DNA from: Acidobacteriota bacterium
GTDB taxonomy: Bacteria > Acidobacteriota > Thermoanaerobaculia > UBA5066
Reading direction: 5' to 3'
DNA length: 52,904 bases
Assembly: GCA_029567505.1 (NCBI GenBank)
Contig: JAKPXO010000208.1
Span: forward strand, 1 to 52,904
A model generated the notes under the pieces. That model searched no databases. It saw nothing but the letters and a program-made list of their open reading frames with translations, and was not told where the DNA came from. Below are positions 1 to 52,904 of the stretch, piece after piece. Numbering within the stretch: position 1 is the stretch's first letter; each line of letters starts with the position of its first letter. A program made the position numbers and the translations under genes.

Positions 1-5
1 CTCAT
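1..5 (-). CDS. first codon of a gene running off the left edge
   Basis: The complement of bases 3-5 is ATG. On the minus strand it is preceded by AAGGAG with a 6-nt spacer, a good ribosome binding site, and further upstream by a TAAGAT hexamer. This looks like the start of a gene divergent from the TetR regulator at 108, which would make it the natural candidate target of that regulator. Only the start codon and two bases are inside the window, so the product is unknown. Confidence 0.5.
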
Positions 6-35
6 CGGGATCTCCTTGCCGGGCGCCGGCGGACG

Positions 36-41
36 ATCTTA
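36..41 (-). promoter_or_regulatory. probable -10 element (TAAGAT) for the left-edge gene
   Basis: The complement of 36-41 reads TAAGAT, matching the TANNNT pattern seen ahead of many genes here. A transcript would start near base 29 and carry the AAGGAG site of the left-edge gene. No -35 element was recognised. A divergent TetR regulator would be well placed to bind here. Confidence 0.35.
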
Positions 42-107
42 GACCGCGGCGTCGGGACGAGCGGGAGAGGAGCAATCCGGAGGAGGCGTCCCGACGGAAA
101 CCGGTCG

Positions 108-707
108 ATGGAAAAGAAGGGCGTCGGAAGACCCAGGGACGGCAACCCCGAAGAGACGCGCCGGGAGATCCTCGCGGCCGCGTCGGAGGCGTTCGCCGCG
201 GCCGGCTACGTCGGGGCGACGACGCGCGCCGTCGCGTCCCGCGCCGGGGTGAACGTCGCGACGCTCCACTACCACTTCGGCAGCAAGGAGGGGCTCTACC
301 GGGCGGTCCTCGAGGCCGCCGGCCGGGGCACGCTGCCGGCCCTGCCCCCCGCCGACGGTCCCGGGACGGTCGCGGGCCTCGTCGGCGCTCTCCTCCGCTT
401 CGGACGGGAGCGCCCCCGCCTCGCGCGCCTCGCGCTCCTCCACGCGCTCGCGGGGCCGGAGGGAGGTCCCGCTCCCGGAGAAGAGCGGGTCGTCTGGGCG
501 GAGCAGACGCTCCGCCCGTACCTCGCCGGACCGGCGGGAGCCGAGGCGGCCCGGGCCATCGTCGCGCTCGTCGACGCGGCCCTGGCGACGAGCGGGGCGC
601 CCGCGCTGGACGGGACGGAGGCCGGAGAGGGATTCGAGAGCCGCTCTCCGGGCCGCCAGGAGCGGGCGGTCGTCGCGGCGGCGCTCTGCCTCAGCGGCCT
701 CGGCTGA
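108..707 (+). CDS. TetR/AcrR family transcriptional regulator
   Basis: A 199-residue protein of the usual TetR size. Residues 18-65 form the N-terminal DNA-binding domain: helices REILAAASEAF, the AGVNVATLHYHFGSKEGLY recognition segment (about 47-64) and the conserved HFGSKEGLY end. The rest is an alanine-rich helical ligand-binding domain that gives no ligand clue. Proteins of this family are usually repressors released by a small molecule, often controlling an adjacent exporter or enzyme. The divergent gene at the left edge is the obvious target; the symporter downstream is convergent and overlaps its 3' end by 17 bp, so it is not co-transcribed. The ATG is the only plausible start; no strong ribosome binding site is close to it (GGAGGAGG lies about 22 nt away). 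Confidence 0.9.
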   Translation: MEKKGVGRPRDGNPEETRREILAAASEAFAAAGYVGATTRAVASRAGVNVATLHYHFGSKEGLYRAVLEAAGRGTLPALPPADGPGTVAGLVGALLRFGRERPRLARLALLHALAGPEGGPAPGEERVVWAEQTLRPYLAGPAGAEAARAIVALVDAALATSGAPALDGTEAGEGFESRSPGRQERAVVAAALCLSGLG

Positions 708-2040
708 CGGACGCCTCGCCCGTCGCGCCCCGGATCGAGAGCCCCGGGAGGAGGACGAGAGCGTTCACGGCCGTCCCGAGGAGGACCGGGTCGAGCCGCG
801 CGCCGAGGAGCGTCGCGCCGAGCGTCGTCGCTCCGCCGAGGAGCATCGCCGCCCCCGCGAACCGCGGCCGGAGCGCGAGCCGCGGGGCGAAGGCGACGAG
901 CGTCGGGAGGATCAGGCTGGAGGCGAAGATCGCGTAGCCGAGGCGGAACGTGGCGAGGACGTCGCGCATCCCGAGCGCGACGAGGAGGCCGAGCGCGCCG
1001 TAGGCCACGACGAGGATGCGGGACGTTCGGGCGGGCGCCCCGCCGAGGAGGTCGTGGGAGGTGGCGGCCGCGGCCGACAGGAGGACCGAGTCGGCAGAGG
1101 CCTGCATCGTCGCGACGAGCGCCACGAGGAGGAGCGGCGAGAGGAGCGGGCCGGCCAGGAGGCGGACCGTCGTCGGGAAGGTCTCCTGGGGCACGCCCCC
1201 GACCTCGAGGGCCACCCCGGCGAACGCGATCACGACGACCGCGGCGCCGAACACGAGCTTCGCGGCGGCCGCGCCGAGCGCGGCGCGCCGGGCCGTCGCC
1301 GCGTCGCGAGCCGAGAGGAGCTTCGCCCAGACGTCGCTCCCGACCGCGTGCGGAAGGCCCACCAGGACGAGGAGCGCGCCGACGTCGGTCCAGCCGAACC
1401 GGTCCCCGACCGGGAAGGAAAGGAGCGGCTCCGGCCAGCCCGTCCGGGAGAGAGAGGCGAGCGCGAGCGGCAACGCGACGCCGACGATCCCGACCACCAT
1501 CAAACCGAGCTGGAGCAGGTCGGTCTGCAGGACGGCGCGCTGTCCGCCGAGGGCCGTGTAGGCCACGAAGAGCAGCGCCGTCCCGACCAGGACGGGCGTC
1601 GGCGGCCAGTCCGTCAGCGAGCTGACCACGGTTTCCGTCGCCTGCGCGAGGAGCGCGAACCAGACGATCTCGGCGAGGACGACGAGGAGGGCCGCGACCT
1701 TCCGGACGCGCGGCCCGTAGAAGCGGCCGACGACCGCCGCGAGCGTCACCTCGCCCGTCTCGCGGATGCGACGGGCGAGGAAGAGCCCGAGGCCGAGGAG
1801 GCCGAGAGCTCCGGCGATGTCGAGCCAGGCGCCCGGCAGGCCGTTCTCCGCGACGAGCGACGCGAGGACGAGCGTCGTCGAGCCGCCGATCACCGTGGAG
1901 GTGAGGCCCGCCCAGGTCGGGAGGAAGCCGAAGGAGCGGTCGCCGAGGAGGAACGACTCCGCGGAGCGAGTGGCCCGGCGGGCGGCGAAGAGGCCGACGA
2001 GGAGGACGGCCGCCCCGTAGACGAGGAGCGCCGGGATCAC
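691..2040 (-). CDS. sodium:solute symporter (SSS) family permease
   Basis: A 449-residue, very hydrophobic protein with about 12-13 membrane segments, at the short end of the SSS family (450-550). The N-terminal part has the family's features: an early helix, a YFLG-like SFLLGDRSFG segment (residues 29-38), a GGSTT turn (about 52-56), and TDLLQLGLM after the helix 5-6 region (about 173-181). Family members couple Na+ entry to uptake of sugars, amino acids, carboxylates or vitamins; the sequence does not reveal the substrate. The start is GTG at 2040, separated by 29 bp from the divergent DUF2203 gene. Its 3' end overlaps the TetR gene tail to tail, an arrangement that leaves no room for a separate terminator. 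Confidence 0.85.
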   Translation of the reverse strand: MIPALLVYGAAVLLVGLFAARRATRSAESFLLGDRSFGFLPTWAGLTSTVIGGSTTLVLASLVAENGLPGAWLDIAGALGLLGLGLFLARRIRETGEVTLAAVVGRFYGPRVRKVAALLVVLAEIVWFALLAQATETVVSSLTDWPPTPVLVGTALLFVAYTALGGQRAVLQTDLLQLGLMVVGIVGVALPLALASLSRTGWPEPLLSFPVGDRFGWTDVGALLVLVGLPHAVGSDVWAKLLSARDAATARRAALGAAAAKLVFGAAVVVIAFAGVALEVGGVPQETFPTTVRLLAGPLLSPLLLVALVATMQASADSVLLSAAAATSHDLLGGAPARTSRILVVAYGALGLLVALGMRDVLATFRLGYAIFASSLILPTLVAFAPRLALRPRFAGAAMLLGGATTLGATLLGARLDPVLLGTAVNALVLLPGLSIRGATGEASVSRGR

Positions 2041-2057
2041 GAGCGGACTCCGCGGGG

Positions 2058-2063
2058 TACGAT
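2058..2063 (+). promoter_or_regulatory. -10 element TACGAT, leaderless-type promoter of the DUF2203 gene
   Basis: TACGAT ends 6 nt before the GTG at 2070, so transcription would begin at or next to the start codon. No ribosome binding site is present in the gap. It is one of at least eight such arrangements in the window. Confidence 0.5.
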
Positions 2064-2069
2064 CGGATC

Positions 2070-2378
2070 GTGAAGAGGACGTTCACCTTCGAGGAAGCCC
2101 GGAAGGTCTTTCCGGCCGTCCGCGAGCGGACGCGGCGCGCGATCGCACGGATCGAGGCGCTCGGCGAGGCCTGGGAGGCTCCGGCCGGACCGGAGGCCCG
2201 GGCGATCCTCCTCTCCTGGGCCCGCGAGATGGAGGAGCTCGGGATCGAGGTGAAGGGCCCCGGCCTCGTCGACTTCGACTCGGGCGACGGCTACTGGTGC
2301 TGGCGGTGGCCCGAGGAGGCGCTCGACTACTACCACGGGTACGAAGAGGGGTTCGCGGGGCGGGTCAGGGTCCAGTGA
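2070..2378 (+). CDS. DUF2203 family protein
   Basis: A 102-residue soluble protein. The N-terminal FTFEEARKVFPAVRERT resembles DUF2203 proteins, which begin with a segment where the phrase 'EA..l.P.v' opens a helical hairpin. The C-terminal half carries KGPGLVDFDSGDGYWCWRWPEE (about residues 64-85), matching the family signature in which a 'gLvDFp...g..v.LCW..GE' stretch is conserved. Here the tail is short and ends YYHGYEEGF. The function of the family is unknown. The start is GTG with a TACGAT hexamer just ahead and no ribosome binding site. The 3' end overlaps the convergent thioesterase by 14 bp. Confidence 0.75.
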   Translation: MKRTFTFEEARKVFPAVRERTRRAIARIEALGEAWEAPAGPEARAILLSWAREMEELGIEVKGPGLVDFDSGDGYWCWRWPEEALDYYHGYEEGFAGRVRVQ

Positions 2379-2868
2379 CCGCGTGGCCCGAACGGGCCCC
2401 GGGGCGGGCGACGCCCGCCTGGAACGAGTCGATCCTCCGGCGCAGCTCTTCCGGGAGAGGCGACTTCCGCCCCTCCTTCCAGTCCCAGCCGACCTGCACC
2501 GTCCGGCCCGAGGCGACGAGCCGGACTTCGGCGTCGACCGAGCCCCCGGCCGCGACGAGCCGGTAGTCGAACGCGAAGGACGTCGTCCCGAAATCCCCTG
2601 CCCGGCACCCGACGAGCAGCCGCTCGCCGAGGCGGACCGGAGAGGCGTAGTCACACTCGGCGCGCGCCAAAACGAAGCCGATCGTCTCCGGCGCGACCGG
2701 CTCGCCCGGCGCGCCCCCCGGGTGGATCGCCAGCCAGAACGCGAGGCGGGCCTGCTCGAAGTAGGTGAGGTAGACCGCGTTGTTGACGTGCCCCATGGCG
2801 TCGAGGTCGCGGAACCGGACCTCCACGGGAACGACGCACGGGAACTCGGGAAGTCGGACGTCGCGCAT
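2365..2868 (-). CDS. acyl-CoA thioesterase, 4-hydroxybenzoyl-CoA thioesterase (YbgC/FadM) type
   Basis: A 167-residue single hot-dog domain protein. Residues 15-40 contain the signature RFRDLDAMGHVNNAVYLTYFEQAR: Asp23 is at the catalytic aspartate position, and the GHVNN turn and the YLTYFEQAR helix follow as in YbgC-type enzymes. Members hydrolyse acyl-CoA thioesters in the cytoplasm; chain-length preference cannot be read here. The start is the ATG at 2868: the hot-dog motif begins 17 residues in, and the open frame upstream is only a shadow of the divergent kinase gene. A TAGAGT hexamer lies 8 nt before the ATG. The C-terminal 30 residues are basic and Pro/Gly-rich, somewhat longer than in E. 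coli YbgC. Confidence 0.85.
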   Translation of the reverse strand: MRDVRLPEFPCVVPVEVRFRDLDAMGHVNNAVYLTYFEQARLAFWLAIHPGGAPGEPVAPETIGFVLARAECDYASPVRLGERLLVGCRAGDFGTTSFAFDYRLVAAGGSVDAEVRLVASGRTVQVGWDWKEGRKSPLPEELRRRIDSFQAGVARPGARSGHAVTGP

Positions 2869-2876
2869 CCGGATCG

Positions 2877-2882
2877 ACTCTA
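2877..2882 (-). promoter_or_regulatory. -10 element TAGAGT, leaderless-type promoter of the thioesterase
   Basis: The complement reads TAGAGT, ending 8 nt before the ATG at 2868. The 45-bp gap to the divergent kinase gene leaves little space for other control sites. Confidence 0.45.
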
Positions 2883-2913
2883 GCACCCCGCTTCGGGTGA
2901 GAATACGGGTCCG

Positions 2914-4242
2914 GTGGCACGAACGCCCAACCTCGACGACGACCTCGACTTCCTCCTCGACCGCGCTCTGCGCGGAGAGGGGGAGATCGACGAGAGCTTG
3001 CGCGCGCGCCTCTCTCAGGCGTTCCCGGCGCTCCGGGTCCCGCTCCCGCCCGCCGAGGGACGTGCCGCGGCGCCGAAGACGCCGGCCGCGCCTCCCGCCG
3101 CCCATCACGCGGCGGAGTCGACCGGACCGATCGAGGCACCGGGCGCGAACGCACCCAGCTTCGCCGAAGCGCTCCCGCTCGGCATCGTCCTCTCCGACGC
3201 CTCGGGTCTCGTCCGGAGCGCGAACGCGATGGCGCGCCGGATCTTCGGCGCCGACGCGGTCGCGCTCGAAGGGCGGCGCGTCATCGAGCTTTTCGAGGCG
3301 GTCGAGCGAGCCCAGCTCGCGGGACTCCTCGAAGACGCCTTCCGCGGGCGTCCGACGCGCGAGGTCGGGCTCAACGCCGCGAACCCGGCGGGGGCGGTCG
3401 CCGTCCGCGTCTCGGCGGCGGGCCGGTTCGGACCGGACCGGAAGCTGACGCAGGTCGTCTGGACGGTCCGGGAAGCGGGCGTGAACCCGGCCGCCCTCGA
3501 GGTCCACGTCCACAGCGGAAAGCAGGAGCTCCTCGCCGAGCTCGGCATGGAGCTGGGGCGCGAGGTGAGCCCGCTCCTCGTCCGCCTCACCGAGTCGCTC
3601 GTGTCGGTCCAGCGCGTCCTCTCCTCCGGGGGCGAGGAGCCCCCCGCGGAGCGCGAGGCGATCCGCGTGAAGATCGCCGACGCGCTCTCGGGTCTCCTCC
3701 GTCTCTCCGAGGTCGTCACGGAGCTCGAGCGCTTCTCGGCGACGGCGCCGCTGAAGATCGAGACCATCGACCCGTCGGAGATCCTGGAGCGTGCCCAGAA
3801 GCTCCTCGGCCGCCGGCTCAAGGGCGCGAAGCTCCGGGTGCGAAACGACATGGACGAGCCGGCGCCGAAGGTCCTCGCCGACGCGCCCCGGCTGGTGGAG
3901 ATCTTCGTCAACCTCCTCCGGAACGCGCGGAACGCGATCCTCCGCCGCTTCGAGGGCGCCGACCCGGAGGCGAGCGCGGCGATGAAGCGCCTCGTCGTCG
4001 TCCAGGCGTTTGTCCGCGACGCCTACGTCGCCCTCGTTTTCACGAACAACGGCGTCCCGGTCCCGCAGGCCGACCACGAGCGGATCTTCCTTCCCTCGTT
4101 CCAGGCGCGCGACCCGGAGCGGAGCGGCCTCGGCCTCCCCGAGACCGCCGCGCTCATCAAGCAGATGGGGGGCGCGATCCGCTGCGAGCCGCTCGGGGAA
4201 CAGGGGACCCGCTTCATCCTGACGCTGCCGAAGGCGTCGTAG
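2914..4242 (+). CDS. PAS-domain sensor histidine-kinase-like protein with degenerate catalytic motifs
   Basis: A 442-residue cytoplasmic protein. Residues about 83-190 form a PAS domain (LPLGIVLSDASGLVRSANAM). A helical dimerisation segment follows (about 205-285) and then a HATPase_c fold (about 300-442). An N-box-like LLRNARNAI is at about 334-342 and a G2-like SGLGLPE near 404-410, followed by the usual MGGAIRCEPL...GTRFILTLP end. Three things are off. The helix that should carry HExxNPL reads LGMELGREVSPLL, with no histidine. The G1 box DxGxG reads NNGVPVP, losing the aspartate and second glycine. There is no neighbouring response regulator. It may be a signalling scaffold or ATP-binding pseudokinase of the NtrB lineage. 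The start is GTG; the first 80 residues are low-complexity. Confidence 0.75.
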   Translation: MARTPNLDDDLDFLLDRALRGEGEIDESLRARLSQAFPALRVPLPPAEGRAAAPKTPAAPPAAHHAAESTGPIEAPGANAPSFAEALPLGIVLSDASGLVRSANAMARRIFGADAVALEGRRVIELFEAVERAQLAGLLEDAFRGRPTREVGLNAANPAGAVAVRVSAAGRFGPDRKLTQVVWTVREAGVNPAALEVHVHSGKQELLAELGMELGREVSPLLVRLTESLVSVQRVLSSGGEEPPAEREAIRVKIADALSGLLRLSEVVTELERFSATAPLKIETIDPSEILERAQKLLGRRLKGAKLRVRNDMDEPAPKVLADAPRLVEIFVNLLRNARNAILRRFEGADPEASAAMKRLVVVQAFVRDAYVALVFTNNGVPVPQADHERIFLPSFQARDPERSGLGLPETAALIKQMGGAIRCEPLGEQGTRFILTLPKAS

Positions 4243-4250
4243 CGCCGGAC

Positions 4251-4270
4251 GGACCCGGCGGTCCGGGTCC
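4251..4270. terminator. GC hairpin between convergent genes
   Basis: GGACCCGG, a CGGT loop and CCGGGTCC form a perfect 8-bp stem between the kinase stop (4242) and the sufT stop (4283). There is no T-tract, so it is at best a bidirectional GC-type terminator. Confidence 0.4.
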
Positions 4271-4282
4271 CCCCGGAACGCG

Positions 4283-4834
4283 TCAGACCCCGAGGACCCT
4301 CCGCCCCTCGGCCGAGGCCATGTCGGCGCTCCACGGCGGGTCCCAGACGAGCGACACCTCGGCGTCGACGACGCCGGGAACCGCGAGGAGCCGCGCCCGC
4401 GCGTCGCCGGCGATCGCCGGACCCATCCCGCACCCGGGAGCGGTCAGCGTCATCTTCACCGCGACGTGCGTCCCGCATCCCTTCGCCGGGGAGAGCGTCA
4501 GGTCGTAGACGAGGCCGAGGTCGACGATGTTCACCGGGATCTCCGGGTCGTAGCACTGCCGCAGCGCCGCCCACACCTCCTCCTCGGAGGCGGGGCCCTT
4601 CGGCGCGCGCTTCGGCCGCGGCTCGGCGGAGGCGGGGACGAGGCCGAGCGCGTCCGCGTCCTCCGGACCGATCCGGAAGAGGCCGCCGACGGTCGGCGCC
4701 TGCACCGTGAACGAGCCGCCGAGCGACTGGACGAGGTAGACGGGCACCCCTTCGGGCAGCCGCGCCGCCTCGCCGCTCGGCACGCGCACCGCAGCGCAGT
4801 CACGCCGAAGGAGGATCGCGGGGGTGCGGGTCAC
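4283..4834 (-). CDS. sufT: SufT-type Fe-S cluster assembly factor (DUF59/MIP18 family)
   Basis: A 183-residue protein in two parts. Residues 8-60 match the SufT N-terminal segment (LLRRDCAAVRVPSGEAARLPEGV, then VQSLGGSFTV). Residues about 83-175 are a DUF59 domain with DPEIPVNIVDLGLVYD (96-111) and the conserved cysteine in TAPGCGMGP (Cys135). SufT proteins act as auxiliary factors in Fe-S cluster maturation, and here an A-type carrier gene lies about 1.3 kb upstream on the same strand. The start is GTG at 4834, whose GTGA overlaps the stop codon of the MFS exporter, so translation is probably coupled to it. No other suf genes are in the window. Assignment is by motif recognition. Confidence 0.85.
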   Translation of the reverse strand: MTRTPAILLRRDCAAVRVPSGEAARLPEGVPVYLVQSLGGSFTVQAPTVGGLFRIGPEDADALGLVPASAEPRPKRAPKGPASEEEVWAALRQCYDPEIPVNIVDLGLVYDLTLSPAKGCGTHVAVKMTLTAPGCGMGPAIAGDARARLLAVPGVVDAEVSLVWDPPWSADMASAEGRRVLGV

Positions 4835-6021
4835 GCCGTCCTCGGGCGCGGGGAGGAGACGGCCTTGAGTCCGACGAGGACGACGACGACGACCGCCACC
4901 TCGAGCAGCGCTCCGGTGCCGTAGGGCCCCGCCGCGTCCCACGCGAACCACGCGTGCTCGCCCCAGAACGGTCCGAGGATCCGCCCAAGCGACGAGAGCG
5001 ACTGCGCCGCGCCGAGGATCTCCCCCTGCTCGGCCGCCTCCGTCGAGCGGGAGAGGAGTCCGGCCAGCGCGGGGTTCACGAGCCCGCTCCCCGCCGCCGT
5101 GGTGACGACGAGCGCGACGAGCGCTCCGTGCCCCGGCACGAGGACGAGCCCCGCGAACGAGAGCGCGAGAAGCGTCGAGCCAATCCCGATGAGGCGGGCC
5201 TCGCCGAGCAGCGGGACGAGGCGACGGATGAGCCCGCCCTGGACGACGGCCGCCGTGACGCCGATCAGGACGAAGAGCCAGGAGACCGTCGATGCGTCGT
5301 GTCCGAAGCGGCTCCGCGCGAACTGGGCGAACGTCGCTTCGAAGTTCGAGAAGGCCGTCGTGTTCAGGAGCGTCACGAGGAGGAGCGGGCCGATGACCGG
5401 ACGGCGGAAGGCCTGGAGCGTCGCCCGGAACGGGAACCAGTGGCGGGGCGGCCGCGCGGCCGCGCTCGCGGGGCGCGTCTCGGGGAGGCCGAAGTAGGCC
5501 CACGTGAACGCGACGAGGGAGAGGCCCGCCGCGACGAGGCCCGGCAGCGCCGGGCTCACCTTCACGGCGAAGCCGCCGATCGCGGGGCCGAAGACGAAGC
5601 CGAGGCCGAACGCCATGCCGACGAGGCCCATGCCACGGGCGCGGTCGCCCTGCGGCGTCACGTCGGCGATGACGGCCTGTGCGGTGCCGATGTTTGCGCC
5701 CATGATCCCGGCCAGGACGCGCGAGGCGAGGAGGCCGGCGAACGAGCCGGCGAACGCGAAGAGGAGGTAGCTGAGGAAGCTCCCGAAGAGGGAGAAGAGG
5801 AGGACCGGCCTGCGCCCGATCCGGTCCGAGAGGCGGCCGAGCAGCGGCGCGAAGAGGAACTGCATCGCCGAGAAGCTCGCCATCAGGACGCCGAACGCCA
5901 GCGGCGACGGCGCGTACGCCTCCGCGTAGAGCGGGACAAGCGGGATGACGATGCCGAAGCCGACGAGGTCGATGAAGACCGTCAGGAAGACGACGGCGAG
6001 GGGCGAGAGGCGACGGCTCAC
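4831..6021 (-). CDS. MFS transporter, TetA-like drug/metabolite exporter
   Basis: A 396-residue protein of typical 12-helix MFS length. It begins with a first membrane helix FLTVFIDLVGFGIVIPLVPLY (residues about 11-31). Motif A appears after helix 2 as GRLSDRIGRRPVLL (about 61-74), and the motif C-like GFVFGPAIGG in helix 5 (about 140-149) marks it as an antiporter of the tetracycline/multidrug type. It would export a drug or metabolite in exchange for protons; the substrate is unknown. It is followed by sufT with a 4-bp overlap. Upstream, a 10-bp GC hairpin separates it from the Fe-S carrier gene. The ATG start places the first helix immediately, as expected. Confidence 0.85.
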   Translation of the reverse strand: MSRRLSPLAVVFLTVFIDLVGFGIVIPLVPLYAEAYAPSPLAFGVLMASFSAMQFLFAPLLGRLSDRIGRRPVLLFSLFGSFLSYLLFAFAGSFAGLLASRVLAGIMGANIGTAQAVIADVTPQGDRARGMGLVGMAFGLGFVFGPAIGGFAVKVSPALPGLVAAGLSLVAFTWAYFGLPETRPASAAARPPRHWFPFRATLQAFRRPVIGPLLLVTLLNTTAFSNFEATFAQFARSRFGHDASTVSWLFVLIGVTAAVVQGGLIRRLVPLLGEARLIGIGSTLLALSFAGLVLVPGHGALVALVVTTAAGSGLVNPALAGLLSRSTEAAEQGEILGAAQSLSSLGRILGPFWGEHAWFAWDAAGPYGTGALLEVAVVVVVLVGLKAVSSPRPRTA

Positions 6022-6050
6022 GAGGTCGCTGCGAGGCGCCCGGAGACGGC

Positions 6051-6074
6051 GACGGCCCCCGCTCGGGGGCCGTC
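6051..6074 (-). terminator. GC hairpin downstream of the A-type Fe-S carrier gene
   Basis: GACGGCCCCC, loop GCTC, GGGGGCCGTC: a perfect 10-bp stem 26 bp past the stop of the Fe-S carrier gene on the minus strand. There is no U-run after it. It probably separates that gene from the MFS-sufT pair. Confidence 0.5.
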
Positions 6075-6099
6075 GACACCGCCCCGGGTCAGCCCGGGC

Positions 6100-6471
6100 T
6101 CAGGCGAAGCTCTTCCCGCAGCCGCAGCCGCCGCCGGCGTTCGGGTTCTCGACCGAGAAGCCGGCGCCGCGGAAGTCCTCGATCCAGTCGACAGTCGCGC
6201 CGTTGAGCTTCATGGCGCTCGTCTTGTCCACGAGGACGCGGATGCCGCCGACCGCGAGGACGTGGTCGGTCTCCTTCGGGTCGTCGAACGTGAAGCCGTA
6301 CTGGAAGCCGGAGCAGCCGCCGGCCTGGACGAAGACGCGCAGGGCTTTGTCCGCCGCGTCGGGCATCTTCGCGGCGAAGTCCTTGACCTTGTCGACGGCG
6401 CGGTCGGTGAGGCTGAGGGCGAACGTCTCCTGGACGGAGACGGTGGCGGTGTTGAGGGTCGTGGACGCCAT
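6100..6471 (-). CDS. A-type iron-sulfur cluster carrier (ErpA/IscA/SufA family)
   Basis: A 123-residue HesB/IscA-fold protein. The three cluster-binding cysteines are all present: Cys53 in GGCSGFQYGF and Cys116 and Cys118 in GGGCGCGKSF. The family accepts [2Fe-2S] or [4Fe-4S] clusters and delivers them to apoproteins such as the Fe-S oxidoreductase subunits encoded at the right end of this window (inference). The first 18 residues are a short extension before the fold. The start ATG is well supported by GAGGAGG 5 nt upstream. It is divergent from nrdJ, with 243 bp between them containing the NrdR-like boxes. Whether it is IscA, SufA or ErpA cannot be settled from sequence alone. Confidence 0.9.
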   Translation of the reverse strand: MASTTLNTATVSVQETFALSLTDRAVDKVKDFAAKMPDAADKALRVFVQAGGCSGFQYGFTFDDPKETDHVLAVGGIRVLVDKTSAMKLNGATVDWIEDFRGAGFSVENPNAGGGCGCGKSFA

Positions 6472-6603
6472 CGGTTCCTCCTCAAGGCCGCGCGCGCCGG
6501 GCGCCCGCGGTCTCGAACCTTTGATTCTCGCTCCGATCGAGACGGCGCGTCAACGCGCTCCTCCCGGCCCGTCAGCAAGAAGCGGACCAGAGTCGGGCCT
6601 ACA

Positions 6604-6619
6604 GCACTACCCCTAGTGG
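6604..6619 (+). promoter_or_regulatory. NrdR box 1
   Basis: The 16-mer gcaCTACCCCTAGtgg matches the NrdR consensus framework CwA-N4-TwG exactly, and CACTA/TAGTG form perfect palindromic arms around CCCC. It lies 96 bp before nrdJ. NrdR is the ATP/dATP-sensing repressor of ribonucleotide reductase genes and binds pairs of such boxes. Confidence 0.6.
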
Positions 6620-6634
6620 TCCCATGACGAGTAG

Positions 6635-6650
6635 CTACGAGATGTTGCGC
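6635..6650 (+). promoter_or_regulatory. NrdR box 2
   Basis: The 16-mer ctaCGAGATGTTGcgc fits CwA-N4-TwG with one mismatch (G for w) and keeps the AT at the centre. It starts exactly 31 bp after box 1, the three-turn spacing known for NrdR box pairs. The spacing is the stronger argument, because the box itself is imperfect. Confidence 0.5.
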
Positions 6651-6714
6651 AGATGGGCCTCCGTCGCATAGGATTCCTCATCCGCCCATCGAGAATTCCA
6701 CAAGGGGGTCCGCC

Positions 6715-9516
6715 GTGTCTCTTCCCGCCGATCGCACCGCCCAGCAGGCGTCCGTCTCCACCGCTTCCGAGCCCTCCGCGTCGCGCTCCGCGCTTCGCGG
6801 CCTCACCTTTCGCCGGCTCTATACCGACGGGGCCACGCACCCGTTCGACGCGATCGAGTGGGAGCTCCGAACCGCCTCGATCACGAACGAGAAGGGCGAG
6901 GTCTTCTTCGAGCAGAAGGACGTCGAGGTCCCGAAAGCGTGGTCGATGACGGCGACGAACATCGTCACGCAGAAGTACTTTCACGGGAAGGTCGGGACGC
7001 CCGAGCGGGAGCGCTCCGTGAGGCAGCTGATCGGGCGGGTCGTCGAGACGATCACGGGCTACGGGGCGAAGGGAGGTTACTTCCGGACCGCGGCGGACCG
7101 GGACGCCTTCCGCGACGAGCTCGCGGCGATCCTCGTGAATCAGGTCGCGAGCTTCAACTCGCCGGTCTGGTTCAACGTCGGCGTCGAGGAGCGGCCTCAG
7201 GCCTCGGCCTGCTTCATCAACGCCGTCGGCGACTCGATGGGCTCGATCCTCGACCTCGCGAAGACCGAGGGGATGCTCTTCAAGTTCGGCTCGGGCACCG
7301 GCTCGAACCTCTCCTCGCTCCGCTCCTCCACGGAGTGCCTCTCCTCGGGCGGCATCGCCTCGGGCCCCGTCTCGTTCATGAAGGGCTTCGACAGCTTCGC
7401 CGGCGCGATCAAGTCGGGCGGCAAGACGCGACGGGCCGCGAAGATGGTCATCCTGAACGTCGACCACCCCGACGTCCTCGAGTTCATCGACTGCAAGGCG
7501 CGGGAGGAGCGGAAGGCGTGGGACCTCATCGAGGCGGGCTGGGACGGCTCGTTCGGCGGCGAGGTCTACAACAACGTCCTCTTCCAGAACGCGAACCACT
7601 CCGTCCGCGTGACGGACGAGTTCATGAAGGCCGTCGAGGAGGGGCGCGACTACGCCTGTCACGCCGTGACGACGGGCGAGGAGCTCCTGACGCTCGACGC
7701 GCGCTCCGTCCTGAAGCGGATGGCCGACGCGGCCTGGATCTGCGGTGACCCCGGCATCCAGTACGACACGACGATCAACCGCTGGAACCCCTGCAAGGCG
7801 ACGCACCGGATCAACGCGTCGAACCCCTGCTCGGAGTACATGTTCGTCGACGACTCCGCCTGCAACCTCGCCTCGCTGAACCTGATGAAGTTCGCGAAGG
7901 AGGACGGCGCCTTCGACGTGGAGAAGTTCCGCCACGCCGTCGACGTCGTCTTCGCGGCGCAGGAGATGCTCGTCGACGAGGCCTCGTACCCGACGCCGGC
8001 GATCGAGCGGAACTCCCACGACTTCCGCCCGATCGGCCTCGGCTACGCGAACCTCGGGGCGCTCCTCATGTACAACGGCCTTCCCTACGACGGCGACGAC
8101 GGGCGGGCCTATGCGGCGGCCGTCACGAGCCTGATGCACGGCCAGGCGTTCCTCACCTCCTCCCGCATCGCCTCGGAGATCGGCACCTTCCGGATGTACG
8201 AGCCGAACCGGGACGCCTTCCTCGGCGTCATCGGGATGCACCGGGAGGCGGCGGCGCAGGTCCCGCGGACGGGCGTCCCGAAGGAGCTCTACGAGGCGCA
8301 GCTCGGCGTCTGGGACCTGACGCTCGAATCGGGTCGCCAGCACGGCTACCGCAACGCCCAGGCGACCGTCCTCGCCCCGACCGGGACGATCGGCTTCATG
8401 ATGGACTGCGACACGACGGGCGTGGAGCCCGACCTCGCCCTCGTGAAGTACAAGAAGCTCGTCGGCGGCGGGACGATCAAGATCGTTAACAACACCGTCC
8501 CGCACGCGCTCGCGCGCCTCGGCTACACCGAGCCGCAGGTGAACGAGATCGTCGCGTGGGTCGACGAGAAGGGGACGATCGAGGGCGCGCCGCATCTCTC
8601 CGCCGGGCACCTCCCCGTCTTCGACTGCGCCTTCAAGGCGCGGGGCGGGACGCGCTCCATCGACGCGATGGGGCACGTGAGGATGATGGCCGCCGTCCAG
8701 CCGTTCCTTTCGGGCGCGATCTCGAAGACGGTCAACCTGCCGCCCGACGCGACCGTCGAGGACATCACGAACGTCTACGTCGAGGGGTGGAAGCTCGGCC
8801 TGAAGGCGATCGCGGTCTACCGCGACGGCTGCAAGCGGACTCAGCCGCTCAACACGGCCGCGTCGAAGAGCGACGACGCCGTGAAGGGGACGAAGGGGAC
8901 CTCGCCGGCGCAGGCACCGGCGCCGGCCGCGGCGGCCGGCCCGCGGCGAAAGAAGCTCCCCGACGAGCGGCGCGCGCTGACGCACAAGTTCTCCGTCGGC
9001 GGGCACGAGGGGTACATCACCGTCGGCCTCTACGACGACGGACAGCCGGGCGAGATCTTCCTGACCATGGCCAAGGAGGGCTCCACGATCTCGGGCCTGA
9101 TGGACGCCTTCGCGACGGCGATCTCGCTGACGCTCCAGTACGGCGTTCCGCTCGAGGCGCTCGTCGAGAAGTTCAGCCACATGCGCTTCGAGCCGGCCGG
9201 CTACACGAAGAACCCCGAGATCCCGATCGCCAAGAGCCTCGTCGACTACATCTTCCGCTACCTCGCCTCGCGCTTCCTGACGGCCGACCTGCGCGCGCGC
9301 GCCGGCGTCATCTCGCGTGAGGAGAACGGCAACGGGCACGCGCTCGCGGCCATTCCCGTCCCGCCCCCGCAGAAGGCGGCTGCCGTCTCCTCGACGACGT
9401 TCGCCTTCGAGAACAGCGCCGACGCCCCGAGCTGCCACCAGTGCGGGCACCTCATGGTGCGCAACGGCGCCTGCTACAAGTGCCTGAACTGCGGGGAGAC
9501 GAGCGGCTGCAGCTGA
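6715..9516 (+). CDS. nrdJ: vitamin B12-dependent (class II) ribonucleoside-diphosphate reductase
   Basis: A 933-residue enzyme that makes deoxyribonucleotides using adenosylcobalamin to form the active-site thiyl radical, so it works with or without oxygen. Seen directly: a class II N-terminal region; VASFNSPVWFNVG (about 144-156); the GTGSNLSSLRS turn; the catalytic loop NPCSE at 370-374, with Cys372 as the thiyl residue; LAPTGTIGFMMDCDTTG (about 551-567); and a C-terminal zinc-ribbon-like tail CHQCGH...CYKCLNCGETSGCS (about 908-933) that carries the redox-active cysteines. A low-complexity Ala/Pro linker sits near 725-745. The start is GTG at 6715 with AAGGGGGT upstream. Two NrdR-like boxes lie 65-111 bp upstream. 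No class I or III reductase is in the window. Confidence 0.95.
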   Translation: MSLPADRTAQQASVSTASEPSASRSALRGLTFRRLYTDGATHPFDAIEWELRTASITNEKGEVFFEQKDVEVPKAWSMTATNIVTQKYFHGKVGTPERERSVRQLIGRVVETITGYGAKGGYFRTAADRDAFRDELAAILVNQVASFNSPVWFNVGVEERPQASACFINAVGDSMGSILDLAKTEGMLFKFGSGTGSNLSSLRSSTECLSSGGIASGPVSFMKGFDSFAGAIKSGGKTRRAAKMVILNVDHPDVLEFIDCKAREERKAWDLIEAGWDGSFGGEVYNNVLFQNANHSVRVTDEFMKAVEEGRDYACHAVTTGEELLTLDARSVLKRMADAAWICGDPGIQYDTTINRWNPCKATHRINASNPCSEYMFVDDSACNLASLNLMKFAKEDGAFDVEKFRHAVDVVFAAQEMLVDEASYPTPAIERNSHDFRPIGLGYANLGALLMYNGLPYDGDDGRAYAAAVTSLMHGQAFLTSSRIASEIGTFRMYEPNRDAFLGVIGMHREAAAQVPRTGVPKELYEAQLGVWDLTLESGRQHGYRNAQATVLAPTGTIGFMMDCDTTGVEPDLALVKYKKLVGGGTIKIVNNTVPHALARLGYTEPQVNEIVAWVDEKGTIEGAPHLSAGHLPVFDCAFKARGGTRSIDAMGHVRMMAAVQPFLSGAISKTVNLPPDATVEDITNVYVEGWKLGLKAIAVYRDGCKRTQPLNTAASKSDDAVKGTKGTSPAQAPAPAAAAGPRRKKLPDERRALTHKFSVGGHEGYITVGLYDDGQPGEIFLTMAKEGSTISGLMDAFATAISLTLQYGVPLEALVEKFSHMRFEPAGYTKNPEIPIAKSLVDYIFRYLASRFLTADLRARAGVISREENGNGHALAAIPVPPPQKAAAVSSTTFAFENSADAPSCHQCGHLMVRNGACYKCLNCGETSGCS

Positions 9517-9524
9517 AGTGAATA

Positions 9525-9553
9525 GGGGGACCCGGGTTCCGCCCGGGTCCCCC
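9525..9553 (+). terminator. strong GC hairpin after nrdJ, member of a dispersed repeat family
   Basis: GGGGGACCCGGG, loop TTCCG, CCCGGGTCCCCC: a perfect 12-bp stem 9 bp after the nrdJ stop. There is no T-tract. Nearly the same hairpin (12-bp stem, TTCCG-type loop) follows rpoD at 26087, so it is a repeated element that may double as a terminator. Confidence 0.6.
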
Positions 9554-9718
9554 TCGCTCGCTGCGCGAGCGCCCCCCCCGCGGCGGAGAGGCGGCGGCCT
9601 TCGGCCGCGGCGGAGCCTTCGGGATCGTGGCGGGGAGGGTTCCGCCCGGGTCCCCCTCGCCCGCCCCGCGGGCGACCCCTCCGCCGCGGGAAGGCGATGG
9701 TGCGGCGGCTTCGTCTGC
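9554..9718. repeat. GC-rich repeat tract
   Basis: This gene-free stretch between nrdJ and the lipoprotein gene is built of short palindromes. CGCTCGCTGCGCGAGCG is at 9554-9571, a GCGGCGGCCTTCGGCCGC hairpin follows, and at 9638-9660 there is a second copy of the sequence GGGTTCCGCCCGGGTCCCCCTCGC that forms the loop and right arm of the hairpin at 9525. I see no gene in it. Confidence 0.55.
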
Positions 9719-10120
9719 CTAGGACGACGAGGGCGGAGATTCCAGACGGCGGATGGCGGTGAAGCTGTAGGAGACCGCCTGCGGGCTCACGACCTCGTTC
9801 TCGAGGCTCATGGGCTCGGAGAAGAGGGTCGTCCCCGGCATCAGCACGACCGCGTCGGCGCCGACGGCCGCCGCCTTCTCCCGGACCTTGCCGAGAATCG
9901 CGGCGGTGCTGTGACGGCCCGAGAGCCAGACTTCGATCGTGCCGAGGGACTGGTGCGGAGCCGTGGGAAGGGAACGAAGGACGGCGACCTCGGTCGGGGA
10001 GACCGAGGCCTGAACCCCGGGGGCGAGGTCCTCGGCCGGGTGCCAGGTCGTCGAAACGCAGCCGCCGAGCAGGAGAGAGAAGCCTGCGGCGAGGAGCCCG
10101 ATCCGCGTGTGTCCTCTCAT
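9719..10120 (-). CDS. small lipoprotein of unknown function
   Basis: A 133-residue exported protein. Residues 1-20 are a signal peptide (MRGHTR, then a hydrophobic core) ending in the lipobox LLGGC with Cys21 as the lipidated residue. The mature part contains IEVWLSG followed by a helix KVREKAAAVGADAVVLMPG (about 78-96). This pattern, a strand then a helix ending GADAVV, resembles the small alpha/beta 'YbjQ/heavy-metal-binding-like' and related lipoprotein folds, but the match is too weak to name a family. The start is supported by GGAGG upstream on the minus strand. It is probably monocistronic; the next gene is the Cys-rich protein at 10199, 78 bp upstream on the same strand. Confidence 0.75.
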   Translation of the reverse strand: MRGHTRIGLLAAGFSLLLGGCVSTTWHPAEDLAPGVQASVSPTEVAVLRSLPTAPHQSLGTIEVWLSGRHSTAAILGKVREKAAAVGADAVVLMPGTTLFSEPMSLENEVVSPQAVSYSFTAIRRLESPPSSS

Positions 10121-10198
10121 GAGGGTACCTCCAGAGGCGTGCGAGCAAAGGACATGCCGGTGGGACCGCCTCGTCCGGAGGACAGCCGCCGCGCCGCC

Positions 10199-10630
10199 CT
10201 ACTTCTTCTTGCCGAAGAGGGCGTCGAAGGCGGAGCGGGCCTGGTCGGGGGTGTCGGTCGCCTTGCGCCCGGTCAGGTCGAGCGTGACGGCGGGCTCGTA
10301 GAACGTGCACTCGTTCGCGCGGGACTTCGCGGAGATCGGCGCCGGGATCGGCTGCCGGCACTGGAACGGGGCTCCTCCGTCGAAGTGGCGGCACTGCGCG
10401 CAGGCGTGGAGGGGCGCGCGGCACTTGACGCAGAGCGCGGCGAGAGCGACCTCGGGGTCGTTCTTCTCGTGGCACGTGCGGCAGCGGAAGACCTCTTCGC
10501 TGGGCCGGCCGGCGCTCCGTCCTCGCGGCGCCCCCTCGAGCCGGGCGGGGCGGTCGTCGAATGGGCCGCCGCTCCGGGGCGTCGACGGGGCGTTGTCCTG
10601 GTAGCCGCGCTGGCGGTACTTCCGGTCCAT
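10199..10630 (-). CDS. cysteine-rich zinc-ribbon-like protein
   Basis: A 143-residue hydrophilic protein not assigned to a named family. Residues 1-45 are Arg/Gly/Pro-rich and probably disordered. The middle has a CRTCH...CVKC ribbon with likely zinc-binding cysteines. It is followed by CAQCRHFDGGAPFQC, then PIPAPISAKSRANECTFYEP, giving eight cysteines in about 65 residues. The second cluster, with its final NEC, could bind zinc or an Fe-S cluster; this is inference. It ends in a basic FGKKK tail. I chose the ATG at 10630 over the GTG three codons earlier because GAGGT lies about 8 nt before it. It is divergent from the membrane protein at 10722. Confidence 0.7.
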   Translation of the reverse strand: MDRKYRQRGYQDNAPSTPRSGGPFDDRPARLEGAPRGRSAGRPSEEVFRCRTCHEKNDPEVALAALCVKCRAPLHACAQCRHFDGGAPFQCRQPIPAPISAKSRANECTFYEPAVTLDLTGRKATDTPDQARSAFDALFGKKK

Positions 10631-10689
10631 GGAGGTCACCTCGGCCCCGAGCGTGCCGCAGCGGAAGGGCGCGCGTCAACGCCGCGAGG

Positions 10690-10695
10690 TATCGT
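10690..10695 (+). promoter_or_regulatory. -10 element TATCGT upstream of the small membrane protein
   Basis: TATCGT sits 26 nt before the ATG at 10722. The implied 5' end near 10702 leaves room for the GGAAGGAGAG ribosome binding site. The same string ATCGTTCCCG recurs before the aromatic leader at 11102. Confidence 0.4.
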
Positions 10696-10721
10696 TCCCG
10701 TGCTGGAAGGAGAGAGAGCCG

Positions 10722-11084
10722 ATGAACCTGATCCTCAGAGTGCTCGTGAACGCGCTCGCGCTCGGGGCGGCGGCGTACCTCGTGCCCGGAATCCGCGCCG
10801 GAGGCGTCGAGTCGGTCCTCCTGATCGCGCTCGTCTTCGGCGTCCTGAACGCACTCGTCCGCCCGTTCCTCAAGCTCCTCTCCTGCCCGCTCCTCGTCCT
10901 GACGCTCGGTCTCTTCACTCTCGTCCTGAACGCGGTGATGCTCATGCTCACGGCGTGGCTCGGCCAGAAGCTCGGCATCGACTTCCGCGTCGACGGCTTC
11001 TGGCCCGCCTTCCTCGGGGCCCTCGTCGTGTCGATCGTCTCCGTCGTCCTCTCCTGGGTCCTGATCGACGAGAAGAAGGGGTGA
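10722..11084 (+). CDS. four-helix membrane protein, 'phage holin family' (PF04020-like)
   Basis: A 120-residue protein almost entirely of membrane helices: about 2-21, 30-50, 53-80 and 92-116, with short loops and a charged IDEKKG tail. The layout and the loop FGVLNALVRPFLKLLSCPL are typical of the small bacterial family annotated as phage holin family or 'membrane protein of unknown function'. Members are widespread chromosomal proteins; nothing nearby is phage, so the name should not be read as a lysis function. The ATG at 10722 is preceded by GGAAGGAGAGAG, a good ribosome binding site, and gives a clean first helix. A longer in-frame reading from 10629 would add 31 non-hydrophobic residues and overlap the divergent gene. 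Confidence 0.85.
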   Translation: MNLILRVLVNALALGAAAYLVPGIRAGGVESVLLIALVFGVLNALVRPFLKLLSCPLLVLTLGLFTLVLNAVMLMLTAWLGQKLGIDFRVDGFWPAFLGALVVSIVSVVLSWVLIDEKKG

Positions 11085-11120
11085 GGGCTTGACCTCCGGG
11101 TTATCGTTCCCGGCGACGTG

Positions 11121-11198
11121 ATGAAGAACGGCCTTTCCCTCCCGTTTACGGCGACCGGCGGCGTCTATTCGCCGTTCCGCGGAGGGGTGGGCGTGTAG
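11121..11198 (+). CDS. possible leader peptide of the aromatic biosynthesis gene
   Basis: A 25-codon open frame, [19 protein letters not shown] plus a short GGVGV-type tail, ending in TAG 29 bp before the loop side of the terminator hairpin. It contains two Phe and one Tyr codon, which fits sensing of Phe/Tyr-tRNA, though there is no run of such codons as in pheL. Its last codons coincide with RNA that can pair with the terminator's left arm, the geometry used in ribosome-mediated attenuation. A TATCGT hexamer lies 13 nt upstream. Too short to be sure. Confidence 0.35.
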
Positions 11199-11223
11199 GC
11201 ACGGCCACCGCGAAGGGCATCCC

Positions 11224-11260
11224 GAAGCCTCCCTCCGCCAGATCGGTGGAGGGGGGCTTC
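11224..11260 (+). terminator. attenuator-type hairpin in the aroF-like leader
   Basis: GAAGCCTCCCTCCGCC, loop AGATC, GGTGGAGGGGGGCTTC: a 16-bp stem with two G-U pairs, followed by TTCGTTT. It lies 33 bp before the gene start and so would cut transcription before the gene. Part of its left arm (CCCTCCGC, 11231-11238) is complementary to GCGGAGGG at 11179-11186, giving an alternative antiterminator pairing. Confidence 0.6.
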
Positions 11261-11293
11261 TTCGTTTCCGGCGAAGGCGAGAAGGAGGCGACG

Positions 11294-13180
11294 ATGACGG
11301 AGCGGAACCAGCCGGACGGGCGCGACGGGGCGTGCGAGCGGCGCATCGTGCGCGCCGGCTACCAGGGGCGCGAGGGCTCCTTCGGCGCCCGCGCGGCGGC
11401 ACGCTGCGGGCGGCCGGTGGCGCTCCCGACCTTCGAGGCGCTCCTCGACGCCCTCGCCGAGGGGACCGTCGACGAGGCGCTCCTGCCGGCGGTCGATCGG
11501 GTCATCGGGCCGGTCGTCGAGGCGCTCGGGCCCCTCGGCGCGGCCATCGACGGAGGCGCACGCCTCGCGGTCCTCGGCGAGATCGAGGTGCCGATGCGCC
11601 TCGTCCTCGCGGCGCCGCGCGGCGTCGCGCTCGAGGAGATCGAGGAGCTCCACTCCCAGCTCCCCGTCCTCCGGCAGTGCGAGGGGCTCCTCGCCCGCCT
11701 CGGGGCGCGCGCCGTGCCGGCGGAAGACACGGCGCAGGCCGCGGCGACCGTCGCGCGCGCGGGCGGGAGGCGCGGCGCGGTCTGCTCCGAGGAGGCGGCC
11801 CTCGAGGCGGGCCTCGTGCCGCTCCTGGAGGACGTCTCGGACGTCCGCCCGAACGGGACGCGCTTCTGGAGGCTCGCCCGGGCGGGTGGGGAGGGGAGCG
11901 ATCAGCCGCTCCGCGTCCTGCGCGTCCCGACGGAGCGTCTGGCGGCGCACCTGAAGCAGTCCGGGATCGAGGTCTTCTCCTCGGGGCCGGGGGCGGGCTT
12001 CGCTCTCGTCGGCGACGCGCTGGTGGCGACGGCCGCGGCGGCGGTGCGCGAGGCGAAGGCGCAGGGAGCCACGTGGCTCGGGACGCCGCCCGACCTCGCA
12101 CGGCGGCCCCGGGTCGAGGCGCTCCCGCGCGCCACCGAGGTGCGCCCCGCGACGGTCGTGACGGTCGGCGGCTTCCGGGTCGGCGGCGGGGCGCGGGCCG
12201 TCATCGCGGGGCCCTGCACCGTCGAGTCCGAGGAGCAGATCAGGCGCCTCGCGCGGGCGGTGGCGCGGGCCGGCGCCACCGCGCTCCGGGGCGGCGTCTT
12301 CAAGCCGCGCACCTCGCCCTACTCCTTCCAGGGGCACGGGCTCCACGCGCTCCGCTGGCTGAAGGAGGCGGGCGAGCGCGTCGGCCTGCCGGTCGTCACG
12401 GAGGTGATGGCGCCGGCGCAGGTCGGGCCGGTCGCAGAGGTCGCCGACGTCCTCCAGATCGGCGCGCGGAACTGCCAGAACTACGACCTCCTCAAGGAAG
12501 CCGGAGCCGCGGGACGGCCGATCCTCCTCAAGCGCGGCTTCGGCACCACGGTCGACGAGTGGCTCGCGTCGGCCGAGTACCTCCTCGACGCGGGGTGCGA
12601 GCAGGTGATGCTCTGCGAGCGCGGCATCCGGACGTTCGAGCAGTCCACCCGCGGGACCCTCGACCTCGGGGGGCTCCTCGCGGCACGGCAGCTGACGCAC
12701 CTCCCGCTCCTCGCGGACCCCTCTCACGCGGCGGGGCGGAAGGAGCTCGTGCCCGGGCTCGCGCGGGCCGCGTGGGGCGCCGGCGTCGACGGCCTCATCG
12801 TCGAGGTCCACGACGCCCCGGAGTCGGCCTGGTGCGACGGCCCCCAGGCGCTCCTGCCGGAGGACCTCGAGCGGCTCTGCGACGAGTTCGGCCTCCTCCC
12901 GGGCGCGACCCCCTCGGTGGAGCGCGTGCGGACCGCCATCGACGCCGTCGACCGCGAGATCGGACGCCTCGTCGCCCGCCGCCTCGAGCTCTGCCGGCGC
13001 GTCGCCGACGCCAAGCGGGCCGCGGGCGTCCCGCTCCGCGATGCGGCCCGTGAGGAGACCGTGATGGCCCGGTACCTCGAGACGCCCGGGATCGACGAGG
13101 GCTCGGCGCGCCGCCTCGCCGAGTCGCTCATCGCGATGGGGTTGACCGTCGAAGGCTGGTCCGCCGAGGGGGCGGCCTGA
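11294..13180 (+). CDS. fusion: prephenate-dehydratase-like + DAHP synthase + chorismate mutase
   Basis: A 628-residue three-domain protein. Residues about 18-198 resemble prephenate dehydratase: GYQGREGSF (22-30), SQLPVLRQC, and the NGTRF end with Thr189. However, the PIENS motif reads PAVDR (65-69), so key residues are lost. Residues about 205-530 are a type I-beta DAHP synthase: AGPCTVES (305-312), [46 protein letters not shown], and VEVHDAPE. Residues about 543-628 are an AroQ-type chorismate mutase ([19 protein letters not shown]). DAHP synthase makes the first committed shikimate intermediate; chorismate mutase makes prephenate. The degenerate first domain may be a regulatory sensor for Phe or prephenate (inference). 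The ATG at 11294 has GAAGGAGG upstream. An attenuator-like leader precedes it. Confidence 0.9.
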
Positions 13181-13186
13181 GGAGGG

Positions 13187-13606
13187 TCACTCCCCGATGA
13201 TCTTGATCAGGACCCGCTTCGCGCGCCGCCCGTCCCACTCGCCGTAGAAGACCTGCTCCCAGGGGCCGAGGTCGAGCCTCCCGCCGGTGACGGCGAGGAC
13301 GGCCTCGCGCCCCATGAGCTGGCGCTTCACGTGGGCGTCGGCGTTCTCCTCTCCGGTGTCGTTGTGCCGCCAGGAGCGGACCGGCTCGTGCGGGACGAGC
13401 GCCTCGAAGAAGCGCTCGAAGTCCGCGAGGAGGCCGCGCTCGTCGTCGTTCACGAAGACCGAGGCCGTGATGTGCATCGGGTTGACGAGGCAGAGTCCCT
13501 CGGAGATACCGCTCTCGCGGACCGCGGCCTCGACCTCGGGCGTCACGTTCACGAAGCCGATCCGCTTCGGGAGGTGGAACGTCAGCTCTTTGCGGTACGA
13601 CTTCAT
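13187..13606 (-). CDS. YjbQ/UPF0047 family protein
   Basis: A 139-residue single-domain protein of standard family length. The HxxxxE-type core is visible in [15 protein letters not shown] (about 43-57), then [22 protein letters not shown], and the family end [26 protein letters not shown]. coli YjbQ has weak thiamine-phosphate synthase activity and the fold has a metal-binding His/Glu cluster; the true role is unsettled. It is convergent with the aromatic fusion gene, with only 6 bp between the stops. A GGAGG ribosome binding site precedes the ATG, and a TAGCCT hexamer lies further upstream. Confidence 0.9.
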
Positions 13607-13706
13607 GCGCGCCTCCGTGCGGCGCCGAGGCTAGCCTCCCTCGCGGGCTGGCGCGAGCCGGGGCGCCGATCCGAGATCACCCCTCCCTCGCGGGCGCCGG
13701 TTGCGA

Positions 13707-13712
13707 TATCGT
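13707..13712 (+). promoter_or_regulatory. -10 element TATCGT, leaderless-type promoter of fur
   Basis: TATCGT ends exactly 7 nt before the ATG at 13720, so the mRNA would start at or next to the start codon. The surrounding GCGATATCGT contains GATATC. No ribosome binding site is seen in the 7-nt gap. Confidence 0.5.
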
Positions 13713-13719
13713 CTCCGCC

Positions 13720-14190
13720 ATGACGGAAGCCGTCGAGGAACGCCGACTTTTCGCCGATTTTCTGCGGCGGCGCGGGCTGAAGACGACCCGCGAGCGGACC
13801 GCGCTGTTCGAAGAGATCTTCGCGACGCACCACCACTTCGACGCCGACGACCTCGTCGTGAGGCTGCGGGGCAAGGGGAAGAAGGTGAGCCGGGCGACGG
13901 TCTACCGGACGCTCGACCTCCTCTACGACTGCGGCCTCGTCTCCCGCGTGAGGCTGAACGACGAGAAGTACCGCTACGAGCGTCTCCTCGTCGGCGAGCA
14001 CCACGACCACCTCGTTTGCACCTCCTGCGGCGCCGTCATCGAGTTCGTCGACCCGCGCATCGAGGAGCTGCAGGAGACCGTCTGCAAGAAGTACGGCTTC
14101 GCGCCGACGACCCACTCGCACCAGATTCGCGGCGTCTGCTCCGACTGTCAGGCACGCGAGGGGACGTCCCGGGGAGCTTCGCCGGCGTAG
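13720..14190 (+). CDS. Fur family metalloregulator
   Basis: A 156-residue Fur-type repressor. Residues 10-85 form the winged helix (LRRRGLKTTRERTALFEEIF, SRATVYRTLDLL). Metal sites are visible: HHHF (about 41-44) with the downstream HHDH (about 92-95) for the regulatory site, and the structural zinc cysteines CTSCG (about 98-102) and CSDC near 147-150. It lacks a His-rich tail; the last 15 residues are Ser/Ala. Whether it senses iron, zinc or peroxide cannot be told from these motifs. It sits 10 bp before the photolyase gene on the same strand, so the two are probably co-transcribed. Its own promoter region is a candidate for self-regulation, but no clear Fur box was seen. Confidence 0.92.
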   Translation: MTEAVEERRLFADFLRRRGLKTTRERTALFEEIFATHHHFDADDLVVRLRGKGKKVSRATVYRTLDLLYDCGLVSRVRLNDEKYRYERLLVGEHHDHLVCTSCGAVIEFVDPRIEELQETVCKKYGFAPTTHSHQIRGVCSDCQAREGTSRGASPA

Positions 14191-14200
14191 AGGGGGCCGT

Positions 14201-15640
14201 ATGGCCCCCTCAATCGTCTGGTTCCGCCGGAACCTCCGCCTCGACGACAACGTCCCCCTGGACGCGGCGCTCCGCGGACACGAATCGGTCGTCCCCGTCC
14301 TTGTTCTCGACGACCAGGAGCGGGACGAGGACGTCTCCCCGCCGAGGCTCCGGTTCCTCGCCGAGAGCCTCCGGGAACTCGAAGGGGAGCTCGCCGCGCG
14401 GGGTTCGCGCCTCCTGGTCCGCTGCGGCCCCGCGGGGCCGGCGCTCGCGGCCCTCGCACGCGAGACCGGGGCCGACACCGTCTACGGACACGACGACCAC
14501 GAGCCGCACGGACGGGCGCTCGCGCGGGAGGTCGAGGCGGCCCTCGCGCCGCAGGGAACGCGACTCCGCCTCCTTCCCGACCTGCACCTCGTCCCCCCGG
14601 CCTCGCTGAGGACCGACGCGGGGCGCCTCTACACGGTCTTCACGCCGTTCCTGAAGCGCTGGCGGGAGGCCGACAAGGCCGCCCCGCGCCCGACGCCGCC
14701 GCGCGTCCCGACCCCCGATGCGGTCCTCGCGCGGACCTTCCTTTCGATTCCGCTCTCCCGTCCCCGCGTCCTCCGGGCGACGGGCGCGCCCGCGAACCCG
14801 CCCGGCGGGGCGCGCGAGGCCCGGCGCCTCTGGGACCGGTTCCGGCGGACCGCCCTCGTCCGGTACGCCGGGGACCGCGACCTCCCGGCCGCCCCCGGGA
14901 CTTCGCGGCTCTCGCCGCATCTCCGGTTCGGCACGCTCGGCGTCCGCCGGCTCCTCGCCGAGGCGAGGGATGCCTGGAAGGAGGCGGACGCGGCGGGGCG
15001 GGCGTCGATCGACGTCTTCGTCTCCGAGCTCGCCTGGCGCGAGTTCTACGCTTCGATCCTCGCCGAGCACCCGCGCGTCCTCACGCAGAGCTTCCGGCCG
15101 GAGTTCGACCGCTTCCCCTGGGTCGCCGAGGAGGAGGCGGAGGAGCGCTTCCGCGCGTGGCGGGACGGACGGACCGGCTACCCGATCGTCGACGCCGGGA
15201 TGCGCCAGCTCGCGCACGAGGGGTGGATGCACAACCGGGTCCGAATGATCGTCGCGAGCTTCCTGACGAAGCACCTGCTCGTCGACTGGCGGCGCGGAGA
15301 GGCCCTCTTCCGCGCGCGCCTGGCCGACGGCGACCCCGCCTCCAACAACGGCGGCTGGCAGTGGTCGGCCGGCTGCGGTACCGACGCCCAGCCCTTCTTC
15401 CGTGTCTTCAACCCGGTGCTGCAGGGGGAACGCTTCGACCCGGACGGCGCCTACGTGCGGCGCTGGGTGCCGGAGCTCTCGGCCTGGAAGGGCGCGGGCC
15501 GGAACCTTCACGCGCCGTGGCGCGCGCCGTCACCCCCGGTCGACTACCCGGCGCCGGTCGTCGACCATGCCGAGGCCCGCGCGCGGGCGCTCGCCGCCTT
15601 CGACGCGATCAGGGGCGCGGCCGGGGCGCCCCGCCGCTGA
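14201..15640 (+). CDS. phrB: deoxyribodipyrimidine photolyase (CPD photolyase, class I)
   Basis: A 479-residue flavoprotein that uses blue light to split cyclobutane pyrimidine dimers. The antenna-binding Rossmann domain starts VWFRRNLRLDDN (6-17). The FAD domain shows WREFYASIL, then DGRTGYPIVDAGMRQL, the GWMHNRVRM helix, and WRRGEALFRARLADGDPASNNGGWQWSAGCGTDAQPFFRVFNP in its parts (about 365-408), with the Trp residues used for electron transfer. Length and motifs are those of class I enzymes rather than cryptochromes. The start is ATG; an upstream GGGGGCC is a weak ribosome binding site. It follows fur by 10 bp and overlaps the convergent transglycosylase by 32 bp at the 3' end. Confidence 0.93.
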   Translation: MAPSIVWFRRNLRLDDNVPLDAALRGHESVVPVLVLDDQERDEDVSPPRLRFLAESLRELEGELAARGSRLLVRCGPAGPALAALARETGADTVYGHDDHEPHGRALAREVEAALAPQGTRLRLLPDLHLVPPASLRTDAGRLYTVFTPFLKRWREADKAAPRPTPPRVPTPDAVLARTFLSIPLSRPRVLRATGAPANPPGGAREARRLWDRFRRTALVRYAGDRDLPAAPGTSRLSPHLRFGTLGVRRLLAEARDAWKEADAAGRASIDVFVSELAWREFYASILAEHPRVLTQSFRPEFDRFPWVAEEEAEERFRAWRDGRTGYPIVDAGMRQLAHEGWMHNRVRMIVASFLTKHLLVDWRRGEALFRARLADGDPASNNGGWQWSAGCGTDAQPFFRVFNPVLQGERFDPDGAYVRRWVPELSAWKGAGRNLHAPWRAPSPPVDYPAPVVDHAEARARALAAFDAIRGAAGAPRR

Positions 15641-17858
15641 CGGGGAGGGGATCGACCGCGACGCCGTGGAGGACGGCGTAGGCCGCTTCAAAGAAGAGGA
15701 CGCGCTTCACGTAGTCGCGCGGCTCGAAGAGGGGCATCGCCTCGAGGAACTCGTCGGCAGCCAGGGCGGGGGCCTGCCGCAGCCAGCGCCGGGGACGTCC
15801 CGGGCCGGCGTTGTAGCCGGCGAGCGCGGAGATCCGGTCGCCGTCGAACTCGCGGAGCATCATCGCGAGGTAGCGCGCCCCGAGGGCGACGTTGACCTCC
15901 GGGTCCTTCAGGTCGGGCCGGCCCCGGCGTCCCTCGCGCCGGAGGAGGTCGCGGCCCGTCCCGGGCATCACCTGCATCAACCCGGTCGCCCCCGCGTGGG
16001 AGCGCGCACCGGTCTGGAAGAGGCTCTCCTGCCGGATCACGCCGTAGACGAGCGCCGGGGGGAGGCCGTTCGCGGTCGCCTCGCGGACGATCAGCGGCTC
16101 CCGCCGGAAGGGGTAGTACGCCCGGCGCACCGCGAGGGGAAGCGCGCCCTCGTCGGGCGTGCCGAGCTCGGGCCAGCGGGACTTCAGGATCGCGACGGCC
16201 CGGCGGAATTCGAACCGCTCGGAGGCGCAGGCGGCGAGGAAGAGCGGGTCGGCCGACCGCTCGGTCTCGGCCGCGTCCTCGGCCAGCGAGGCGAGTCCGA
16301 CCGCGAGGAGCTCCCGGGAAGCGAGCGACGGGGTGTCGGGTCCGAGCGCGTGCGGCGGAGGCGGGCCGGGTGGCTCGAGAGGAAGGGCGGCGCGAACCGG
16401 GACGCCGAGCCGGGCGCCGGCCCACCTCGCGTAAAGGTCGGGCACGGCGGTGGAGACGAGCGAAGCCTGGAGGGCCCGGGCGGCGCTGCCCTTCCCGAGC
16501 GCCTCGAGCGAGCGGGCGGTCCAGTAGACGGCCCGCCGCCGCACCGCCACGTCGCCGTAGAGCGCGGCCTGCTCCTCCAGCGCCGCCGCCGCGGCCCGGT
16601 GGGCCTCGGGGGTGCGCGAGAGCGTCGGGAGGAACGCGGCGCGAAAGAGCTCCTCGGCTCCGACGGTCGTCGCCGGGTCGATCGCGACGAGCGCGGGGAG
16701 GAACCGGCGCGCCCCGTCGAGCCGGCCGAGGCGGGCGGCGGCCCGAACGGCCTCGCCCAGGAGACGCCTCCGGTCCGCGGGGGCGAGAGATCGCGCGAGG
16801 AGCGTCTCGGCGCGGGCCGCGAGCGCCGTGAAGGCCTCGAGCGTCTCCGGGTCGGGAGGGGCGGGGAGCGCCCCCGGGACGGCAGGCGCGGGGCGCGGGG
16901 CGCGGCGCCTGCGCGTCGCGGGTGTGCGGCGCGACGGCTCGTCGAGAAGCCGGAGGTCCGCAGCCACGAGGAGGGCCTCGATCCGCAGGCGTTCAGCGTC
17001 GTCCCGACCCGCGAGCGCCGAGGGCTTCACGAGGGCGTTCCGGGCGGCGCGGGCGCGTCCGGCCGCGAGGAGGAGGTCGGCGGCGTCGAGCCGGTGCGCG
17101 GGACTGCGGGCGAGCGACGCGGCGAGGTCGGCCGCCGCGGTCGGGCTCCTTCGAGCGAGAGCCCGGGCGCGGACGAGCCTCAGCTCTGGCGCGGCCCGGG
17201 CGAGCACGCGGGCGAGGAGCGCGCCGTCGGCGGGCTCGAAGAGGTCAGGCGCGGCCTCGGGGGCGTCGGGGAACGCCCGGACGAGGTCGGCCATGAGCTC
17301 CGCCGCCTCGGCAGGCGTGCGCGCGAGGCGGGTCCGGATCAGCGCCGCCGAGATCCGGGCGCGCGACCCGCCGGCAGAGCGACGTTCGCGCGCGGCGAGC
17401 GCCGCCAGGACGGCCCGCTTCTCGGCCGGTGTCCGGGCGGCCCGGGCCGCGGACGCGAGCGCGGCCCGGGCGAACGGCTCGGCTTGGGCGGCGGCCGAGA
17501 AGCCGATGAGCCTCGAGACGTGGATCCCCGCGCCGACGCGGGCCGCCGGGTCCGTCGCCGCCTCGAGGGCCAGAAACCGGGAAAGCTCCGGAAGGCCGAG
17601 CGGCGTGGCGTCCGGGAAGGGCCCGGCCGCGGGGCCCTTCTCCGTGGCGATCACCGCGCGTGCGACGGCCGAGCGAAGGGCGAAGAGCCCCGTCTCCGGC
17701 ACGTTCGCGAACGGGGCGTGCTCTCCCTCCCGGACGGCGCGCCGGGCCGCGGCAAGTCGTTCCTCCGGCGACGCGCCACCAGGGGCGCCCGAGGAGGCGC
17801 CGGCCGAAGCGAGCGCTGCGGCGAGGAGGAGGAACGGGGCGAGCCGGCGGGGGTTCAG
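15609..17858 (-). CDS. soluble lytic murein transglycosylase (Slt70-like)
   Basis: A 749-residue secreted cell-wall enzyme that cleaves peptidoglycan glycan strands to 1,6-anhydro ends. It has an N-terminal signal peptide (NPRR, then a Leu/Ala core ending near GAPG). A long Ala/Arg-rich helical superhelix spans about 30-580. A C-terminal SLT domain follows, with catalytic Glu611 in IRQESLF, then SHAGATGLMQVMPGTG, and ISALAGYNAGPGR. In the 415 codons upstream of the signal peptide the frame is only a shadow of the neighbour, and no ATG, GTG or TTG exists at the signal peptide. The only fitting start is CTG at 17858, in CTGA overlapping the stop of the GAF gene. Translation is therefore probably coupled. 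Start confidence is moderate; the function is clear. Confidence 0.88.
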   Translation of the reverse strand: MNPRRLAPFLLLAAALASAGASSGAPGGASPEERLAAARRAVREGEHAPFANVPETGLFALRSAVARAVIATEKGPAAGPFPDATPLGLPELSRFLALEAATDPAARVGAGIHVSRLIGFSAAAQAEPFARAALASAARAARTPAEKRAVLAALAARERRSAGGSRARISAALIRTRLARTPAEAAELMADLVRAFPDAPEAAPDLFEPADGALLARVLARAAPELRLVRARALARRSPTAAADLAASLARSPAHRLDAADLLLAAGRARAARNALVKPSALAGRDDAERLRIEALLVAADLRLLDEPSRRTPATRRRRAPRPAPAVPGALPAPPDPETLEAFTALAARAETLLARSLAPADRRRLLGEAVRAAARLGRLDGARRFLPALVAIDPATTVGAEELFRAAFLPTLSRTPEAHRAAAAALEEQAALYGDVAVRRRAVYWTARSLEALGKGSAARALQASLVSTAVPDLYARWAGARLGVPVRAALPLEPPGPPPPHALGPDTPSLASRELLAVGLASLAEDAAETERSADPLFLAACASERFEFRRAVAILKSRWPELGTPDEGALPLAVRRAYYPFRREPLIVREATANGLPPALVYGVIRQESLFQTGARSHAGATGLMQVMPGTGRDLLRREGRRGRPDLKDPEVNVALGARYLAMMLREFDGDRISALAGYNAGPGRPRRWLRQAPALAADEFLEAMPLFEPRDYVKRVLFFEAAYAVLHGVAVDPLPVSGGAPRPRP

Positions 17859-19636
17859 GAGGGGATCGGACCGAGCGCTTCCGGCTTTCCCTCGGCGAGG
17901 ATCTTGACGAGCTCCTCCTGGAAGAAGTCCGACGTCGCCCGGACGTGCTCGGGGGTCCGCTCGGCGTAGACCTGACGACTGCGCTCGATGTCGTCCTTCA
18001 GGCGCTCGTAGAGGTCGCAGGCGACGCGCCCCTCGGCCACCTTCCGCTCGTTGTAGAGCTTGATCTCCGAGACGAGCAGGCGTGCGATGCGGCGGGCGTC
18101 GTCGATGGCTCGCTGGGGGTCGTCGGCCCCGCGGGCGGCCCGCCCCCGCGGGACGAAGCCGGGCGGAGGCGCGAGGGGGGCGGCGGCCGAGCCGGCCGGC
18201 ACGTCGAGGCCGCCCGAAGGAGCCGCGGCCGGCGCGGCCGGCGTCGGCGGTGCCGAGGGGCGGGGCGCCGGAGCGGGAACCGGCGGCGCGGGGGGCGCAG
18301 GCGGTGTCGGCGGGAGGACGGTCTTGATCTGCTCGAAGGCCAACGTCAGGTCGCCCCGGCTCGGCGGGGCGGCCGGGGTGGGCGCGGCCAGGCGGGGAGG
18401 CGGCTCGGGCGTCGGAGCGCCGGGACGAGGCGTCGCGAGCCCGAGGGCGGCGGCGCTTCGTGCTCCCGACGCCGTGAGGATGTCGACGCCGGAGAACGGG
18501 TCCTTCTTCTTCGTCGTCGCCGATTCCTCGAGCGCCCGCAGCGCCTCTCCGGCGTCGGTGATTCGCCGCGTCTTCCGCGCGGAGCTCGGGTCCGTCTGCT
18601 CGAAGACGGAGCGTCCCGGGAGATCGCCGGTGACCGAGAGCGAGGCCGAGGCAGGGGGCGTCTCGGGCTGAGGCGGCGGGGCGGGCGTCGAGACCAGGGC
18701 CGGCGGGGCGGCCATGGCGTTGGCGGAGACGGGCGGAGAGGGAGGGACCGGTGCCGGGACGGGCGCGGATTCGGCACCCGGCTCGGCGTCCGCGGTGGTC
18801 GCCGGCTGGAAGACCCGGATCTCCTCGCCGCGAGGCGTGAGCGCCGGGGAGGGGATCTTCTTGCGGGCGGCGAGGAGGTCGACCGAGAGGCCGGTGACGA
18901 ACGTCAGGACCTCGATAGCCGACTCGTTCAGGCGGCCCTCCTCGCCCGGGAGCTCGTCGGCGCAGAGGATGCCGGCGATCCGGTCGCGGATCACCATCGG
19001 GACGAGCAGCGTTCGCGCCGGCGGGTGGCCGCCGAGGGCGCGGCGGAGGCCGCCGCCCTCCGGTGGCGGAACGGCGATCATCGGCTTCTCGGTCTTCAGG
19101 CACGCCTCGACGAACGGGTCGTCGCTCGTCGCCAGGTCGAGTCCCTTGACGGAGTCGTCCCGCCCGCCGGAAGCGTCGTACCCGAGCGCCTTCCAGCCCG
19201 TCAGCCGATCGTTGCGGAGGACGAGGAGCGCGGCCCGCGAGGAGTGGACCTGCGCCTCCGTCAGGAAGTGCGTCAGGACGTCCACCTGCGTGCGGGACCC
19301 CTCGATCGCCGCCATCGCGCTCTTCACGAGGCTCCAGTCGGGAGCCACGGGGGGACCGGGGACGGTGACGGTCTCGACGACCCGCTCGACGACCTTCTCG
19401 ACGATGCGCTCGGGCGCCGGCGCCGGAGGGACGGCGTCCTCGAGGAGCGAGGCGACGAGGTCCTCCGGGAAGAGGTTCCGCGCCTGGGCGGGGATGCTCT
19501 CCGAAGCCTTCGAGATGAGCTGGTCGATCTCGTTCCGGGTGTCCGCGAGCTGGGATTTCCAGGTCGCGAGGTGGTCCTCGAGGAGGGTCGAGAGCGACTC
19601 GATGAACCTGCGATTGGCGGCGGGGTCGACGGACAT
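17855..19636 (-). CDS. GAF-domain protein with long Pro/Ala linker
   Basis: A 593-residue cytoplasmic protein. Residues about 5-60 are helical, followed by a charged repeat IVEKVVERVVETV. Residues about 90-235 look like a GAF domain (SSRAALLVLRNDRLTGWKALG, then TLLVPMVIRDRIAGILCADE). A Pro/Ala-rich low-complexity stretch covers roughly 245-480. The end, about 485-593, is helical and conserved-looking (DDPQRAIDDARRIARLLVSEIKLYNE, YERLKDDIERSRQVY), resembling a domain found at the end of several acidobacterial and delta-proteobacterial signalling proteins. No output enzyme is present. ATG at 19636 is chosen because GGAGAGG sits 6 nt upstream; a longer reading to 19678 would overlap the -10 box. 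It is followed by the transglycosylase through CTGA. Confidence 0.75.
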   Translation of the reverse strand: MSVDPAANRRFIESLSTLLEDHLATWKSQLADTRNEIDQLISKASESIPAQARNLFPEDLVASLLEDAVPPAPAPERIVEKVVERVVETVTVPGPPVAPDWSLVKSAMAAIEGSRTQVDVLTHFLTEAQVHSSRAALLVLRNDRLTGWKALGYDASGGRDDSVKGLDLATSDDPFVEACLKTEKPMIAVPPPEGGGLRRALGGHPPARTLLVPMVIRDRIAGILCADELPGEEGRLNESAIEVLTFVTGLSVDLLAARKKIPSPALTPRGEEIRVFQPATTADAEPGAESAPVPAPVPPSPPVSANAMAAPPALVSTPAPPPQPETPPASASLSVTGDLPGRSVFEQTDPSSARKTRRITDAGEALRALEESATTKKKDPFSGVDILTASGARSAAALGLATPRPGAPTPEPPPRLAAPTPAAPPSRGDLTLAFEQIKTVLPPTPPAPPAPPVPAPAPRPSAPPTPAAPAAAPSGGLDVPAGSAAAPLAPPPGFVPRGRAARGADDPQRAIDDARRIARLLVSEIKLYNERKVAEGRVACDLYERLKDDIERSRQVYAERTPEHVRATSDFFQEELVKILAEGKPEALGPIPS

Positions 19637-19676
19637 GAGACGCCTCTCCTGGATGCCTTCAGGGTCGCGAGGCGGC

Positions 19677-19682
19677 ATTATA
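19677..19682 (-). promoter_or_regulatory. consensus -10 TATAAT of the GAF-transglycosylase operon
   Basis: The complement reads TATAAT, a perfect match to the sigma-70 -10 element and rare in DNA this rich in GC. The 40-nt leader that follows carries the GGAGAGG ribosome binding site. No good -35 was found 17 bp further up. Confidence 0.6.
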
Positions 19683-19722
19683 GACGCGCGGTCCCGCGGG
19701 TCTCGCCACGGGCGAGCCGCGG

Positions 19723-19751
19723 TTGACGGCAGCGGGGCGGACCCGTAAACT
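19723..19751 (+). promoter_or_regulatory. sigma-70 promoter of the rpsU-mutS2-dnaG-rpoD operon
   Basis: TTGACG (19723-19728), a 17-bp spacer and TAAACT (19746-19751) form the best two-element promoter in the window. Transcription would begin near 19758 and leave a leader of about 60 nt before the TTG start of rpsU. It is back to back with the GAF-gene promoter. Confidence 0.75.
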
Positions 19752-19817
19752 TGCAGGTCCGCCTCGGTCCGGCCGACTCGGCCGCGCCACTCCGGGCCCG
19801 AAAGGGGTGACTCTCAG

Positions 19818-20024
19818 TTGCCTTTGATCCACGTCAAGGAGGACGAGTCCTTCGAGAACGCGCTGCGCCGCTTCAAGCGGAAGTGCGAGAAGTCGGGGAT
19901 CCTGTCGGAGCTCAAGAAGCGCCAGCACTACGAGAAGCCGTCGACCAAGCGGAAGCGCAAAGCGATCGCCGCGAGGAAGAAGATGCTGCGGAAGCTGGCC
20001 GAGGAGCGCCGCGCGGGAGTCTGA
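19818..20024 (+). CDS. rpsU: small ribosomal subunit protein bS21
   Basis: A 68-residue basic protein. It begins with the family's strand-helix ([22 protein letters not shown], residues 3-24), then [22 protein letters not shown], and ends in a Lys/Arg-rich helix. bS21 sits on the 30S platform near the anti-Shine-Dalgarno region and helps start translation on leadered mRNAs. That is of interest here because many genes look leaderless. The start is TTG, 8 nt after AAGGGGTG. It is the first gene of the classical macromolecular-synthesis operon, with mutS2 starting 17 bp later. Confidence 0.95.
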
Positions 20025-20040
20025 TCCCGGACCCTCTTTC

Positions 20041-22458
20041 ATGATTCACACGGAAGTCGACTGGCCCGGCGTGCTTCGGCTCGCCGGGCGTTTCTGCTCT
20101 TCGGATCGGGGACGCGAGCGGCTGCTCGCCTCGACCCCCTCGGGCGACCCCGCCGAGGTGCGGCGCCGGGCGGGCGTCACGAGGGACCTCGTCGCCCGGA
20201 CCGGCCTCCGCCCGCCCGTCCGGATCTTCGGCCTCGACGAGGGGGCGCCGCTCGTCTCGCGCCTCGGCGCCGCTGGACAGGCGCTCCCGCCGGAGGAGCT
20301 GCTCGACCTCTTCGCGCTCGTCGAGCGTTCCGAGGAGGCCCGGCGCGCCGTCCCGGTCGAGGGGCTCGAGCTCCCCGACCTGACCGCGCTCCTCGCCCCG
20401 CTGGGCGACCTCGAGGACCTCCTCGGCGAGCGCGACTACACGTTCGAGCCCGACGGGAGGATCCGCGACACCGCCTCGGCGCGTCTCGCCTCGATCCGCG
20501 CCGCGATCGTGCGCCTCCGGCGCGACGTCGTTCGGCGCCTCGAGGAGCTCGTGCGCGCGCGGCCCGACGCGCTCGCCGACGGCTACGTCACGGAGAAGGG
20601 AGGGCGCTACTGCCTCCCCGTCCGCTCCGACCGGCGCGAGAGCGTCGCCGGGATCGTCCACGAGAAGTCGGGCTCGGGGCAGACGCTCTTCGTCGAGCCT
20701 CTCGCGGTCGTCGAGGCGAACAACGCGCTCTCCGAGGCGTTCGAGGAGGAGCGCGAGGAGATCCACCGGATCCTCGTCGCGCTCACGGCACGGTTCGCCG
20801 CGCGAAAGAGGGAGCTCTCCGCCGCCGTCGAGGTCCTCACGGAGCTGGACGGCTACCAGGCGCGCGCCGAGCTCGCCCGCCGCTCGCAGGGAGTCTTCCC
20901 CGAGACGGACGGCCCGCTCGTCCTGAAGAAGGCCCGGCACCCGCTCCTCGACCGGCGCCTCGCGCCGCTGCGCGAGGAGGTCTTCGGCGAGCGGGCCGAG
21001 GAGCGCGGCTCCGACGCCGTCCCGCTCGACCTCGTCCTCGACGAGGGGCAGCGCCTCGTCCTCCTCTCGGGCCCGAACGCCGGCGGCAAGACGGTCGCGA
21101 TGAAGACGGTCGGCCTCTTCGCGCTCCTCGCGCAGTCGGGCTTCGCCGTCCCGGCCGATCCGGGGACGTCGCTCCCCGTCTTCGACAGACTCCTCGTCGT
21201 CGCGGGCGATGCACAGGACCTCCTCGGCGACCTCTCCTCGTTCGCCGGCGCGATGACACGCACCGCCGCGGCGCTCGCGGCCGCGACGCCGCGGAGCCTC
21301 GTCCTCCTCGACGAGCTCGGGAGCGGCACCGACCCCGACGAGGGAGGGGCCATCGCGATGTCGGTCCTCGAGGAGGACCTTCGCCGCGGCGGGCTGACGG
21401 TCGCCACGACGCACCTCGCCGCGGTGAAGGAGTGGGCGCACGACCGCCCCGACGTCCTCTCGGCGGCGATGGAGTTCGACGAGAGCCTCGGCCGCCCGAC
21501 TTTCCGCGTGCGGCCCGGCGCCACGGGGCGCTCGCGCGCCCTCGCCGTCGCCGAGCGCTCCGGCATCCCGCGGCGGGTCCTCGAGGCGGCGCGCGAGCGG
21601 CTCGGCTCGGGGTGGGCCGCGGCCGACGCCGCGCTCGAGCGGCTCGAGTCGGAGACGCGGGCGGCGCGGGCGGAGGCGGAGAAGCTCCGCGCCGAGTCCG
21701 CGGCCCTCGCCTCGCGGCGCGACGCCCTCGAGCGGGAGGCGGCCGCGCTCGCGACCGAGAAGCAGCGGCTCCGGGAGCGGGCGAAGACCGAGATCGACCG
21801 GGCGATCGAGGCGCTTCGCGAGCGGACGCGCCGCGAGCTCGACCGGATCCGAGAGGAGGCGCGCGCGGGGCGGGCCGTCTCGCGCGGCGCGCTCATGACC
21901 GTCGTCGGCGAGGCGCGCAAGGACGCCGAAGCTCTCTTCGAGATGGCGGCGCCCCCCGAGCCGTCCGGTCCCGTCGTCGTCGGGGAACGGGTGAAGGTCG
22001 TCCCGTTCGGGACGACGGGGAAGCTCCTCGCGCTCGACGAGGCGAAGGGGCAGGCCGAGGTCGAGGTGGGCGGGAAGCGGATGAAGGTCGGCGCGGCCGA
22101 CCTTCGGCCGGCCACCGGCGCCGTGGCGTCGGCCGCCGTCTCGAAGTGGGCGCCGATCCCGCGCGCCTCCGTCGGGGAGGCGAAGCTCGCTCCGGCACCG
22201 AAGGTCGCCGCGCCCCGCGGCGAGATCGTCCTCGTCGGCCTCCGCGTCGACGCCGCCCTGCCGGAGGTGGAGCGCGCGATCAACGACGCCCTCCTCTCCG
22301 GCAAGGGAAGCCTGCGGATCGTCCACGGCTTCGGCTCCGGCCGCCTCGCCGCCGCCGTCCGGGAGTTCCTCGCCGACCATCCGGGCGTCGCCTCGTACCG
22401 TCCCGGCGATGACACGGAAGGCGGAGACGCGGCAACCATCGCGGAGTTGAGGGACTGA
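20041..22458 (+). CDS. mutS2: MutS2 family ATPase/endonuclease
   Basis: An 805-residue protein. It has the MutS core and clamp helices in the first 330 residues. The Walker A motif GPNAGGKT is at 344-351, Walker B is in LVLLDELGSGTDPDEGG (about 421-437), and THLAAVKEWA follows. A long coiled coil (about 535-625) leads to a C-terminal Smr domain (about 735-800) with HGFGSGRL. Unlike most Smr domains, the LDLRG strand reads LVGLR, so the usual catalytic Asp is missing. MutS2 proteins suppress recombination or rescue collided ribosomes rather than doing mismatch repair. Its position between rpsU and dnaG is unusual for the macromolecular-synthesis operon. It starts with ATG, 17 bp after rpsU. 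Confidence 0.92.
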   Translation: MIHTEVDWPGVLRLAGRFCSSDRGRERLLASTPSGDPAEVRRRAGVTRDLVARTGLRPPVRIFGLDEGAPLVSRLGAAGQALPPEELLDLFALVERSEEARRAVPVEGLELPDLTALLAPLGDLEDLLGERDYTFEPDGRIRDTASARLASIRAAIVRLRRDVVRRLEELVRARPDALADGYVTEKGGRYCLPVRSDRRESVAGIVHEKSGSGQTLFVEPLAVVEANNALSEAFEEEREEIHRILVALTARFAARKRELSAAVEVLTELDGYQARAELARRSQGVFPETDGPLVLKKARHPLLDRRLAPLREEVFGERAEERGSDAVPLDLVLDEGQRLVLLSGPNAGGKTVAMKTVGLFALLAQSGFAVPADPGTSLPVFDRLLVVAGDAQDLLGDLSSFAGAMTRTAAALAAATPRSLVLLDELGSGTDPDEGGAIAMSVLEEDLRRGGLTVATTHLAAVKEWAHDRPDVLSAAMEFDESLGRPTFRVRPGATGRSRALAVAERSGIPRRVLEAARERLGSGWAAADAALERLESETRAARAEAEKLRAESAALASRRDALEREAAALATEKQRLRERAKTEIDRAIEALRERTRRELDRIREEARAGRAVSRGALMTVVGEARKDAEALFEMAAPPEPSGPVVVGERVKVVPFGTTGKLLALDEAKGQAEVEVGGKRMKVGAADLRPATGAVASAAVSKWAPIPRASVGEAKLAPAPKVAAPRGEIVLVGLRVDAALPEVERAINDALLSGKGSLRIVHGFGSGRLAAAVREFLADHPGVASYRPGDDTEGGDAATIAELRD

Positions 22459-22550
22459 TGAGCGTGGATTGGGATGGGGGGTCCGGGGGGCCGCGCGCGG
22501 AGCCCGCGGAATGAAGGCGGGGCCCGATCCGTTCCGGGTCTGAGAGCCGA

Positions 22551-24347
22551 GTGGACGCCTCCTACGAGATCACCGACGACCTGAAGCACGACGTCCTCGC
22601 CGCGACGGACATCGTCGCGCTGATCGGAGCCGTCACGGGCCTGAAGAAGGCCGGCAGCTCCTGGAAGGGGCTCTGCCCGTTCCACGGCGAGAAGACCCCC
22701 TCGTTCCACGTCCATCCCGACCGCGGCTTCTACTACTGCTTCGGGTGCGGCGCGAAGGGGGACGCGATCACCTTCGTCCGCGAGACCGAGAAGCTCGAGT
22801 TCCACGAGGCGGTGGCCTATCTCGCGCGTCGCGCCGGCATCCCGCTCCCGGTCCGCCGCAGCGGGACGCGGGCCGACCGGGCGAAGGAGAGCCGCGCGGC
22901 GGAGGCGCTCGTCGCCGCCGCGCGCTACTTCCGCGAGCAGCTCCCGAAGAGCCGCGCGGCGGTCGCCGTCCTCGAGGGGCGCGGCGTGCCGCGGGAAGAG
23001 TGGGAGGCGCTCGGATTCGGGGCGGCGCCGGACGCCTGGGACGGGCTCCTGCGCACCCTCTCGGGGAGCTTCACGGAGGAAGTCCTCCTCGAGGCCGGAC
23101 TTCTCCAGAAGAACGCCGACACGGGTCGTGTCTACGACCGATTCCGCAACCGCCTGACGCTCGAGATCCGGGACGGGCGCGGGGAGGTCCTGGCGTTCGG
23201 AGGCCGCGCGCTCGGCGACGATCCGGCCAAGTACATCAACAGCCCCGAGACGTCGCGCTTCACGAAGGGGCGCGTCCTCTACGGCCTCGACCGGGCGAGG
23301 GAGGGGGCTCGGAAGAGCGAGAGGCTCGTCCTCTGCGAGGGCTACTTCGACCGGATCGCGTTCGAGAGGGCCGGCGTCCCGTGGGCCGTCGCCTCGATGG
23401 GAACGGCCCTCACCACGACCCAGGCCGACCTCCTGGCCCGGCACGTCCCCGCCGTCGTCGTCGCCTACGACGGCGATGCCGCCGGCCTCGCCGCCGCCTG
23501 GAAGGCCTTCCCCCTCCTCGTCGAACGGGGCGTCCGCGTCTTCCACGTCTCCTTCCCCGACGGGCACGACCCGGATTCGTTCCTGCGCGCCCACGGCCCG
23601 GACGCCCTCCGGGCGACGGTCGAGTCGGCGAGGCCGATCCTCGACGTCCTCGCCTCGTCGATCCAGCCCGCCTCCGGCGATGCGGCGGAGCGAGCGGCAC
23701 GGATCAACGAGGCGAAGGCGATCCTCTCCGTCGCCCCCGACCGGGTCCTCCGGCACGAGCTCCTCGCGGCCTTCTCGCGCGCGAGCGGCGTGCCTCTCGA
23801 CCTGCTCCACGACAGGAGCCGCCGGACGCCGCTCCGCCCGCAGGCCGCGACAAGCCCGTCGGTCGCCCGGCCAGTTCCGGAGGCCGAGGAGCGTGTCCTC
23901 GAGTCGCTCCTTTCGACCTGGCCGGCCGGAGCGGAGATCGTCCCCCGCCTCCCGATCGAGCTCTTCTCGCACCCGGACGTCCGGGAGGTCGCCGAGAAGC
24001 TCAAGTCACTGGCTCCGGAGGCGGATGCCCTTGATTTTTCCGAACTTCAATCCCATCTTGGAGGCGGCGCGGGAGCGCTGGTGGCCCGACTCCTCCTATC
24101 GGACTCCCGGCAAATGGACGCGAACCCCGCAGCCCCCGACCTGGAGAAGCTACGCAAGCCACTCCTCCAGCTGAAGATAAGACGACTCGAGGAGCGAGGA
24201 GTCGAACTGCAGCCGTTGATCGCACAGGCCGAGGCCCGGCATGACCGGGACGGCCGGACGGCCCTTCTCGCCGAGAAGCAGAAGCTCTCCGAGGAGGTGC
24301 GTCGTATGAAGCAGGAGCTACGCCGCCCGGACGAAGGTCGGGGCTGA
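22551..24347 (+). CDS. dnaG: DNA primase
   Basis: A 598-residue enzyme that makes RNA primers at the replication fork. The CHC2 zinc-binding domain has Cys42, His45, Cys63 and Cys66 in [12 protein letters not shown] and YYCFGCG. The TOPRIM domain (about 255-335) shows [13 protein letters not shown] and [11 protein letters not shown], with the metal-binding acidic residues. The C-terminal helicase-binding region (about 440-598) is helical and less conserved. The start is GTG at 22551, 8 nt after GAGAG. A 92-bp gap after mutS2 holds only GC-rich sequence. The stop is 11 bp before rpoD, keeping the dnaG-rpoD coupling known from many bacteria. Confidence 0.95.
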
Positions 24348-24358
24348 TTGGGGATGAC

Positions 24359-26080
24359 GTGACGGTCGAAGAAAAGCACCCGGAGCTGCGCGGGCTGATC
24401 GCCCTCGGGAAGGAGCGGGGATACCTGCTCTATGACGAGATCTTCCAGGCACTTCCCGAGGAGATCTCGAATACCCCCGACGAGCTGGACGACGTCTACA
24501 TACGGCTCGGGGACTTCGGGATCGAGATCGTCGACGTCCCCGAGAAGGCGACGCCGAAGAAGGAAGGGGCCGCGCACACCGAGGCGGTCCTCCCGGACCT
24601 GACGACCGTCGAGAAGACGAACGACCCCGTCCGGATGTACCTCCGCGAGATGGGGACCGTGAAGCTCCTCGACCGCGAGGGCGAGGTCGAGATCGCCCGG
24701 CGGATCGAGAGAGGCGAGGCCCGGATCTACCAGGCCCTCTCCACGAACCGGATCGTCCTCGAGGAGATCCTCCGGATCGTCGAGGCGGCCAAGAAGGACA
24801 AGAACGTCGCGCGCGGATTCCTCGAGTTCGCGGCGGCGGCCCTCGAGGACTCCGAGGAGGTCGACCCGCGGACGGCGAAGCGGATCGAGGAGGTCCTCGG
24901 CCACTTCAAGAAGATCGCCAAGCTCGACGGCGAGCTCCGGAAGCTCCAGGAGAAGAAGAAGGCCGCGAAGGCCGCGAAGAAGCCGGCGAAGGCATCCGCG
25001 AAGAAGGCGGCTGCGGCGAAGCCGCAGCCGGCGGTCGACCCGACCGTCGACCGCCGGATCTCCGAGATCGCCCGGCTGATCCACGCCATCGACTTCACGC
25101 CGGCGACGCTCCAGCGGATGATCAACATCCTCCGCGACATCGACCGGCAGTTCGCGATGCCGGAGGCCCAGATCCGGCAGGACCTCGCCAACCTGAAGAA
25201 GGAGAAGAACGAGGTCCGGATCGACTTCTACAAGCGCCGCGTCGCCAAGTACCGCGTGCTGCTCAAGGAGCTCGAGGAGAAGTACGGCGTCTCGCACGAC
25301 GAGATCAAGAAGACGCTCCGGCAGATCCGGGAGGGCGAGGAGGAGGCCGACCGGGCCAAGCAGGAGCTCATCGTCGCGAACCTGCGCCTCGTCGTCTCCA
25401 TCGCGAAGAAGTACACGAACCGCGGCCTGCAGTTCCTCGACCTGATCCAGGAGGGGAACATCGGCCTCATGAAGGCGGTCGAGAAGTTCGAGTACCGCCG
25501 CGGCTATAAGTTCTCCACGTACGCGACGTGGTGGATCCGCCAGGCGATCACCCGCGCGATCGCCGATCAGGCCCGGACGATCCGGATCCCGGTCCACATG
25601 ATCGAGACGATCAACAAGCTCACGCGGACGCAGCGCTCGCTCGTCCAGGAGCTCGGGCGCGAGCCGACCGCGGAAGAGATCGCCAAGCGGATGGACATGC
25701 CGGCGTCCAAGGTCTGCAAGATCATGAAGATCGCACAGGAGCCGATCTCCCTCGAGACCCCGATCGGGGAGGAGGAGGACAGCCACCTCGGCGACTTCAT
25801 CGAGGACCGCAACGTCGTCTCCCCGATCGACGCCGTCATCGTGGCGAACCTCCGCGACCAGACGCGCCGGACGCTCAAGACGCTCACTCCGCGCGAGGAG
25901 CAGGTCCTCCGGATGCGGTTCGGCGTCGGCGACGGGGCCGAGCACACGCTCGAGGAAGTGGGCAAGAGCTTCAACGTCACCCGCGAGCGGATCCGCCAGA
26001 TCGAGTCGAAGGCGCTCCGGAAGCTCCGGCACCCGTCCCGCGCCAAGAAGCTCCGGCCGTTCATCGACGTGAACGTCTAG
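24359..26080 (+). CDS. rpoD: primary RNA polymerase sigma factor (sigma-70)
   Basis: A 573-residue housekeeping sigma factor. Region 1.1 is at about 5-60 and region 1.2 at about 85-120 ([22 protein letters not shown]). A non-conserved segment with a Lys/Ala-rich tract (about 199-225) follows. Region 2 (about 335-410) contains [20 protein letters not shown], and [37 protein letters not shown] in pieces. Region 3 follows, then region 4 (about 505-573) with [13 protein letters not shown] and the helix-turn-helix [20 protein letters not shown]. All promoter-contact regions are intact, which fits the TATAAT and TTGACG boxes seen here. The start is GTG. It is the last gene of the operon, followed at once by a 12-bp hairpin. 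Confidence 0.96.
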
Positions 26081-26086
26081 TTTTCG

Positions 26087-26116
26087 GTGGGGGACCCGTT
26101 CCGCCGGGTCCCCCAC
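26087..26116 (+). terminator. GC hairpin after rpoD, same family as the one after nrdJ
   Basis: GTGGGGGACCCG, loop TTCCGC, CGGGTCCCCCAC: a perfect 12-bp stem starting 6 bp after the rpoD stop. It probably ends the macromolecular-synthesis operon, although there is no T-run after it. Confidence 0.6.
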
Positions 26117-26335
26117 ACCCCTCCGCGCGGAGCGGCAGCTCGCTTCGCTCGCGCTGATGGACGGGGGGCCCGTTCCGCCGGGTCCGGCGATCTCTAGTCG
26201 GGGGAGGCGCGAACCGCCTCCCCCGCGCCCCCTCGGTCCCCCCCTCCGCGCGGAGCTGAAGCTCGCTGCGCTCGCGCGCGATGAAGGGGGACCCGGACCG
26301 CCGCGTCCGGGTAAGCCGTCGACGAACCCCGTCCT
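26117..26335. repeat. cluster of related palindromic repeats
   Basis: The stretch between rpoD and the toxin-antitoxin pair holds no gene. The module CCCCTCCGCGCGGAGC..AGCTCGCTkCGCTCGCG occurs at about 26118-26152 and again at about 26244-26279. Each copy is followed by a GGGG..CCCG-type hairpin (26162-26185 and 26286-26312). A separate 10-bp hairpin GGGGGAGGCG/CGCCTCCCCC is at 26200-26224. It looks like a decaying array of REP-like units. Confidence 0.6.
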
Positions 26336-26480
26336 TCCCGCCGGAGCCGCCCGGGGGCGTCCCCCGTTCCACGGCGCCGAGATGCGCCGTGTCGTGCTCC
26401 GTTTTGGGCGTGCTCCCCGGCGCGCTCTCGCAAGCCGCAGCGGCGTAGAACGCAGAGTGGGGGTCAGAGCCCACTCGCCC
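26336..26480 (+). repeat. direct repeat copy A, left of the toxin-antitoxin pair
   Basis: The copy begins TCCCGCCGGAGCCGCCCGGG, runs through CGTTCCACGGCGCCG and ends in GTAGAACGCAGAGTGGGGGT followed by CAGAGCCCACTCGCC. Copy B at 27081-27217 matches it at both ends, with a diverged middle. It contains inner palindromes (GGGGGCGTCCCCC, GGCGC..GCGCC). Confidence 0.7.
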
Positions 26481-26526
26481 GGCCGCGCTGCTGCTGCCGC
26501 GGGGGAAGACCGATGGACGCGAGCGA

Positions 26527-26532
26527 TAGAAT
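26527..26532 (+). promoter_or_regulatory. -10 element TAGAAT of the toxin-antitoxin operon
   Basis: TAGAAT ends exactly 7 nt before the GTG at 26540. This favours that GTG as the antitoxin start and a leaderless mRNA. Confidence 0.5.
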
Positions 26533-26539
26533 GGAGAGC

Positions 26540-26767
26540 GTGACGAGAGAAGACCTCCTCTCCGAAGCCCTGAAGCTCCCGCTCAAGGAGCGCGCCGACC
26601 TGGCCGGCGAGCTCCTGAAGAGCCTTGAGGAGCTCACCGAAGCCGAGCACAAGGAGCTGTGGCTCGACGTGGCCGAGCGCCGTCTCCAGGAGATGCGCGA
26701 CGGCAAGGTGAGGGAGATCCCGGCGGAGGAGGTTTTCGCGCGTGGGCGAGAGCGCCGAGCCTCGTAA
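26540..26767 (+). CDS. antitoxin of an addiction module (PF09720-like)
   Basis: About 75 residues: VTREDLLSEALKLPLKERADLAGELLKSLEE, given here in overlapping pieces of a helical N-terminal motif 'EAL.LP..ERA.LA..LL.SL', then a Trp-containing helix and a charged tail. This is the signature of the small 'putative addiction module component' antitoxins, which pair with RelE/ParE toxins, and such a toxin follows with a 26-bp overlap. In-frame ATGs at 26513 (with GGGGAAG upstream) and 26531 would add 9 or 3 residues. I prefer the GTG because a TAGAAT box lies 7 nt before it, as in other genes here. The pair is bounded by direct repeats. Confidence 0.8.
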   Translation: MTREDLLSEALKLPLKERADLAGELLKSLEELTEAEHKELWLDVAERRLQEMRDGKVREIPAEEVFARGRERRAS

Positions 26768-27059
26768 AGCCGTCTTCCATCCGGAAGCCGAGGCCGAGTA
26801 CCTTGAGGCGCTCGAGTACTACGAGCGGGAGGCGCCGGCCGTTGTCGAGGCTTTCCGGGCCGAGGTCATGCGAACCGTGGCCTTCATCGAGCAGTTTCCG
26901 GAGGCGGCGCCAGTCGAGCGCGGCAGCGTCCGCTGCAAGCTCCTGAAGCGCTTCGAATACGAGATCTACTACGCGGTGGAGCCGGACCGCTTCCGGATCC
27001 TGGCCGTGACTCACCAGAAGCGCCGGCCCGGGTACTGGGTGGACCGCCTGACCCCGTAG
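26742..27059 (+). CDS. RelE/ParE family toxin
   Basis: A 105-residue basic protein with the RelE/ParE fold. VFHPEAEAEYLEALEYYER (about 11-29) gives the first strand and helix with the family's Ala/Glu pattern. FIEQFPEAAP follows in the second helix. The C-terminal strands read YEIYYAVEPDRFRILAVTHQKRRPGYWVDRL, split here into IYYAVEPDRFRILAV and THQKRRPGYW. ParE members poison gyrase and RelE members cut ribosome-bound mRNA; the sequence resembles the plasmid-stabilisation ParE group more, but the target is not certain. The start is GTG at 26742, overlapping the antitoxin by 26 bp, so expression is coupled. Confidence 0.85.
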   Translation: MGESAEPRKAVFHPEAEAEYLEALEYYEREAPAVVEAFRAEVMRTVAFIEQFPEAAPVERGSVRCKLLKRFEYEIYYAVEPDRFRILAVTHQKRRPGYWVDRLTP

Positions 27060-27080
27060 CCGCTCCTTTCTCTTAGCCGC

Positions 27081-27217
27081 TCCCGCCGCAGCCGCCGGGG
27101 GCGCCCCCGTTCCACGGCGCCCGCAGGCGCCGTGTCGTGCCCCACTCTCGGCGTGCTTCTCGCGTCGTGGCCGTCGTCGCGTAGAACGTAGAGTAGGGGT
27201 CAGACCCCATTCGCCGG
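27081..27217 (+). repeat. direct repeat copy B, right of the toxin-antitoxin pair
   Basis: It begins TCCCGCCGCAGCCGCC 22 bp after the toxin stop and continues CGTTCCACGGCGCC..GGCGCCGTGTCGTGC, then a variable part. It ends GTAGAACGTAGAGTAGGGGT plus CAGACCCCATTCGCC. Both ends match copy A in the same orientation, so the toxin-antitoxin pair lies between two direct repeats. Confidence 0.7.
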
Positions 27218-27251
27218 AGCGTCAGCGCAGCGGGACTTCAGCCGTTCCGGG

Positions 27252-27273
27252 GCCGATAACCGCGGTTATCGGC
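27252..27273. repeat. 22-bp perfect palindrome
   Basis: GCCGATAACCGCGGTTATCG followed by GC is a perfect inverted repeat with no central gap. It is more AT-rich than its surroundings. GCGTCAG (27219-27225) and CTGACGC (27282-27288) flank it as a second, wider inverted repeat. It could be an operator or a recombination site. No gene starts within 300 bp on either side. Confidence 0.7.
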
Positions 27274-27415
27274 AAGCGCCTCTGACGCCGCGCGGAGCGG
27301 AGGCGACCCTTCGCCGCAGCTACGCGCCGCGGCAGGGATGCGAGGCCCGTGACGGGCGGGGAAATTGGGGCCCCGCCCGGCGCGCGCCTCGCAGAGCGTC
27401 CGGCTCCACCGCCCC

Positions 27416-27475
27416 TCCCGCCGCAGCCGCCCGGGGGCGTCCCCCGTTCCACGGCGCCGAAGGCGCCGTGCGGGG
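27416..27475 (+). repeat. partial third copy (C) of the direct repeat
   Basis: TCCCGCCGCAGCCGCCCGGG, then GGCGTCCCCCGTTCCACGGC and GCCGAAGGCGCCGTG are nearly identical to copies A and B. The right end has diverged: at 27556-27590 a GTAGAGTG..AGTAGACCTGACCCCC string takes the place of the GTAGAGT.GGGGTCAG tail. The gene-free stretch 27060-27635 therefore holds copies B and C and the palindrome, and no gene that I can see. Confidence 0.65.
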
Positions 27476-27635
27476 CTCGGATCCGGTCGTGCTCTTCGCA
27501 GGGGGCGTGACGTGCGCGATGCTCGAGATCAAGCGCCGCCCGGCGCGGCTGATCTGTGTAGAGTGTAAAAAGTAGACCTGACCCCCATCGGTCACTCCGC
27601 TCCGGTCGTGCCCTTCGCCGACGAAATACACGATT

Positions 27636-28463
27636 TCACGCCTGGCACCGACCGGACCCTGACCCCGTCGGTCCCCGGGACAGTCCCAAGCTCCACCAGA
27701 CTTCTGCGCTCGCGAGACTCTGCGCCACAGCGGATGCCACAAAGGGAAACACCCGCTGATACTCATTCATGAAGAGCGAGACGTGTTCTTCCAGTTGTTC
27801 TCGCCTCTCTCGCGCCGGGAACCTCGTTCCGCTATAGAAGAAGACTGAGCCCAACGGCTCGTAGAAGCCTAGGTCTGTGATCTCAAGGTACCCGGAAAGG
27901 CATGTTCCAACCGAGTCCTTCTCGAAGACGATCTCCAGCGAATGCCCAGCAATCGACCCGCTGCATCGCCATGTCTTCTTGTCGTATCGGCGCCGCTTCA
28001 GATCGAATCCAAACTCGCCCATGACAGGCAGGACTCTCTCATCAAGGAGCTTGCCGACACCCGACAGCCGGACAACAGGAGCCCAGCGATCTCCGGTCTC
28101 CCACGCATAGGTCGCTCGCTCGAACTCCGCTATCTCCTTCGCATGCCGGACCCGAAACGCTGGTAGCAGGTCTGCGAAGTCGTGGCGATCGCCCAAGGAG
28201 AGCTTTCTGTTGATAGCGAGCTCATCCTCGATCACGCTCTTCGCTTCGGCGTCCCCAGCGATAGCTCGATCGAGAAGGAATCGCTTCACCGGATCAAACA
28301 CCACCGTGACCCCTGACAGATACTCGAAAGGCGGCAGAAACCGCGCGATGGACTCCGTGAGTTCTACGAAGGGACGGTCCCTATCCGCGACGAATCGCGG
28401 CCACTCTTCCGTTCGCTCAAGCCGGCGAAGAGCTTCTGAGAGCCTAGAGCCGGTACTCATCAT
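27636..28463 (-). CDS. probable immunity protein for the RHS toxin
   Basis: A 275-residue soluble protein of no family I recognise. Its base composition is clearly less GC-rich than the housekeeping genes, with many A/T-ending codons, like the end of the RHS gene before it. It starts 15 bp after the RHS stop on the same strand, the position of immunity genes in polymorphic-toxin loci. Visible traits: an acidic N-terminal half with IEDELAINRKL, an aromatic-rich middle WETGDRWAPVVRLSG, and a strand-rich part GHSLEIVFEKDSVGTCLSG, then LEITDLGFYEPLGSVFFYSG. The C-terminus is Gly/Ser/Arg-rich and may be read-through into repeat sequence. No signal peptide or membrane segment. Immunity is inferred from position only. 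Confidence 0.6.
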   Translation of the reverse strand: MMSTGSRLSEALRRLERTEEWPRFVADRDRPFVELTESIARFLPPFEYLSGVTVVFDPVKRFLLDRAIAGDAEAKSVIEDELAINRKLSLGDRHDFADLLPAFRVRHAKEIAEFERATYAWETGDRWAPVVRLSGVGKLLDERVLPVMGEFGFDLKRRRYDKKTWRCSGSIAGHSLEIVFEKDSVGTCLSGYLEITDLGFYEPLGSVFFYSGTRFPARERREQLEEHVSLFMNEYQRVFPFVASAVAQSLASAEVWWSLGLSRGPTGSGSGRCQA

Positions 28464-28478
28464 CGGCAGTGATGATCC

Positions 28479-30716
28479 TCAGATACATCCTGGGGGCGGG
28501 CACGGATCCGGCGGTAGGAAGATCAGCGCCGCGGCTGCTGCGAGCAGTTGCCCCTGGGGAGTCGATTCGACGGTGAACATTGTTCCCGCGACGAGCGCGA
28601 GTTTCGTGATACCCAAGGCCGTAGCAGCCGCGCTCCTCTTCTCCTCCTTCTTCTTCCCGTTTACGACTAGGCGATAGAAGATCACCCCTGCAGCGTCGGC
28701 GAGTTGGGGCCGTGAGTATGCAGTCATCTTGAAGGAGGTTCCTGGGAGCCCAGGGATGACATCCAATTCGACAATCGGGTTTCCCGGGCTGGGCGCATTC
28801 AACCTCACTGAGTCCCCGGGGGCGGCAGGGTGCAGGGCAGAGAGGTACTTTCCTATCTGAATCCGGGCTCTGTCGAGCTTGGCCATCGCCCGCGGCCGAT
28901 CGACCGCCCCCACTGCGTCTGGATCCCACGTCGTCGGCTTGAGCTCCCAGACGGCGATGGAGTTTGTCAGGCGATCCCAGTGTGCCGCGTCGGGCTTCGT
29001 GTCTGGATTCATAGGCAACGGTCTCTTAGTCCTCCCGGCGATCGTCTTGACGGTCTTGTCGTACCAAGCCGTGTCGTCCTCCAGCCCCATGTAGGTGCCG
29101 TGCGTTGTCTTCACCCACTTCTGCCACACGTAGTGGGCGAGCGCGCCTGTCTGAAGACTGTAGACTGGCCCGTCGTCGGCTTCGTCAGGCATGAACTCCA
29201 GGCCGGTGGGATCTGAGCGTCGGGTCCACTGCCCACCCACGGTCTGGTATCTGTTCGACGAATCTATCGTCCCCGCCGGATCCTCCTGCCCGAATCTCCC
29301 GAGTTCCGGCCAGAGGGTGCGCGCGCGGAAGTCGTAGGCGTCGATCAGCCCGAGGTACTCGCGTCCCTGGAAGAGCCGATTCCAGCCGAAGGCGCTGGTG
29401 CTGCGGCTCGAGCCTGAGGGATCGAAGATCCGGAACTTCCCGTACCCCTCGTACGAGTACTTCTCGACGACGGCCCCGCTCGCATCCGTGAGGTGGGTAA
29501 CGTTCCCGAGTTCATCCTGGAGCGGATAGACGGCGGTCGGCGTGCCCGTGGCGTTCGGGTCCAGCTCGGCGAGGACGACCTCGTCGATGCCGCGGCCGTA
29601 GACGAAGCGCTGGAGGGGCGTCGTTCCGTCCTTCGGGAAGACCTCGAGGACTCTCTGGCCGCTCTGGACGACGTCCAGCTCGACCGTCGAGCCGCCGGAG
29701 GTGCGGACCTCGCGGACCCTCTGGCCGTCGGGGTCGTGGAAGGCCCGGTAGGCGCCGGCTCCCGTCGTCGCCGTCGCGAGACGGTTCTCGACGTCGTAGC
29801 GGAGGGTCGTCCCCGAGAAGGCCGTCAGGTTGCCGTTCGGGTCGTAGTTGAGGGTCTCGAAGGACGGTGAAGTCCCCCACTGCGTGTACTGGTTTCGGTT
29901 GTTGATGCCCGCGGCCGCCGCTTTCGGCTCGGCGACGATGGTGGCTCCGGCCTGCGTCCTCTCGCGCTTCTCGATGTTCAGGAGAGCGTCGAGGGTGTAA
30001 ACGTTCCGGATGTCGGGGGTCGCCACGGCCGGGGGCGCCGGAGGCGGCTCGGGAAGTCCGAGGCTCTCGCTCGTGATTCTCCCCGCCGAGTCGTAGGCGT
30101 AGGCGTCCTTTGTCCCGCGGTCGGAGCGGACGACGTCGAGCTTGAGGCCGCGGAGGTTGCGGGTGGCGTAGTCGAGGCCGAGGAGCGGCGCGGGGACCGA
30201 GGGATTCGACACGGTCAGCGTCTTCAGCCACGCCGCCGGGCCGTACGTCCTCTCCTCGACGAGGTTGTTGCCGAAGGTATTCCGCGTCTGGCGCCTCCCG
30301 GTGCCCTCGTAGCGTACGACGGCGAGTCCCTCGGGATCACGGACTTCCCGCAGCCTCCCGAGCGGGTCGGGCTCGAGAACGTACCGGCTCCCCGAGGGGT
30401 AGGTCAGCGCCATCTCTTGGCTCGCGAGGTCGTACTCGTGGCCGACCGTGCGGACGGGGCCGGCGCCGAGGCGGAGGGTCTCCCGCGTGAGGCGGTCGAG
30501 GGAGTCGAGCACGGCCGTGCCGGCCTGGTCGAAGCCGGACCCCGTGCTGGTCCAAGCAGTCGGCCGGCCGAGCGGGTCGAGAGTCTTCGCCTCATCGGCG
30601 GGGCCTTCGACGCCCGTGGCCTTTGCGATCGTCCGTCCGGTCAACCTGCCGGAATCGTCGTAGTCGTAGGTGACGACGGTGCCGTTGGGGTCCCGGACGG
30701 TGGAGCGGTTCCCCAT
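28479..30716 (-). CDS. RHS/YD-repeat protein, 5'-truncated, with PD-(D/E)XK-like C-terminal toxin
   Basis: From the only in-frame ATG this is 745 residues. It has YD repeats (VTYDYDDSGRLTG and similar) and the RHS-associated core near residues 425-500: FGWNRLFQGREYLGLIDAYD, then FRARTLWPELGRFGQEDPAG and DPTGLE. A variable tail of about 245 residues follows. The tail carries Asp576, Glu591-Leu-Lys593 (in VWELKP) and Gln620-x3-Tyr624. That spacing matches PD-(D/E)XK nucleases, so it is probably a DNA- or RNA-cutting toxin. A hydrophobic stretch lies near the end. The frame stays open and RHS-like upstream to about 31100 (further YD repeats) with no start codon before the tRNA. The gene therefore lacks its secretion end and may be an orphan rhs tip. 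GC drops in the tail. Confidence 0.75.
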   Translation of the reverse strand: MGNRSTVRDPNGTVVTYDYDDSGRLTGRTIAKATGVEGPADEAKTLDPLGRPTAWTSTGSGFDQAGTAVLDSLDRLTRETLRLGAGPVRTVGHEYDLASQEMALTYPSGSRYVLEPDPLGRLREVRDPEGLAVVRYEGTGRRQTRNTFGNNLVEERTYGPAAWLKTLTVSNPSVPAPLLGLDYATRNLRGLKLDVVRSDRGTKDAYAYDSAGRITSESLGLPEPPPAPPAVATPDIRNVYTLDALLNIEKRERTQAGATIVAEPKAAAAGINNRNQYTQWGTSPSFETLNYDPNGNLTAFSGTTLRYDVENRLATATTGAGAYRAFHDPDGQRVREVRTSGGSTVELDVVQSGQRVLEVFPKDGTTPLQRFVYGRGIDEVVLAELDPNATGTPTAVYPLQDELGNVTHLTDASGAVVEKYSYEGYGKFRIFDPSGSSRSTSAFGWNRLFQGREYLGLIDAYDFRARTLWPELGRFGQEDPAGTIDSSNRYQTVGGQWTRRSDPTGLEFMPDEADDGPVYSLQTGALAHYVWQKWVKTTHGTYMGLEDDTAWYDKTVKTIAGRTKRPLPMNPDTKPDAAHWDRLTNSIAVWELKPTTWDPDAVGAVDRPRAMAKLDRARIQIGKYLSALHPAAPGDSVRLNAPSPGNPIVELDVIPGLPGTSFKMTAYSRPQLADAAGVIFYRLVVNGKKKEEKRSAAATALGITKLALVAGTMFTVESTPQGQLLAAAAALIFLPPDPCPPPGCI

Positions 30717-31109
30717 GGAGTCGTACGTCGTCTTCCAGGTCGGGAGGGTCGGGCTGTCGCTCGTCTGGACGGGGTCGCCCCTCGTCTCGAAGGTCAGCCT
30801 TCCCTCGCTGTCATAGGCATAGGTCGTCTTGTTGCCGTTGGCATCGGTGAGGCGGACGAGGTTGCCGGCAAGGTCGTAGTCCCAGGTGGTGACGGCCCCG
30901 ACCGGATCGGTCTCCTTCGTCCTGCGGCCCGCCTGGTCGTACTGGGAGCGCGTCTCGCGGAGGAGGGGCGAGGCCGAGGGGCCCTTCTCGACGACTCTCT
31001 CGAGGCGCCCCTGCTCGTCGTAGACGCGCTCGGTGACGTACTCGTCGTAGGTGGCGCCGTTCTTCTCCCTGACGGTCGTCTTCCACCCGTTGAGGCCTCC
31101 CCCCGGGAA
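30717..31109 (-). pseudogene. upstream remnant of the RHS coding frame, no start codon
   Basis: In the same frame as the RHS protein, the complement reads on without a stop through further repeats (YDYDLAGNLVRLTDANGNKT in part, YAYDSEGRL, YDEQGRLERVV). I checked each codon from 30717 to 31211: there is no ATG, GTG or TTG, and the first stop lies inside the tRNA at 31209-31211. This is the missing 5' side of the gene, cut off next to the tRNA. Confidence 0.65.
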
Positions 31110-31171
31110 GATTCCGCCGGCTCCGTGCGTTTCGTTACAAGGCCGAAAGGGCTCCGTCCCGATCGGCGTGC

Positions 31172-31177
31172 TATGCT
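31172..31177 (+). promoter_or_regulatory. -10 element TATGCT of the tRNA gene
   Basis: TATGCT lies 13 nt before the first base of the tRNA, leaving a short leader for RNase P to remove. No clear -35 is seen. Confidence 0.5.
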
Positions 31178-31190
31178 GGGAATCGCAGGT

Positions 31191-31263
31191 GGGTCCGTAG
31201 CTCAGCGGTCAGAGCCACCGGCTCATAACCGGCGGGTCCTCGGTTCGAATCCGAGCGGACCCA
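31191..31263 (+). tRNA. tRNA-Met (anticodon CAT), elongator type
   Basis: A 73-nt cloverleaf. The acceptor stem is GGGTCCG/CGGACCC with discriminator A, the D arm GCTC-AGCGGTCA-GAGC, the anticodon loop CTCATAA (CAT), and the T arm CTCGG-TTCGAAT-CCGAG. One A-C mismatch is at the base of the anticodon stem. CCA is not encoded. The paired first base and the lack of three G-C pairs next to the loop argue against initiator tRNA; a tRNA-Ile2 with lysidine is a less likely alternative. Confidence 0.93.
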
Positions 31264-31310
31264 TCGGTTCGGGAGAAACGAACGGGCGTGCCACGAGACT
31301 TTGACCTTCC

Positions 31311-31334
31311 CTCCGGCGCACTGACGCGCCGGAG
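31311..31334 (+). terminator. hairpin downstream of the tRNA
   Basis: CTCCGGCGC, loop ACTGAC, GCGCCGGAG: a perfect 9-bp stem, without a T-run. It precedes the stronger terminator at 31351. Confidence 0.4.
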
Positions 31335-31350
31335 AACCATTCAGTCGACG

Positions 31351-31384
31351 GAACGGGCGCCGCTGGGCGCCCGTTCACTTTTTC
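31351..31384 (+). terminator. intrinsic terminator of the tRNA transcript
   Basis: GAACGGGCGCC, loop GCTG, GGCGCCCGTTC followed by ACTTTTTC: a perfect 11-bp stem with a T-run, the clearest rho-independent terminator in the window. It ends 14 bp before the next gene, so that gene must be transcribed from within or beyond the hairpin, or by read-through. Confidence 0.85.
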
Positions 31385-31397
31385 AGGGAGACGTTCT

Positions 31398-32144
31398 TTG
31401 ACCGACAAATCGCCGTCCGGCGCTCTCGAGCGCCTCTCTCACCTCCAGGAGCTCCTCCTCGAAGCCCGCACCAAGGCGGAGAGGCGCAACAGGACGCCCG
31501 AGCACCTCGTCCACGTCGAGGCGGCCTGGCAGGAATTCCGGCGAAAGAGGCAGGAGCTCGCGTCGCGGCGCGAACGGGCCGAGGCCCGCAAGAAGGAGCT
31601 CGACGAGCAGATCGCGGGCTACGCCGAGCAGCTGAAGAAATCCGAGGCCAAACGCAAGGCGGTCAAGGGCCAGCACGAGTACACGGCACTTCTCACCGAG
31701 GTGGACCACGCGCAGCGCGAGATCCGGACGCGCGAGGACGAGCTCCTCCAGGTCGAGGAGACCCTGGCCCTGGCGAAGTCCGACGAAGCCGCGCTCGCCG
31801 CCACTTCCGGGGAGGAGGAGGCGGGCTACGAGGAGCAGATGAGCGAGTGGCGCGCCGAGCAGGCGAAGCTCGCCGAGGAGATCGCGGCGGCCGAGAAGGC
31901 CGCGACGGAGCTCCGCGCCTCGGTGGACAAGCGGCTCCTCGGCGTCTTCGACCGGATCGCGAAGATGCGGCACGGCGTCGCCGTGGCGCGCGTCGCGATG
32001 GTCGCGAACCAGACGGCCGCCTGCTCCTCGTGCAACGTGCGGCTCCGACCCCAGCTCCTCTCCGACCTGCGCCTCTCGCGCGAGATCCTCCAGTGCGAGA
32101 GCTGCAAGCGGATCCTCTACTGGGACGGCTCCGGCCTGCCGTGA
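31398..32144 (+). CDS. coiled-coil protein with C4 zinc ribbon (zf-RING_7 type)
   Basis: A 248-residue protein. Residues about 10-190 form a long antiparallel coiled coil rich in Lys, Glu and Arg, with the conserved KAVKGQHEYTALLTEVDHAQ segment around 90-112. The C-terminal zinc ribbon is CSSCNVRLRPQ and CESCKRILYW (about 210-243). This is the CT398/HP0958-like family, reported in some bacteria to link flagellar or RpoN functions and elsewhere considered a nucleic-acid-binding protein. The start is TTG at 31398 with GGGAG 7 nt upstream. It overlaps the RNase HI gene by 4 bp (GTGA), so these genes and yggS form a coupled operon. Its promoter must lie around the tRNA terminator. Confidence 0.85.
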   Translation: MTDKSPSGALERLSHLQELLLEARTKAERRNRTPEHLVHVEAAWQEFRRKRQELASRRERAEARKKELDEQIAGYAEQLKKSEAKRKAVKGQHEYTALLTEVDHAQREIRTREDELLQVEETLALAKSDEAALAATSGEEEAGYEEQMSEWRAEQAKLAEEIAAAEKAATELRASVDKRLLGVFDRIAKMRHGVAVARVAMVANQTAACSSCNVRLRPQLLSDLRLSREILQCESCKRILYWDGSGLP

Positions 32145-32539
32145 CGGCGGGGCGGCTCGTCCTCCACTTCGACGGCGCCTGCCGCGGCAACCCCGGCCCC
32201 TCCTCGTGGGGCGTCTGGTCGCCCTCGGGAATCGAGAAGTCGGGTCTCGTCGGGCGGACGACGAACAACGTCGCCGAATGGTCCGGCTTCCTCGCCGCTC
32301 TCGACGCCGCGATCGAGTCCGGGGCCGCCGACGTCGAGATCCGGGCCGACAGCGAGCTCGTCGTCAAGCAGTGGAACGGGGTCTACCGGGTGAAGGCGCC
32401 GCACCTGGCTCCGTTTGTCGCGAAAGCGAAGGAGAGGGCCGCGCGGATCCCGCGCCTCCGCGTCGTCCACGTGAGGCGCGAGGAGAACAGGGAAGCCGAC
32501 CGGCTCGCGAACGAGGCGCTCGACGAGGCGAAGGGTTGA
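32141..32539 (+). CDS. ribonuclease HI family protein
   Basis: A 132-residue RNase H fold with all four catalytic acids: Asp11 in HFDGACRGNPG, Glu46 in NNVAEWSGFLAAL, Asp70 in IRADSELVVKQ and Asp120 in NREADRLANEAL. It would cut RNA in RNA-DNA hybrids. It is shorter than E. coli RNase HI and lacks the basic handle, like the archaeal/Bacillus YpdQ-type 'reverse-transcriptase-like' group. The start is GTG at 32141, overlapping the stop of the zinc-ribbon gene (GTGA). Its stop overlaps the TTG start of yggS (TTGA). Upstream in-frame sequence is a shadow of the previous gene. Confidence 0.88.
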   Translation: MTAGRLVLHFDGACRGNPGPSSWGVWSPSGIEKSGLVGRTTNNVAEWSGFLAALDAAIESGAADVEIRADSELVVKQWNGVYRVKAPHLAPFVAKAKERAARIPRLRVVHVRREENREADRLANEALDEAKG

Positions 32540-33198
32540 GTCGCGTCGCCGAGATCGCCGCGAACGTCGCGGAGGTGAGGGGCCGCGTCGAGGCGGCCGC
32601 CCGCAGAGCCGGGCGCGACCCCTCCTCCGTCACGCTTCTCGCGGTCACGAAGACGAAGCCGCTCGAAGACCTCCTCGCGGCCTGGGAGGCGGGAATCCGC
32701 CACTTCGGCGAGAACCGGGTCCAGGAGGCGGAGGCCAAGCTCCCGCACCTCCCTGCCGACGTGGTGCGGCACCTGATCGGCCCGATCCAGTCGAACAAGG
32801 CGAACAAGGCCGCGCGCCTCGCCGACGTCCTCCATGCGGTCGACTCGGCCGACATCGCCCGCCGGCTCGCTCGTGCCGCGGCGAACGAGGGAAAGCGCCT
32901 CGCCGTCTACGTCGAGGTGAACACGGGGGGCGAGGAGTCGAAGGCCGGTGTCTCCCCGGCGGAGGTCCCCGGGCTCGTCGCCGAGGTCCGGGGCCTCCCG
33001 GAGCTCGACCTGCGCGGCCTCATGTCGATCCCGCCCCCGGGCGACACGCGCCCTCACTTCGTCGCGCTCCGGCGCCTCGCCGAATCGCTCGGCCTCGCGG
33101 GGCTGTCGATGGGGATGAGCGACGACTTCGAGGCGGCGATCGAGGAAGGCGCGACGATCGTGAGGGTCGGCACGGCCCTCTTCGGCTCCCGCTCCTGA
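32536..33198 (+). CDS. yggS: pyridoxal-phosphate homeostasis protein YggS/PROSC family
   Basis: A 220-residue TIM-barrel PLP-binding protein. The PLP lysine is Lys39 in LLAVTKTKP. Further family motifs are HFGENRVQEA (about 57-66), HLIGPIQSNK (about 79-88), YVEVNTGGEESKAGV (about 124-138) and MGMSDDFEAAIEEGATIVRVG near the end. The protein keeps free pyridoxal phosphate low and has no known enzyme activity. The start is TTG at 32536, in TTGA overlapping the RNase HI stop. In many genomes yggS neighbours cell-division genes, and here a divIVA gene follows 0.9 kb later with one gene between. Confidence 0.93.
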   Translation: MSRVAEIAANVAEVRGRVEAAARRAGRDPSSVTLLAVTKTKPLEDLLAAWEAGIRHFGENRVQEAEAKLPHLPADVVRHLIGPIQSNKANKAARLADVLHAVDSADIARRLARAAANEGKRLAVYVEVNTGGEESKAGVSPAEVPGLVAEVRGLPELDLRGLMSIPPPGDTRPHFVALRRLAESLGLAGLSMGMSDDFEAAIEEGATIVRVGTALFGSRS

Positions 33199-33204
33199 CC
33201 CTGC

Positions 33205-33210
33205 TACGCT
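33205..33210 (+). promoter_or_regulatory. -10 element TACGCT, leaderless-type promoter of the rhomboid-like gene
   Basis: TACGCT ends exactly 7 nt before the ATG at 33218, and no ribosome binding site is present. Confidence 0.45.
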
Positions 33211-33217
33211 CGCGGCA

Positions 33218-33940
33218 ATGAGCTGGAACACGCCCGCGGGGCGCGTCGTCTGGGCTGGCCCTCCCGGCTGGTCGCGCCTTCCGAACGTCACGCGCGCCCT
33301 CCTCGTCCTGACGGCGGCGGGATACCTCGGCGGCGTCCTGCGCCTCGCGCCGATGCGCCTCCTCTCGCTCTTCCCGGAACGGATCTGGCCGGCGCTCGAG
33401 CTCTGGAGGCTCGTCACCTATCCGCTCGTCGTCCTCGGGATCTTCAACGTCCTCTTCGGCCTCCTCATCCTCTGGATGTTCGGGTGGGAGCTGGAGGTGA
33501 CGTTCGGGTCGCGCCCGTTCGCGCTCTTCGTCCTCTCCGCCGTCGTCGTCTCGGCGCTCCTCGGGACGGCGGTCGCGCTCCTCTTCCCGGCGGCGGGGGC
33601 GATGGCGGGGGCGGGGCTCTCGGGTCTCCTCACGGCGATGATCGTCGCCTGGGCGCTCCTCGGGCCGCGCCTTCCCGCGAACCTCTTCGGCATCCTGCCG
33701 ATGACGCGGCGCGGCTTCGCCCTCCTCGCCCTCGTCCTCGTCGTCTTCGGCGAGCTCGAGAGTTCCCGTTCCCTCCCGCAGCTCCTCTTCCTCCTCGGCG
33801 GCCTCCCGGTCGCCTGGCTCTTCGTCCGCACCACGCGCCGCGGAGGCGGCGGTTCCGTCCGCCCGTTCCGACGCCGCTGGAACCCCTTCCGCCGCCGCCG
33901 CTTCACCGTCGTCGAAGACCGCTCCGGCCGCATTCACTGA
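33218..33940 (+). CDS. rhomboid-like membrane protein lacking the catalytic histidine
   Basis: A 240-residue protein with about six membrane helices (about 25-45, 62-88, 98-123, 127-150, 163-180, 186-204) and a basic Arg-rich cytoplasmic tail. The GxSG motif of rhomboid proteases is present at residues 133-136 (GLSG, Ser135). The partner His in the last helix, normally HLGG, is replaced: the segment reads LFLLGGL with Leu192 at that place, and there is no other membrane His. It is therefore probably an inactive rhomboid (iRhom/derlin-like) that binds rather than cuts membrane proteins. It has its own TACGCT box. A 139-bp non-coding gap follows. Confidence 0.75.
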   Translation: MSWNTPAGRVVWAGPPGWSRLPNVTRALLVLTAAGYLGGVLRLAPMRLLSLFPERIWPALELWRLVTYPLVVLGIFNVLFGLLILWMFGWELEVTFGSRPFALFVLSAVVVSALLGTAVALLFPAAGAMAGAGLSGLLTAMIVAWALLGPRLPANLFGILPMTRRGFALLALVLVVFGELESSRSLPQLLFLLGGLPVAWLFVRTTRRGGGGSVRPFRRRWNPFRRRRFTVVEDRSGRIH

Positions 33941-34075
33941 AGCGCGTCGCCCTTTCTCCCGCACGTTCCTGTCCCACCCCTCGACCACCTTCAAGAGCAG
34001 CCCGCGCCGAAGGCGCGCACCGCCAAGGGTGGTGGGCGGGGGGCGAGGGATGGGTTCATAGGGGTGCAAAGGGCT

Positions 34076-34081
34076 TAGAAT
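34076..34081 (+). promoter_or_regulatory. -10 element TAGAAT of the divIVA-hutI operon
   Basis: TAGAAT ends exactly 7 nt before the ATG at 34089. A TTCATA sits 15 bp upstream as a weak -35. The 139-bp gap before it (33941-34079) holds no gene. Confidence 0.5.
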
Positions 34082-34088
34082 GAATGTG

Positions 34089-34604
34089 ATGAGACCCTCC
34101 ATCACCCCTCTCGAGATCCGCAAGCGGAGCTTTCCGATCCGGTTCCGGGGCCTCGACCGGAACGAAGTCGCCCAGTACCTCGAGCTCGTCGGCGACGACC
34201 TCGAGGAGCTCATGCGGACGCTCGACGACCTGGAGCGCGAGAACTCGCGCCTGAAAGACGAGGTCGCTCACCACCGTCAGACCGAGGCCGTCCTGAAGGA
34301 GACGCTCCTCATGGCGCAGCGGAACGCGGAAGCACTCCGTGCGGACTCCGAGCGCGAGGCGGACCGGATCCTCGCGGAGGCGAACCGACAGGGCGAGAAG
34401 CTCGTCCAGCAGGCGCTCGAGAAGGCGGCGGAGAAGGAGAAGCGGATCCGCGAGCTCCGCGTGGAGCGGAAGAACTTCCACCTGAAGCTCCAGGGAATGC
34501 TCGACATGTTCCAGCAGGTCCTGAACTTCGACAAGGAGGAGGAGGACCTCGACGCGTCGGTCTCCGTCATGCGGCCGAAGCGAAAGGACGGAGAGGCCGT
34601 TTGA
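34089..34604 (+). CDS. DivIVA-domain coiled-coil protein
   Basis: About 171 residues. The N-terminal DivIVA signature is ITPLEIRKRSFPIRFRGLDR (about 5-24) followed by EVAQYLELVGDDLEEL, and then a long coiled coil (about 45-150) with a short acidic-basic tail. DivIVA/GpsE-type proteins gather at curved membranes and guide division or growth sites. The start ATG at 34089 puts the signature at the usual distance and lies 7 nt after TAGAAT. An ATG at 34080 would add MNV and overlap that box, but AAAGGG 6 nt before it keeps it possible. The stop overlaps the TTG start of hutI, so an odd pair, polarity protein and histidine catabolism, is translationally coupled. Confidence 0.85.
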   Translation: MRPSITPLEIRKRSFPIRFRGLDRNEVAQYLELVGDDLEELMRTLDDLERENSRLKDEVAHHRQTEAVLKETLLMAQRNAEALRADSEREADRILAEANRQGEKLVQQALEKAAEKEKRIRELRVERKNFHLKLQGMLDMFQQVLNFDKEEEDLDASVSVMRPKRKDGEAV

Positions 34605-35884
34605 GCCGCCTCGTCGTCCGGCACCTCTCCCAGCTCGCCACGCCTCTCGGGAAGGCCGCCCGGGCCGGAGCCGCCCAGGGGCGCATCTCGAGGATCGAGG
34701 ACGCGGCCCTCGTCTGCGAGGGCGGGCGCGTGGCCTGGGTCGGGAGTGACGCGGACTTCGTGACGGCGAACGGCGACGCGCCGCGTCCCGGCGAGGTGGT
34801 CCTCGACGGGCGCGGGAAAACGGCCCTCCCGGGCTTCGTCGACCCGCACACGCACATCCCGTGGGCCGGGTACCGCGAGAGCGAGTTCAACGAGCGGCTG
34901 AAGGGGAAGACCTACGCCGAGATCGCGGCGGCGGGCGGCGGCATCGTCTCGACCGTCGCGGCGACGCGTGCCGCCTCCGTCGAGGAGCTCGCCGCGGCGA
35001 CGCGCGCGAGGCTCGACCGGATGCTCCTTCACGGGACGACGTTCTGCGAGGCGAAGACGGGCTACGGCCTCGACCTCCCGACGGAGAAGAAGCAGCTCGC
35101 GGCGCTGAAGAGCGCGGCGAAAGAGCACCCGGTCGGCGTCGTCGCGACCGCGCTCCCCGGGCACGAGGTCCCCGTCGAGCGCCGCGGCTCGGAAGCGCAG
35201 AAGGCGCGCTACGTCGCCGAGTGCTGCGACGAGATCCTCCCCGCCCTCGCGGCGGACGGCGCCCGCTTCGTCGACGTCTTCTGCGAGCACGGCGTCTTCG
35301 ACCTGGCGGAGTCGCGAAGGATCCTCGAGGCCGGAAAGGCCGTCGGCCTCCTGCCGCGCCTCCACGCCGACGAGCTGACGCCGCTCGGCGGGGCGCGCCT
35401 CGCGGCCGAGGTCGGTGCCCTCTCGGCCGACCACCTCCTCTTCGCCCAGCCCGACGGCATCCACGCGATGGCGAAGGCGGGGGTCGTCGCGACGCTCCTC
35501 CCCGGCACGTCGGTCTTCCTCCGGATGAACCGCTACGCCCCGGCGCGCGAGATGGTCTCGGCCGGCGTCGCCGTCGCCCTCGGCACCGACTGCAACCCCG
35601 GCTCCTCCTACACCGAGTCGCTTCCGGCCGTCGCGTTCTTCGCGACGATCGGGATGGGGCTGACGGTCGAGGAGGCGCTCACGGCGATGACCCTGAACGC
35701 CGCCGCGTCGGTCGGCGAGGCGGAGCGCCGGGGCTCGCTCGAGCCGGGGAAGGCGGCCGACGTCGTCCTCGTCGACGGGCGCAACCTCGAGCACCTCGTC
35801 TACCACTACGGCGTCAACCCGGTGACCGACGTCGTCGTGGCCGGGAGCCCCGTCGTCCGCGACGGGCGGCCCGTCCGACCCTGA
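34601..35884 (+). CDS. hutI: imidazolonepropionase
   Basis: A 427-residue amidohydrolase that opens imidazolone-propionate to formiminoglutamate in histidine breakdown. Metal-binding motifs: HTHIPWAG after LPGFVDP (about 78-90), the substrate-binding YRESEF near 91-96, PGHEV (about 187-191), LHADELTPLGG (about 257-267) and ALGTDCNPGSSYTESL near 328-343. The start is TTG at 34601 in TTGA overlapping the divIVA stop. The cyclodeaminase gene 59 bp downstream acts two steps later in the same pathway. No hutH or hutU is in the window. Confidence 0.93.
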   Translation: MSRLVVRHLSQLATPLGKAARAGAAQGRISRIEDAALVCEGGRVAWVGSDADFVTANGDAPRPGEVVLDGRGKTALPGFVDPHTHIPWAGYRESEFNERLKGKTYAEIAAAGGGIVSTVAATRAASVEELAAATRARLDRMLLHGTTFCEAKTGYGLDLPTEKKQLAALKSAAKEHPVGVVATALPGHEVPVERRGSEAQKARYVAECCDEILPALAADGARFVDVFCEHGVFDLAESRRILEAGKAVGLLPRLHADELTPLGGARLAAEVGALSADHLLFAQPDGIHAMAKAGVVATLLPGTSVFLRMNRYAPAREMVSAGVAVALGTDCNPGSSYTESLPAVAFFATIGMGLTVEEALTAMTLNAAASVGEAERRGSLEPGKAADVVLVDGRNLEHLVYHYGVNPVTDVVVAGSPVVRDGRPVRP

Positions 35885-35943
35885 CCGACCGCGTTCCGCC
35901 CGCGCGGGGCGCGCCGCACGCTCGAACCGAGCAGGAGGACCTC

Positions 35944-36582
35944 TTGACCGATCTCGTTTCCCTCGCCGTTCGCGACTTCAGCGCCGCCCTCGCCTCCGAC
36001 GCTCCCGCCCCCGGCGGCGGCTCGGCCTCGGCCGCGGCGGGCGCGATGGGCGCCGCCCTCCTCGGCATGGTCTGCCGCCTGACTCTCGGCAAGGAGAAGT
36101 ATCGCGAGTCGTGGGAGGAGCTGGAACGCGTCGCCTCCGCGATGGACGCGAACCGCGACACGCTCCTCGGCCTCGTCGACGAGGACACCCGCGCCTACGA
36201 CGCGATCCTCGCGGCGCGGAAGCTCCCGAAGGAGACGCCCGAGGAGAAGGCGGCGCGGAAGAAGGCGATCGACGAGGCGACGATCCTCGCGACGACCGTT
36301 CCGATGCAGACCGCCTTCTTCTCGATGGAGGCGCTCGCGAAGGCTCCCGTCGTCCTCGAGAAGGGGAACCCGAATTGCGCCTCCGACGCCTGGGTCGCCG
36401 CCCTCCTCCTCTCGGCCGCGCTCGAGGGGGCGCTCGCGAACGTGAGGATCAACCTCCCCGGCATCTCCGACGCCGGCCTCGCCGAAGGGTTCCGGAGCGA
36501 CGCAGAGCAGGCGGCGAAGAAGGCGGCCGAGACGATGGAGAGAGTGCGGACCCTCGCCAAGGCGAAGGAGCTCGCCGGCTGA
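35944..36582 (+). CDS. formiminotetrahydrofolate cyclodeaminase (FTCD C-domain, stand-alone)
   Basis: A 212-residue all-helical enzyme domain. It starts with SLAVRDFSAALASDAPAPGG and GSASAAAGAMGAALLGMVC, the typical glycine-rich turn of the cyclodeaminase (about 6-45). TVPMQTAFFSMEAL and GNPNCASDAWVAALLLSAAL follow. It would convert 5-formimino-THF to 5,10-methenyl-THF and ammonia, so carbon from histidine enters the folate pool. The transferase half of mammalian FTCD is absent and would have to be encoded elsewhere. The start is TTG at 35944 with AGGAGG 5 nt upstream; longer readings overlap hutI in another frame and lack the family start. It ends in CTGA, overlapped by the next gene. Confidence 0.9.
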   Translation: MTDLVSLAVRDFSAALASDAPAPGGGSASAAAGAMGAALLGMVCRLTLGKEKYRESWEELERVASAMDANRDTLLGLVDEDTRAYDAILAARKLPKETPEEKAARKKAIDEATILATTVPMQTAFFSMEALAKAPVVLEKGNPNCASDAWVAALLLSAALEGALANVRINLPGISDAGLAEGFRSDAEQAAKKAAETMERVRTLAKAKELAG

Positions 36583-37649
36583 AGGGGCACCGCCGCCGCC
36601 GGCTGGCTTTCCTGCTCCTCTTCCTCGGCGGGTCGGCCCCGGTCCTCGGGGCGCCCGCCGGACAGGCGAAGCCCGGCTTCCGCCTCGAAGGGGTCCGCCT
36701 CCTCGCGGCGCCCCTCACCGGGCTCCCGCCCGTCTCCCCCCTCGCGGAACCCGGATCCGCGGTGGGCGCGGCTCCGGGGGCCGCGGTGCCGGTAGCGCCG
36801 GCGGAGAAGGTCTTCGACGCCCGGACGGCGCGGGTCTCGGCGGCGGTCCTCGCCGCCGTGCCGCTCGCCGGGTGGATCACCTGGTGGCGAGAGGAGGAAG
36901 GGGCGTCCTTCCATTTTCGGGAGGAGGGAGGGCTCGGGCGTCGCAGCTACGCCGGCGGCGCCGACAAGGCGTCCCACTTCGTGATGGCGGCGATCGCGCA
37001 GGACGGCGCGGAGTCGATCTACCGCTCCCTCGGCAAGGACGAGCGGACGGCGCGGCTCCTCGGCATCGCCCTCGTCTCGGCCGCGGGCCTCGTCATCGAG
37101 ATCGGCGACGGCTTCACGCGGTACGGCGCCTCCTGGGAGGACGCCGCGGCGAACGTCCTCGGCGCGGCCGCGGCCGCGGGGGTGAACGGCCTCCGCCTCG
37201 AGGACACGATCGGCTTCCGCTTTGGCGTCGTGCGGGCCCGGGTCCCCGACCCGTGCTGCCGGGCGACGGCGTACGGCGGCGACTACTCGCGCTGGGTCCA
37301 GTCCGTCGACCTGAAGCTCGACGGTCTCCTGCCGCGTCTCGGCGTCGCGCCCGGCCCGGCGCGCTTCCTTCTCGTCTCGCTCACCTACGGGTCGAAGGGG
37401 TACCGCTTCTCGCCCGTCGAGGTGAGGCAGCGAAACGTCGGGATCGACCTCGGCCTGAACGTCGAGCAGGTCCTCCGGGCGGTGGGTGTCCGGGACGAAA
37501 GCTGGTGGGGCCGGACGCTCCTCTTCCTCTCCCGCACCTACCGGATTCCCTGGACGGCCTTCGGCTGGCGCTACGACCTGAACGCGGGACGGTGGCACGG
37601 GCCCGACACCGGCGACCGCTTCGACCCGGGCGCCGTGATCTACGACTGA
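36579..37649 (+). CDS. exported DUF2279-like protein, CTG start
   Basis: A 356-residue protein with a signal peptide KGHRRRRLAFLLLFLGGSAP (residues 2-21). The middle has GADKASHFVMAA (about 127-138), GIALVSAAGLVIEIGDGF and GASWEDAAANVLGAAAAAG, resembling DUF2279/YfiM-type envelope proteins in which a DK..H pair and an ExxDG motif are conserved. The end has about eight beta-strand-like segments and may be a barrel or a lipid-binding domain. No ATG, GTG or TTG lies at or just before the signal peptide; the only suitable start is CTG at 36579, in CTGA overlapping the cyclodeaminase stop. The function is unknown. Confidence 0.65.
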   Translation: MKGHRRRRLAFLLLFLGGSAPVLGAPAGQAKPGFRLEGVRLLAAPLTGLPPVSPLAEPGSAVGAAPGAAVPVAPAEKVFDARTARVSAAVLAAVPLAGWITWWREEEGASFHFREEGGLGRRSYAGGADKASHFVMAAIAQDGAESIYRSLGKDERTARLLGIALVSAAGLVIEIGDGFTRYGASWEDAAANVLGAAAAAGVNGLRLEDTIGFRFGVVRARVPDPCCRATAYGGDYSRWVQSVDLKLDGLLPRLGVAPGPARFLLVSLTYGSKGYRFSPVEVRQRNVGIDLGLNVEQVLRAVGVRDESWWGRTLLFLSRTYRIPWTAFGWRYDLNAGRWHGPDTGDRFDPGAVIYD

Positions 37650-37667
37650 CGCGAGGCCGGGTGCGAA

Positions 37668-37704
37668 CGGCCGGGCCGGAGGGCGGATTCCCGCGGCCCG
37701 GCCG
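37668..37704. terminator. bidirectional GC hairpin between convergent genes
   Basis: CGGCCGGGCCG and CGGCCCGGCCG form an 11-bp stem with a 15-nt loop, between the stops of the DUF2279-like gene (37649) and the BON-LysM gene (37716). There are no T-runs. Confidence 0.5.
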
Positions 37705-37715
37705 AAGCCCGGCGA

Positions 37716-38183
37716 TCAGTCCGGGATGCGGAGCTTCTGCCCCGGCTTGATCTTGTCGGGGTCCGTCAGGACGTCTTTGTTCGCCTCGAAGATCTTCATG
37801 TAGGCGCCGGCCTTGCCGTAGTACTTCTTCGCGATCGCGCCGAGCGTGTCGCCCTTCTCGACGACGTGGACCTTCGCGGCGGCCTCGACTGCGGTCGCCG
37901 CCGGGGCCCCGCCGGTCACGACGGCGCCGGCGGCCGGCGTCGGCGCGGCGGCGACGGGCGCCTTCGTGAGCGCGATCTTGTTGATCGTGTTCTCGGTCTC
38001 GACGAGCTTGTTGAACTCGGCCATGGCCTTGCCCTTGGCCTCGAGATCGTCCGCCTCGCCGGTGAGCGTGACGGTCTTTCCCTCGACGACCGCATCGAGG
38101 CTCTTCAGCCCCTTGATCGAGCCGCGCAGGCTCTTCACCGCCTCGGCGGCTTTTTCGTCGAGCGACTTGCCGAAAAGACCCAT
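37716..38183 (-). CDS. BON-LysM protein (Kbp/YgaU-like)
   Basis: A 155-residue protein with the two-domain order of E. coli Kbp (YgaU). The BON domain is at about 12-72 (KSLRGSIKGLKSLDAVVEGK, TVTLTGEADDLEAKGKAM) and the LysM domain at about 104-154 (HVVEKGDTLGAIAKKYYGKA, DPDKIKPGQKLRIP). An Ala/Pro/Val linker joins them. E. coli Kbp binds K+ in the cytoplasm, and like it this protein has no signal peptide (MGLFGKSLDEKA). It has a good ribosome binding site (GAGGAGG), and a TATCGT box is at 38217-38222 on the minus strand. It follows the PHP gene by 65 bp on the same strand. Confidence 0.88.
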   Translation of the reverse strand: MGLFGKSLDEKAAEAVKSLRGSIKGLKSLDAVVEGKTVTLTGEADDLEAKGKAMAEFNKLVETENTINKIALTKAPVAAAPTPAAGAVVTGGAPAATAVEAAAKVHVVEKGDTLGAIAKKYYGKAGAYMKIFEANKDVLTDPDKIKPGQKLRIPD

Positions 38184-38216
38184 CTTTGCCTCCTCTGCCG
38201 GAATGCGTGGGAGAGA

Positions 38217-38222
38217 ACGATA
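38217..38222 (-). promoter_or_regulatory. -10 element TATCGT of the BON-LysM gene
   Basis: The complement reads TATCGT, 33 nt before the ATG at 38183. This leaves a short leader with the GAGGAGG site. Confidence 0.4.
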
Positions 38223-38248
38223 TCAGGAGCGCCGCGTGCGGGGACGAT

Positions 38249-39364
38249 TCAACCCAGGCGCCTCTCCTCGAGCCACTCCTCGAAGCGCTCCCGCGGCCAG
38301 GTGTTGACGACCCGCTCGGCCGGGATCCCGGCGAGCCGTGCGATCGCCAGGGAGACGCGCTGGAAGGGGAGGTGGCGGTGGGCGTGCGCGTCGCTGACGA
38401 GGGCGAAGAGGCAGCCGGCGGCGAGCGCGGTCCGGGCGAGCGACGGCGGGAGGTCCTGCCGCTCCGGGCAGCCGTTGATCTCGATCGCGACCCCGCGCTC
38501 CGCCGCAGCCGCGAAGACCCGATCCCAGCTCGCCCGCACGCCGGTCCGCATGTTGTAGAGACGCCCCTTCGGGTGGCCCAGGATCGCCACGCCGGGCCGC
38601 TCGATCGCACGGACGAGCCGGGCGGTCTGGTCCTTCGGGCCCCTCAGGTCGGTGTGGACCGAGGCGACGACGCCGGCGAGAGAGGGGACGGTCGCCGGCA
38701 GGACGTCGATCGTCCCGTCCTCGGCGATGTTCGCCTCCGCGCCGAGGAGCATCCCGAACTCCTCTCCCGTCCTCGCGTTCAGCCGCTCGAGCTCGCGTGC
38801 CTGCGCGGCGAAGTCGCCCGCGTGGAGACCCCCGGCGACGGCGCAGTCGCGCGCGTGGTCGGTCAGGAGCGCGTAGCGGTCGCCGCGGGCGGCGAGCGCG
38901 CGGTGGAGGTCGGCGAGCGGGATCTGCCCGTCGGATCGGTCGGTGTGGAGGTGGACGTCGGCCCGGAGGTCGACGGGCGAGATCCCCTCCGGCGCGGCGA
39001 GGATCCGGTCCACGTCGGCGCGGGAGAGGTACTCGCGCTTGCGCTCGCTCGCCGGGTCGTCGCGGTCGAGGAGCGCCGCGAGCCGGTCGTCGACCGACTC
39101 GTCCGAGCCGCACGAGAGGAACGCGGCGATCGCGTCGGCGGCCCGGGGCGTGACGTGCGGGAGGCCGCCGAGGTGGATCCGCCTTCCGTGCAGCTCGTCC
39201 GGCAGCTGGCGGAGCGTCGCGGCGGCCGAGCGGTACTCGGAGGCCGGGCGGGCACCCGGCGGCTCGGCGTCGGCCAGGGCGAGGAGGGCGGAGGCGACCC
39301 GGGCGTTCGTGACGGGCGGGGCGGGGGGAATCGGGACGGACGACACGGGCGGGCCTCGCCCCAT
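38249..39364 (-). CDS. PHP-domain phosphoesterase, PolX-like without polymerase domain
   Basis: A 371-residue protein. The first 110 residues contain a helix-hairpin-helix-like part (IHLGGLPHVTPRAADAIAAF). Then comes a complete PHP domain: DVHLHTDRSDGQ, LLTDHARD, LGAEANI, SVHTDL, GHPKGRL, EINGCPERQDLP and SDAHAHRHLPF, the full set of metal-binding His/Asp residues. This matches the C-terminal half of bacterial PolX, where the PHP part is a 3'-5' exonuclease, but the polymerase fingers and palm are missing. It could be a stand-alone DNA 3' end-trimming enzyme or a histidinol-phosphatase-like hydrolase. The ATG at 39364 is used; the open frame beyond is a shadow of polA, which is divergent 36 bp away. 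Confidence 0.82.
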   Translation of the reverse strand: MGRGPPVSSVPIPPAPPVTNARVASALLALADAEPPGARPASEYRSAAATLRQLPDELHGRRIHLGGLPHVTPRAADAIAAFLSCGSDESVDDRLAALLDRDDPASERKREYLSRADVDRILAAPEGISPVDLRADVHLHTDRSDGQIPLADLHRALAARGDRYALLTDHARDCAVAGGLHAGDFAAQARELERLNARTGEEFGMLLGAEANIAEDGTIDVLPATVPSLAGVVASVHTDLRGPKDQTARLVRAIERPGVAILGHPKGRLYNMRTGVRASWDRVFAAAAERGVAIEINGCPERQDLPPSLARTALAAGCLFALVSDAHAHRHLPFQRVSLAIARLAGIPAERVVNTWPRERFEEWLEERRLG

Positions 39365-39385
39365 CTTACGGTCCCGCCGGCCCGA

Positions 39386-39391
39386 TAGACT
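39386..39391 (+). promoter_or_regulatory. -10 element TAGACT of polA
   Basis: TAGACT ends 9 nt before the polA ATG at 39401, implying a leaderless or nearly leaderless mRNA. GTGAGG in the gap could be a minimal ribosome binding site. Confidence 0.45.
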
Positions 39392-39400
39392 CCGTGAGGC

Positions 39401-42256
39401 ATGCCGGACAAGAAGACGCTGGCGCTCCTCGACGCCTCGGGCTACCTCTACCGCGCCTTCCACGCGATCCGCCCGCTCACCGCCCCCGACGGGCGGCCGA
39501 CGAACGCGACGTTCGGCTTCGCCACGATGCTCCGGAAGCTCCTCTCCCAGCGGAAGCCCGACGCCGTCGCCGTCTGCTTCGACCGGCCCGAGAAGACGTT
39601 CCGGCACGAGATGGACCCGGAGTACAAGGCAACCCGCGCGGCGATGCCCGACGACCTCGTCCCGCAGGTCGCCGACGTGAAGGCGCTCTGCCGCGCGATG
39701 GGCCTCGTCGTCGTCGAGGAGCCGGGCTTCGAGGCGGACGACCTGATCGGGACGCTCGCGGAGAAGGGGGCGCGCGCCGGGTTCGCCGTCGAGGTCGTCT
39801 CCGCCGACAAGGACCTCTTCCAGCTCGTCCGCGAAGGGGAGGTCGCCGTCTGGCATCCCGTCCACGACAAGCTCCTCGACTCGGAGGGCGTGAGGGAGCT
39901 CTTCGGAGCGCCGCCGGAGCGCGTCACCGACGTCCTCGGCCTGATGGGCGACTCGTCCGACAACATCCCGGGCGTCCGCGGGATCGGCGAGAAGGGGGCG
40001 AAGGAGCTCGTCGCGACGTTCGGCTCCCTCGAGGAGATCTACGCACGCGTCGGGGAGCTGAAGGGGAAGCGCCGGGAAGCGCTCGAGGCCGGGAAAGCCG
40101 AAGCCTTCCGCTCCCGCGAGCTCGCGACCGTCCGGCGCGACGCGCCGACTCCGGGCGGTGACAACGTGGAGAGCCTCCTCGGGACGTTCGCCGTCCCTCC
40201 GGCGTCGCCGGAAGGAACGGCCGCGCTCGCGGCCTTCTTCGGCGAGCTCGGCTTCTCGCGCCTCCGAAAGGAGCTGCTCGAGGCGGCGGCCGCGACCGCG
40301 CCGCCACCGGCAAAGGCGCCGAAGTCCGCGGGGAGCGGGTCGCTTTTCGACACGGCCGGAGAGGTCGCCGCCGCGCCCGTGAGCGGGGCGGGCGAAGGAA
40401 CCGGCGAGCGCGATGCTGAAGAAGCCGGCGGCCCGGCCGTCACGGCCGGCTCCGCCTCCGGCGACCTTCCCGCGTGGGAGAGCACCCCCGCCGCGCTCGA
40501 CGCCTTCCTCGCGCGGTCGGAGGTCGCGGGCCGCATCGGCCTTCACGTCGAGTGCGCGCCGGGGCGTCCCTTCCCGCCCGAGCCGATCGCCCTCGCCGTC
40601 GCGATCCCCGGCGGCGGCGCGCTGACCGCGCCGCTTCGGGGCGAAGGCTCCGAGGCGGGGCGCGCCCTTCTCGCGCGGCTCCTCGCGCACGAAGGCGTGG
40701 AGCTCGTCGCCCACGAGTCGAAAAGGCTCCACCTCGCCGCGGCCGCGCTTTCGCTCCCGGCCCCGCGCCGCGTCTTCGACGCGATGCTCGCGGCCTACGT
40801 CGACTCTCCGGGGCTCCACGCCCACGACCTCGCTTCCGACGCGCGCGCCCTCCTCGGTCGCCCGCCGGAGACGGTCCCGTCGCCGAAGGACGTCGCCGGG
40901 AGCGACGCCTTCGAGACCGCGGCCGAGCTCGCCACCGAGGCGGGCCGCGCCTACCTCGGCCCGCGCGCGCGCCTGCCGCTCGAGCTCGCCGACGCCCTCT
41001 TCCCGCGCCTGAGTGCGCGTCCCGCCTCGCTCCGGGTCTACGAGGAGCTCGAGCTCCCGCTCGTCCCGGTCCTCGCGCGGATGGAGCGGGCCGGGATCCT
41101 CGTCGACCCCGACGCCCTCTCGACCCTCTCCGTCGACCTCGGCGCCCGCCTCGCGCGGCTCGAGGCGGAGATCCACGCCGCCGCGGGGGAGCCGTTCAAC
41201 GTCGGCTCCCCGCCGCAGCTCGGGCGGATCCTCTTCGAGAAGCTGGGCTACCCGGTCCTGAAGAAGACCGCGAAGACGAAGAGCTACGCGACCGGCTCGG
41301 AGGTCCTCGAGGAGCTCTCGCTGAAGGGCTTCGGACCGCTCCCCGGTCTCGTTCTGGAGTGGCGCGAGCTCTCGAAGCTGAAGGGGACCTACGTCGACGC
41401 GCTGCCGCGGCACCTCGCCGCGGACGGGCGGATCCACACCCGGTTCGACCAGGCGGTCGCGGCGACGGGGCGCCTCTCCTCGAACGACCCGAACCTCCAG
41501 AACATCCCGGTGAGGACGGAGGCCGGACGGTCGATCCGGAAGGCCTTCGTCGCGCCGCAGGGGCGCCTCCTCGTCTCGGCCGACTACTCGCAGGTCGAGC
41601 TCCGCCTCCTCGCCCACCTCTCGGGCGACGCGGCGCTCATCGAGACGTTCCGCCGCGGCGACGACATCCATCGCGCAACCGCGGCGAGGATCTTCGGCAT
41701 CCACCCCGACCTCGTCTCGCCCGACCAGCGGCGCGGCGCCAAGACGATCAACTTCGGGATCCTCTACGGCATGGGGCCGTTCGCCCTCGCGGGGCAGCTC
41801 GGCGTGACGCAGGGGGAGGCGAAGGCGTTCATCGCGGCCTACTTCCAGCAGTTCCCCTCGATCCGCGCCTGCCTCGACCGGATCCTCGCGCAGGCCCGCG
41901 AGACCGGGTCGACGGAGACGATCTTCGGCCGGCTCCGGCCGATCCCCGGCATCGCCGACCGGAACCACGCCGTTCGCGCGAACGCGGAGCGGATGGCGAT
42001 GAACGCCCCGTTCCAGGGCTCGGCGGCCGACCTGATCAAGAAGGCGATGATCGATCTCGAGGTCCGCCTCACGGCGGAGTTCCCGTCGGCGCGGATGCTC
42101 CTCCAGGTCCACGACGAGCTCGTCCTGGAGTGCGACGAGGGCGACGCCGGGCCGGTCGCCGCCCTCGCGAAGGAGACGATGGAAGACGTCGCGTCGCTCG
42201 CCGTTCCGCTGACGGTGGAGACCGCTCGCGGCGCCGACTGGGCGGCCGCGAAGTAG
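39401..42256 (+). CDS. polA: DNA polymerase I
   Basis: A 951-residue family A polymerase for Okazaki fragment processing and repair. The 5'-nuclease domain (about 1-265) keeps its acidic residues (FDRPEKTFRHE, EADDLIG, SADKDLFQL, GDSSDNIPGVRGIG). Then there is a Pro/Ala-rich linker (about 295-355). The 3'-5' exonuclease fold (about 365-530) has lost its active site: DTET reads HVEC (382-385) and NLKYD reads HESKRL. The polymerase domain is intact, with DPNLQNIPVRT, SADYSQVELR (about 727-736), RRGAKTINFGILYGMG (about 768-783) and LLQVHDELVLEC near 903-914. Such proofreading-dead polymerases resemble Taq and Bacillus enzymes. The start is ATG at 39401, with a TAGACT box just upstream. Confidence 0.96.
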   Translation: MPDKKTLALLDASGYLYRAFHAIRPLTAPDGRPTNATFGFATMLRKLLSQRKPDAVAVCFDRPEKTFRHEMDPEYKATRAAMPDDLVPQVADVKALCRAMGLVVVEEPGFEADDLIGTLAEKGARAGFAVEVVSADKDLFQLVREGEVAVWHPVHDKLLDSEGVRELFGAPPERVTDVLGLMGDSSDNIPGVRGIGEKGAKELVATFGSLEEIYARVGELKGKRREALEAGKAEAFRSRELATVRRDAPTPGGDNVESLLGTFAVPPASPEGTAALAAFFGELGFSRLRKELLEAAAATAPPPAKAPKSAGSGSLFDTAGEVAAAPVSGAGEGTGERDAEEAGGPAVTAGSASGDLPAWESTPAALDAFLARSEVAGRIGLHVECAPGRPFPPEPIALAVAIPGGGALTAPLRGEGSEAGRALLARLLAHEGVELVAHESKRLHLAAAALSLPAPRRVFDAMLAAYVDSPGLHAHDLASDARALLGRPPETVPSPKDVAGSDAFETAAELATEAGRAYLGPRARLPLELADALFPRLSARPASLRVYEELELPLVPVLARMERAGILVDPDALSTLSVDLGARLARLEAEIHAAAGEPFNVGSPPQLGRILFEKLGYPVLKKTAKTKSYATGSEVLEELSLKGFGPLPGLVLEWRELSKLKGTYVDALPRHLAADGRIHTRFDQAVAATGRLSSNDPNLQNIPVRTEAGRSIRKAFVAPQGRLLVSADYSQVELRLLAHLSGDAALIETFRRGDDIHRATAARIFGIHPDLVSPDQRRGAKTINFGILYGMGPFALAGQLGVTQGEAKAFIAAYFQQFPSIRACLDRILAQARETGSTETIFGRLRPIPGIADRNHAVRANAERMAMNAPFQGSAADLIKKAMIDLEVRLTAEFPSARMLLQVHDELVLECDEGDAGPVAALAKETMEDVASLAVPLTVETARGADWAAAK

Positions 42257-42263
42257 CGGGCGC

Positions 42264-42269
42264 TACAAT
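42264..42269 (+). promoter_or_regulatory. -10 element TACAAT at the head of the Ehr-like operon
   Basis: TACAAT ends exactly 7 nt before the ATG at 42277. It is the only promoter-like site I see ahead of the ten-gene run, in which the genes overlap or lie within 15 bp. Confidence 0.5.
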
Positions 42270-42276
42270 CCGAAAG

Positions 42277-43167
42277 ATGGCCTTCGTCGGCCGCCGGGCT
42301 GCCCGGCCGCTCCTTCCCTGTCTCCCGGCCCTCCTCCTCGCGCCGGTCCTTTGCGCGCAGGCGCCGCTCGAGACGATTCCCGACCCGGCTCGCCTCGCGC
42401 CGGCCGAGGTCCCGTTCGTCAACCCGCTCTGGCAGGCGCTCGACGCTCCGGCGGCCCCGAAAGGGCCTCCGCCGAGGCTCCGGGACCTGGAGACGACCGG
42501 TCCCCTCATCGTCGGCGTGAAGCTGGACGCCGCGGGGGCCGTCTCGGAGACGGTCGTCCCCGAGCCCCCGCTCCGCGCGCTCGCCGCCGCCGTCCAGGCC
42601 CAGGCGCCGCGCTGGACGTTCCAGCCGGCGACGAAGGACGGAGTGGCGGTCCGCTGCTGGGGGACCTACGGTGTCGACGTCGAGGTGGAGCTCGAGGACG
42701 CGACGTGGCACGCGTTCGCGCTCGTCCCGGTCGGAAAGGAAGACCCGCTTCCCGAGCTGCCGAAGGAGATGCCGGGAGAGACGTGGATGAGCCGGTACCC
42801 GGCCGCGGTCTCCCCCGCGGAGCCGGGCGTCCTCTCGGTCGAGGAGGTCGACTTCCTGCCGATGCCGGTGAAGGTCCCGCTCAAGCTCGAGGGAACGCGC
42901 CTGAAGTCGCGTCTCCTCGCTCTCGTCGAGGTCTCGGGTCTCGGCACGGTCAAGCGCGTCGTGCCGGTCGGGACGTACGAGCCGATGATCCTCCGCTGGG
43001 TCCGGGAGAGCGCGAAGGAGTGGGCGCTCACCGCCGCGAGGACGGGAGGCTCGCCGGTCACCTCCTGGCTCGCGCTCGACACGACGATCGAGTACTCCCT
43101 CGGCTCGGTGAAGGAACGCGGGAAGCGCTCCGTCAAGAAGAACGTCCGCGGCGAGCCGGTGCCGTGA
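42277..43167 (+). CDS. secreted protein of unknown function, TonB-C-like
   Basis: A 296-residue protein. The signal peptide is RRAARPLLPCLPALLLAPVL (about 6-25), probably cleaved after LCAQA. Residues about 70-125 (GPLIVGVKLDAAGAVSETVV, RWTFQPA) have the strand-helix-strand pattern of TonB C-terminal-like domains, and a second similar part is at about 210-280 (LLALVEVSGLGTVKRVVPVG). I do not recognise a family. It ends in a basic tail. The stop overlaps the GTG of the HTH-EIIA gene, which places it at the head of the membrane-complex operon; a periplasmic partner for that complex is possible but unproven. The start is ATG at 42277, 7 nt after TACAAT. Confidence 0.7.
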   Translation: MAFVGRRAARPLLPCLPALLLAPVLCAQAPLETIPDPARLAPAEVPFVNPLWQALDAPAAPKGPPPRLRDLETTGPLIVGVKLDAAGAVSETVVPEPPLRALAAAVQAQAPRWTFQPATKDGVAVRCWGTYGVDVEVELEDATWHAFALVPVGKEDPLPELPKEMPGETWMSRYPAAVSPAEPGVLSVEEVDFLPMPVKVPLKLEGTRLKSRLLALVEVSGLGTVKRVVPVGTYEPMILRWVRESAKEWALTAARTGGSPVTSWLALDTTIEYSLGSVKERGKRSVKKNVRGEPVP

Positions 43168-43865
43168 AGCTGACGACCGCGGACGCCGCCGACCTCCTCG
43201 ACGTCGACGAGTCGACGATCTACCGCTGGATCGAGGAGCGGGACCTCCCCGCCGAGCGGATCGCCGAGCGGACGCTCCTGAACCGCGCGGCCCTCCTGGA
43301 ATGGGCGACCGAGCACCGCGTCGCCGTCTCGCCCCGGGTCTTCCTCCCCGCCGAGGCCGGCGGCGAGCGGCTCCCCTCCTTCGCCGCGGCGCTCGCGGCG
43401 GGCGGGGTCCACCACGCCCTGCCCGGCGGGACCCGGCAGGAGGTCCTCCGCGAGGCGGTCTCGCGCCTTCCGCTCCCCGAGGGGATCGAGGCCGGGGAGC
43501 TCCTCGCCTTCCTCCTCGCGCGCGAGACCGCCGGCTCCTCGGCGATCGGCGACGGGATCGCGATCCCGCACGTGCGGGCCCCGATCGTCCTCGACGTCGA
43601 CGAGGCGCTGGTCAGCCTCTCCTTCCTCGCCGCGCCGGTCGACTTCGGCGCCTCAGACGGCCGTCCGGTGACGGTCCTCGTCACGATGGTGACGCCGACC
43701 GTCCACGGTCACCTCCACCTCCTCGCTGCCCTTGCCTGCCTCCTCCGCGACGAGGCCTTCCGAGCGGCCGTGAGGGCCGCCGCGCCGGCCGACGAGCTCC
43801 TCGCGCTCGCGCGGCAGATCGAGGCGCGCGGCGGCGGACGGCGGGCGGAGGCCGGGGCGGTCTGA
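43164..43865 (+). CDS. HTH - PTS EIIA (PtsN-like) fusion protein
   Basis: A 233-residue cytoplasmic protein. Residues 1-50 are an excisionase/MerR-like helix-turn-helix: KLTTADAADLLDVDESTIYR, then WIEERDLPAERI. Residues about 75-220 are a PTS IIA domain of the fructose/nitrogen type, with the phospho-accepting His in GDGIAIPHVRAP (about 130-141) and the HLHLLAALACLL helix. No sugar-binding EIIB/EIIC is nearby, so this is likely a regulator that reads PEP-phosphotransfer state, not a transporter. The GTG overlaps the stop of the secreted protein, and the stop overlaps the ATG of the first antiporter subunit (TGATG). It is thus embedded in the Ehr-like operon and is its most likely control protein. 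Confidence 0.85.
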   Translation: MKLTTADAADLLDVDESTIYRWIEERDLPAERIAERTLLNRAALLEWATEHRVAVSPRVFLPAEAGGERLPSFAAALAAGGVHHALPGGTRQEVLREAVSRLPLPEGIEAGELLAFLLARETAGSSAIGDGIAIPHVRAPIVLDVDEALVSLSFLAAPVDFGASDGRPVTVLVTMVTPTVHGHLHLLAALACLLRDEAFRAAVRAAAPADELLALARQIEARGGGRRAEAGAV

Positions 43866-45916
43866 TGGAGGCTGCGAGTCCCGACGGCCTGCTCCTCGCC
43901 GGCGCGATTGCTCTCGTCGCGCTGAGCGGGCTCCCCGGGCTCCTCGCCCGGAAGGGAGGGTCGGGGGGAGAGCGGCTCTCCGCGCTCCTCGTCGGAGCCG
44001 GAGCGCTCCTCGGGCTCGCCGCGTCGGCGCGCGTCCTCTTCCTCGGCGGCGGCTTCCGCGTCGAGCTCCCGAGCCCGCTCCCGGGTGGCCCGCTCCTCCT
44101 CTCGGCCGACGCCCTCTCGGCCCTCTTCCTCGTCCCGGTCTTCCTCGTCCCGGCGCTCGGGGCCGTCTACGGCCTCGGCTACTGGCCCGAGGCGGAGCAC
44201 AGGCGCGACGCCCGCAAGCTCCGCTTCTTCTACGGTCTCCTCGCCGCCGCGATGGCGGTCGTCCTCCTCGCCCGGAGCGGCGTCCTCTTCCTCGTCGCCT
44301 GGGAGGTGATGGCGCTCGCCGCCTTCTTCGCCGCGACGACCGAGGACAGGCAGCCCTCGGTGCGGGAGGCGGGGTGGATCTACCTCGTCGCGACGCACGC
44401 CGGGACGCTCGGCCTCTTCGGGATGACGGCGCTCCTCGCGCGGACGACGGGCGGTTTCGCCTGGGAGGCGCCGGACGGCGGCCTCGCCGTGACGGCCTCC
44501 TCGAGCGTCGTCTTCCTCCTCGCCGTCGTCGGCTTCGGCGGGAAGGCGGGTCTCTTCCCGTTCCACTTCTGGCTCCCCGGCGCGCACGGCGGCGCGCCGA
44601 GCCACGTCTCGGCGGTGATGTCGGGCGTCATGCTGAAGGTCGGCCTCTACGGCCTCCTCCGCGTCGTCTCGCTCTACGGAGCGCCGCCCGCCTGGTGGGG
44701 CGGCCTGCTCCTCCTCCTCGGCGCCGGCTCGGCCCTCTTCGGGGCGGCGCTCGCCGCGGGGCAGGGAGACCTCAAGCGCCTCCTCGCCTACTCCTCCGTC
44801 GAGAACGTCGGCATCGTGACGACGGGGATCGGCCTCGCCCTCCTCGGGCGCTCGGAGGGCCGGCCGGAGTGGGTCGCGCTCGGCCTCGGCGGGGCGCTCC
44901 TCCACGTCCTCTACCACTCCCTCTTCAAGACGCTCCTCTTCCTCGGCGCGGGGGCGGTGATCCACGCGGCCGGGACGCGCGAGGTCGACCGGCTGGGCGG
45001 GCTCCTCCGGAAGATGCCGCGGACCGGGGCCGCGTTCGCCGCCGGCTGCGCGGCGGCGCTCGCCTTCCCGCCCCTCGCCGGGTTCTTCTCGGAGCTCGTC
45101 GTCTACGTCGGCCTCTTCCGAGCCTTCGCCGGGCCCGACTCCTCGCTCCTCGCCGCGTTTGCCGCGCCGGCGCTCGCGGTCGCGGGGGCGGTCGCGCTCG
45201 CGGCCTTCACGAAGCTCTTCGGCGTCGTCTTCCTCGGGAGCCCCCGCTCCGAAGAGGCCGCGCACGCGCACGAGCCGGGGCGGGCGATGCTCGGTCCGAT
45301 CCTCGTCCTCGGCGCGCTCGTCGCCGTCGCCGGCCTCCTCTCGCCGCTCCTGGCGCCGGGCGTCGACGCGGCGATCCGCGCGTGGGTCGCTCCGGCCGTG
45401 CCGCCCGGCTCCGTCGGGGAGCTCGCCCATCCCGTGCCGCCGCTCGCCGCGATCGTCCCACTCGGGACGATCGCGCTCCTCGGCGTCGCGTTCCTCGGCC
45501 TCCTCGCCCTCGTCGCGGGTCTCCTCGCGCTCCGCCTCCGCCGCGCCTCCTTCGATCGCGGCGCGACCTGGGACTGTGGCTACGCCCGCCCGACCGGGCG
45601 GATGCAGTACACGGGGAGCTCCTTCGGCGACTGGATCGCCGGCCGGCTGACGCCGTCCGCCGCAGCGCCGGTCCTCGAGGTCCGCCCCCCCGTCGGGAGC
45701 TTCCCGCGGGGTGCCGCCGTCTCGGCGCCGGCACCCGCGCGCGACCCGCTCCTCCTCCGGCTCCTCGAGCCGTTCGCGTCGCGCTGGGCGCGCCGTTTCC
45801 ACGACCTCCACGCCCTCCAGGAAGGGCGCCTGACGATCTACCTCGTCTACGTCCTCGGCACGCTCGTCGCGCTCCTGGCCTGGAGCGCGCTCCGCGGGTG
45901 GGTCCTGCCGAGGTGA
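43865..45916 (+). CDS. antiporter-like proton-channel subunit (HyfB/NuoL-M type), copy 1
   Basis: A 683-residue membrane protein with 14-16 helices. Signature parts are FLVAWEVMALAAFFA (conserved Glu), GFGGKAGLFPFHFWLPGAHG (conserved Lys), SHVSAVMSGVMLKVGLYG, DLKRLLAYSSVENVG and HSLFKTLLFLGAGAV. These carry the charged residues that form the ion path in Mrp/complex I subunits. A C-terminal extension has TWDCGYARPTGRMQYTGSSF (about 572-591), typical of HyfB/HycC-like subunits. The protein would move H+ or Na+ driven by the attached oxidoreductase. It begins with ATG in TGATG and overlaps copy 2 by 4 bp. Confidence 0.92.
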   Translation: MEAASPDGLLLAGAIALVALSGLPGLLARKGGSGGERLSALLVGAGALLGLAASARVLFLGGGFRVELPSPLPGGPLLLSADALSALFLVPVFLVPALGAVYGLGYWPEAEHRRDARKLRFFYGLLAAAMAVVLLARSGVLFLVAWEVMALAAFFAATTEDRQPSVREAGWIYLVATHAGTLGLFGMTALLARTTGGFAWEAPDGGLAVTASSSVVFLLAVVGFGGKAGLFPFHFWLPGAHGGAPSHVSAVMSGVMLKVGLYGLLRVVSLYGAPPAWWGGLLLLLGAGSALFGAALAAGQGDLKRLLAYSSVENVGIVTTGIGLALLGRSEGRPEWVALGLGGALLHVLYHSLFKTLLFLGAGAVIHAAGTREVDRLGGLLRKMPRTGAAFAAGCAAALAFPPLAGFFSELVVYVGLFRAFAGPDSSLLAAFAAPALAVAGAVALAAFTKLFGVVFLGSPRSEEAAHAHEPGRAMLGPILVLGALVAVAGLLSPLLAPGVDAAIRAWVAPAVPPGSVGELAHPVPPLAAIVPLGTIALLGVAFLGLLALVAGLLALRLRRASFDRGATWDCGYARPTGRMQYTGSSFGDWIAGRLTPSAAAPVLEVRPPVGSFPRGAAVSAPAPARDPLLLRLLEPFASRWARRFHDLHALQEGRLTIYLVYVLGTLVALLAWSALRGWVLPR

Positions 45917-47895
45917 GCCTCCTCCTCGTCCTCGGCGGCGCTCTCCTCTGCGCGGCCGGCGGCGTGCCGGGGCTCCTCCTGCGGCGAGCGGAGACGGGAC
46001 GCCGGCTCGCCCTCGCCGGCTCCCTCGCCGGCTCCCTCCTCGGCCTCGCGGGCGCGGCGCTCGCGGCCGTCACGGGGACGGTCGAGACGATTCAGCGCTC
46101 CTGGCCGCTCCCGGGCGCGGCCTTCCACGTCTCGCTCGACGCCCTCTCGGCCCTCTTCCTCGCTCCGCTCTTCCTCGCCTCCGCGGCCGCGGCCGTGAGC
46201 GGCGCTCGCTCCTTCGGCGACGAGGCGCACCCGGACGACGCGCCGCGGACCCGTTTCTTCTTCGGCCTGTCGACCGGGGCGATCGCGCTCGTCCTCGTGG
46301 CGCGCAACCTCCTCCTCTTCCTCGCGGCGTGGGAAGTGATGGCCCTCGCGGCCTTCTTCCTCGTCACGGCCGACCGGGAGTCGCGCGAGGCGCGCGACGC
46401 TGGGCGTCTCTACCTCTTCGCGACGCACGTCTCGACGCTCGTCCTCTTCGGTTTCTTCGCCCTCTTCCGATCCGCCTCCGGATCGACGGAGCTCGTGCCC
46501 CTCCCGGCGGGCGTCGCGGGGAGCGACGCGGGGACGGCCCTCTTCGTCCTCTGCCTCCTCGGCTTCGGCCTGAAGGCGGGCCTCCTGCCGCTCCACATCT
46601 GGCTCCCGCCGGCGCACGCGGCGGCGCCGGCGCACGTCTCGGCCCTCATGTCGGGCGTCCTGATCAAGACGGGGATCTACGGGATCGTCCGGTTCACCTC
46701 GCTCGTCCCCGACCCGCCCGCTTCCTGGGGCGACGCGCTCTTCCTCCTCGGCGCCGCCTCGGCGGTCCTGGGCGTCGCCTTCGCGCTCGGCCAGCACGAC
46801 CTGAAGCGCCTCCTCGCCTGGCACAGCGTCGAGAACATCGGGATCATCGTCCTCGGCCTCGGGGTCGGCCTCGGCGGGCGGGCGGCGGGGCGCCCCGAGT
46901 GGGCGCTCCTCGGCTTCGCGGGGGGCCTCTTCCACGTCGTGAACCACGGCCTCTTCAAGCCGCTCCTCTTCCTCGGGGCGGGGGAGGCGGCCCACGTCGC
47001 CGGGACGCGCGACATGGACCGGATGGGGGGCCTCGCGAGGGTCCTCCCGAAGACGGCGCTCCTCTTCGTCGCGGGGGCCGTCGCGATCTCCGGTCTCCCG
47101 CCGCTGAACGGCTTCGCGAGCGAGTGGCTCGTCTACCTCGGCCTCTTCGACCGGGCCCGCGCGACCGGGGCCGACGCCCTCCGCGCGGCGTTCGGGGTCC
47201 CGGCGCTCGCCCTGACCGGCGCGCTGGCGCTCGCCTGCTTCGTGAAGGCGCACGGCGCCGTCTTCCTCGGGAACGCGCGCGGCGAGGCGCCGCAGCCCCA
47301 CGGCCAGCCGGCGTCGCACGGTGAGCCGCCGGCCCACGTGGGCCCGATGGCGCTCCTCGCCGCGGCGTGCGCCCTCCTCGGCCTCCTCCCGGCGGTGGTC
47401 GCTCCCGCCCTCGCCCGCGCCGCGGCGGTCGCCGCGCCCGGCCCCGTCCCGGCGAAGCCGCTCGCCGAGCTCGCCTCGCTCGGGACGGTCGGCGTCGCGG
47501 CCCTCGCGGTCGTCCTCCTCGTCGCCGCGGTCGCGCTCCTCCTCCGCCGCCGGCTCGCGGCGGAGACGACGGCCGGCCCGACGTGGGACTGCGGCTACGC
47601 GAGCCCGACCGCGCGGATGCAGTACACGGCGTCGTCGTTCGCCCGCGGGCCGGTCGGGTGGTTCGGGTGGGCCCTTCGGCCGCGCCTGAAGGGGGCGCCC
47701 GTCGCGAAGCTCTTCCCCGCCTCCGCGCGATTCGAGAGCCACGTCCTCGACACCGTCCTCGACCGCGCCGTCGTCCCCGTCTTCCGCGCCGGAGCGTGGC
47801 TCGCCCGGCAGGGGCGCGTCCTCCAGCACGGGAAGATGCAGCTCTACCTCCTCTACGTCGTCGCGACGCTCGTCGCGCTCCTGTTCCAGGTCTGA
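45913..47895 (+). CDS. antiporter-like proton-channel subunit (HyfB/NuoL-M type), copy 2
   Basis: A 660-residue paralogue of the preceding protein, similar along its whole length: LAAWEVMALAAFFLVT, GFGLKAGLLPLHIWLPPAHA, SALMSGVLIKTGIYG, DLKRLLAWHSVENIG, HGLFKPLLFLGAGE, and again the C-terminal TWDCGYASPTARMQYTASSF. It carries the same key Glu and Lys residues. A His-rich loop (QPHGQPASHGEPPAH) lies near residue 460-475. Two such subunits in tandem, plus the HyfF-like one later, suggest more than one ion-translocating path. The start is GTG at 45913 in GTGA overlapping copy 1; the next gene follows 14 bp later. Confidence 0.92.
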   Translation: MSLLLVLGGALLCAAGGVPGLLLRRAETGRRLALAGSLAGSLLGLAGAALAAVTGTVETIQRSWPLPGAAFHVSLDALSALFLAPLFLASAAAAVSGARSFGDEAHPDDAPRTRFFFGLSTGAIALVLVARNLLLFLAAWEVMALAAFFLVTADRESREARDAGRLYLFATHVSTLVLFGFFALFRSASGSTELVPLPAGVAGSDAGTALFVLCLLGFGLKAGLLPLHIWLPPAHAAAPAHVSALMSGVLIKTGIYGIVRFTSLVPDPPASWGDALFLLGAASAVLGVAFALGQHDLKRLLAWHSVENIGIIVLGLGVGLGGRAAGRPEWALLGFAGGLFHVVNHGLFKPLLFLGAGEAAHVAGTRDMDRMGGLARVLPKTALLFVAGAVAISGLPPLNGFASEWLVYLGLFDRARATGADALRAAFGVPALALTGALALACFVKAHGAVFLGNARGEAPQPHGQPASHGEPPAHVGPMALLAAACALLGLLPAVVAPALARAAAVAAPGPVPAKPLAELASLGTVGVAALAVVLLVAAVALLLRRRLAAETTAGPTWDCGYASPTARMQYTASSFARGPVGWFGWALRPRLKGAPVAKLFPASARFESHVLDTVLDRAVVPVFRAGAWLARQGRVLQHGKMQLYLLYVVATLVALLFQV

Positions 47896-47909
47896 CCCCG
47901 GGAGATCCG

Positions 47910-48812
47910 ATGATCGACACGCTCGTCCACCTCGCCCTCGTCCTCGCGCTCCCGCCCCTCCTGACGGGCGTCATCGCGAAGACCAAGGCCGCCTTCGCCG
48001 GCCGGAACGGCCCGCCGCTCCTGCAGGGCTACTACGATCTGGCGAAGCTCCTCCGAAAGGGGAGCATCCTCCCCGCGGGGTCGACCTGGGTCTTTCTGGC
48101 CGGGCCGGTCGCGGGCGTCGCGGCGCCGCTCCTCGCCTCCCTCCTCCTGCCGTTCGGGGGGCACGAGGCGCCGCTCTCCTTCGCGGGCGACATGATCCTC
48201 TTCGCCTACCTCTTCGCCCTCGCCCGCTTCTTCACCGCCTCCGCGGCGCTCGACACCGGGTCGGCCTTCGAGGGGATGGGGGCCGCGCGAGAGGTCGCGT
48301 TCTCCGCCCTCGCCGAGCCGGCCCTCTTCTTCGGCTTCGTCGCCCTCGCGCGGATCTCCGGCTCCCTCTCCCTCTCCGGGATGCTCGGCTCGGGTCCCGG
48401 CTGGGTGACGGCCGGCGCCCCGCTCGTCCTCGTCGCGGCGAGCTGGGCCGTCGTCCTCCTCGCGGAGAACTGCCGGATCCCGTTCGACGACCCGAACACC
48501 CACCTCGCGCTGACGATGATCCACGAGGTGATGGTCCTCGACCACGGCGGGCCGGCGTTCGGCCTCGTCCTCTACGGCGCGGCGGTGAAGCTCTTCGTCC
48601 TCTCGGCGCTCTTCCTCCGCGTCGTCTTCCCCTTCAACGCGACCGACCCGAACCTCGACTGGCTCGCCTTCGTCGCCGGGGTCCTCCTCGTGGCGATCGG
48701 CATCGGCGTCGTCGAGTCGGTCATGGCGCGCCTGAAGCTCGTGAAGGTGCCGCAGCTCCTCGTCGGGGCCTGCCTCCTCTCGGCCTTCGGCATGCTGCTG
48801 CTGGCGAGGTGA
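47910..48812 (+). CDS. NuoH/HyfC-like membrane subunit
   Basis: A 300-residue membrane protein with about eight helices, the anchor that joins the soluble electron-transfer arm to the membrane arm. Conserved parts are GRNGPPLLQGYYDLAKLLRK (about 31-50), the loop FEGMGAAREVAFSALAEPAL with its Arg and Glu residues (about 120-139), and ENCRIPFDDPNTHLALTMIHE (about 188-208), which corresponds to the NuoH quinone-side loop. It is nearer to the hydrogenase-4 and formate-hydrogenlyase type than to complex I, being shorter than NuoH. The start is ATG with GGGAG upstream. The stop is 4 bp before the HyfE-like gene. Confidence 0.92.
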   Translation: MIDTLVHLALVLALPPLLTGVIAKTKAAFAGRNGPPLLQGYYDLAKLLRKGSILPAGSTWVFLAGPVAGVAAPLLASLLLPFGGHEAPLSFAGDMILFAYLFALARFFTASAALDTGSAFEGMGAAREVAFSALAEPALFFGFVALARISGSLSLSGMLGSGPGWVTAGAPLVLVAASWAVVLLAENCRIPFDDPNTHLALTMIHEVMVLDHGGPAFGLVLYGAAVKLFVLSALFLRVVFPFNATDPNLDWLAFVAGVLLVAIGIGVVESVMARLKLVKVPQLLVGACLLSAFGMLLLAR

Positions 48813-48816
48813 ACGG

Positions 48817-49458
48817 ATGACGCACCCGGTCGACATCCTCCTCGTCCTCGTCATCCTCCTGAACTTCCTCGTCCTCGGGACGCCGTCGCTCCGGATGACG
48901 ATCCGCGGCGCGGCGCTCCAGGGGGTCCTCCTCGCTCTCCTCCCGCTCCTCGTCCACCGCGGCTTCGGCTGGCGAGTCGGGGCGATCGCCGTCGCGACGA
49001 TGGCGCTGAAGGGGCTCCTCATCCCCGGCCTCCTCGAGAAGGCGATGCGCGACGTCCACATCCGCAGGGAGGTCGAGCCGTACGTCGGCTTCGTCCCGTC
49101 GCTCTTCCTCTGCGCCGTCGGGACGGCCCTCGCGATCCTCTTCTCGGGGAACCTCCCGCTCGCCCCCGAGCACGCCGGGACGCTCCTCGTCCCCGCCTCC
49201 CTCGCGACGCTCCTCTCCGGCTTCCTCGTCCTGACGACTCGGAAGAAGGCGATCTCGCAGGTCGTCGGCTACCTCATCCTCGAGAACGGCATCTTCGTCT
49301 TCGGCCAGCTCCTCATCGAGGCGATGCCGTTCCTCGTCGAGGCGGGCGTCCTCCTCGACCTCTTCGTCGGCATCTTCATCATGGGGATCGTCATCAACCA
49401 CATCCGGCAGGAGTTCTCGTCGCTCGACACCGAGCTCCTCTCGGAGCTGAAGGACTGA
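48817..49458 (+). CDS. HyfE-like membrane subunit (NuoK-related)
   Basis: A 213-residue membrane protein with six or seven helices. It is typical of hydrogenase-4 component E: LLNFLVLGTPSLRMTIRGAA near the start, then KGLLIPGLLEKAMRDVHIRR and EVEPYVGFVPSLFLCAVG. The NuoK-like part is ISQVVGYLILENGIFVFGQL (about 146-165), whose Glu is a conserved ion-path residue, followed by LLDLFVGIFIMGIVINHI. It lies between the NuoH-like and HyfF-like genes, in the same order as the hyf operon. The start is ATG at 48817 with GAGGTG upstream. Confidence 0.92.
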   Translation: MTHPVDILLVLVILLNFLVLGTPSLRMTIRGAALQGVLLALLPLLVHRGFGWRVGAIAVATMALKGLLIPGLLEKAMRDVHIRREVEPYVGFVPSLFLCAVGTALAILFSGNLPLAPEHAGTLLVPASLATLLSGFLVLTTRKKAISQVVGYLILENGIFVFGQLLIEAMPFLVEAGVLLDLFVGIFIMGIVINHIRQEFSSLDTELLSELKD

Positions 49459-49471
49459 GGCGGAGGCGCGC

Positions 49472-50905
49472 ATGGAAGTCGGCCTCGTCCTCCTCCCGCT
49501 CCTCGGCGCCGTCGTCGCGGCGCTTGTCCGCTCGCCCGAGCGGCGGGCCTGGGTCGTCCCGGCCGCCGGAGTCCTCCACCTCCTGCTCCTGATCGGTCTC
49601 GTCCTCGGGAACGTCCGCGCCGGGCGCGGCTTCTGGCTCCGCCTCGACCCGCTCGCGACGGTCATCCTCGGAACGATCTCGGTCCTCTTCGTCGTCGCGG
49701 CCTTCTATGCGCCGGGCTACCTCGCCCTCCGGCGCGACCGCGACAACCGGGTCTTCTGCTCGGGCCTCCTCGTCTTTCTCGCGATGACCTCGCTCCTCGC
49801 CCTCGCGCAGCACCTCGGCCTCCTCTGGGTCGCGATGGAGGCGACGACGCTCGCGACGGCGCCGCTCCTCTACTTCAACCGAACGGCCCGCTCGCTCGAG
49901 GCGACCTGGAAGTACCTGATGATCGGGTCGGTCGGCATCGCGATCGCGCTCCTCGGCTCGCTCTTTCTCGCCTACTCGGCCCACGTCGGCGGCGCCGAGC
50001 CGTCGCTCCTCTTCGACGACCTCCTCGCGGGCGCGGGCTCCTTCTCGCGCCCGTGGCTCCGGGCCGCGTTCGTCCTCCTCCTCGTCGGCTACGGGACGAA
50101 GATGGGCCTCGCGCCGCTCCACACCTGGAAGCCCGACGCCTACGGCGAGGCCTCCGGCATCGTCGGGGCGCTGCTCGCGGGCGGAATGACGAACGCCGCT
50201 TTCCTCGCCCTCCTCCGCGTCTACCGCGTCGTGAACGCGGCGGGGGAGGGGGCCTTCGCCCGGGAGCTCCTCGTCTTCATGGGGCTCGTCTCGATCGCGC
50301 TCGCCGCCGTCTTCGTCGTGAGGCAGCGCGACCTGAAGCGGATGCTCGCCTACTCGAGCGTCGAGCACGTCGGCATCCTCGTCCTCGGCATCGGCCTCGG
50401 CGGGATCGGCGTCTTCGGGTCGCTGCTGCACGCGATCAACAACGGCCTGACGAAGGGGGTCCTCTTCCTCTCCGTCGGGAACATCCACCGCGCCTTCGGG
50501 AGCAAGCACCTCGACGAGGTCTCGGGCGCCATCTCCCGCCTCCCGGTCTCGGGAAGCCTCTTCCTCGTCGGCTTCTTTGCGATCACCGGCTCCCCGCCCT
50601 TCGGGCCGTTCGTCTCGGAGTTCACGATCGTCAACGCCGCGATCGGCGGAGGGCACGCGGTCGCCGGGACGCTCCTCCTCGTCCTCCTCGGCATCGTCTT
50701 CATCGGCATGGGCTCGACGGTCCTCTCGGCCGTTCAGGGGCGGCCCGGCACCGCCTCGGCCGGGACGCCCTACAAGGACGACCTCGCGCGGACGGCCCCG
50801 ATCCTCGTCGCCGCCGCGCTCGTCCTCCTCCTCGGGCTCTGGCTCCCCGAGCCGCTCGTCTCCCTCCTCGAAAGGGCCGCCGAGGGGCTGGAGGCGCGGC
50901 CGTGA
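49472..50905 (+). CDS. HyfF-like antiporter subunit (NuoN-related)
   Basis: A 477-residue membrane protein with about 13-14 helices. It has LLWVAMEATTLATAPLLYFN (conserved Glu), GYGTKMGLAPLHTWKPDAYG (conserved Lys and KPDA motif of HyfF), VVRQRDLKRMLAYSSVEHVG, and INNGLTKGVLFLSVGN. The KPDAYGEA sequence separates HyfF/NuoN-like proteins from HyfB. It is the third antiporter-type subunit of the complex. The start is ATG at 49472, with GGCGGAGG upstream. The stop overlaps the GTG of the NuoCD-like gene (GTGA). Confidence 0.92.
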   Translation: MEVGLVLLPLLGAVVAALVRSPERRAWVVPAAGVLHLLLLIGLVLGNVRAGRGFWLRLDPLATVILGTISVLFVVAAFYAPGYLALRRDRDNRVFCSGLLVFLAMTSLLALAQHLGLLWVAMEATTLATAPLLYFNRTARSLEATWKYLMIGSVGIAIALLGSLFLAYSAHVGGAEPSLLFDDLLAGAGSFSRPWLRAAFVLLLVGYGTKMGLAPLHTWKPDAYGEASGIVGALLAGGMTNAAFLALLRVYRVVNAAGEGAFARELLVFMGLVSIALAAVFVVRQRDLKRMLAYSSVEHVGILVLGIGLGGIGVFGSLLHAINNGLTKGVLFLSVGNIHRAFGSKHLDEVSGAISRLPVSGSLFLVGFFAITGSPPFGPFVSEFTIVNAAIGGGHAVAGTLLLVLLGIVFIGMGSTVLSAVQGRPGTASAGTPYKDDLARTAPILVAAALVLLLGLWLPEPLVSLLERAAEGLEARP

Positions 50906-52425
50906 GCGGCGCCTTCGTCCGCATTCGCAACGGGGGCGCTCTCCCGCTCGCGAAGCTCCCCGAGGCCGGCTTCGACGCCTTTCGCGGCGAGCTCCTCGGC
51001 GAGCTGGCGGCGGGCAGGCGCCTCGTCGCGTTCTTCGCCGCTCCCGTCGACGGCGCGGCCGCCGAGCTCTGGGCCGTCGTCGCCGCCGACGGCCCCGGGA
51101 CGCTCTCGATCGCGCGAACGCGTCTTCCGGACGACCGCTTCCCCTCGCTCACCCCGGCGGCGCCGCAGGCGCACCTCTTCGAGCGGGAGATGGCCGAGCA
51201 GCTCGGCCTGAAGCCGCAGGGGCACCCGTGGCTGAAGCCGGTGAGATACCGCACCTCGTGGCGGCCGGGGCACGACGCCTGGGGGCGGACGGAGGGCGAC
51301 CCGATCCTCCCCGCGGTCGGCGACTTCTTCCGCGTCGAGGGGACCGAGGTCCACGAGGTCGCCGTCGGCCCGGTCCACGCCGGCGTCATCGAGCCGGGGC
51401 ACTTCCGCTTCCAGTGCCACGGCGAAAAGGTGTTTCACCTCGAGATCGCCCTCGGATTCCAGCACCGAGGAGTCGAGGAGTCGCTCCTCGGCGGGCCCCA
51501 CCGGACGACTGCCGCCCGGATGGAGACGCTCGCGGGCGACACGACCGTCGGGCATTCGACCGCCTTCGCCCAGGCGCTCGAAGCGCTCTCGGGGACCGCC
51601 GTCCCGCCGCGCGCGCAGGCGCTGCGCGGCATCGCCCTCGAGCTCGAGCGGCTCGCGAACCACACGGGCGACCTCGGCGCCCTCGCGGGAGACGTCGGCT
51701 TCCTCCCGACGGCCTCGTTCTGCGGCCGCCTCCGCGGCGACTTCCTGAACATGACGGCCGTCCTCTGCGGCAACCGGTTCGGCCGCGGCCTCGTCCGCTC
51801 CGGCGGGACGCTCGTCGACGCCGACGAGGCGCTCGTCGCGGACCTCTCGCGCCGGCTCGAGGAGACGGTGAAGGACCTGCGCGGTGCCGCGGAGCTTCTC
51901 TTCGCGACGGCCACGGTGACGGCCCGGTTCGAGGGGACGGGGCGCGTCGACCCGGCGACGGCCGAGGCGCTCGGCCTCGTCGGGCCGGCCGCGCGCGCCT
52001 GCGGCGTCGACCAGGACGTGCGGCGCGATCACCCCTCCGGCGTCTTCCGCTTCGTCCACGTCCCCGTCATGACCGCGCACGACGGCGACGTGAACGCGCG
52101 CGCCTACGTTCGCTGGCTCGAGGCGCAGCGCTCGTACGACTTCGTCCGGGCGCAGCTCGCCGCGCTCCCCGAAGGGAGCGTGCGGAACGCACCGAAGCCG
52201 CTTCGGCCCGAGCACGTCGCCGTCTCCCTCGTCGAAGGGTGGCGCGGCGAGGTCGCCCACGTCGCCGTGACGGACGCCGGCGGCCGCTTCTCGCGCTACA
52301 AGGTCGTCGACCCCTCGTTCCACAACTGGACGGGCCTCGCGATGGCCCTCCGGAACGAGGAGATCTCCGACTTCCCGCTCTGCAACAAGAGCTTCAACCT
52401 CTCCTACTGCGGGCACGACCTGTGA
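50902..52425 (+). CDS. fused NuoC-NuoD / hydrogenase-large-subunit-like protein without [NiFe] ligands
   Basis: A 507-residue soluble subunit. Residues 1-150 are NuoC-like (LFEREMAEQLGLKPQGHPWL). Residues about 155-507 have the NuoD/[NiFe] large-subunit fold: VGPVHAGVIEPGHFRFQCHG, GFQHRGVEE, METLAGDTTVGHS (207-219), ERLANHTGDLG and DFLNMTA. In [NiFe] hydrogenases two CxxC pairs hold the metals. The first place here reads LAGDTTVGHS with no cysteine. The C-terminal DPCxxC is DPSFHNW. The protein ends CNKSFNLSYCGHDL with two non-canonical cysteines. It cannot bind a NiFe centre, so the complex is not a hydrogenase. This is the feature of Ehr complexes. The start is GTG overlapping the HyfF-like stop. 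Confidence 0.9.
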   Translation: MSGAFVRIRNGGALPLAKLPEAGFDAFRGELLGELAAGRRLVAFFAAPVDGAAAELWAVVAADGPGTLSIARTRLPDDRFPSLTPAAPQAHLFEREMAEQLGLKPQGHPWLKPVRYRTSWRPGHDAWGRTEGDPILPAVGDFFRVEGTEVHEVAVGPVHAGVIEPGHFRFQCHGEKVFHLEIALGFQHRGVEESLLGGPHRTTAARMETLAGDTTVGHSTAFAQALEALSGTAVPPRAQALRGIALELERLANHTGDLGALAGDVGFLPTASFCGRLRGDFLNMTAVLCGNRFGRGLVRSGGTLVDADEALVADLSRRLEETVKDLRGAAELLFATATVTARFEGTGRVDPATAEALGLVGPAARACGVDQDVRRDHPSGVFRFVHVPVMTAHDGDVNARAYVRWLEAQRSYDFVRAQLAALPEGSVRNAPKPLRPEHVAVSLVEGWRGEVAHVAVTDAGGRFSRYKVVDPSFHNWTGLAMALRNEEISDFPLCNKSFNLSYCGHDL

Positions 52426-52435
52426 GGAGGCGGAG

Positions 52436-52904
52436 ATGATCAGGGCCCTCCTCGAGCGGATCTCCCAGAAGCACCGGACGATGGCCTGGCCCGACGGCCC
52501 GCCGCCGGCGCTCCCGTCCCGCTACCGCGGCCTCCCCGCGATCGACGCGTCCCGCTGCCCCGAAGGCTGCCGCGCCTGCGCCGACGTCTGCCCCACGGAG
52601 GCGATCGCGATCGCCGGCGGGAAGCCGTCGCTCGACCTCGGCCGCTGCCTCTTCTGCCCCGAGTGCGAGGCCGCCTGCCCCGAGAAGGCGATCTCCTTCA
52701 CCTCCGACTACCGCCTCGCCGTCCGCACCCGCGAGGACCTCACGCTCGACGGCGCGGCGCTCCCGCTCGCGCGGGCGCTCGAGGGGAGACTCCTCTCGCT
52801 CTTCGGACGGTCGCTGAAGCTCCGGGTCGTGAGCGCTGGCGGCTGCAACGCCTGCGAGGCCGACGTGAACGTCCTCGGGACGATCACGTCGGCCTCGCAG
52901 GCGT
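52436..52904 (+). CDS. ferredoxin - NuoB/hydrogenase-small-subunit fusion (partial, right edge)
   Basis: The first 156 residues are visible. Two [4Fe-4S] sites are present: Cys41, 45, 48, 52 (CPEGCRACADVCP, with an unusual three-residue first gap) and Cys71, 74, 77, 81 (CLFCPECEAACP). After a linker of about 45 residues, a NuoB/HyfI-like domain begins at about 128 (LRVVSAGGCNACEADVNVLG) with Cys137 and Cys140, the first ligands of the proximal cluster N2. It therefore joins the HyfH and HyfI functions in one chain and would pass electrons from a soluble donor to the NuoD-like subunit. The ATG at 52436 follows TGAGGAGGCGGAG, a strong ribosome binding site, 10 bp after the previous stop. The rest lies outside the window. 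Confidence 0.9.
   Translation, partial: MIRALLERISQKHRTMAWPDGPPPALPSRYRGLPAIDASRCPEGCRACADVCPTEAIAIAGGKPSLDLGRCLFCPECEAACPEKAISFTSDYRLAVRTREDLTLDGAALPLARALEGRLLSLFGRSLKLRVVSAGGCNACEADVNVLGTITSASQA

Follow-up and report, generated by a model that had tools for sequence, protein, structure and literature searches.

The window, which is the entire contig C142 (52,904 nucleotides), comes from a 5.14 Mb assembly of 532 contigs whose genome is 96% complete. From position 42,277 to the contig end, nine plus strand genes follow one another with overlaps of 1-4 bp or gaps of 4-14 bp, the run opening 20 bp downstream of polA. The sequence-only reading, made before any database search, had recognised this tight packing but counted ten genes. 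The nine comprise seven subunits of an energy-converting hydrogenase-related (Ehr) complex, with EhrL and EhrS as its large and small subunits, a TonB_C-domain protein and a protein that combines a helix-turn-helix with a PTS EIIA domain (HTH-EIIA); the earlier reader had left the last two unnamed. The features are as follows:

42277..43167, plus strand: TonB_C-domain protein whose start resembles a signal peptide; opens the run in the genus and family
43164..43865, plus strand: predicted regulator, HTH_17 (2.7e-12) plus PTS EIIA of PtsN/EIIA-Ntr-like type (PTS_EIIA_2, 1.2e-20)
43865..45916, plus strand: HyfB-like antiporter-type subunit 1 (Proton_antipo_M, 6.5e-48; hydrogenase 4 subunit B, 2e-154, under that model's cut-off)
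45913..47895, plus strand: HyfB-like antiporter-type subunit 2, a second copy (profile matches and alignment)
47910..48812, plus strand: NuoH/HyfC-like membrane subunit (NADHdh, 1e-33)
48817..49458, plus strand: HyfE-like membrane subunit (hydrogenase 4 membrane subunit, 1.1e-21, under that model's cut-off)
49472..50905, plus strand: HyfF-like antiporter-type subunit 3 (Proton_antipo_M, 3.6e-45; hydrogenase 4 subunit F, 1e-91, under the model cut-off)
50902..52425, plus strand: EhrL, fused NuoCD-type large subunit without [NiFe] cysteines (Complex1_49kDa, 1.3e-34; Complex1_30kDa, 8.8e-7)
52436..52883, plus strand: 5' part of EhrS, fused 2x[4Fe-4S] ferredoxin and NuoB-like small subunit, the gene being cut at the edge
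52884..52904, no strand: contig-end artefact, reverse complement of 52848-52868

Family profiles agree with the subunit types proposed from the letters: three Proton_antipo_M proteins, an NADHdh protein, a HyfE-like protein, a Complex1_30kDa plus 49kDa fusion, and Fer4 followed by the start of NuoB. The TonB_C-domain protein is probably not an Ehr subunit; its gene, which overlaps the HTH-EIIA gene, adjoins Ehr only in the close relatives G001, G004 and G007.

At the contig terminus lies a 21-base inverted copy of 52848-52868, a pattern typical of assembly-end artefacts, and the terminal EhrS residues read as TSASQA are therefore not real. A NuoB fragment without a start sits at the end of contig C379 (G000:C379 9468-9139, minus strand). 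Over the corresponding region, this fragment shares 87% identity with the G007 EhrS and 77-87% with its other best EhrS matches, against 53% with the protein of a relative with four metal-site cysteines (described below) and 42% with one NuoB protein of the same genome. Since its identity to EhrS is the higher, the fragment most likely completes EhrS, apart from a few bases lost where the contigs meet. Past the EhrS stop, C379 carries a PIN/antitoxin-like pair and a SelB-like gene on the opposite strand (L008 6429-9101; names from reading the translations). On this most likely continuation the operon ends after EhrS, and a catalytic partner beyond the right edge, for which sequence past 52904 was to be checked, is rejected: C379 shows no hydrogenase catalytic subunit.

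Judged by its sequence, the window complex is an ordinary, genuine member of the already described Ehr group, as had been proposed; the tree, the motifs, the gene layout and the absence of hydrogenase and maturation genes all agree. It has a group 4-type large subunit without either CxxC motif, together with antiporter-type, NuoH-like, HyfE-like and NuoB-like partners, the NuoB half being on C379. In a tree of 41 rows, from which MbxL was left out, the EhrL proteins, including that of G. argillaceus, form a single branch (100/100) and complex I another (100/100). The EhrL branch sits inside the FHL/Hyf-type radiation of group 4, so that the phylogeny called for by the earlier reader places EhrL in a clade of its own, within the wider group but outside the cysteine-bearing hydrogenase subgroups and complex I.

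Ehr complexes are widespread. EhrL proteins are about 60% identical over more than a dozen phyla, and a scan of species genomes found at least 544 related loci, of which the best 80 are 56-96% identical to the window EhrL. The labels of these 80 include Planctomycetota, Verrucomicrobiota, Kiritimatiellota, Lentisphaerota, Myxococcota, Spirochaetota, Fibrobacterota and Thermodesulfobacteriota (Geobacter among them), as well as others. With so many loci, and with whole motifs more than 90% invariant across phyla, the pattern is not due to chance. Within the class, EhrL was found in 30 of 149 genomes. Ehr has been reported in Geobacter, where its role was never investigated (PMC7894505), and in Nitrospira (PMC10284858), Margulisbacteria and Saganbacteria (PMC6349859), Sulfobacillus (PMC4378227), CPR (PMC7304191) and ammonia-oxidising archaea (PMC10432482); all six papers term its function unknown or speculative. 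Ehr is widespread, yet the literature that we found names neither an electron acceptor nor an ion and assigns it no physiological role. Our analysis adds the HTH-EIIA neighbour, a set of invariant residues, the four-cysteine relative and the corrected right edge.

The loss of the [NiFe] site can be followed in an alignment of EhrL with HycE, HyfG, MBH and four other [NiFe] group 4 proteins. The amino-terminal RxCGxCxxxH of HycE and HyfG corresponds to METLAGDTTVGH (residues 207-218) in the window EhrL, where the cysteines are replaced by Ala211 and Thr214 while His218 is kept; residues 211-218 were thus rightly read as lacking cysteine. The CGxC positions read AGDT in the window protein and (A/S/C)GD(T/S/A) in 25 EhrL sequences. 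The other proposed metal-binding position, DPSFHNW (470-476), aligns with AATYANW of HycE rather than with DPCxxC and is therefore not a ligand position; the true carboxy-terminal site is SFNLSYCG (497-504). There the DPCxSC motif has become NLSYCG (499-504; NLSYCG or NLSYAG among the 25 aligned EhrL), with Ser501 and Gly504 at the cysteine positions, Cys503 shifted by one residue and Cys494 a little ahead of the motif. All four cysteine ligands are therefore replaced in the alignment. Across 100 EhrL sequences, His108, His151, His159, His167, Cys172, His218 and His254 are invariant, Cys494 is conserved in 99% and Cys503 in 97%; in a few members Cys503 is replaced by Ala, and Cys274 and Cys289 vary. 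The positions of His38 and Tyr87 of Nqo4 (numbered from the Nqo4 alignment), which we take to be the quinone-binding residues of complex I, are occupied by Ile163 and Gly212. The EhrL model has a pLDDT of 89.7, falling below 50 in the pocket loops 158-163 and 503-507. Its best structural match is HycE (Z 42.7, 490 residues, 25% identity), followed by complex I 49 kDa subunits (Z 37-39); among the matches listed by sequence and fold searches of the PDB, none was labelled an Ehr complex.

Almost all of 91 full-length EhrS sequences conserve the eight ferredoxin and four NuoB cysteines, which correspond to three [4Fe-4S] clusters, and there is no flavin module; this makes ferredoxin the likeliest donor. 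NuoEFG is absent from the window cluster and from its continuation on C379. The fused subunits, which had been taken to make the complex compact, are nothing special: the ferredoxin-NuoB fusion is normal for Ehr (91 of 91 full-length small subunits, and the four-cysteine relative), and the NuoCD-type fusion is common to HycE and HyfG. In the membrane part, alignment shows the TM5 Glu and TM7 Lys kept in all three antiporter-type subunits, and the NuoH-like subunit lacks the TM1-TM2 loop insertion of NuoH, as do HyfC and HycD.

The HTH-EIIA gene adjoins Ehr in 64 of 69 distinct loci, counting as testable those that contain the gene or have 9 kb or more of sequence upstream of EhrL. Of the 64 genes, 60 share the strand of Ehr and four are on the opposite one. 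The linkage spans records of at least 12 named phyla. Two HyfB-type copies occur at 31 of the 64 loci and one copy at another 31. Within the class, EhrL and the regulator occur together in 27 genomes, EhrL alone in three, the regulator alone in three and neither in 116 (matches at E < 1e-27; Fisher p = 4e-23, a statistic that ignores genome relatedness). The 43164-43865 protein has the EIIA fold, its modelled EIIA part matching PtsN best (3urr), and the phospho-acceptor histidine; it falls short of the curated PtsN model TIGR01419 (55 bits against 138.7) and has HTH_17 at its amino terminus. The phospho-acceptor His136, in the motif GDGIAIPH, is invariant in 44 aligned sequences and present in 67 of 68 in a wider set, and a second histidine, His183, is likewise present in 67 of 68. 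HPr-family domains are encoded in the same genome. Most likely, the HTH-EIIA protein switches the Ehr operon by PTS phosphorylation. We found no paper in the open-access literature that ties an EIIA/excisionase-type regulator to hydrogenase-like operons, and this near-constant neighbour offers a way to test under which conditions cells use Ehr. At five loci (L048, L049, L052, L073, L086) a tandem pair of HTH-EIIA genes lies upstream of Ehr, the second copy often diverged.

From the observed gene content, motif loss, clade and regulator linkage we infer donor, acceptor, direction, ion and regulation as follows. A low-potential donor, most likely ferredoxin reduced by the genome's 2-oxoacid:ferredoxin oxidoreductases, would feed EhrS. 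Electrons would enter through the pair of [4Fe-4S] clusters in the ferredoxin domain, pass to the proximal [4Fe-4S] cluster of the NuoB domain and from there reach an acceptor within EhrL, in the pocket that houses [NiFe] in hydrogenases and the quinone head in complex I. Reduction of the acceptor would be coupled through the NuoH-like subunit to the three antiporter-type subunits, which would move H+ or Na+, and the HTH-EIIA protein most likely sets the operon on or off according to PTS phosphorylation. The complex can reasonably be read as a ferredoxin-linked ion pump, and we consider it probable that it is a membrane-bound, Hyf/Hyc-like pump of this kind that has lost H2 chemistry, uses a non-classical acceptor and is under HTH-EIIA control. 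Three matches to POR were found in the genome; it is present in 144 of the 149 class members and is thus uninformative as an Ehr marker. Clustering of the ORFs flanking about 95 Ehr loci gave no conserved oxidoreductase neighbour; what recurred were proteins of response-regulator type, shadow ORFs that overlap EhrS and, at some Geobacteraceae-like loci, a small gene.

On the side of the acceptor, the invariant Cys172, His218 and Cys494, the near-invariant Cys503 and the missing Tyr/His pair lead us to favour a thiol/sulfur-type or other small molecule over a classical quinone. MenG/UbiE over the cut-off is absent in 11 of 24 Ehr genomes, including G153, which misses it narrowly (156.4 against 158.35 bits), although metagenome-assembled genomes may miss genes through incompleteness. 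Together with the missing Tyr/His pair this disfavours an obligate classical quinone, an argument that incomplete assemblies weaken. UbiA has matches in every genome and is uninformative as a quinone marker. The more specific proposal that Ehr complexes are PTS-controlled, ferredoxin-driven pumps in which a new conserved Cys/His site (Cys172, His218, Cys494 and usually Cys503) has replaced [NiFe] and reduces an acceptor that is neither quinone nor proton, with HTH-EIIA as a dedicated regulator throughout the family, is tentative, and we think it unlikely. The invariant set provides named residues to mutate.

Several other readings were weighed. Ehr might act as a ferredoxin:menaquinone oxidoreductase resembling a headless complex I, with menaquinone reduced in a modified tunnel. 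The genome encodes one MenG/UbiE family member over the cut-off as well as UbiA family members, a NuoH-like subunit and antiporter modules are present, and EhrL shares its fold with the complex I 49 kDa subunits. Yet the counterparts of Nqo4 His38 and Tyr87 are absent, the NuoH-like subunit resembles HycD and HyfC in lacking the NuoH loop, and Ehr occurs both in genomes without MenG over the cut-off and in Riflemargulisbacteria whose quinone synthesis pathways are incomplete (PMC6349859); we regard this reading as unlikely. Very improbable is a cryptic [NiFe] hydrogenase with substituted ligands: the hydrogenase fold, the retained His218 and two cysteines near the carboxy-terminal site would suit it, but all four ligands are replaced, and searches of the 96% complete genome recovered no PF00374 protein and no HypD, while being positive in control genomes (four in the case of HypD). 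These two absences make H2 chemistry by the window complex very unlikely.

The two remaining readings concern direction and partners. Complex I-type machines are reversible, and Ehr could work as an ion-gradient-driven ferredoxin reductase; POR/KOR-type ferredoxin enzymes are encoded in Ehr genomes. No donor is identified for this, gene content sets no direction, and we hold it rather unlikely. A little more doubtful is a formate-linked module, in which the partner of Ehr would be a formate dehydrogenase from another part of the genome, an arrangement already suggested for Geobacter and Riflemargulisbacteria. In G. sulfurreducens every Ehr subunit reached a higher abundance with formate than under conditions that included hydrogen (PMC7894505), and the link between formate dehydrogenase and Ehr was hypothesised in PMC6349859, but no formate dehydrogenase adjoins Ehr in the window or on C379, and none is a conserved neighbour across the roughly 95 loci.

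Among known systems, the Geobacter Ehr (GSU0739-0745; EhrA, EhrC, EhrL, EhrS) shares the subunit types, the cysteine loss and a nearby HTH-EIIA gene. The G. argillaceus large subunit is 59% identical to the window EhrL over its full length; at that locus, unlike in the window, the HTH-EIIA gene and one HyfB copy lie upstream in the opposite orientation, and L and S are separated by an insertion. The layout B-C-E-F-G-H-I is common to the window and to hydrogenase 4/formate hydrogenlyase of Escherichia coli (HyfBCDEFGHI, HycBCDEFG), and EhrL aligns end to end with HycE, whereas the window complex has lost all four [NiFe] cysteines in a genome without HypD, has a second HyfB, lacks HyfD and HyfA, and has HyfH and HyfI fused. 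Complex I (NuoCD/Nqo4) shares the fold and the NuoCD domain pair, but the window complex lacks the NADH module NuoEFG and the quinone Tyr/His pair and falls in a separate clade. Mbx of Pyrococcus (6u8y), absent from the tree as noted, is likewise a group 4 relative without hydrogenase activity; it matches the EhrL profile at 5.6e-41, with a score below those of HycE and MBH.

Two further clusters bear on how the metal site was lost. The four-cysteine relative, L190 (8016-15001, G011:C166), is a Hyf-like cluster with the gene order of the window and a fused ferredoxin-NuoB subunit. Its large subunit is 41% identical to EhrL over residues 72-504 and shares GPIHAGIIEPGHFRF and NKSF, but, unlike EhrL, it keeps CGAC and CYAC, that is, all four [NiFe] cysteines, and could therefore bind [NiFe]. 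In the tree it may be the sister of Ehr (support 84/36, which is weak), and it may help to show how the site was lost. A second, distinct cysteine-less Hyf-like complex (L193 746-8498, and L194; G021 and G027) has TGTSAVAH and FGLSTAEGDR and a NuoB-like protein of its own; its tree position is unsure because of a long branch, and its motifs may reflect a separate loss of the metal site.
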